From a virus, in the IMG/VR virus record IMGVR_UViG_3300006750_000074, positions 1 through 24,965 of that record: DNA of 24,965 nt; one strand, 5' to 3'. Every line of letters begins with the position of its first letter. Within the stretch, counting starts at the first letter, position 1. Position numbers and translations under genes: made by a program. A model generated the notes under the pieces. The model saw only the letters and a program-made list of their open reading frames with translations. It did no database searches and was not told the origin of the DNA. Positions 1-24,965 of this stretch are shown here, piece after piece.

Positions 1-135
1 AAAGCTCCCTTTGACCAACAACAAGCACTCACTCTGGACTTCTATAAGCAGAGAATAGAAACCCTTGAAGGAAAGGTTGAGACATTAAAGGACACAGTAG
101 CAGACCTAAAGGCTCATAATGGGGGCGCAAGATGA
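1..135 (+). CDS. C-terminal fragment of a helical, coiled-coil-like protein
   Basis: An open frame enters from the left edge and ends at TGA, giving the last 44 residues of a protein whose start lies outside the window. The visible part is highly charged and rich in Lys, Glu, Leu and Gln, with a heptad-like spacing of Ile, Leu and Val (RIETLEGKVETLKDTVADL), as in a coiled coil. Phage proteins with such a C-terminal helix include small structural and lysis-associated proteins, but nothing here identifies the family. The stop overlaps the ATG of the next gene (ATGA), which indicates translational coupling and supports the reading frame. Confidence 0.6.
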   Translation, partial: KAPFDQQQALTLDFYKQRIETLEGKVETLKDTVADLKAHNGGAR

Positions 136-389
136 TAGTTAAAACAATGTTTGTGCTTATGCTATTCCTTAATGGCAATGTCATTGAGTTTATGGGACAC
201 CATGAAAACGAACAGGGTGAATGGGTAGAGATGGGTGTGCCTGGATGCCTCTCTATGAAGAGGACTCTTTCTAGGAATGGATGGAAGGATAACCCAGCTA
301 CAGATACAAGGTTTGCCTGTGAAAAACACGAGGTTGCAGTAGAAGATGACTGGGAAGGCAGAGAAGTGGTAAGGAAGATACTTGATTAA
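132..389 (+). CDS. Small phage protein of unknown function, 85 aa
   Basis: The start codon overlaps the upstream stop (ATGA), so this is very likely translated by coupling. The N-terminus (MIVKTMFVLMLFLNG) is hydrophobic and could be a weak signal sequence or membrane anchor. The rest is soluble, acidic and tryptophan-containing, with two Cys near residues 39 and 63. The pattern of a hydrophobic start followed by a short domain with a conserved-looking Cys pair occurs in small secreted phage proteins, so periplasmic export with a disulphide is possible. I do not recognise the family. It lies in a chain of tightly spaced small genes leading to a probable lysis region. Confidence 0.65.
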   Translation: MIVKTMFVLMLFLNGNVIEFMGHHENEQGEWVEMGVPGCLSMKRTLSRNGWKDNPATDTRFACEKHEVAVEDDWEGREVVRKILD

Positions 390-401
390 AATGGTTGTGC
401 T

Positions 402-581
402 TTGACATACGAAAAAGAAATAATACACAACTTTGATTGCATATTTTGTAGTAGGCTTTGGTCAATAATATTGCCGCCTGGAGCAGATCACAACATCTTA
501 AACAAAAAACTACATTGCCCTTGGTGTGGGCAAAAACACAAGTACCTAACAGACGATCACACTTTAATGGAGACACTATGA
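402..581 (+). CDS. Small zinc-ribbon-like protein, 59 aa (TTG start)
   Basis: The frame between the stop at 389 and a TGA at 579-581 encodes 59 residues with two CxxC knuckles: CIFC at residues 13-16 and CPWCGQ at 39-44. This is the classic spacing for one bound zinc ion. The only possible start in frame is TTG at 402, 12 bases after the previous stop, with no good Shine-Dalgarno, so translation would rely on coupling. The stop overlaps the next ATG (ATGA), which supports the reading frame. The role is unknown; such ribbons bind nucleic acid or stabilise small folds. It is short enough to be missed by length-filtered gene calling. Confidence 0.6.
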   Translation: MTYEKEIIHNFDCIFCSRLWSIILPPGADHNILNKKLHCPWCGQKHKYLTDDHTLMETL

Positions 582-670
582 AAATAATAAAAAAGATATG
601 GTTAGAAATAAGGGAGAAACCAATTTGGGCAATCGCAATCGCCGTAGTCGTTGTTATATTGTTCTTCTAG
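578..670 (+). CDS. 30-aa single-span membrane peptide, candidate holin-like or lysis peptide
   Basis: The ATG overlaps the stop of the zinc-ribbon gene (ATGA). The product has a basic N-terminal half (MKIIKKIWLEIREKP) followed by an uninterrupted hydrophobic stretch (IWAIAIAVVVVILFF) that runs to the C-terminus, so it should be a one-pass inner-membrane peptide with its charged end in the cytoplasm. Its last 46 bases overlap the next gene, a lipoprotein with a C-terminal membrane helix, in another frame. The overlap with a spanin-like gene suggests a lysis role such as a small holin, but this is inference from context only. It could also be an ordinary small membrane peptide. Confidence 0.55.
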   Translation: MKIIKKIWLEIREKPIWAIAIAVVVVILFF

Positions 671-1035
671 CGTTATTCCTTAGCGCATGTTCACTTCCGA
701 AACTGAAGAGTGGCCTGATGACAGGAGCCGCAACGAGCGCAGTTGTTGGTGCCACGAGCGTCTTACCGGGTGGTGTGCTTGTACCGACCTTGGCCGGGGG
801 GATGACGGCTGCGACTGTCTCTGCCCTGAGTGCCGGGGACCAGATTAAAGGTGAACCTATTTCTGTCACTGCTGACACAGTGGTTAATAAAGCGCCTGAT
901 AATTTTTGGACGCTGCTCGGGAAATTAGTAGGAATGGGAGGATGGTTATTGGGATTGATACTGTTGCTTCCAATGATCTTGGGATGGATAATCCCCGGAC
1001 CACTTACAACTCACAGGAAAAAGAAAAAGAGTTAG
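625..1035 (+). CDS. Lipoprotein with C-terminal membrane helix, candidate unimolecular spanin, 136 aa
   Basis: I choose TTG at 625 because AGGGAG (611-616) sits 8 bases upstream and the product then begins with a short basic segment (MGNRNRRSR), a hydrophobic core and the lipobox LSAC at residues 19-22. An upstream ATG at 598 in the same frame would place about 30 residues before the lipobox Cys. The middle is Gly/Ala/Val/Thr-rich. Residues about 106-125 form a strong transmembrane helix, followed by a basic tail ending in Lys-rich HRKKKKS. A lipoprotein with a C-terminal inner-membrane helix is the architecture known for unimolecular spanins such as phage T1 gp11, which link outer and inner membranes and fuse them at lysis. 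The family assignment rests on topology, not sequence similarity; another envelope lipoprotein is possible. Confidence 0.65.
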   Translation: MGNRNRRSRCYIVLLALFLSACSLPKLKSGLMTGAATSAVVGATSVLPGGVLVPTLAGGMTAATVSALSAGDQIKGEPISVTADTVVNKAPDNFWTLLGKLVGMGGWLLGLILLLPMILGWIIPGPLTTHRKKKKS

Positions 1036-1283
1036 TCCGGGTTAAGTGGGTGGATATTATCTCCTACTCAGATTGGACTACACACGATAAAGTTTCATGC
1101 CCTACATTTGAAAGCGTAGGTTGGCTTGTGCACCGAGATAAAAAAGAAATAAAAATAGCTACCACACTAGACAAGTGTGATGGCTTGGGAGAAAATGATG
1201 GCGAACCTACTTACTACGGGATAACTTCTTTTCCTTCTGGTTGCGTTCTTTCTTGCGTTCCTTTGCATAGTCATCTAAGCTAA
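984..1283 (+). CDS. Small protein of unknown function, last gene of the rightward left-edge operon
   Basis: The frame encodes a compact domain beginning around RVKWVDIISYSDW and containing ESVGWLVHRDKKEIKIATTL and YYGITSFPSGCV. This resembles the layout of short phage proteins that begin with a VKW-type strand and end with a FP-x-GCV-type strand, but no function is attached to them that I know. The start is uncertain: ATG 984 lacks a clear Shine-Dalgarno, ATG 942 has AGGA 8 bases upstream but overlaps the lipoprotein membrane helix, and GTG 1050 follows the lipoprotein stop by 15 bases. The 3' end overlaps a convergent minus-strand gene by 77 bases, and a strong terminator follows at once. 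Confidence 0.55.
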   Translation: MDNPRTTYNSQEKEKELVRVKWVDIISYSDWTTHDKVSCPTFESVGWLVHRDKKEIKIATTLDKCDGLGENDGEPTYYGITSFPSGCVLSCVPLHSHLS

Positions 1284-1434
1284 TACCCTCCATCTGCTCA
1301 AACCTTTCACCCCAATTAACTTCGGTTGTTGGGGTTTTTTTATTTCTGTTTATCCAACAGTATCTAGCAAAGTGATACCTCCTATTTTCTTGATCTTTAT
1401 CATATTTTTCCTTCCAGTTACTATAGTCTTTCAT
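1207..1434 (-). CDS. Basic small protein of unknown function, 75 aa, end of the leftward operon
   Basis: The product is very rich in Lys, Arg, Glu and Asp, with aromatic residues in the first half (NWKEKYDKDQENRRYHFARYCW) and a highly basic C-terminus. The start overlaps the end of the upstream gene, which fits the coupling seen through this operon. No domain is recognised; the charge suggests nucleic-acid or protein binding. The gene is read against the end of the plus-strand operon and carries that operon's terminator inside its coding sequence: the A-tract and stem encode residues around NRNKKTPTTEVNWG. The Lys-rich tail translates an A/G-rich stretch and could be low-complexity, so I am moderately sure. 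Confidence 0.6.
   Translation of the reverse strand: MKDYSNWKEKYDKDQENRRYHFARYCWINRNKKTPTTEVNWGERFEQMEGISLDDYAKERKKERNQKEKKLSRSK
1310..1341 (+). terminator. Strong rho-independent terminator with UUCG loop
   Basis: CCCCAATTAAC and GTTGTTGGGG pair over about ten base pairs with one bulge and close on a TTCG tetraloop. Seven T follow directly. This is a near-ideal intrinsic terminator for the rightward genes ending at 1283. It sits inside the convergent minus-strand gene. Confidence 0.88.
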
Positions 1435-1951
1435 CCATCTTATCTATCGCCAGTTTTCTCAGAGTGCTGATGGGGCGTAATCGAGATACTGGAATACCAA
1501 AACAAGGAGGTCTCTCTGGCCTACCAAAATCAGTTTTGAATTCCTCCTGGACACACTCCTCCCCTGGTAACCAACCCTGTATGAGGTAAGTGGGTTCACC
1601 ACCCTTTCTCCAAAAGTCCACTACCAACACGTAGTTCCTATCTTCTATTGGGTCCTCGGGCCTGACCAACAAATGCCTCTGTGCATCTTTGACAGAGCGC
1701 ACCTCAATATCCTCACCGATGTCTGCCTTCTCATGGAAGGTATCGACACTACCATCCCAAAACACATCTAACGCTTTGGCTACAGCACACTCTGCTGCAG
1801 CTCCCTTGATATTCATATCAAACAAACCACCCTCATCCCTTCCCAGGCCATGTTTGAATGCATTGTGGCCTGCCCTCATACTGCTAAAGGACCGGGCCAT
1901 GCCTACCTTGGCAGCCATTTCCGCTTCATACCATGTTAACTGAATCTTCAT
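1421..1951 (-). CDS. Conserved-looking phage protein, possibly a degenerate PD-(D/E)XK nuclease fold, 176 aa
   Basis: A helix-like segment GAAAECAVAKAL (residues 50-61) is followed by ADIGEDIEVRS (76-86), LLVRPED (94-100) and NYVLVVDFW (106-114). This order (a Glu in the first helix, then D-x5-E-x-R on a strand, then further strands) resembles PD-(D/E)XK nucleases, with Glu54, Asp77 and Glu83 as possible metal ligands. However, Arg85 occupies the usual Lys place, so catalysis is doubtful. No Cys clusters or membrane segments are seen. Its ATG overlaps the end of the upstream gene by four bases. The position among recombination genes fits a DNA-processing job; an unrelated conserved phage protein is the main alternative. 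Confidence 0.7.
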   Translation of the reverse strand: MKIQLTWYEAEMAAKVGMARSFSSMRAGHNAFKHGLGRDEGGLFDMNIKGAAAECAVAKALDVFWDGSVDTFHEKADIGEDIEVRSVKDAQRHLLVRPEDPIEDRNYVLVVDFWRKGGEPTYLIQGWLPGEECVQEEFKTDFGRPERPPCFGIPVSRLRPISTLRKLAIDKMDERL

Positions 1952-2238
1952 TGGGTTATGATGTCCTCTGTCTCCGTTTTGGTTGGGAACTCCACTACAG
2001 TAGTGCCTTCCACAGCTCTAAGAACGCTGTTGATCTCAGGGTTGAAGAAGTCCCTGACAGTTTCCCAAAGGGCCTGTTCATTTACAGTGCCGGATTCATT
2101 GGCAGCCTTTTGCAAAGCTTCATCAACATTCTTCAGGTGCTCTCCTTTCTGAGCCAGGATAGATGCCACCGCTATTGCGGAAGAAGTATGGAAAAGTAAC
2201 ATTCCTATAAGAGTGTCAACATCCATTTCTGTTTTCAA
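1948..2238 (-). CDS. Small acidic protein of unknown function, 96 aa (TTG start)
   Basis: The start is set by AGGAGG ten bases before a TTG; the next in-frame ATG, four codons on, would be about 22 bases from that site. The Shine-Dalgarno lies inside the 3' end of the RecB-like nuclease gene, and the genes overlap by 23 bases. The protein is mostly helical in appearance (HTSSAIAVASILAQKGEHLKN, VNEQALWETVRDFF) and ends in an acidic tail. No catalytic motif is visible. It may be an accessory partner of the neighbouring nuclease, but that is only inferred from the overlap. Confidence 0.7.
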   Translation of the reverse strand: MKTEMDVDTLIGMLLFHTSSAIAVASILAQKGEHLKNVDEALQKAANESGTVNEQALWETVRDFFNPEINSVLRAVEGTTVVEFPTKTETEDIITQ

Positions 2239-2968
2239 GTTTTATAATCCTCCTATAGCCTGCCAGGAACCCAAGAAAACCTCTAATGTTATCATCTAGC
2301 TCAGTTGATTTAGCCGCCTCAAACTCACCCGAGAGCTTGTCTAAGCGAAGCACGTAAGAACAATCTACCTCTCTACCATACATGTCAGTTATGCAGGCAG
2401 CGTAAGCAGCGCACTGTAGGTGATGAGAGGAGTAGATAGATTTGGAAGTCTTAAAGTCAATTACACAGAACTCATCATCAACCTCGGCTACGGCATCTAC
2501 GGTTCCGGCATACTTGTGTTCCCGGTTGTAGACCTTCTGTTCTGCAGCAAACCAATTGACATCATGTTCCTTGACCCAGTTCCTGAAGGCGTTGACAGAG
2601 TTAACAGCGTTTTCATGGGGTGGCATAGAGGGAACCTCTTTCCTTATCCCTAGCTTCCACTCAATGGCGTTCTGGCAATAGCCGTGAGCTTGATGACCTA
2701 TCTGTAGAGCCTCCCTGTTGGAGGAATAGTGGGCATTTCTGATCCCCTTAGCCATGTCATCAGGGGACAGCTCATCTTCTTGGTGTTCAAGGAACCACCG
2801 TGCCCCCATGCTGGCTGCCCAGGGGACGAGGGCCGGTTTAGCTATGTTATCTAAAACCGTGGTGGTTGCTGGAACATACTTACCATCAACACTGTATGAG
2901 TGTTTCTTTTCCGAGAACTCCAGATCGACAGTGGTGCCGTCGTGGTATTCAATAGTGTGTGTAGTCAA
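2216..2968 (-). CDS. RecB/Cas4-like PD-(D/E)XK exonuclease, 250 aa
   Basis: The motifs of the RecB-type nuclease family appear in order: G91-H92..H95 (GHQAH), Glu143 in AAEQKVY, GTVD with Asp158, IDFKTSK with Asp171 and Lys173, and the QxxxY motif QCAAY at 185-189. These make a complete metal-dependent nuclease centre of the kind used in phage recombination exonucleases and in Cas4. The usual Cas4 iron-sulphur Cys set is not evident, so a RecB-like single-domain exonuclease is the better call. It would resect double-stranded ends or degrade host DNA in the cytoplasm. The SSB-like gene immediately upstream, sharing a four-base overlap, fits a recombination/repair unit. I am confident of the fold, less of the exact substrate. 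Confidence 0.88.
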   Translation of the reverse strand: MTTHTIEYHDGTTVDLEFSEKKHSYSVDGKYVPATTTVLDNIAKPALVPWAASMGARWFLEHQEDELSPDDMAKGIRNAHYSSNREALQIGHQAHGYCQNAIEWKLGIRKEVPSMPPHENAVNSVNAFRNWVKEHDVNWFAAEQKVYNREHKYAGTVDAVAEVDDEFCVIDFKTSKSIYSSHHLQCAAYAACITDMYGREVDCSYVLRLDKLSGEFEAAKSTELDDNIRGFLGFLAGYRRIIKLENRNGC

Positions 2969-3201
2969 AACGGTACGTCATCCTCATCTGGTTCTTGGCT
3001 TCGGCTGCCGCTATCCTGTGGGATGGAGAAACTTAACTTCAAATACTTTTTCCCGGATTTACTGGTGTTGGTCCAACCAGCCATACGGTACTCCGTACCT
3101 CCGATCAACGCTTTACCCGTCATGTCTGGGTGATTGTCACTCTTCTTGTTCTCTTCCCTGAAGAGTGCGCCCTCGTTGTCTTTCTGTTCAAATGCTGCCA
3201 T
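2965..3201 (-). CDS. Small SSB-like protein with acidic DDVPF tail, 78 aa
   Basis: The product has a GALF motif (NEGALFREENKKSDNHPD), a short beta-rich core with a G-K-x-Y pattern (TGKALIGGTEYRMAGW, SGKKYLKLSFS), then a disordered linker and an acidic tail ending DEDDVPF. That tail is the hallmark by which bacterial and phage single-strand-binding proteins recruit partners. Small phage proteins with the same layout are often placed beside recombination nucleases. I start it at ATG 3201 because GAGGAG lies six bases upstream and the protein then begins at the conserved-looking MAAFEQKDN. An in-frame ATG at 3294 overlaps the upstream stop (TAATG) and would add a 31-residue helical extension, so a longer form is possible. 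Confidence 0.72.
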   Translation of the reverse strand: MAAFEQKDNEGALFREENKKSDNHPDMTGKALIGGTEYRMAGWTNTSKSGKKYLKLSFSIPQDSGSRSQEPDEDDVPF

Positions 3202-3293
3202 TTTAGACTCCTCTAGTTGACGTTGAATAATTTCTTGTTGGTGCGCCCAAGCCTGAGCGTTTTCTGCATCCTCTAAAATTTCTTGGGCGGTCA

Positions 3294-3617
3294 TTAAATA
3301 GTACCTGCCCTTTGGTTTGCCTGGAAGGTCCTCCAGACTTCTATTTTTAGTTTTGCGGCCTCCATTAGCCATCTTATTTCATCATCCTCCTTTATGGCAA
3401 TCTTATACCCTTCCAATAACTCAATATATTCCGGGTGGGCATAGGCCCATGCTTCTGATGCAGCTACAGTTCCCGGACCAGCTTTCCCAAACAAGATGGC
3501 ATGTTTTGATTTCCTGAAAGCCTCCAAATGTAGGCGGTCAGATCTAGCCTGAGCTGCCCTGCCTGCGTTGTCTCGTATAAAGTCCACGGCCTTCTCAATT
3601 TCGTCGTCTGAAATCAT
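3294..3617 (-). CDS. Helical phage protein of unknown function, 107 aa
   Basis: The sequence looks almost wholly alpha-helical, with a charged start (MISDDEIEKAVDFIRD), a central AEAWAYAHPEYIELLEGYK-type segment and EIRWLMEAAKLKIEVWRTFQANQR near the end. I recognise this as the style of a widespread small phage protein found next to recombination or SSB genes, with no established role known to me. It starts at an ATG overlapping the stop of the HNH gene and its own TAA overlaps a downstream ATG (TAATG), so it sits firmly in the coupled chain. No catalytic residues stand out. A DNA-binding or recombinase-accessory role is only a guess. Confidence 0.75.
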   Translation of the reverse strand: MISDDEIEKAVDFIRDNAGRAAQARSDRLHLEAFRKSKHAILFGKAGPGTVAASEAWAYAHPEYIELLEGYKIAIKEDDEIRWLMEAAKLKIEVWRTFQANQRAGTI

Positions 3618-3949
3618 TACAGAGTATCGGCTATGGCTTTCCGTATCGCATCCCGATCTACTTCGAGCACTCCCTTACGCATAGCCTCATCCAATGTACT
3701 GAATATGAAGTATATCTGATAATCTATTAAATTGGAAGTGTCGTGCATTTCTCGGTGGTGTTCAGGGCACAGTGGCATCGTGAACATATCACTGGCCTTG
3801 TACCCCATTCCCCCACTGAATGGTGCCATCCTACCCTTTAAATGATGGGCCACCACGTTCTCTTCGGATTTACAGTCAGCACAAGGGAGAGTCTGAACAA
3901 ACTTCAGGTACTCCTTGCTTTCCCAGCGCTTGTGCTTACTCAAATCCAT
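3617..3949 (-). CDS. HNH-type nuclease, Ref/DUF968-like, 110 aa
   Basis: From ATG 3949 the protein shows a treble-clef HNH centre: C23-x2-C26 (CADC), the His pair H35-H36 (AHHLKG), and C61-x2-HH (CPEHHREMH) with H69. The segment GGMGYKASDMFTMPLC between them is typical of the phage Rap/Ref/DUF968 group of recombination-linked HNH nucleases. It should be a zinc-structured, metal-dependent endonuclease acting on branched or displaced DNA. An upstream in-frame ATG (4009) would add 20 residues that coincide with the lipoprotein gene read in another frame, so I prefer the shorter form. It overlaps that lipoprotein by 14 bases. The fold call is good; the exact substrate is not known. Confidence 0.82.
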   Translation of the reverse strand: MDLSKHKRWESKEYLKFVQTLPCADCKSEENVVAHHLKGRMAPFSGGMGYKASDMFTMPLCPEHHREMHDTSNLIDYQIYFIFSTLDEAMRKGVLEVDRDAIRKAIADTL

Positions 3950-4061
3950 GTTTGGTGATTGAGGCCGTGTGTGCTGCCCCGTATTGCCCCACCTTGAGCC
4001 GGGTTGCATAGGAGCAACCCACTAACATCCCGATTGCTAACAACGTAATTAAAATTTTCAT
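3936..4061 (-). CDS. 41-aa lipoprotein in the early operon
   Basis: The ATG overlaps the stop of the ribonucleotide reductase gene (ATGA). The product is MK followed by a hydrophobic core (ILITLLAIGM) and a lipobox LVGC at residues 13-16; only about 25 residues would remain after signal cleavage. It should be lipidated and held at the inner or outer membrane. Small early-expressed phage lipoproteins are known to block superinfection, for example Llp of phage T5, which inactivates the receptor FhuA, so exclusion is an attractive but untested role. It is below common length cut-offs and easily missed. The reading frame and coupling are clear; function is inference. Confidence 0.7.
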   Translation of the reverse strand: MKILITLLAIGMLVGCSYATRLKVGQYGAAHTASITKHGFE

Positions 4062-5719
4062 ATATTACACACCCCTGATAAGCATTGTTCTTCACTGTTG
4101 TCTTCATAAACTACATCTCTCTTCTGTACAGCTTCCTCATATGGAATGGCTGAAATGGGTTGTCCCCCTCTTGATCCATCTGGATAGCAGGTCAGCCCTC
4201 TCAAACCGTGTGCATACTTAGCAACGATTTTAGAAAATCCCTCCACACTCCCTTCACTGTTCAGCTCCGTTCCCCAGGCTGGCAGGTTCAGGGTGCTTGA
4301 GATCGCATGGTCCACATACTTCTGTACGTCATACTGGAACTTGATACGCCTTTCGGGTTCAGCAGCAAGGTCTAGTGCGGTTTCAATTTTGTCTGGGGCG
4401 ATCCCTCCCTGGATAAGAGACTCAGCAGTGCCGTCAATACTAATCTGATACTTCCATTTGGTTCCATCCGTAAGGTAACGTCTGCGATAAGCAACTGCGT
4501 AAATGGGTTCTATTCCGCTGGTGGTTCCTGCGACGATTGAGATACTCCCTGTCGGGGCTATAGCTCTGTACCCTTTAGGCCTAGACACATAGAACCGATC
4601 ACAGTGTTCATTGGCTGCATGTTCTGATTCATCACGATAAACCTTGAGCCACTGCTTCAGTTCATCACACATACCATAGGGATGTCCTCTCTTCAGGAGC
4701 CACTCATGCAGTCCCATTAGACCTAGCCCGAGTCTCCTATTTTTCTCCCGAACCACTTTAACTTTTTCGTAGGGGAGGGTTCCTCGAAGCGTCCCACACA
4801 CCAGAAATTTTGAAGACACCTGCACCACTTCCTTAAACTCTTCAATCGTTTCGATGTTTGCCATGTTAACAGAGCATAAATTGCAAACGTCAGAATCATT
4901 TTCGCTGGAAATTTCTGTGCAGGCATTTCGAAGGGTTTCATTTTCTTTTTCTCCAAAGTTAAAACTAAATCCAGGTTCCCCTGTCATCAGGGCCTGTCGG
5001 CAGTTCTGCATAAATATATCCGGGAGCTGTTTGGTTTCCAGTTCCTTCAGAAACGCATCGTCATAATTCAGACTGATGTTCATCATGTCCAGTGGAGCAG
5101 GGTAGTTGAAGTCTTGCTCTTTGGCTTCAGAAATCATCATCCCACTGGTTCCTATCGGCATCATGTGCCAGTTCTTCAAAGTCAGAAAATGTTTTGCATC
5201 TTCGTGTTGCCAGTTTAGGCTCCCATACATAGCGGATCGTCTTGACCCTCCCTGCATCACGTTCCTGCCCACTTCGTTTATAGTGTACAGTAATGGAATC
5301 GGCCCCGAAGCAACACCTCCCGTTCGCCGTAGTTGACGTCCACTTGGACGGGCAGCACTTACATCTACTCCAATTCCACCGCCAGTCATAAGGCAGCTCA
5401 TCGCCCTCTGTGTGACGTTTGACCATTCTTCTCTTGTATCCTCCTCTAAACGTAACAGGTAACAATTGTTTATGAATAAAGCGCTTGGATCTCTCCCTGC
5501 GTAGTAGATATAACGTCCACCAGGGATCATCTTAAATTCGGTCATCACCCTAGCCAAGTGATCCTGATCGCTCTTGGCCATGATGTGGTGAGTTGTTCCG
5601 TTCCGGTTGCCACAGATGTCATTGACTATTGTGTTAACACGGTCAGGCCATTGCTCAAATTGGTTGGAGGCGTACTTCTGTCTGAAGACGGTCTCCCCGA
5701 GTGTGGTTCTAAAGGTCAT
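4058..5719 (-). CDS. nrdJ: Adenosylcobalamin-dependent (class II) ribonucleotide reductase, 553 aa
   Basis: The enzyme reduces ribonucleotides to deoxyribonucleotides for phage DNA synthesis in the cytoplasm. GGGAG seven bases before ATG 5719 sets the start; a longer frame to 5824 reads through another small gene. The catalytic NxCxE motif is NACTE (Cys267, Glu269). Cys86 (INNCYLL) and Cys308 (FLVCGTL) are the likely active-site redox pair, and the C-terminal CLSGVC (Cys546, Cys551) would be the shuttle pair. PTGSIS-type and glycine-rich (TGGGIGVDVS, GGSRRSAMYG) segments complete the barrel. No ATP-cone is present. No NrdB-like radical subunit is encoded in the window, and the sequence style resembles short class II phage enzymes, hence B12 dependence. 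Class is inferred, the reductase call is firm. Confidence 0.9.
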   Translation of the reverse strand: MTFRTTLGETVFRQKYASNQFEQWPDRVNTIVNDICGNRNGTTHHIMAKSDQDHLARVMTEFKMIPGGRYIYYAGRDPSALFINNCYLLRLEEDTREEWSNVTQRAMSCLMTGGGIGVDVSAARPSGRQLRRTGGVASGPIPLLYTINEVGRNVMQGGSRRSAMYGSLNWQHEDAKHFLTLKNWHMMPIGTSGMMISEAKEQDFNYPAPLDMMNISLNYDDAFLKELETKQLPDIFMQNCRQALMTGEPGFSFNFGEKENETLRNACTEISSENDSDVCNLCSVNMANIETIEEFKEVVQVSSKFLVCGTLRGTLPYEKVKVVREKNRRLGLGLMGLHEWLLKRGHPYGMCDELKQWLKVYRDESEHAANEHCDRFYVSRPKGYRAIAPTGSISIVAGTTSGIEPIYAVAYRRRYLTDGTKWKYQISIDGTAESLIQGGIAPDKIETALDLAAEPERRIKFQYDVQKYVDHAISSTLNLPAWGTELNSEGSVEGFSKIVAKYAHGLRGLTCYPDGSRGGQPISAIPYEEAVQKRDVVYEDNSEEQCLSGVCNI

Positions 5720-5876
5720 TAGGGTGCTCCCGTTGAGGTTTGGAGGGCCGATAAGAAGGCACGGGAGCCACACCTTCTGATTTCGGTTGTTTATGTTTGT
5801 TACACATAGGATAGAGGTTGTCATTCAACTGGACGCAACCCCTCACCTTGCAAACAATAAAGTGGTACGGTTTCAT
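5709..5876 (-). CDS. 55-aa Cys/His protein, possible zinc-binding mini-domain
   Basis: This short gene lies between the resolvase-like gene and the reductase. Its ATG overlaps the upstream stop (ATGA) and its 3' end overlaps the reductase start by 11 bases. The N-terminal half has Cys9, Cys14 and a CNKH (Cys25, His28) in the context CKVRGCVQ..LYPMCNKHK, spaced like a small zinc-binding treble-clef or ribbon. The C-terminal half is Pro/Ser/Arg-rich and probably disordered. The product could be a reductase or resolvase accessory factor or a nucleic-acid-binding protein; nothing identifies it further. The tight coupling on both sides supports a real gene. Confidence 0.62.
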   Translation of the reverse strand: MKPYHFIVCKVRGCVQLNDNLYPMCNKHKQPKSEGVAPVPSYRPSKPQREHPNDL

Positions 5877-6223
5877 AATATAGGGGCTGGGTAAGAGTTG
5901 CTTGGAATATATTCTTCGTCGAGAGCCATTGCAAGTAACTCTACCAGAGTTTCTAATTTTACTATAGCAAACATATCAGTTGAGTTTTTTGCTCCTACTA
6001 CAATAGTTGGGATAAGATCATCTTTCTTGGAACCAACAGACGCTTGGCCCCATGCGCCTTTGTCCCCGAATAACCACTCGGGTAACTGTTGCCGATACTT
6101 GCATTCAATACCGAGGTAAGGATGGTCAACGTCTAACTGCTGCCTACCGTTGATTGGTATTCTTTTTCCACCAGATACATCCGCTACTCGTCGTTCAAAT
6201 TTCTTCCAGGGTTTGTCACTCAT
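5873..6223 (-). CDS. Holliday-junction-resolvase-like / PD-(D/E)XK nuclease, 116 aa
   Basis: Starting at ATG 6223, which overlaps the helicase stop, the protein opens with WKKFERRVAD, a helix with Glu10, then GGKRIPINGRQQLDVDHP and LGIECKYRQQLPEWL. Asp31 or Asp33, Glu40 and Lys42 give the D-x(n)-E-x-K core of PD-(D/E)XK nucleases. The small size and the G-G-x-R-I-P signature resemble phage proteins predicted as junction resolvases, which would clear branched DNA during replication and before packaging. A Gln (GAWGQASVGSKKDD) and a Lys-rich segment follow. A longer frame to 6304 runs into the helicase gene and lacks support. Other small PD-(D/E)XK endonucleases are the alternative. Confidence 0.75.
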   Translation of the reverse strand: MSDKPWKKFERRVADVSGGKRIPINGRQQLDVDHPYLGIECKYRQQLPEWLFGDKGAWGQASVGSKKDDLIPTIVVGAKNSTDMFAIVKLETLVELLAMALDEEYIPSNSYPAPIL

Positions 6224-7097
6224 CACTAGTTTCCATTTCGATTTTTCTTGGTTTTTGATTTTCTTCCATGAGATTGAGAGATGCAAGGTCAAGGTAAAGA
6301 TCAAACTCCTGCTCTGCCATGTCCCAGTGCCTAGCTTTTGAAATGTTCAGGTAGGCGTCCGGGTCATCTGGATCATGGGAATAATACCGGCCCAAAAGTA
6401 ATACGTTATCCACTCGATCTGAAAGTTCGCCTGCTCCTCTGATTGAAAAACGATCAAGGCGATCTCTAATACTCCCGGACTTACGTGCATGACATACGAG
6501 AATGCAGTGGATGTCTAGTTCCCTGCAGGCATCTGCTATGTTACAAACCACCTCTTTCTGCCCAGTGTAGTCATCGTTGGCAATACCTGAGATGGTCATT
6601 AAAGAGTCGATCAGCACAAACGTGGTGCCAAAATGGTCTAAAGAGTAACGAATAGACGCCATTAGCCTGATAAGATTTACGCTCCCCATCTTATCGAAGA
6701 AGTAGAGTTTATCTTTACTCCAAAACCCAAACTCTAGTGCGAAGTCCAGGGTTGGGTGGTGTAACAAGGAGGTTTGCCGGTACATCCTACTGAGTTGAGA
6801 CACCGGGTCCATCTCCAGGGAAACCGAGAGGCACTTCTCCCCCTGCTCCATGGCATTCAAAAGAATCTGTCCAGCGACCAGTGATTTCCCCGAGGAGTTG
6901 ATCCCGGCTAGGATCGTACACTCCCCTTTCCGTAAACGGAACTTGTCGGGAGAGCCCCAAGGTAGCTTTACTCCCTGTGCTTCCTCAGCGTAGACACACT
7001 TGTCTATTACTGCTTTTGTGTACTCATTGGCTCCTTTGATGGACTGTTCATTTTCAATTTCAATATACGGTTGGAGCAGCTCAGGGGTCAGTTCCAT
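6216..7097 (-). CDS. DnaB/RecA-like replicative helicase ATPase, 293 aa
   Basis: The Walker A motif AGINSSGKS is at residues 64-72 and Walker B VLIDS ends near residue 165. A later HARKSGS segment and GAGELSDRVDNVLLLGR fit the sensor and arginine-finger region of the DnaB/gp4-type RecA fold. At 293 residues it has only the motor domain plus a short N-terminal segment; no primase or zinc domain is present. It would unwind the replication fork as a ring, or act as a Sak4-like recombination ATPase. It sits directly after an unknown basic gene, with AAGGAG before its ATG and a TAATG junction. The ATPase fold is certain; helicase versus recombinase is less so. Confidence 0.82.
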   Translation of the reverse strand: MELTPELLQPYIEIENEQSIKGANEYTKAVIDKCVYAEEAQGVKLPWGSPDKFRLRKGECTILAGINSSGKSLVAGQILLNAMEQGEKCLSVSLEMDPVSQLSRMYRQTSLLHHPTLDFALEFGFWSKDKLYFFDKMGSVNLIRLMASIRYSLDHFGTTFVLIDSLMTISGIANDDYTGQKEVVCNIADACRELDIHCILVCHARKSGSIRDRLDRFSIRGAGELSDRVDNVLLLGRYYSHDPDDPDAYLNISKARHWDMAEQEFDLYLDLASLNLMEENQKPRKIEMETSDE

Positions 7098-7555
7098 TAT
7101 TTCTCCTTATAAACCCAATATCCAGAGTCTTCCAAAGTTCCTGGTTTCCCCCACTTCTTTCTCCAGGCCGGGGACCTAAACCACTGGTCATAGTATGGTT
7201 TTTTATTAGGATCTGCAGATGCTCCCATATACTTCCAGGATACTGTCTGATAACCCATCCCACCTGAATGCAGGTACGGTGCTGGCCCAGCCAGGGAAAC
7301 CTCCCTGTGTGAATTATAGTCTTGTCGCTCGGGAACCTCAACCCTTTGGAGGCTCTGATAGATAGAAAGAGCCTCTTCGAGAACTCTTTGTTTTTGTCGA
7401 GGGGGGGCTTTGGCCTTCTGTATCTGCTCTATCTTGCGTAGCGCCCTGTTCCTGATGTTGTCGATAGGAACAGAGCCTTGTTTCTCTTGTCTTACGAAGA
7501 CCTCCTTTCGGAGGCTTCGCATTGATTTAATATGGCGGTGTAGTCTATAATGCAT
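7097..7555 (-). CDS. Basic protein of unknown function at the head of the leftward operon, 152 aa
   Basis: The first half is very basic and helical (MHYRLHRHIKSMRSLRKEVFVRQ, NRALRKIEQIQKAKAPPRQKQRVLEEAL). The second half is aromatic and Gly/Pro-rich, with segments such as SGGMGYQTVSWKYMGA and YDQWFRSPAWRKKWGKPG. I recognise no family. The start is uncertain: no Shine-Dalgarno precedes the ATG at 7555 and a later ATG (MRSLRKEVF) is possible. It is the first gene downstream of a strong promoter-like sequence and is directly coupled to the helicase, so a helicase loader, primase-like or DNA-binding role would suit the position, but this is inference. Confidence 0.65.
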   Translation of the reverse strand: MHYRLHRHIKSMRSLRKEVFVRQEKQGSVPIDNIRNRALRKIEQIQKAKAPPRQKQRVLEEALSIYQSLQRVEVPERQDYNSHREVSLAGPAPYLHSGGMGYQTVSWKYMGASADPNKKPYYDQWFRSPAWRKKWGKPGTLEDSGYWVYKEK

Positions 7556-7658
7556 GGTAAGCAGTTCAGTGGTTAAAAAAAGAACCCTAGTCTCAAAAAA
7601 AAAAGACTCCAGTCGGCCTACCGTTAGTAAAATAACCTAGTGCTTTGATAAGACAATT

Positions 7659-7675
7659 ATATATTAAGTATATAT
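7659..7675. repeat. 17-bp inverted repeat, left arm
   Basis: ATATATTAAGTATATAT here is the exact reverse complement of 8302-8318, with the two arms enclosing about 626 bp. The arm contains the -10 box of the leftward promoter. It is A+T-rich, so chance similarity is not excluded. Confidence 0.55.
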
Positions 7676-7695
7676 TCTATGTGGAATTATTTCAA
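7667..7695 (-). promoter_or_regulatory. Sigma70-like promoter for the leftward replication operon
   Basis: On the minus strand TTGAAA (7695-7690) is followed by exactly 17 bases and TATACT (7672-7667), a five-of-six match in both boxes. It points at the gene starting at 7555, about 110 bases downstream. Host-polymerase transcription of the early operon is the natural reading. On the opposite strand TTGATA (7645-7650) and TATATA (7669-7674) form a weaker, overlapping rightward promoter candidate. Confidence 0.62.
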
Positions 7696-7770
7696 TAAAA
7701 AAAAATTACCAATTTACCTTTTACTTTCAAGTAGATAGGAGTTATTACTTAACTATATAGAAGAAATGGT

Positions 7771-8093
7771 TACTCGACCATCTAATTATGCAGGGTGAAG
7801 GTCCTGCCATCGAGTAGAAAGCTGAAGTGTACAATCGGGGACTTCAAGACGGTCCCTTTGAAACGCCGTTAGAGTGCCATGTAAAGGGCAGGCCTGGGCG
7901 GAGCCTCCATATACCGGGAATCCGTGGGTGATAATACGATTGGACACTACCAAGTTGGAAGCTACGACGTAGGGCACCTACGTCTTATTGATAGCTATGC
8001 TTATTCTCCATTACTAGGATCACCTTTTCCAGTACAGTGCACAAAGAAACAACAAAACAGAATAGAGCTGTCACTCGACACAGAAACCTAGTA
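7771..8093 (+). ncRNA. Candidate structured non-coding RNA element
   Basis: The stretch has no convincing gene but many nested complementary segments. TACTCGA/TCGAGTA (7771-7777 with 7810-7816) encloses GCAGG/CCTGC (7790-7794 with 7803-7807). CAATCG (7832-7837) can pair with CGATTG (7938-7943). GGGAC/GTCCC and ACGG/CCGT alternatives overlap and suggest a pseudoknot. TTGG/CCAA flanks ACACTA near 7940-7953. An 8-bp stem GACGTAGG/CCTACGTC with a GCA loop lies at 7966-7984, and TACTAGG/CCTAGTA (8012-8018 with 8087-8093) closes a further domain. Unpaired parts on the plus strand are purine-rich (GAAAGC, TTTGAAACG, GGGTGATAATACG), which favours that strand. I cannot match it to a known RNA class. 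Boundaries and strand are tentative. Confidence 0.35.
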
Positions 8094-8170
8094 GCCAAGA
8101 ATTCTATTTATAAACCGAAGAGGTTGAAGTTGAAGACGGCTTACAAGCGAAAAAAATACAATTTTTCTGA

Positions 8171-8240
8171 GGACTTTCCATCGTGACAGAGCATTTATGG
8201 GATTTTTCCATCGTGACGGTGGCTTTCCGGGATTTTTGAT
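8171..8240. repeat. 30-bp-period direct repeats (iteron-like)
   Basis: TTTCCATCGTGAC occurs at 8175-8187 and again at 8205-8217, exactly 30 bp apart. A third, partial unit begins at 8231 (GATTTTTGATGG, compared with GATTTTTCCATCG in unit two). Thirty bp is close to three helical turns, so a protein could contact all copies on one face. An A/T tract follows to the right. Confidence 0.55.
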
Positions 8241-8272
8241 GGCAGGCAGCCCAGAGGCGTCGATCCAGGGGT

Positions 8273-8335
8273 ACAAAAAAAAATCAAATTAACCTCTCGA
8301 GATATATACTTAATATATTATTAATATATAGTTAG
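8273..8335. other. A+T-rich tract, possible DNA-unwinding element
   Basis: A run of nine to ten A is followed by CAAATTAACC and then an almost pure A/T segment with repeated ATATAT and TTAATA. Next to the 30-bp repeats it has the layout of a replication origin (iterons plus unwinding element). This is inference from arrangement only. Confidence 0.35.
8302..8318. repeat. 17-bp inverted repeat, right arm
   Basis: ATATATACTTAATATAT is the exact reverse complement of 7659-7675. It carries TATACT in rightward orientation (8305-8310), but no good -35 box sits 17 bases upstream. Confidence 0.55.
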
Positions 8336-8374
8336 ATACCGGTCATAATCTAAGCTCAGATTGGCCCGGACCCC

Positions 8375-8396
8375 AGTGGTTACCAGGATAACCACT
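8375..8396. promoter_or_regulatory. Perfect 8-bp palindrome / hairpin
   Basis: AGTGGTTA and TAACCACT are separated by CCAGGA. No T-run follows on either strand, so it is unlikely to be a terminator. It could be an operator for a dimeric regulator or an RNA hairpin. It marks the point where the base usage changes to the CCWGG-rich style of the next region. Confidence 0.45.
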
Positions 8397-8503
8397 TCAG
8401 ATACTCCAGGTTAGCCGTTTCGGGGTATGGTAGGGGTTACTGTATGGGTTCAGATATCGGCCCGTCAATGGCCTTAGAATCGCCCGACCCCAGGACCAAA
8501 GAT

Positions 8504-8532
8504 AAAAAAATGGCCCCCGGTGAAGAGGGCCA
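8504..8532 (-). terminator. Rho-independent terminator of the DUF932 cluster
   Basis: On the minus strand TGGCCC and GGGCCA form a 6-bp GC-rich stem around a 10-base loop and are followed by seven T. It lies 43 bases past the last gene of the leftward accessory cluster, where transcription would be expected to stop. Confidence 0.85.
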
Positions 8533-8574
8533 AAAGGGAGGAAAGGCCAGGTATTTGCGCCCCCGGCTACGGCG

Positions 8575-8694
8575 CTAATCATTATTGCCGGTGATCCACT
8601 CCAGGATCTCGACCAGGACCCATATTACTCCGAGTACCAGTCCAGATGCAATGATTAAAGTCCAGAGTAGCCACCCTATGATACTAAGCCGCAA
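8575..8694 (-). CDS. 39-aa single-span membrane peptide (TTG start)
   Basis: Between the DUF932 gene and its terminator there is an open frame with a strong membrane helix: IIGWLLWTLIIASGLVLG continuing into VIWVLVEILEWI, ending in a short polar tail (TGNND). The only plausible start in frame is TTG 8694, which overlaps the last 11 bases of the DUF932 gene; an AGG lies nine bases upstream, so initiation would be weak or coupled. Topology suggests a small inner-membrane peptide. A second membrane peptide of similar size occurs upstream in the same cluster. The call depends on the hydrophobic pattern and the spacing between gene and terminator. Confidence 0.5.
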   Translation of the reverse strand: MRLSIIGWLLWTLIIASGLVLGVIWVLVEILEWITGNND

Positions 8695-9733
8695 GGCTCA
8701 TGGCCTGGTCCCAGGCACGAGCTTTAATGCTGCGCCCAGAATCGAAAGAACCCCCGTACAGAATTGAAGACCATTTACCCTCAACGGTAGTACGACGCCC
8801 AACCGCTTGCTTAGGGTCCGGTGAGTCAACCCAGTTACAGACCGCTGAAAATGCCCCGTATGCGTTCTTACGTCGAACATCCAGGTCCTGGCCCGGTGAA
8901 TCCAAATAGCATTGTTCGAGCTCGGATAGTTCGCGTTCCAGTTTTTTCTGGCGCTTCTCATCAAGCGAAACAACACCAGGACCCACTAGCGCAACCTGGA
9001 AAAAGTTTTCCCGGTCACCTCGTGAGCGTAACGGAGTCCGCGACATTCGCTCCAGGTCAGCTTGTACAGAATCAAGATCAACCAGGCCGATCTGATCGAC
9101 TAGCCTGGATACCGCTTCACTGTCGAGCGCCTTATAGTGCGGCAGGCTGATCGAACTACCACTATCGCGGTTAAAGTCGGCCTCGAAAGTATTATTACAG
9201 ACCACTTGAACCCCGGATAGCTTCACCTTGTCGGAGGCCTTATAGACCGACATGAGATAATTTAAATAAAAGTTAGTCGGGTCTTGGCCGAACACTTCGA
9301 CTTGCTTGTCGAACTTAGCAGCTCCGAATACACAACCTCCCCGGCGCAAAGATCCGGCAGTGGTAATGTGAGCATGGCCATGGACCTGCTTAGAGACTTC
9401 TTGAAAGAATTGAATGAGGTCTGACGGTTGATGACCCTGGGCGGTCCAGTGAGACCCAACACCAGTTAACTGTATATCGTCCTGGTTTGTCTCCCGTTTG
9501 ACTACAGTGCGGTTGTAGTCGGCCTCTACGGTCAATGTGTGGCCTAGCTTATTACGAACCCGGACAGTGTCCTCCAGGACCACATATTTAAAATTAAGAC
9601 CGGCCTCTTCCAGGGTTAACGGAATATTATATGGGTCCGTTATAACCTGGCCGAGACCATGCCAGGGATTGACGCCTTCTTGGTAGACCATCCTAGCTCT
9701 ACCGTCGGCAAAAGTATCTAATTCGTGCGACAT
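8684..9733 (-). CDS. DUF932 / TIGR03299-type phage-plasmid protein, 349 aa
   Basis: The N-terminus (MSHELDTF followed by NPWHGLGQVI) with the W-H-G-L-G motif, a central FGAAKFD / DPTNFYLNYL segment, SGVQVVCNNT (Cys-Asn-Asn-Thr) and a C-terminal AYGAFSAVCNWVDS with W-x-S-x-L-Y-G-G are features of the DUF932 family. The family is common on phages, plasmids and mobile elements. Its biochemical role is not settled as far as I know; a DNA-related or anti-host function has been suspected from context. The length is normal for the family, and the gene looks intact. It is the largest gene of a leftward cluster with unusual base composition and is followed by a membrane peptide and a clear terminator. 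Confidence 0.85.
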   Translation of the reverse strand: MSHELDTFADGRARMVYQEGVNPWHGLGQVITDPYNIPLTLEEAGLNFKYVVLEDTVRVRNKLGHTLTVEADYNRTVVKRETNQDDIQLTGVGSHWTAQGHQPSDLIQFFQEVSKQVHGHAHITTAGSLRRGGCVFGAAKFDKQVEVFGQDPTNFYLNYLMSVYKASDKVKLSGVQVVCNNTFEADFNRDSGSSISLPHYKALDSEAVSRLVDQIGLVDLDSVQADLERMSRTPLRSRGDRENFFQVALVGPGVVSLDEKRQKKLERELSELEQCYLDSPGQDLDVRRKNAYGAFSAVCNWVDSPDPKQAVGRRTTVEGKWSSILYGGSFDSGRSIKARAWDQAMSLAA

Positions 9734-9792
9734 AATATAGCCCTCAATTTTCCCTGGTGCGTCCAGGTCCGAATGCTAAAAGTAACATTATT

Positions 9793-9812
9793 GAGCGCCC
9801 TCCAGGACGCTC
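9793..9812 (-). terminator. GC-rich hairpin between leftward genes, weak terminator-like
   Basis: GAGCGCCC and GGACGCTC pair over eight positions (one G-T) around a four-base loop. On the minus strand it follows the stop at 9819 and is trailed by AATAATGTTACTTTT, a poor U-tract. It may attenuate transcription into the DUF932 gene or protect an mRNA end. Confidence 0.4.
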
Positions 9813-9818
9813 TAAATG

Positions 9819-10244
9819 TCACCTTACAATGGTGCCGGTATTGATCCGCACTGCAGGCCTGGTATCCCTATGGTGTTCGACTATGGCCTCGTAGATAGGT
9901 TCGTCGGACCAGTTGCCAGCTACGGCTTTCCAATTGACGCGGTTAGGTACATATACATCGAGGTCCACAACATAATTCTGGCCCTTGAATCGAAAAGTTA
10001 CCTCGGCTCCAGGCTCGGCTTGGGAGTGGTGTTCGAGAGCATCGTCGCGGTGTTCTGATAGTATAGATTTACGCAGCTCATCCAGGACACCATTAATTAA
10101 TCCCCGGACCTCAACTAAACCGGCGTATCTGTCAGCTACCTGAGTCCCAGTTGAGGCCCTCATTATTGAATCGCCTATACGTTTCCATAGATGACTAATC
10201 GAGACCCGGTCAGCATAGGCTAGGTCCTTATCTTTTATAATCAT
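9819..10244 (-). CDS. Protein of unknown function in the DUF932 cluster, 141 aa
   Basis: The first 70 residues look helical (RVSISHLWKRIGDSIMRAS, LINGVLDELRKSILSEHRDDALEHH). The second part contains strand-like pieces with a probable small beta domain (AEVTFRFKGQNYVVDLDVYVP, EPIYEAIVEHH). No catalytic motif or membrane segment is visible. Its ATG overlaps the upstream stop (TGATG), so it forms a coupled pair with the coiled-coil gene. Codons show the same CCAGG-rich style as the DUF932 gene, so the group probably has one origin. I do not recognise the family. Confidence 0.7.
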   Translation of the reverse strand: MIIKDKDLAYADRVSISHLWKRIGDSIMRASTGTQVADRYAGLVEVRGLINGVLDELRKSILSEHRDDALEHHSQAEPGAEVTFRFKGQNYVVDLDVYVPNRVNWKAVAGNWSDEPIYEAIVEHHRDTRPAVRINTGTIVR

Positions 10245-10570
10245 CAGCTGGTCCCCCCAGGGTTAAAGCTATCATTAGCTTTAGTACCTACAATGTTAGA
10301 TTCAGTTATATCGGTGCAATGGTTGTCATGGTGCACCTTCATTATGAATTCATGGATATGATCTAATTGTTGCAGGCCCCCGATTAGCCGGTCTCGTTCA
10401 TTCCGGTATTTTTCGCGTCGCTTCCAGGATTCAGTCTGTTCAATTAGTCGCTTGAGGTCCTTCTGTCTCCAGTGGATATTGTCTTTTAGCTCTAGGATGT
10501 AGGTAGATAGGCATGAGGCCGATTGATTATCAAGCCAACGCCAGTCAAGTGTACTGTTAGTAATATACAT
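10244..10570 (-). CDS. Coiled-coil-like protein of unknown function, 108 aa
   Basis: The middle is strongly helical and charged (LSTYILELKDNIHWRQKDLKRLIEQ, KRREKYRNERDRLIGGLQQLDHIHEF) and should form a coiled coil or helical hairpin. A GGGGG-type ribosome site lies about nine bases before the ATG. The stop overlaps the start of the next gene. The last 35 residues are polar, with HHDNHCTD, and look flexible. Function is unknown; the helical hairpin would suit a dimeric adaptor or regulator. Confidence 0.7.
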   Translation of the reverse strand: MYITNSTLDWRWLDNQSASCLSTYILELKDNIHWRQKDLKRLIEQTESWKRREKYRNERDRLIGGLQQLDHIHEFIMKVHHDNHCTDITESNIVGTKANDSFNPGGTS

Positions 10571-10583
10571 AATATGCCCCCTA

Positions 10584-10599
10584 TGGTCCTACCGGACCA
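10584..10599. promoter_or_regulatory. Perfect 6-bp hairpin between leftward genes
   Basis: TGGTCC and GGACCA flank TACC. It overlaps the 3' end of the small membrane-peptide gene and precedes the GGGGG ribosome site of the gene starting at 10570 on the minus strand. It could regulate that start or be an operator. Confidence 0.35.
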
Positions 10600-10684
10600 A
10601 AGTTAAAATAAAGTAATTGTAGACGATGAATTGAACAATGTTTAATCCAACTAACCCATATATAAACGCTTCGGTGTATTTCAT
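10589..10684 (-). CDS. 31-aa single-span membrane peptide
   Basis: The ATG overlaps the stop of the upstream gene (ATGA). The product begins MKYTEAF and then carries a hydrophobic run (IYGLVGLNIVQFIVYNYFILTLV) ending in Arg, long enough for one membrane pass. It occupies an otherwise empty gap of 110 bases in the cluster, which supports it as a real gene. It is rich in Tyr, Phe, Ile and Val and has no Cys. Membrane insertion is a confident prediction; function is not known. Confidence 0.6.
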   Translation of the reverse strand: MKYTEAFIYGLVGLNIVQFIVYNYFILTLVR

Positions 10685-11007
10685 ATTAGCTCACCTATAG
10701 GGTTACGTAGCTCTGGTTCTGTTCTCACCTCGTCCTGGGGTACGACGGCTCTCAGTTCTGTGCAATCGTCACAGTCGCACGGCTTAATCATAGTGGCATG
10801 TTCCAGGACACACTTTGCAGTCGGCTCATGGATCATGTGGCACTCAGTAGCTGTATTGATCCAGCCAGGTTGAAAGTAAATCCACATGGACCACGGTCCT
10901 TCGTGGGCTTCGCCCCATTCGTCTTCTTCAATTTCAACCGACTCAACAATATGTGGGTTAGCGTCAACCCAACGTTTCACTGTTACAGGTAGCTTACTGT
11001 TTCTCAT
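10681..11007 (-). CDS. Small Cys-rich-ended protein of unknown function, 108 aa
   Basis: The centre is aromatic (EGPWSMWIYFQPGWINTATECHMIHEPTAKC) and is followed by a knuckle-like PCDCDDC at about residues 76-82. Together with Cys56, His57, His60 and Cys66 this could bind a metal, although the order is unlike common zinc fingers. The N-terminus VKRWVDANPHIVESVEIEEDEW is partly acidic. A GGAGGGCC segment precedes the ATG. Short phage proteins with a W-x-YF core and a CxCxxC tail exist, but I cannot assign this one. It is coupled to the following membrane-peptide gene. Confidence 0.7.
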   Translation of the reverse strand: MRNSKLPVTVKRWVDANPHIVESVEIEEDEWGEAHEGPWSMWIYFQPGWINTATECHMIHEPTAKCVLEHATMIKPCDCDDCTELRAVVPQDEVRTEPELRNPIGELI

Positions 11008-11032
11008 AAGGCCCTCCAGGTCTAATAAGTAG

Positions 11033-11085
11033 GTCGCTATTTAATGCGACTCATCTATTCTGAGGCCTTGCAAAAGAAAATGCAA
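11033..11085. promoter_or_regulatory. Two short hairpins upstream of the leftward gene at 11007
   Basis: GTCGC/GCGAC around eight A/T-rich bases (11033-11050) and TTGCA/TGCAA around AAAGAAAA (11068-11085) follow each other in the leader. Equal stem and loop lengths (5 and 8) suggest a designed pair, perhaps operators or leader structures. No clear promoter is seen. Confidence 0.35.
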
Positions 11086-11098
11086 TAACTATAGGCGT

Positions 11099-11260
11099 CT
11101 ATTTGATAACCTCCAGGGTCCGAGAATTAGCGCTATAGATGGGGATCAGCCCCACCCACACAAGCTTGTCCAGGGTCTCAGTCGAGGGTCTACTGGTTCT
11201 GAACCTGGCCCAGAGTGCGTATTCTGAGCGCTTCAGCGGCCCACCAGGCGCCTCTAGCAC
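11099..11260 (-). CDS. Possible 53-aa helix-turn-helix-like protein (GTG start)
   Basis: A minus-strand frame opens at GTG 11260, directly after an in-frame TAG, and encodes 53 residues with a protein-like mixture: GGPLKRSEYALWARFRTSRP, then TLDKLVWVGLIP and NSRTLEVIK. The pattern of a helix, a second helix and a G-L-I-P turn with a final strand resembles a small winged-helix or HTH unit, which would suit a regulator at the head of the leftward cluster. No good Shine-Dalgarno is visible and the region is GC-rich with hairpins, so a non-coding role is a real alternative. Confidence 0.35.
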   Translation of the reverse strand: MLEAPGGPLKRSEYALWARFRTSRPSTETLDKLVWVGLIPIYSANSRTLEVIK

Positions 11261-11450
11261 CTATCCGGTGCAAGTAGGCCTGTCCTGGTCCCCCGGCCCG
11301 TCCTGAGGCTTACAGCCGCCCTCATGGCGGCACCCGTGCCCGGCCCCCCCATGACCCCCCCGAGCCGAGAGGCCTGGGCTAGAGGTTCATCCCACACAGT
11401 GAAGGGTTATTTTTTCAACCATAAGGTGTCACTTATATAGGAGGTGTAAA
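11261..11450. promoter_or_regulatory. GC-rich divergent intergenic region with hairpins
   Basis: This stretch separates the leftward accessory cluster from the rightward packaging operon. It contains GCCGCC/GGCGGC around CTCAT (11315-11331), runs of C (GGCCCCCCC, GACCCCCCC), and at its right end GGGTT/AACC around a T-rich loop (11404-11420). GCACC/GGTGC (11258-11272) overlaps its left edge. AGGAGG (11439-11444) sits six bases before ATG 11451. I see no convincing sigma70 promoter on either strand, so late transcription may use a phage-modified or unknown promoter. Confidence 0.4.
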
Positions 11451-11711
11451 ATGAAGAGTATGTTACTGGCGAACAGCCACATCAGAGCAATGGACCGTTT
11501 CTTCGAGAGCGCTGTAGATAGAAACCTTAGTCCTTTTGCGGTAATGGATAAAGTATTGGACAGTATTACGACCCCAATCCCCCCAGAGGATGGGGCAGAA
11601 TTCACCGTCTATAAGATGGTCCCCCATAGATACAAGGTGGTTTATCAGAAGGATGGATCGGTTCACTACAACGTAATAGAGGAGAAAGATGAAGAACTTC
11701 AAAAAGAATAA
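11451..11711 (+). CDS. Small protein of unknown function at the head of the packaging operon, 86 aa
   Basis: AGGAGG six bases upstream makes this a strongly translated start. The N-terminal half is helical (MLLANSHIRAMDRFFESAVDR, FAVMDKVLDSI) and is followed by a Pro-rich turn (TTPIPPEDG) and a beta-like segment FTVYKMVPHRYKVVYQKDGSVHYNVIEE with an acidic tail. No known motif is seen. It overlaps the next gene by 23 bases. The position before the terminase genes suggests a packaging or early-late switch role, but no more can be said. Confidence 0.72.
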   Translation: MKSMLLANSHIRAMDRFFESAVDRNLSPFAVMDKVLDSITTPIPPEDGAEFTVYKMVPHRYKVVYQKDGSVHYNVIEEKDEELQKE

Positions 11712-11868
11712 GGACCCCAACACGGTCAAGAAAGATGCCATGCTCGGTAAGAAACTACCGGACGACTTCAACCTGAACGTAGGCTCACCAATGGTCGGTG
11801 CTATCGGTAAAGGTGAAGCGGCGATAAGAAAGGCTTCTGCTGCGGCTGCTGCCAAGGCCTTTGGATGA
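11689..11868 (+). CDS. Small basic protein, paralogue A of a tandem pair, 59 aa
   Basis: GAGGAG lies four bases before the ATG, inside the end of the previous gene. The product begins MKNFKKNKDPNTVKKDAMLG, has a central DDFNLNVGSPMVGAIGKGE segment and ends AAAAAKAFG. The DP-x-T-x-KKDAMLG block and the terminal KAF are shared with the next gene product, so the two look like diverged duplicates. The high Lys and Ala content resembles small nucleic-acid-binding or virion-internal proteins. Its stop overlaps the next ATG (ATGA). No family is recognised. Confidence 0.68.
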   Translation: MKNFKKNKDPNTVKKDAMLGKKLPDDFNLNVGSPMVGAIGKGEAAIRKASAAAAAKAFG

Positions 11869-12038
11869 ACGGCAAATATACAGATCCTAAAACCCATAAG
11901 AAGGACGCTATGCTAGGTAGTTTTTGGGGTTCATTGGGAGCAGCGCCAGCGACGAGTAGGAAAACTGCTAGACGTGCTCTACAAAGTGCAGGCAAAGCCT
12001 TCAAATTGGACAGGAAGAAAAGAAATGCGCCCTACTAA
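11865..12038 (+). CDS. Small basic protein, paralogue B of a tandem pair, 57 aa
   Basis: This coupled gene encodes MNGKYTDPKTHKKDAMLG, then a W-containing Gly/Ser/Ala segment and a very basic C-terminus (TSRKTARRALQSAGKAFKLD, RKKRNAPY). The DPKTHKKDAMLG block matches DPNTVKKDAMLG of the preceding protein, and AGKAF matches AAKAF, while the middle and tail differ. A basic tail suggests DNA or capsid-interior binding. The stop directly abuts the small terminase ATG. It is short and easily missed in length-filtered calls. Function is unknown. Confidence 0.68.
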   Translation: MNGKYTDPKTHKKDAMLGSFWGSLGAAPATSRKTARRALQSAGKAFKLDRKKRNAPY

Positions 12039-12440
12039 ATGAAGACTGAAAAACAGGAAGCCTTCATAGAAGCCTTTTGCCTGACGGGTAATGCCTCTAA
12101 GGCAGCCCAGATGGCTGGCTACTCTGAGAAGGTCGCCAAGCAGAGAGGCTACAAGCTCAAGAAACAGTTTGAGTTTGAGATCCAGGAGCAAACCAAACAG
12201 ATGATCCAGAACGCAGTCCCTGGAGCCTTATCCCAATTAACCTCTTTAGTTGACAGCGCTCAAAGTGAGTCAGTCAAGTTAGGGGCTATCAAGGATATTT
12301 TAGATAGGGCTGGGTACAGACCCGTTGAAAAGACAGAACAGCAGATCTCTCACGTGGAGTCAGCCTCTACAGATGAGCTGAAGAAAGAGCTTGAGGCTTT
12401 GGTAGGAACTTCTGAGGAGATACCTGAGCTGCTTAACTGA
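12039..12440 (+). CDS. terS: Terminase small subunit, 133 aa
   Basis: Residues about 1-35 form the phage terminase HTH: KQEAFIEAFCLTGNASKAAQMAGYS, with the conserved TGNASKAAQxAGYS pattern. A helical oligomerisation part follows (ALSQLTSLVDSAQSESVKLGAIKDILDRAGY), also typical, and the C-terminus is acidic. The protein recognises the packaging site and loads the large subunit on the DNA. It overlaps the large subunit gene by one base (TGATG), the usual order and spacing. Length is within the family range. No other interpretation is needed. Confidence 0.9.
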   Translation: MKTEKQEAFIEAFCLTGNASKAAQMAGYSEKVAKQRGYKLKKQFEFEIQEQTKQMIQNAVPGALSQLTSLVDSAQSESVKLGAIKDILDRAGYRPVEKTEQQISHVESASTDELKKELEALVGTSEEIPELLN

Positions 12441-13897
12441 TGAACCACGGAGACCTGGAGAAGGCAGTCAGCATTGCCCGTGAGCTGAGACAAAGAGAAA
12501 GGTACAACAGGATAGATTCCTATGATCCTTACCCTTATCAAAGTGCCTTCCACAAAACAGGAAGTGATGCCAATCAGAGATTACTGATGGCCGCTAACCG
12601 CATAGGAAAATCCTACTGTGGTGCTGCGGAATTATCCTATCACTTAACCGGACTTTATCCTTCGTGGTGGTCCGGGAAGAGATATCGCCAACCCATTATA
12701 GCTTGGGCTGGTGGAGTCTCTAATGAAACAACTAGAGATATTGTACAGTTTGAGTTACTTGGAAGCCCTGATGACCCGGACGCCTTTGGCTCGGGTGCGA
12801 TTCCGAAAAATCTGATAATAAAGACGGAAAGAAAACCAGGAATACCGAACGCGAAGAGCGTTGCCCTAATTAAGCACGTGTCGGGCGGTAACTCTTCTTT
12901 ATTCTTTAAGGCCTATGAGATGGGTCAGGAGAAGTGGCAGGGGAGATCAGTTGATTGTATATGGCTGGATGAGGAACCCCCCAGGGATATTTACTCCCAA
13001 GCTGTCACTAGAACACTGGATAGAAGGGGGATGGTCTACATGACCTTCACCCCTGAGAACGGCATGACGGAGACCGTAGCGTCCTTTGTCAACAGCCTTA
13101 AGCCGGGGCAGTCCCTGAATAACGCAACCTGGGACGATGCCACTGAAGAGGTCAGGAGCGTCCTACACGGGGACAAGGGGCACCTGAACGAAGAGGCCAT
13201 GGAGCAGATTATGAATACGTATGCTCCCCACGAAAGAGAGATGAGGAGATACGGACGTCCCTCAATTGGTTCAGGATTGGTCTTCCCAGTTTCAGAAGAG
13301 AAGCTCATAGTTGATCCTCTTACTTTAGAGAAGCACTGGCCACGTGTGTGTGGAATAGATTTTGGTTATGACCATCCCACGGCAGTTGTGTGGATGGCCT
13401 GGGACAGAGATGAAGATGTTATCTATGTGTATGACTGTTACAGGCAGGCTAAGGCCCCACCAGCAGTCCATGCCACGGCGATAAAGACCAGACCGGCCTT
13501 TGTGCCCATTATCTGGCCCCATGACGGTTACAGGAAGGATTCCATGGGGAATCCAGGGTTGGCAGAACAATACAGAAGCCTTGGCTGTAACTTACTCCCA
13601 TTTCACTTTGAAAACCCCCCAGCCCTCGGGGAGAAGAAAGGGGGCAATTCCATAGAGGTCGGGATCATGGACCTCCTTCAAAGAATGGAGGACGGGAAAT
13701 TCAAGGTGTTCTCAACATTATCGGAGTGGTGGATGGAATTCAGGATGTACCACAGGAAAGAGGGGAAGATCGTTCCCCTACATGATGATCTGATGTCTGC
13801 GACCCGATACGCAGGGATGTCCCTTAGATTTGCAGTCTCAGGAGAAGACCCTACCTGGGACAATGACATCGAATACAAGAACTACGGGATAGTCTGA
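12440..13897 (+). CDS. terL: Terminase large subunit, 485 aa
   Basis: The ATPase domain carries a Walker A of the form AANRIGKS at residues 51-58 and Walker B CIWLDEE at 173-179, followed by a coupling segment VYMTFTPENG. The nuclease domain starts with GIDFGYDHPT near residue 305, has a second acid in WPHDGYRKD near residue 355 and a third in LHDDLMSATRYA near residue 455. This gives the full RNaseH-like metal triad. The enzyme pumps DNA into the procapsid and cuts the concatemer. It is intact and of normal length. Its stop overlaps the next ATG (TGATG). Confidence 0.95.
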   Translation: MNHGDLEKAVSIARELRQRERYNRIDSYDPYPYQSAFHKTGSDANQRLLMAANRIGKSYCGAAELSYHLTGLYPSWWSGKRYRQPIIAWAGGVSNETTRDIVQFELLGSPDDPDAFGSGAIPKNLIIKTERKPGIPNAKSVALIKHVSGGNSSLFFKAYEMGQEKWQGRSVDCIWLDEEPPRDIYSQAVTRTLDRRGMVYMTFTPENGMTETVASFVNSLKPGQSLNNATWDDATEEVRSVLHGDKGHLNEEAMEQIMNTYAPHEREMRRYGRPSIGSGLVFPVSEEKLIVDPLTLEKHWPRVCGIDFGYDHPTAVVWMAWDRDEDVIYVYDCYRQAKAPPAVHATAIKTRPAFVPIIWPHDGYRKDSMGNPGLAEQYRSLGCNLLPFHFENPPALGEKKGGNSIEVGIMDLLQRMEDGKFKVFSTLSEWWMEFRMYHRKEGKIVPLHDDLMSATRYAGMSLRFAVSGEDPTWDNDIEYKNYGIV

Positions 13898-15825
13898 TGG
13901 CTGTTGTAGATGGGGTTCCTTTTCAAAACCTGTGGATGAAGCCTGCTACTCCAGCATGGAAAAAGGCAGTGCAGCCGGTACTTGATTTCCCATCTGCTAC
14001 GGCGGAACATGCCAGAGCAGCCTGGGAATCTATGGGGGTAGCTGAACCTTCCCCATTAGACGAGTGGCCTGGAAATGAAAGTTACAGGGCTGCCAGAACC
14101 GTAGGCAAGAACCTCTTAGGTGGCTTCAACTTTCTGATGTCTCCTGTTACTGGCGCCTTTGAAACACTCTGGAACAAACCAGCTTCCATAGCGTTACAGG
14201 CTGAAGCAGGGGTTCCTAAGAAGTACGCAGACCCTATTGCTTTGTATGGTTCTATGGCTTTTCCAGGTGTTGGTTTTGGGGTGCAGCTAGGGCAGTTGGC
14301 AGCGAAAACCCCGAAGACAATCTCAACTGTTCAAAAAACCCTAAGAGAACTAAAAAAGGACAAACCACCTTCTTATGATGTCGCTGCTGCCAGGACTAAG
14401 GCACAAGAGCACATAGGAGCAGATGTATCTGAAGAGGTTGTAGAAACAAACAAGCTGTTTACCCTACGTAAGGATGGGTCTCTTGGACCTTTATTTATCG
14501 GAGCGAAAGAGAGAATCCCCGTTGGGGAATGGGTCCAGTTTGACGAAAAACTCTCAAGAAAAGGGTTTGCAACACGACCAGGAATCCATGCGCCAACGGC
14601 AGATGCTCCCCACATAAAACCAAAGGTTGGGGAAGGTCGCATAGAGAAAAAGGTCCTTCTCAGGAATTGGGAAATACTACAGCGTCCTCAGAGCCAAGGT
14701 GGTAATTGGTACATAGCTGGGGAGATGAAAGTTCTCCCAGAGGCTGGGCCTAAGATTGAAGGCTTACAGCCTACCATGAAAGAACAGTTATGGAATACAG
14801 AAGCTAAGGACGTAACGAAGATCGTTAAAACAAATCCTGGCTACAGTAGTGATTTGCTAGATCTAAGTTCTTTAGGACAATCTCCTCAGACACGTTATGG
14901 TGCACCGGGGCACTTTTCATTAGAAAGGAAAAACCTCAGTCCTAAAAACGAAGAGTTATGGGACGAGATATTTACTCCCGAGCACTATCGCCGGACCATA
15001 AAACATATTGACCTTGGCCTGAAAGAAGGCGGATTCCAGTGGTGGGACTTAGAGCCTCTACGCTACTCTTTTATAGAAAAGTTAGGGCCTGACCTTGGGA
15101 ATTCCTCATTCCTGGACTTTGTCCAGATCACTGGGGCGCTTAGTCCTGGATCGCAGGTCCCATTAAATATAAGAAGAGCTGCTTATTTTTACCACCTCTT
15201 GAGTGCCAGTAAGAATCCTGCACAGGCAATGCTGAAGTGGGAGCAAGGAGTTCCTAAAGGGCTGGGGCACTATATGCCTGCAACCCATCTGAAGGGATTG
15301 GAGAGGGTGTATAGCGATCCCATGAACCAGGGACTCTTATCCGTTAAGGGGAGTAAGGAGTCTCCCAAAGCATCCAGTATGTCGTGGAACCTCATGGGAA
15401 ATTGGGGAGTACCGACAGTAGACGTACACATCATGGATATGATGACAGGCACTGGCTATCACAAGTTTGATCCTCGGAAAGGGAAGCTAACAGGCAGGTC
15501 GCCTGAAGCTACCATGTACGCAGCCCCAGAACAGGCACTGATAGATATCTCCCGTAAGAAAGGGGTACTACCTGGCCAGGCACAGGCTGCTGCTTGGGGT
15601 TCGTGGCGCAAGAGAGAAAGGGGTTTAGGGGAAAGTGAACCATTCCTGATTTTGTTCGAGAGGATTGTAAAAGACACGGCCCAGAAGTTGGGTAAGACCC
15701 CGGAACGGGTTTTAGATGATTGGATAAAAGGGAAGATACCCCTGGCCTCTGTACTGCCTATGGGAGCCACTCAACTCGGCACAGATCTTGCCGATGACAT
15801 CTTTGGAGAAAAGTTAATTGGCTGA
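13897..15825 (+). CDS. Large protein of unknown function between terminase and portal, possible HhH-like C-terminal domain, 642 aa
   Basis: The gene is fully inside the packaging operon and coupled on both sides. Residues about 1-150 are rich in Pro, Trp, Ala and hydrophobic turns (PVTGAFETLWNKPA, GFGVQLGQLAAK). A middle part (about 170-300) has strand-like pieces. From about residue 340 (YGAPGHFSLERKNLSP) the protein is mostly helical. Near residues 490-570 the order SMSWNLMGNWGVPTVDVHIMD, then a Tyr-Ala helix, then GVLPGQAQAAAWGSW resembles a helix-hairpin-helix glycosylase-like layout with a possible catalytic-type Asp in VDVH, as seen in some large phage virion proteins. This resemblance is weak. 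A portal-associated internal or ejection protein is the main alternative. Confidence 0.72.
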   Translation: MAVVDGVPFQNLWMKPATPAWKKAVQPVLDFPSATAEHARAAWESMGVAEPSPLDEWPGNESYRAARTVGKNLLGGFNFLMSPVTGAFETLWNKPASIALQAEAGVPKKYADPIALYGSMAFPGVGFGVQLGQLAAKTPKTISTVQKTLRELKKDKPPSYDVAAARTKAQEHIGADVSEEVVETNKLFTLRKDGSLGPLFIGAKERIPVGEWVQFDEKLSRKGFATRPGIHAPTADAPHIKPKVGEGRIEKKVLLRNWEILQRPQSQGGNWYIAGEMKVLPEAGPKIEGLQPTMKEQLWNTEAKDVTKIVKTNPGYSSDLLDLSSLGQSPQTRYGAPGHFSLERKNLSPKNEELWDEIFTPEHYRRTIKHIDLGLKEGGFQWWDLEPLRYSFIEKLGPDLGNSSFLDFVQITGALSPGSQVPLNIRRAAYFYHLLSASKNPAQAMLKWEQGVPKGLGHYMPATHLKGLERVYSDPMNQGLLSVKGSKESPKASSMSWNLMGNWGVPTVDVHIMDMMTGTGYHKFDPRKGKLTGRSPEATMYAAPEQALIDISRKKGVLPGQAQAAAWGSWRKRERGLGESEPFLILFERIVKDTAQKLGKTPERVLDDWIKGKIPLASVLPMGATQLGTDLADDIFGEKLIG

Positions 15826-17791
15826 ATACGAAAAGAAACGGAGATTCTCCGGCGAAAAGCTAACGGAAGACGATCTCGTAGCAAGGATTCGAGAAGAATT
15901 AACTGATTCTCTTGGGTATGGTGGAGACATGCTCTCTATTCAAAGAGAGAAGGCCATGAACTACTACTATGGTCTCCCCTTTGGTAACGAAGTCGAGGGA
16001 AGAAGTCAGTTTGTAGACTCCACTGTGGCCGATACTATCGAGTGGATCAAACCCTCGTTAATGAGGGTGTTTGCGTCCGGTGATGAGATGGTCAAGTTCA
16101 ACCCCCAAACACCTGAAGACTATGAGATGGCTGAACAGGCCACCGATTATGTCAATTATGTCTTTGGCAGGTTAAATCCTGGCTGGGAAATTTTATATTC
16201 CTGGTTTACTGATGCACTTTTATCAAAGAACGGCATTGTAAAGGTCTGGTGGGATGAATCAGAGGAGTGGAACCGGGAAGAATACATAGGGCTCTCTGAT
16301 GTTGAACTGGAAGCTCTCGTAGTTAAAGAAGAGGTCGAGGTCATAGAGCACACGGCTTACGATGACCAAGACGCCCCCTACCACGACGTAGTTATCACCA
16401 GAAGAAATAAGGCAGGGCAAGTTCGGATAGAAAACGTCCCACCGGATGAGTTTCTAATCTCCAGAGAATCGAAAACCATACAGGATGCAAGGTTTGTCTG
16501 TCACAGGGTAAGAAAAACCCTTTCCCAGTTAAGGGAAATGGGCTACGACGTAGACCATGATGACCTCTCACAAGGCTCAGAGGATTACCCACTCTTCAGT
16601 GAAGAGATGAGAGCAAGGTATGAGTTTGATGATTCCTTTACCTTTGGCATGGATGGTGCCCTGATGGCAGGGGATGGAACACAACGTGAATACTGGTTGT
16701 ATGAGTCTTTCCTAAGAACTGATTACGATGGTGACGGCATTGCTGAACTGAGAAAGGTTTGTACGGTGGGAAGCACCGTCCTAGCCAATGAAGAAATAGA
16801 CCGTACCCCCTTTGTTTCACTGACCCCCATAAAAATACCCCACAAGTTCTTTGGGTTGTCCGTTGCTGACTTAGTAGAAGATCTGCAACTCATAAAATCT
16901 ACGTTGCTGCGAAATTTAATGGACAACATGTACAACCAGAACTTCGGTAGATATGCGGTTTTAGAGGGTCAAGCAAATCTTGATGACCTCTTAACACAGA
17001 GACCGGGTGGTGTGGTCCGGGTTAAAAGCCCGAACGCAATCATGCCCCTGTCTACACCCCCACTTGAACCCTACTCGTTCCAGATGCTGGAGTACATCGA
17101 CTCCATACGTGAATCAAGAGCTGGTGTGACTCGTTACTCATCAGGATTAAACGACAACGCTCTTCAATCCCACACCACTGCAACCGCAGTGAACCAAGTG
17201 ATGACTGCTGCCCAGTCAAGGGTAGAACTCATCGCACGTAACTTCGCAGAGACTGGCGTAAAGGATCTAATGAGGGTCATCTACGAACTGTTACAAAAAA
17301 ACCACGACTACAAAACTGTTGTTCTGTTAAGGGATAAGTGGGTAGAAGTACGACCAGACGCCTGGAGAGACAAGGCAGACTGCACAGTGTCTGTGGCTTT
17401 AGGTCATGGCAACAGAGACCAGCAGGCCATGCACCTCTCACAAATGATTCAGTTCGCATCCCAAGCCATGGCTGGGGGACTCTCCATCGTTACAGAGAGA
17501 AACCTCTACAACATGGGTGCAGCTCTAGTAAAGAACATGGGCTTTATGAACGTGGACGACTTCCTCACTGAACCACCTCCACAGGAAGGCCCGAGCGTCA
17601 AGGAGCAAATGGCTCAGGCAGAGATGCAGATCAAACAACAGGAGCTTGAGATCAAGGCTGCTGATGTGGAAGTAAAGAAACAGAAGGTTCAACTGGAGTC
17701 CCAGAAAGCTGCAGTACAGGCACAGCTAGACGTTGCTGAGTTAGAGATGGAACAGCAGCAACAGAGAGCTGTCGCTATTGGCAATACATAA
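15818..17791 (+). CDS. Portal (head-tail connector) protein, 657 aa (TTG start)
   Basis: TTG 15818 follows GGAG by nine bases and opens MAEYEKKRRFSG; it overlaps the preceding gene by eight bases. The sequence has the portal order: an N-terminal helix region with NYYYGLPFGNEVEGRSQFVDSTVADTIEW, a stem/wing part with WFTDALLSKNGIVKVWWDES, PPDEFLISRESKTI, PFVSLTPIKIPHKFFGLSVAD and a crown/stem helix RNLMDNMYNQNFGRYAVLEG. The last 70 residues form a Gln/Glu-rich coiled coil. The dodecameric portal is the DNA channel at the head vertex and binds the terminase. Length fits podovirus-like and related large portals. The call is firm. Confidence 0.92.
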   Translation: MAEYEKKRRFSGEKLTEDDLVARIREELTDSLGYGGDMLSIQREKAMNYYYGLPFGNEVEGRSQFVDSTVADTIEWIKPSLMRVFASGDEMVKFNPQTPEDYEMAEQATDYVNYVFGRLNPGWEILYSWFTDALLSKNGIVKVWWDESEEWNREEYIGLSDVELEALVVKEEVEVIEHTAYDDQDAPYHDVVITRRNKAGQVRIENVPPDEFLISRESKTIQDARFVCHRVRKTLSQLREMGYDVDHDDLSQGSEDYPLFSEEMRARYEFDDSFTFGMDGALMAGDGTQREYWLYESFLRTDYDGDGIAELRKVCTVGSTVLANEEIDRTPFVSLTPIKIPHKFFGLSVADLVEDLQLIKSTLLRNLMDNMYNQNFGRYAVLEGQANLDDLLTQRPGGVVRVKSPNAIMPLSTPPLEPYSFQMLEYIDSIRESRAGVTRYSSGLNDNALQSHTTATAVNQVMTAAQSRVELIARNFAETGVKDLMRVIYELLQKNHDYKTVVLLRDKWVEVRPDAWRDKADCTVSVALGHGNRDQQAMHLSQMIQFASQAMAGGLSIVTERNLYNMGAALVKNMGFMNVDDFLTEPPPQEGPSVKEQMAQAEMQIKQQELEIKAADVEVKKQKVQLESQKAAVQAQLDVAELEMEQQQQRAVAIGNT

Positions 17792-17919
17792 TGCCTAAAA
17801 AACTTGAGGACTGTGTTCGCAAGGTAAAAGCGAAAAACAAGAATTCCAAGAAGAAGGCAAACGCCTGGGCAATTTGTGTAAAGAGCACTGGACTAAAACC
17901 ACACAAAAGGAAACGATGA
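17791..17919 (+). CDS. 42-aa Lys-rich small protein
   Basis: The ATG overlaps the portal stop (TAATG), and its own stop overlaps the next ATG (ATGA). The protein is basic, MPKKLEDCVRKVKAKNKNSKKKANAWAICVKSTGLKPHKRKR in two short blocks around CVRKV and AWAICV. The pattern of C-V-x-x-V-K followed by Lys/Asn spacing and W-A-I-C is shared by small phage proteins often found among capsid genes, with no established role that I know. It is too short for most gene callers but doubly coupled. The basic charge suggests DNA contact inside the head. Confidence 0.68.
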   Translation: MPKKLEDCVRKVKAKNKNSKKKANAWAICVKSTGLKPHKRKR

Positions 17920-18167
17920 AACTAAACGGAACAAGAGAGGCGGACGCAAAACGCCTACTCACAGACAACCTGTTCATAGAGGCTTTTCAAACTCTAAGAA
18001 CAGATCTGACTGGACGCTGGAATACTTCAGCCGTCCAAGACGTAGAGGCCAGAGAATCAATCTGGCTGGCACTGAGACTGCTTGACAGGATTGAACTCCA
18101 TTTAGCGTCTATTGTTGAAACAGGCGAAATGGAAAAGATCTTGGAGAAGCAACACCCATACATTTAA
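17916..18167 (+). CDS. Helical protein of unknown function, 83 aa
   Basis: The ATG overlaps the Lys-rich gene's stop. The product looks fully helical (READAKRLLTDNLFIEAFQTLR, ESIWLALRLLDRIELHLASIVETGEMEKIL) with a short W-containing turn (TGRWNTS). Small helical proteins of this size sit between portal and scaffold in many tailed phages without known roles. A longer frame starting at 17874 lies within the previous gene and is not needed. It could be a head-assembly helper; no motif proves it. Confidence 0.72.
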   Translation: MKLNGTREADAKRLLTDNLFIEAFQTLRTDLTGRWNTSAVQDVEARESIWLALRLLDRIELHLASIVETGEMEKILEKQHPYI

Positions 18168-18176
18168 GGAGAACCC

Positions 18177-19187
18177 GTGGATACGCGACCAGCCCCACTA
18201 GAAGAAACCGAAGGTACAGTTCGGGAAGCGGAAAATGCGCTCATAGGACTACTGAATCCTGAAAAGGAAGAATCAGAATCCGAAGAAGCCAAACCTACCG
18301 AGGAAGAAGAGTCTACAGAGGAAACTACAGACGAAGATCCAGAGGGGGAATCTGAGGAAGAAGAATCCGAAGAGGGGGAAGAACCCGAAGAAGACGAAGA
18401 GGATGTTCTATACGCTGTCAAAGTTGATGGCGAAGAAATAGAAATACCACTAGACGAGCTTATGAAGGGATATTCCCGTCAGAGTAGCTATACTCGAAAA
18501 TCACAAAAACTTGCAGAACAACAAAAAGAGTTCGAGACCGCTAAACAAAACATGGTCTCTGAATACACTCAGATTCAGCAAGAAAGAACGCAGTATGTTC
18601 AAGCACTTCAAAGCCTAGCGGAAACACAAATGGGTGCTCTCGGACAGTGGTCCAACATAGATTGGGAAACCATGAAGAGAGATGATCCAATTGAGTTTTC
18701 TGTCAAAAGGGAAGAGTACAGAGAAGCCCAGGATAATTTCAGAAGGGTTCAAGAAGAGCAGGCACGTGTACAGCAGCTTGCTTCTGATGATTACCAGAAG
18801 CAACACCAGGAACTCGTCCAGAAGGAATATCAGTCATTAGTCAATGAACTGCCCGAATGGGGAGAACCTGAAAAGCAAAAAAAGTTAGCTGCGAACTTAA
18901 AGACCTATGCTACTAACCAGGGATTTTCTGGAGAAGAAGTAGACGCTCTTGTAGACCACCGTGTGATGTTGATGCTTCGTAAGGCTTGGCTTTACGACCA
19001 ACTTCAAACAACAGACGTCAAGGGTAAGAAGTTAAAAAACAAACCCCGTGTGGTTCGTGCTGGAACCGGCAGAGACAAAGGTAGAGAAACAAAGCAAAAG
19101 CATTCTACAAAAATGGACAAGCTCCGAAAAACAGGTCATGTCGATGATGCCATGGCTGTGTTAGAGGGGCTAATGACAAACCTCTAA
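18177..19187 (+). CDS. Scaffolding protein, 336 aa (GTG start)
   Basis: AGGAG five bases before GTG 18177 sets the start. Residues about 25-76 are an extremely acidic Glu/Asp/Ser stretch, followed by a small beta-like part (VLYAVKVDGEEIEIPLDELMKGYSRQSSYTRKSQKL) and a long Gln/Glu-rich coiled coil. The C-terminus is basic (KGKKLKNKPRVVRAGTGRDKGRETKQKHSTKMDK in part). Acidic, helical, highly charged proteins directly before the major capsid gene are the normal scaffold signature: they guide procapsid assembly and leave before packaging. The position and composition together make this assignment solid, though there is no enzymatic motif. Confidence 0.85.
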   Translation: MDTRPAPLEETEGTVREAENALIGLLNPEKEESESEEAKPTEEEESTEETTDEDPEGESEEEESEEGEEPEEDEEDVLYAVKVDGEEIEIPLDELMKGYSRQSSYTRKSQKLAEQQKEFETAKQNMVSEYTQIQQERTQYVQALQSLAETQMGALGQWSNIDWETMKRDDPIEFSVKREEYREAQDNFRRVQEEQARVQQLASDDYQKQHQELVQKEYQSLVNELPEWGEPEKQKKLAANLKTYATNQGFSGEEVDALVDHRVMLMLRKAWLYDQLQTTDVKGKKLKNKPRVVRAGTGRDKGRETKQKHSTKMDKLRKTGHVDDAMAVLEGLMTNL

Positions 19188-19201
19188 AGGGAGATATAAA
19201 A

Positions 19202-20191
19202 ATGGCAATTGCCACAAACACATCACTGACCTATTCCTCATCGAAGATTCGTGAGGAGGTGTCTGATGTGATATACAACATCGCCCCAATGGACACACCC
19301 TTTCTTAGTGGCTGTAGCAAAACCAGTGTTGATAATGTCTACTTTCAATGGCAGACAGATACAATTGGTTCTGGTGGAGCTAATCGGAAAATTGAAGGCG
19401 ATGATAACATCGCCGCCAATGCCAGGGTTAGTCCGACGTTGTTGGGAAATCGCACACAGATAAGTCAGTACGTCAATCAAACGTCAGGCACCGATCAGGT
19501 CATGGATTACGCAGGTCATGGCCGAAACCAAGCCTACCAAATCGCTAAAAACGGAAAGCGCATGAAGAGGGACATGGAATTCATGTTGACCAACAATGTT
19601 GCTCAAGTAGCAGGCGATGCAACCACAGCAAGAGTTAGTGCTGGTATCCCGGCTTGGTTAAGTTCTAACTTTACTGATGGTGGAACCGGAGGCGGTTCTG
19701 CTGGTAGTGCAGGCACAACCCCAATGACGAATTCCAGCGGTAGAGCAGCTATCACGGAAGCTAACATCAAAGTCGTTATCAAGCAGTGCTACGACTCTGG
19801 GGGAAGCCCAGATCTGATCCTGTGTCCGTCTAATGTTAAGCAGGCTATCTCAGGCCTTTCATCTAACGCTGGTCCTGGTTATCCGTTACGGGTTGCTGCT
19901 TCTACATCCGGTCAATCGACCGCTGTAAATGCAGTGGACGTATACGTCAGCGATTTTGGAACTTTCAGAATCGTGCCAGATCGAAACCTTGCTACGGATG
20001 GTCCGGGAAGTAATGCCGGTAATGTTTTCTTCTTGGATATGGATTATTGGAGTGTTGCATGGCTCCGTCCTTTCCAGACTATTGATTTAGCAAAAACGGG
20101 AGACTCTATCAAACAGCTCCTGTTGGCTGAATTTGGTCTGATATCAAAGAACGAAAAATCAAGCGGTATCCTTGCATCTGTTCAGGCGTAA
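19202..20191 (+). CDS. Major capsid protein, DUF5309/SU10-type, 329 aa
   Basis: GGGAG eight bases upstream drives a strong start. The sequence carries the N-terminal segment SSKIREEVSDVIYNIAPMDTPFLSG, FQWQTDTI, LGNRTQISQYVNQTSGTDQVMDYAGHGRNQAYQ and the C-terminal VYVSDFGTFRIVPDRNL, DMDYWSVAWLRPFQTIDLAKTGDS; these are typical of the DUF5309 family that includes the phage SU10 major capsid protein and has the HK97 fold. The product builds the icosahedral shell. A Gly/Ser/Thr-rich loop around residue 160-180 is likely surface exposed. Order after the scaffold supports the call. Intact and of usual length. Confidence 0.9.
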   Translation: MAIATNTSLTYSSSKIREEVSDVIYNIAPMDTPFLSGCSKTSVDNVYFQWQTDTIGSGGANRKIEGDDNIAANARVSPTLLGNRTQISQYVNQTSGTDQVMDYAGHGRNQAYQIAKNGKRMKRDMEFMLTNNVAQVAGDATTARVSAGIPAWLSSNFTDGGTGGGSAGSAGTTPMTNSSGRAAITEANIKVVIKQCYDSGGSPDLILCPSNVKQAISGLSSNAGPGYPLRVAASTSGQSTAVNAVDVYVSDFGTFRIVPDRNLATDGPGSNAGNVFFLDMDYWSVAWLRPFQTIDLAKTGDSIKQLLLAEFGLISKNEKSSGILASVQA

Positions 20192-20206
20192 TTAAGAGAA
20201 GGGGGT

Positions 20207-20221
20207 GGGGCAACTTGCCCC
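20207..20221 (+). terminator. GC-rich hairpin after the capsid gene
   Basis: GGGGC and GCCCC pair around AACTT, within GGGGGTGGGGCAACTTGCC. No U-run follows, so it is either a weak terminator that lowers downstream expression or a structure that protects the abundant capsid mRNA. It sits ten bases before the next ATG. Confidence 0.4.
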
Positions 20222-20230
20222 CAACTTAAC

Positions 20231-20392
20231 ATGAAAGAATTAGAAAAAATAGCACTAAAAATGAACGCCGAGAAGAAGAAGGCACAAGCAAAGAAGCCTA
20301 AAACCGGACCACAAAACACAAAAGAATGGTTGGAAGAGGGTGTAAAGGAAGGTAGAGGTTCTGGGTTTGGGAGAAAGATATATGACATCTGA
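20231..20392 (+). CDS. 53-aa basic small protein after the capsid gene
   Basis: The product starts MKELEKIALKMNAEKKKAQAKKPKTG and ends VKEGRGSGFGRKIYDI. The Lys/Ala-rich helix followed by a flexible Gly/Arg tail resembles small head-associated proteins, and the location right after the capsid gene fits. No ribosome site stronger than the hairpin-adjacent purines is seen, so initiation may depend on the hairpin. It overlaps the next start by 11 bases. Not recognised as a known family. Confidence 0.6.
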   Translation: MKELEKIALKMNAEKKKAQAKKPKTGPQNTKEWLEEGVKEGRGSGFGRKIYDI

Positions 20393-20711
20393 AACACTTG
20401 TTCTCGACAAGGACAACGTTCGTAGAACCGATATGCACTTTGATGAGGTAGATGACACCATTACCTTTAACACTGTGCAGGATGTTGGCCCGATGTTGGA
20501 AGAAAACAAAAATAAGATGAATGCGTATGGTGACAAACTCTCCCTCGGGAAGAGGGGGGAATGGCATCACACCGCTTCCATCCCAATTACGATCTGGGAA
20601 AAGTGGATGAATGATACCAACGGGGCCATAGAAAAGGATGCAACACTACTGGCAGCTTACTTGAACAACCCAGACTATAAGTATTTCAAAGTAGCCCCAA
20701 CTAACCTATAA
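20382..20711 (+). CDS. Small protein of unknown function in the head cluster, 109 aa
   Basis: ATG 20382 has GGGAG eight bases upstream, so I prefer it to an in-frame start 15 bases earlier. The protein has LVLDKDNVRRTDMHFDEVDDTITFNTVQD followed by a helical part and HHTASIPITIWEKWMND, with a Tyr-rich end (YLNNPDYKYFKVAP). The repeated hydrophobic and charged pattern looks like a soluble compact domain. It sits between capsid and connector genes, where head-completion or decoration proteins usually lie. No family is recognised. Confidence 0.75.
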   Translation: MTSETLVLDKDNVRRTDMHFDEVDDTITFNTVQDVGPMLEENKNKMNAYGDKLSLGKRGEWHHTASIPITIWEKWMNDTNGAIEKDATLLAAYLNNPDYKYFKVAPTNL

Positions 20712-20721
20712 GGTAAAAGAT

Positions 20722-21018
20722 ATGATTGATGTTAGTAATGTTTTCAAACCAGGGGTAACACACACTTTGTCTGCCACCACCAGCAGTGGTGCGACCAGAA
20801 CTTCTGCGTTTAGCGACCAAGTTACTGTTGTGATGCTCACAGCTACTGATGACTGCTTTATAGCATTTGACATTGGTGGTGGACCAACCGCTACCACATC
20901 TTCAGTATTCATAACTCAAGACACACCCTACCTATTTGGGGTCAGTTCTGGGTCTATGTGCGCTGCCATAACATCTGGTGGCACTTCCACAGTCTACGTT
21001 ACTGAATTAAGTCGGTAA
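20722..21018 (+). CDS. Probable head decoration or structural protein, 98 aa
   Basis: The product is almost all beta in appearance and Thr/Ser/Ala/Gly-rich (THTLSATTSSGATRTSAFSDQ, VVMLTATDDCFIAFDI, PYLFGVSSGSMCAAITSG, STVYVTELSR). This is the composition of small phage decoration or cement proteins and of collar beta-sandwiches. It carries two Cys. AAGG precedes the ATG. There is no catalytic motif. Its place after the capsid gene favours a structural role, but sequence alone cannot prove it. Confidence 0.7.
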   Translation: MIDVSNVFKPGVTHTLSATTSSGATRTSAFSDQVTVVMLTATDDCFIAFDIGGGPTATTSSVFITQDTPYLFGVSSGSMCAAITSGGTSTVYVTELSR

Positions 21019-21606
21019 GTGCGTAATGTCGCTGTAGTGGGGTTAGCCCCCTCTACACATGACGACGCACCCTACAATGACCCTAACTGGGAAGTGTGGG
21101 GACTCCCCTGGGACGAAGAGGGTTGGCCCTACTTTAATCGCTTGCTCGATATACACCCCTTGGAGTGCATAAGGGAAGCAACTCCATCATTTTACCGGAG
21201 AGGATACGAAGGCAGACTCAGGGAACTAGATGCTCCTTTGTATATGCAGGAGGCCTACCCTGACATCCCCAACGCTATTCGATACCCACTAGAGGAAGTT
21301 TCCTCAGAAGTGGGGGACTACTACAGCTCTTCCATTGCTTACCTTTTAGGGATGGCCATAGTAGAGAAGGTAGACAGGATAGGAATATGGGGGGTTGACA
21401 TGGATTCTGAAGGTGCCCCTGGCCATGCAAATGAATACCGGGATGAACGCCCTAATTGTGAATACTTGATTGGCTTTGCACGGGCTAAAGGTATAGATAT
21501 CTACTTACCCGATGCTTGCCCACTCTTAAAATTTAATGGTGAATTCCCATTAGGGAAAGTTACCCCAAAATACGGACACCGTTATGGATATTTGGAAAAA
21601 AACTAG
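21019..21606 (+). CDS. Rossmann-like conserved phage protein of unknown function, 195 aa (GTG start)
   Basis: The start is GTG, right after the previous stop. The N-terminus VAVVGLAPSTHDDAPYNDPNWEVWGLPWD resembles a Rossmann first strand-loop (V-A-V-V-G-x-A-P-S) that in other phages opens proteins with a W-E-V-W-G motif. It is followed by LDIHPLE, a YSSSIAYLLGMAIVEKV helix and IGIWGVDMDSE, the second nucleotide-site-like strand. The final part contains GIDIYLPDACPLLK. A nucleotide or sugar-nucleotide binding role is plausible, but the enzyme activity is not known to me. It is unusual inside a connector gene run. Confidence 0.8.
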   Translation: MRNVAVVGLAPSTHDDAPYNDPNWEVWGLPWDEEGWPYFNRLLDIHPLECIREATPSFYRRGYEGRLRELDAPLYMQEAYPDIPNAIRYPLEEVSSEVGDYYSSSIAYLLGMAIVEKVDRIGIWGVDMDSEGAPGHANEYRDERPNCEYLIGFARAKGIDIYLPDACPLLKFNGEFPLGKVTPKYGHRYGYLEKN

Positions 21607-22233
21607 ATGGCTATAGGAACTTACACAGAACTCAAAACCGCTGTAGCGAACTGGATCAACAGGGATGACCTGACAGACCGAATCCCAGAGTTTATAGCAT
21701 TAGCGGAGGCACGGTTCAACCGTATGCTCCGGGTGAGTGCTATGGAGGGTCTTTACACTGCAGACACCGTTAAGTCTCAGAGGAACTACAACTTACCCCC
21801 ACGATACCTACAGATGAGATCCCTGCGCTTAAACAGGGACCCACTGGTTGTACTCACATACCTAACTCCAGAAATGATGGATAGAGTCTGGGCTGGGAGT
21901 GCGGTAGGAATTCCTAACGCTTATACCATTAAGGCCAATGATATATTTTTAGGACCTGCTCCTTCTGCTGTATACGAAATGGAGATGGATTATTTTAGGA
22001 AGTTCGATGCTTTGTCCGCTTCCACCGCAACCAACTGGGTGATGATAAATGCCCCAGATGTTTATCTTTATGGCAGTCTTCTTGAGGCTGAACCTTTCAT
22101 AATGAATGACCAGAGAACCGCTTTGTGGTCTGCTGCATTTTACAAAGCAATAGAAGACATACAACTTCAGAATGATAAAGACAGACACTCTGGTTCTGAA
22201 ATGAGAGTAATGAATACTAGCGGATATCCATAA
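21607..22233 (+). CDS. Head-tail adaptor protein (gp4/gp7-adaptor-like), 208 aa
   Basis: The N-terminus TYTELKTAVANWINRDDLTDRIPEFIALAEARFNRMLRVSAME is a typical adaptor start, in which the ring-forming helices contact the portal. It is followed by LPPRYLQMRSLRLNRDP, PNAYTIKANDIFLGPAPSAVYEMEMDYFRKFDALS and a helical C-terminus SLLEAEPFIMNDQRTALWSAAFYKAIEDIQLQND. That layout matches the widespread adaptor family that connects portal to tail in podovirus- and siphovirus-like particles. Intact, with a one-base overlap to the next gene (TAATG). Confidence 0.85.
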   Translation: MAIGTYTELKTAVANWINRDDLTDRIPEFIALAEARFNRMLRVSAMEGLYTADTVKSQRNYNLPPRYLQMRSLRLNRDPLVVLTYLTPEMMDRVWAGSAVGIPNAYTIKANDIFLGPAPSAVYEMEMDYFRKFDALSASTATNWVMINAPDVYLYGSLLEAEPFIMNDQRTALWSAAFYKAIEDIQLQNDKDRHSGSEMRVMNTSGYP

Positions 22234-22715
22234 TGGCTGCACCAATTCCATGGAGTAGTGCTACAACCCCTATAGACTGGGATGTCATAGCAATAAATTG
22301 GAATACCGCTGCTAAGGCTAACACGGGTACTTATGGAGCACTTACCGATCAAGCTGTTGCTGGTGAGGGGGCACTATCCCCTGAAGTTACATTCGGAGCT
22401 TTAGCGGACCAAACAAACACCGGCCTGTTAACAATACCGACCAGTGTATCACTTAGTTCCCTTGGAGGGATTGCTTCTACGGGCGGTATGAGTTTTTCTG
22501 GGATTGTTTCTATGGGGGCACTTGCAGGCCAAGCTATGAGCATGGGGTTATCCATCGCAGAGACTGCTTCGTTAGGAGTGCTCGGTGATTATGTTAACGG
22601 CGTTAATCATGCAGAAGATGTAAGTATGGGTGCGCTTGGTGACTGGTCTTCTACTAACGCATTTCTATGGAATGAGAAGTCGGACATAACAACAACCTGG
22701 ACAAAAGTACCTTAA
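22233..22715 (+). CDS. Repeat-rich structural protein, 160 aa
   Basis: After an N-terminal segment (MAAPIPWSSATTPIDWDVIAINWNT) the protein contains about five imperfect repeats of roughly 18-21 residues, each with a GALxDQ, GALAGQ or GVLGDY-type turn followed by a hydrophobic strand and a V/A-S/T-M/L/F step: TYGALTDQ, TFGALADQ, SLSSLGGI, SMGALAGQ, SLGVLGDY, SMGALGDW. Repeats of this kind occur in elongated tail or fibre proteins. The W-rich ends (IPWSS, DWSSTNAFLWN) could be contact sites. It directly follows the adaptor, so a tail-tube, collar or fibre-base role is likely. Confidence 0.7.
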   Translation: MAAPIPWSSATTPIDWDVIAINWNTAAKANTGTYGALTDQAVAGEGALSPEVTFGALADQTNTGLLTIPTSVSLSSLGGIASTGGMSFSGIVSMGALAGQAMSMGLSIAETASLGVLGDYVNGVNHAEDVSMGALGDWSSTNAFLWNEKSDITTTWTKVP

Positions 22716-22773
22716 AAAGGAGTAGCATAAATTGGATTTTCAACCAACTTTAGAGGCCCACGGAGGCTTACAC

Positions 22774-23304
22774 ATGAATGAGACAAAAGATGTAGATCTT
22801 AGCCTCGAAAATTATTGGGAAGTGGTTTGCCATGACTCAAACGGGGTCGAGAAGTGGATAGAGAAAAATAAGAACTTGGTCACTACGGCAGGCGCCAATC
22901 ACATACTGGATGGAACCTTCAAAAGTGGAACCCAGATTACAGCCTGGTACGTTGGTTTGACTAACACAGGAGCCACCCCTGCCATTGCGGATACCATGAG
23001 TTCCCACTCTGGTTGGACTGAGCTGGTACACACCACAAAATACTCAGAGACTGTAAGGCAGACCCTGACGTTAGGCTCTATCTCTGGAACAACCACAAGT
23101 ACCTGTGATAACAGCTCAAGCAAGGCAACCTTTTCTATGAACGCCACAAGCACAGTAGCAGGTGCGTTTGTTGTCAGTAATAACGCCACCTCTTCTGCGA
23201 CCGCAGGCACCCTATACGGTGTTGTGAACTTTGGTTCAGAGAGAGGAGTTATCAGTGGGGACACACTGACAGTTACGGTTACGCTTACTGCCAAAACAGC
23301 GTAG
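22774..23304 (+). CDS. Tail/structural protein with immunoglobulin-like composition, 176 aa
   Basis: ATG 22774 has GGAGG seven bases upstream and I prefer it; TTG 22732 with AGGAG nine bases upstream would give 190 residues. The N-terminus KDVDLSLENYWEVVCHDSNGVEKWIEKNKNLVTTAGANHILD with W-Y-V-G-L (AWYVGLTNTG) resembles a small phage tail or minor structural family in which a K-W-x-x-x-x-N-L-V-T-x-x-G-x-N motif recurs. The C-terminal half is Ser/Thr-rich beta structure. It may be a head or tail decoration or fibre subunit. Two plausible starts could make two products. Confidence 0.75.
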   Translation: MNETKDVDLSLENYWEVVCHDSNGVEKWIEKNKNLVTTAGANHILDGTFKSGTQITAWYVGLTNTGATPAIADTMSSHSGWTELVHTTKYSETVRQTLTLGSISGTTTSTCDNSSSKATFSMNATSTVAGAFVVSNNATSSATAGTLYGVVNFGSERGVISGDTLTVTVTLTAKTA

Positions 23305-23316
23305 TAGGAGGGTCTA

Positions 23317-23874
23317 ATGACTACTGAAAACGCTAGTTATATAAGCGAACTGAATGCTGCATACCCAGCCGACGGTGATGCCGTCGGTGAGGGTGGTGGT
23401 ACCACTACAGGAACCGGGTCTACTCGGGGCCACTTGAATATGATTAAGTATGCTTTGAAGACCCAGTTCAGTGGGTTATCAGGGACTACGGCTGTTACTT
23501 CCTCTGAAGCAGAGCTAAACCTGCTAGACGGTGTAACCGCCCTTGTGGCTCTGGCTTCTGACCAATCCTGGTCTGGTTCCCAAAGAGGAACCCCACAAAC
23601 TATTACCGAAGGTACTTTAATAGATTTGGATACAGGAAACAACTTCCTGTGGACTCCTTCGGGGGCAGATGAACTATCCTTCGCTAACGAAACTACTGGA
23701 CAATCAGGATTCATTAAACTGATAAATCCCTCTGCTTATGTTATTACCAAAGGCTCGGAGGTAAAAGCCTCTGCTACATTCCTTGCGGATGTTACAGCTG
23801 CAGGAACCTATCTGGTTACTTACTTTTGTGATGGAACTGACGTCTACGTTTCCGCTTCTGCTGCGCTTTCCTAA
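23317..23874 (+). CDS. Tail fibre-like protein, 185 aa
   Basis: GGAGG before the ATG sets the start. The product has a short N-terminal region (ASYISELNAAYPADGDAVGEGG), then VTSSEAELNLLDGVTA, a segment seen very often in phage tail fibres and spike stalks, and a beta-rich C-terminus (TITEGTLIDLDTGNNFLWTPSG, TYLVTYFCDGTDVYV). It should form a trimeric fibre or fibre-base part. Its stop overlaps the next ATG (TAATG), keeping the fibre genes in one coupled run. Confidence 0.75.
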   Translation: MTTENASYISELNAAYPADGDAVGEGGGTTTGTGSTRGHLNMIKYALKTQFSGLSGTTAVTSSEAELNLLDGVTALVALASDQSWSGSQRGTPQTITEGTLIDLDTGNNFLWTPSGADELSFANETTGQSGFIKLINPSAYVITKGSEVKASATFLADVTAAGTYLVTYFCDGTDVYVSASAALS

Positions 23875-24965
23875 TGACGCTACTCCAGTCAGGTCTTGCT
23901 AAATCGGCTGCTGCTGACGCCTACACCGTCGATCAATCTCTGCGCCTCAATGCTGCAGATACTCCATATTTAATTCGTACTCCCGGTACGGGTAATAGAA
24001 AAACGTGGAGTGTAAGTTTTTGGGCAAAATTAACTAAAGCAGATACCTCTAGTTACGGAGTAATATGGTCTGCTTGTGCGACATCCGCAAGCTTGCCGGG
24101 AGATGTAATTATTGTCGCAACTGGTAATGCTAACTGGAGATTTTGGATTGACGGCTCTTCGGAGGGCGATAGAGATCTTCAAGCAGTAGCAAGAGATCCA
24201 TCATCGTGGTCTCACGTAGTTTGTTTTTTTGATTCCCCAAACCAAACAATGGGGATGTATATCAATGGTGAATTGCAAACCGCTATGAGGGCTACAGGCA
24301 ATCCAACATTAAATTACGACTCAGATACATTTGATGGTTCTACTCCTATAAGGATAGGAGAACCAGCATCTACGCGAGCAGGAGATGATTGTCTTGATTG
24401 TTACGTTGCTGAGTTTCATATGGTTGATGGTCAGGCTCTTACTGCATCCGATTTTGGAGAAACCTCTGCCACAACTAACCAGTGGGTTCCCAAGGAATAC
24501 GAAGGTACTTATGGTGACGAAGGGTTTTACCTTAAATTTGCTTCAACAGAACTAGCGGATAGTTTTACGGATAGTTCTGACCCAACCGCATTTACCCCAA
24601 CGGAAGATTTAACTTGTCAGGTTCTTGTAGTTGGTGGTGGAGGTGGGAGTGGTACAAGAGGAAATGCTAATGGCGGTGGTGGAGCAGGTGGGCTTGTCTA
24701 TGTTTCCAGTTATGCCGTAACAGCAGATACAGATTATGCGATAACTGTAGGTGATGGGGGGGCATCAGTTGCAACCAGACCAACTGCCGCTACTGATGGT
24801 GCTGATTCTGTTTTTGATAGTGCTGATGTTGCTCAAATACTTACCGCAAGCGGCGGTTCTGGTGGGTCTACGAATGCTGATAATGCAAATGATGGTGGGT
24901 CAGGTGGTGGAGGATCAAATACTCAATATGGAGATGGAGTTTATGGTGATACCAATCAAGTAACA
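23874..24965 (+). CDS. Incomplete tail fibre: LamG-like jellyroll followed by Gly-rich domain
   Basis: The frame opens at ATG 23874 and runs off the right edge, 364 codons without a stop. Residues about 40-195 form a concanavalin/LamG-like jellyroll: RKTWSVSFWAKL, WRFWIDGSSEGD, SSWSHVVCFFDS, MGMYINGE, IRIGEP and YVAEFHMVDGQALTASDFGE, a motif set frequent in phage fibres that bind glycans. After about residue 245 comes a Gly-rich segment with VVGGGGGSG and GGGGAGG, then DYAITVGDGG. The domain combination fits a host-receptor-binding fibre. The part outside the window could hold further domains. Confidence 0.85.
   Translation, partial: MTLLQSGLAKSAAADAYTVDQSLRLNAADTPYLIRTPGTGNRKTWSVSFWAKLTKADTSSYGVIWSACATSASLPGDVIIVATGNANWRFWIDGSSEGDRDLQAVARDPSSWSHVVCFFDSPNQTMGMYINGELQTAMRATGNPTLNYDSDTFDGSTPIRIGEPASTRAGDDCLDCYVAEFHMVDGQALTASDFGETSATTNQWVPKEYEGTYGDEGFYLKFASTELADSFTDSSDPTAFTPTEDLTCQVLVVGGGGGSGTRGNANGGGGAGGLVYVSSYAVTADTDYAITVGDGGASVATRPTAATDGADSVFDSADVAQILTASGGSGGSTNADNANDGGSGGGGSNTQYGDGVYGDTNQVT

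Follow-up and report, generated by a model that had tools for sequence, protein, structure and literature searches.

What is encoded between positions 7556 and 8574 of a marine phage contig, in an interval that a preliminary description took for a control locus holding a replication origin and a regulatory RNA? The contig, a virus record of IMG/VR (IMGVR_UViG_3300006750_000074) of 24,965 bases, is referred to below at its full length as the window. It carries genes for an SU10-type portal, Terminase_6, a ribonucleotide reductase, a DnaB/KaiC-like ATPase and DUF932. Up to about 11.0 kb the genes of the contig run mostly leftward, and the structural genes beyond run rightward. The product of 4058-5824 (minus strand) has the barrel of a large-subunit ribonucleotide reductase and matches the class II (B12-dependent) insertion domain weakly. 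The interval itself begins where a leftward gene (7555-7097) has its start, and its other neighbour is the leftward DUF932 operon. It is an island of a rightward RNA and a rightward open reading frame (ORF) flanked by leftward operons, and the layout first proposed, a control locus between two leftward operons, was thus right in outline.

Comparative evidence for the RNA

On comparative sequence evidence, the locus encodes a previously undescribed family of phage structured RNAs, and the plus-strand segment 7736-7990 is almost certainly a real structured RNA. The segment is matched by covariance model R1 (301.7 bits in cmsearch, as a member of the model), and the same place is recovered by a second model, R2. 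Close relatives, found through neighbouring genes and invariant DNA words, are 79-88% identical to the window across it. For the 152-aa gene next to it, identity to the window is about 70% in L089, L091 and L092, where the RNA is better kept; L086 is the exception, with 80.4% identity in the RNA versus 83.2% in the gene. A 43-nt hairpin insertion at a terminal loop in L091, together with single-base indels among the relatives, argues against coding in this segment. In the alignment of six close sequences, 94.8% of the cells of 49 base pairs are paired and 12 pairs are compensatory, a result equalled by none of 500 shuffles; pairing fell to 30-42% when the 3' partners were shifted by 1-3 columns.

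Model R1 also matched five divergent loci upstream of the terminase. R2 was built from four of these alone, and its own alignment holds nine compensatory pairs (0 of 500 shuffles as high). With E=2.5e-9, R2 finds 7756-7954 of the window, and because the window is absent from this model of distant relatives, we consider the recovery the strongest single test. Models R2 and R3 added L062, L059, L018, L105, L144, L130 and L139; a scan for conserved words added L178 and L180, the latter a near copy of L068, and both were confirmed by R3, while L147 joined the set through its alignment to L139. A terminase search of genome contigs yielded one distant relative. The RNA is now known in about 20 distinct viral contigs, at a constant place relative to a small ORF, and in every locus that includes the terminase it lies upstream of that gene on the same strand.

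The candidate structured RNA of the preliminary description was thereby confirmed by covariation rather than by energy. Of the checks proposed there, covariation in related phages gave compensatory pairs in both the close and the distant sets, whereas minimum free energies compared with shuffles gave z-scores of about 0 on both strands, with no excess; the core is partly pseudoknotted. This ordinary folding energy would suit a reading of the interval as intergenic DNA with chance features, to which we give next to no credence, since it is refuted by the comparative data: covariation, reciprocal model matches, synteny and the long-range contact K described below.

Searches elsewhere were negative. 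Scanning 1.37 Mb with R3 produced no match outside this locus up to E=2, BLASTn searches of isolate phages with the region and with two divergent RNAs as queries returned nothing meaningful, and covariance-model searches of Baldr, Vibrio 1.262.O, RHph_Y25 and tf, isolates related by their terminase, found no match above background. In cmscan against Rfam 15 (4227 families) no match reached its gathering threshold; permissive E-value searches that included the homologs gave a sub-threshold suhB match and chance-level matches, and no family. Neither ARAGORN nor Rfam found a tmRNA or tRNA match, and no tRNA lies near the RNA. Database searches and a search of open-licence papers turned up no described family corresponding to it.

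The suhB/mmgR sRNA match (RF00519) lies on the minus strand at 8497-8574 and scores 30 bits, with 41 as the gathering score, and 19.8 in L086. It resembles that family in a CCUCCCU stretch ahead of a terminator hairpin and differs in falling below the gathering score, with a model that also matches weakly elsewhere; it is probably just the terminator. The terminator reported at this end of the interval is real: it is an intrinsic terminator at 8532-8511 on the minus strand, within 8501-8532, that closes the leftward DUF932 operon, and a matching hairpin is visible in L086, L085 and L092. The operon includes an overlooked 39-aa ORF (8694-8575, minus strand) with a TTG start and a hydrophobic, membrane-type product, which overlaps the end of DUF932 and whose counterpart in L086, translated by hand, looks homologous.

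Architecture of the RNA

All elements described here lie on the plus strand. Domain A (7766-7817) combines hairpin A1, the A2 pseudoknot and an inner hairpin B. Hairpin A1 (7766-7769/7778-7781) has one compensatory pair, and its loop ACTCGA (7772-7777) pairs with TCGAGT (7810-7815), with three compensatory pairs, to form A2; for hairpin B (7790-7807), compensatory changes come from the distant set. Hairpin D and helix G both lie within helix C (7827-7837 with 7937-7947), where 6 of 11 pairs are compensatory in the close set and the distant set contributes three more. Hairpin D1 (7838-7842/7852-7856, within 7838-7862) has two compensatory pairs, and its loop may pair downstream as D2, where changes are one-sided only; the RNA would then contain two pseudoknots, that of domain A and, tentatively, that of D. 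Helix G (CGCC at 7864-7867 with GGTG at 7927-7930) was identified in the window by homology and inspection; in the distant set it is 100% paired, with three of its five pairs compensatory. Most of an invariant segment (7886-7928) lies inside helix G, as does GTGCC (7874-7878), the first strand of contact K.

The second strand of K is the loop GGCAC (7973-7977) of the 3' hairpin F (7966-7984). The two strands covary between families, with GUGCC/GGCAC in the window, AGUGAC/GUCACU in L068, GUGAUCG/CGAUCAC in L080, GUGAUAG/CUAUCAC in L018 and GAUGGU/ACCAUC in L144. Across 14 phages, matched partners scored 214 against a permuted mean of 163 (s.d. 9.9), and none of 20,000 permutations reached that value, a figure that is not a strict probability, since the permutation ignores the kinship of the loci and the segments were picked by eye. 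A four-pair hairpin E (TGCC/GGCA) was also considered; it is invariant, has no compensatory support and competes with K, which we favour. The family is defined by helices A1, A2, B, C and D1 with compensatory changes, by helix G and by the F-loop contact K, and all of these are present.

The downstream small protein and the mode of action

The interval had been described as holding no convincing coding region, which is wrong: a conserved ORF at 8037-8186 (plus strand) encodes a protein of 49 aa. It begins with GTG (VHKETTKQNRAVTRHRNLVAKNSIYKPKRLKLKTAYKRKKYNFSEDFPS), with no Shine-Dalgarno sequence seen. Between the window and L086, 24 codons of the ORF contain eight synonymous changes and one nonsynonymous change, and the ORF, which has homologs in more than 20 contigs, shows third-position and synonymous bias. 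The protein is rich in arginine and lysine. Weak matches link some of the 16 homologs searched to small phage proteins, four to phrog_4586 (best E=1.1e-6) and two to DUF7230 (best E=0.0014), and the window protein itself matches neither. Part of the small-protein family also matches, weakly, a protein of the T5-like Serratia phage Kamaji (L171, 2001-2075) whose gene adjoins one for an exodeoxyribonuclease, suggesting that the protein family may predate this phage group.

Two 30-bp-spaced repeats (8164-8193 and 8194-8223, plus strand) straddle the stop codon of the ORF. The direct repeats noted earlier are present, and they are not an iteron array, being two copies, 70% identical, that lie across the 3' end of an ORF. 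They are conserved in close relatives only. Stop-codon readthrough within them was considered and is unsupported. A different repeat of about 21 nt, TTCTCCATTACTAGGATCACC, occurs near the RNA in the window (8004-8027), L091, L089, L092 and L101 at differing positions, as tandem copies in L091 and L089 and in inverted orientation in L101, and resembles a small mobile or expanding repeat.

A -10-like box, AACTATATAG (7750-7760, plus strand), precedes the RNA, a weak one in the window but stronger at the equivalent place in relatives. In most loci, hexamers of the TATAAT, TATACT, TACTAT or TATTAT type stand 8-12 nt before helix A1, with poor -35 boxes. The transcript likely starts just ahead of A1, at about 7758-7765. 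No clear intrinsic terminator is seen at the 3' end of the RNA, after hairpin F, and so the RNA may simply run on into the small ORF. About 20 nt past the RNA, a short hairpin, GUUGUAAAUAAACAAC, is present in L068, L062, L059, L144, L130, L105 and L086 and absent from the window; it sometimes lies directly 5' of a start codon that has no Shine-Dalgarno sequence.

The RNA may instead be a cis-acting 5' leader controlling transcription or translation of the small-ORF mRNA: a riboswitch, a site at which the basic protein regulates its own synthesis, or an antitermination element close to the promoter. Where upstream sequence is present, the ORF nearly always follows the RNA on the same strand, often within 15-70 nt (about 15-60 nt in the closest relatives). 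The promoter-like box at the 5' edge of the RNA, the missing Shine-Dalgarno sequence and a strongly basic, hence plausibly RNA-binding, product point the same way. Several loci fit a leader poorly, however. L059 and L139 have a leftward gene between the two elements, as L068 and L062 probably do; another ORF comes first in L069 and L080; and L119 and L167 keep the ORF with no RNA detected. The fold is also more elaborate than those of known autogenous leaders. We hold a leader to be the less likely reading, a possibility to be entertained tentatively. L178, a close relative of L062, has no intervening leftward gene, so the order of RNA then ORF may be ancestral and the separation secondary. 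The extra small ORF of L069 and L080, present also in L147 between the RNA and the small basic ORF (MAKKKFD..W.AEEWLYTEF..GPIS..), possibly encodes a winged-helix protein.

On balance, we think it somewhat probable that the RNA acts in its own right, as a discrete folded molecule or ribonucleoprotein. The opposing gene that intervenes in L059 and L139, and probably in L068 and L062, together with the -10-like box at the first helix, favours autonomy over a simple leader. The comparative data show a plus-strand RNA of about 200-250 nt, with pseudoknot A at its 5' end and tentatively a second one in D, closing helix C and inner helix G, in which the loop of the 3' hairpin F pairs back into the G loop through contact K. 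On the preferred reading, this RNA would be transcribed from the -10-like promoter directly before the first helix and would work as a folded molecule, either a discrete phage RNA or a ribonucleoprotein, and the arginine/lysine-rich protein encoded just downstream would be its most plausible partner.

The origin question and known systems

Of the two halves of the earlier proposal, comparative evidence strongly upholds the structured RNA, and the replication origin finds no support in the window. No DnaA box with up to one mismatch was found in 7500-8600. Of the elements of a DnaA-type origin, the A+T tract alone is present in the window, and an iteron-type origin finds only the two 70% identical copies overlapping the ORF end. 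Cumulative GC skew has its minimum at about 11.0-11.7 kb, where transcription direction flips, and shows no extremum at 7556-8574. The A+T-rich tract itself was correctly noted: those 100-bp windows with the highest A+T content in the contig (80%) fall within 7631-7760. At 7655-7675 the tract is not conserved in relatives. Other loci have 63-76% A+T at this place. An inverted repeat, previously given as 17 bp, also proved real and measures 21 nt at 95% identity (strand-neutral), with its left arm at 7655-7675 in the A+T-rich tract and its right arm at 8302-8322; the longest in eight dinucleotide shuffles was 14. It is lineage-specific and not conserved in relatives. A role as the boundary of a mobile element was rejected, as relatives carry the RNA and the ORF without it.

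An arrangement resembling oriC occurs in L167, which has no RNA, at 3420-3640 directly before the homolog of the small basic ORF. It comprises the only two exact DnaA boxes of that contig (3562 and 3625), two near boxes and a 76% A+T tract, and, although a post hoc observation on one contig, it leaves an origin at this place some probability.

The RNA could also belong to a transcription-primed origin, in which A+T tract, promoter and folded transcript act together. The ColE1 RNA II preprimer is the comparison here. The contig's most A+T-rich stretch lies just upstream of the RNA, the equivalent place is A+T-rich in the other loci, and L167, which lacks the RNA, has its DnaA boxes there. Set against this, DnaA boxes, an iteron array and a skew extremum are all missing from the region in the window, the boxes occur in one relative only, and the A+T tract may be merely a divergent promoter region. 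We regard such an origin RNA as quite improbable. A broader idea is that the locus represents a new functional RNA class working with the basic protein, for example as a ribozyme, an RNA directed at the host or the scaffold of a ribonucleoprotein, or else a structured RNA that replaced DnaA boxes in origin function in this phage lineage; this we consider unlikely, yet worth stating.

Large, strongly conserved RNAs with several pseudoknots are uncommon, and their functions are often unusual. The present RNA sits at a fixed place in an uncultured marine phage group, has no entry in Rfam and is accompanied by a tiny basic protein, and its analysis yields a concrete model of the fold, together with alignments and a testable hypothesis on the protein partner. 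GOLLD and ROOL are phage-associated, and both, like OLE, are larger RNAs. The phage RNA resembles these three as an elaborate bacterial or phage noncoding RNA and differs from them in its smaller size, in giving no cmscan match and in having no tRNA nearby; they are large ornate structured RNAs whose biological roles are unresolved (PMC12286853). The manA and wcaG motifs, structured RNAs of marine T4-like cyanophages thought to be cis-regulatory (PMC2864571), are likewise found in marine phages and metagenomes, whereas here there is no Rfam match and a small basic ORF follows in place of a metabolic gene. Marine phage Melnitz carries a glutamine riboswitch and a permuted tmRNA (PMC9004378); it is comparable as a case of regulation by RNA among phages whose hosts are streamlined marine bacteria, and differs in that cmscan gives no match to riboswitch or tmRNA families here and ARAGORN finds no tmRNA.
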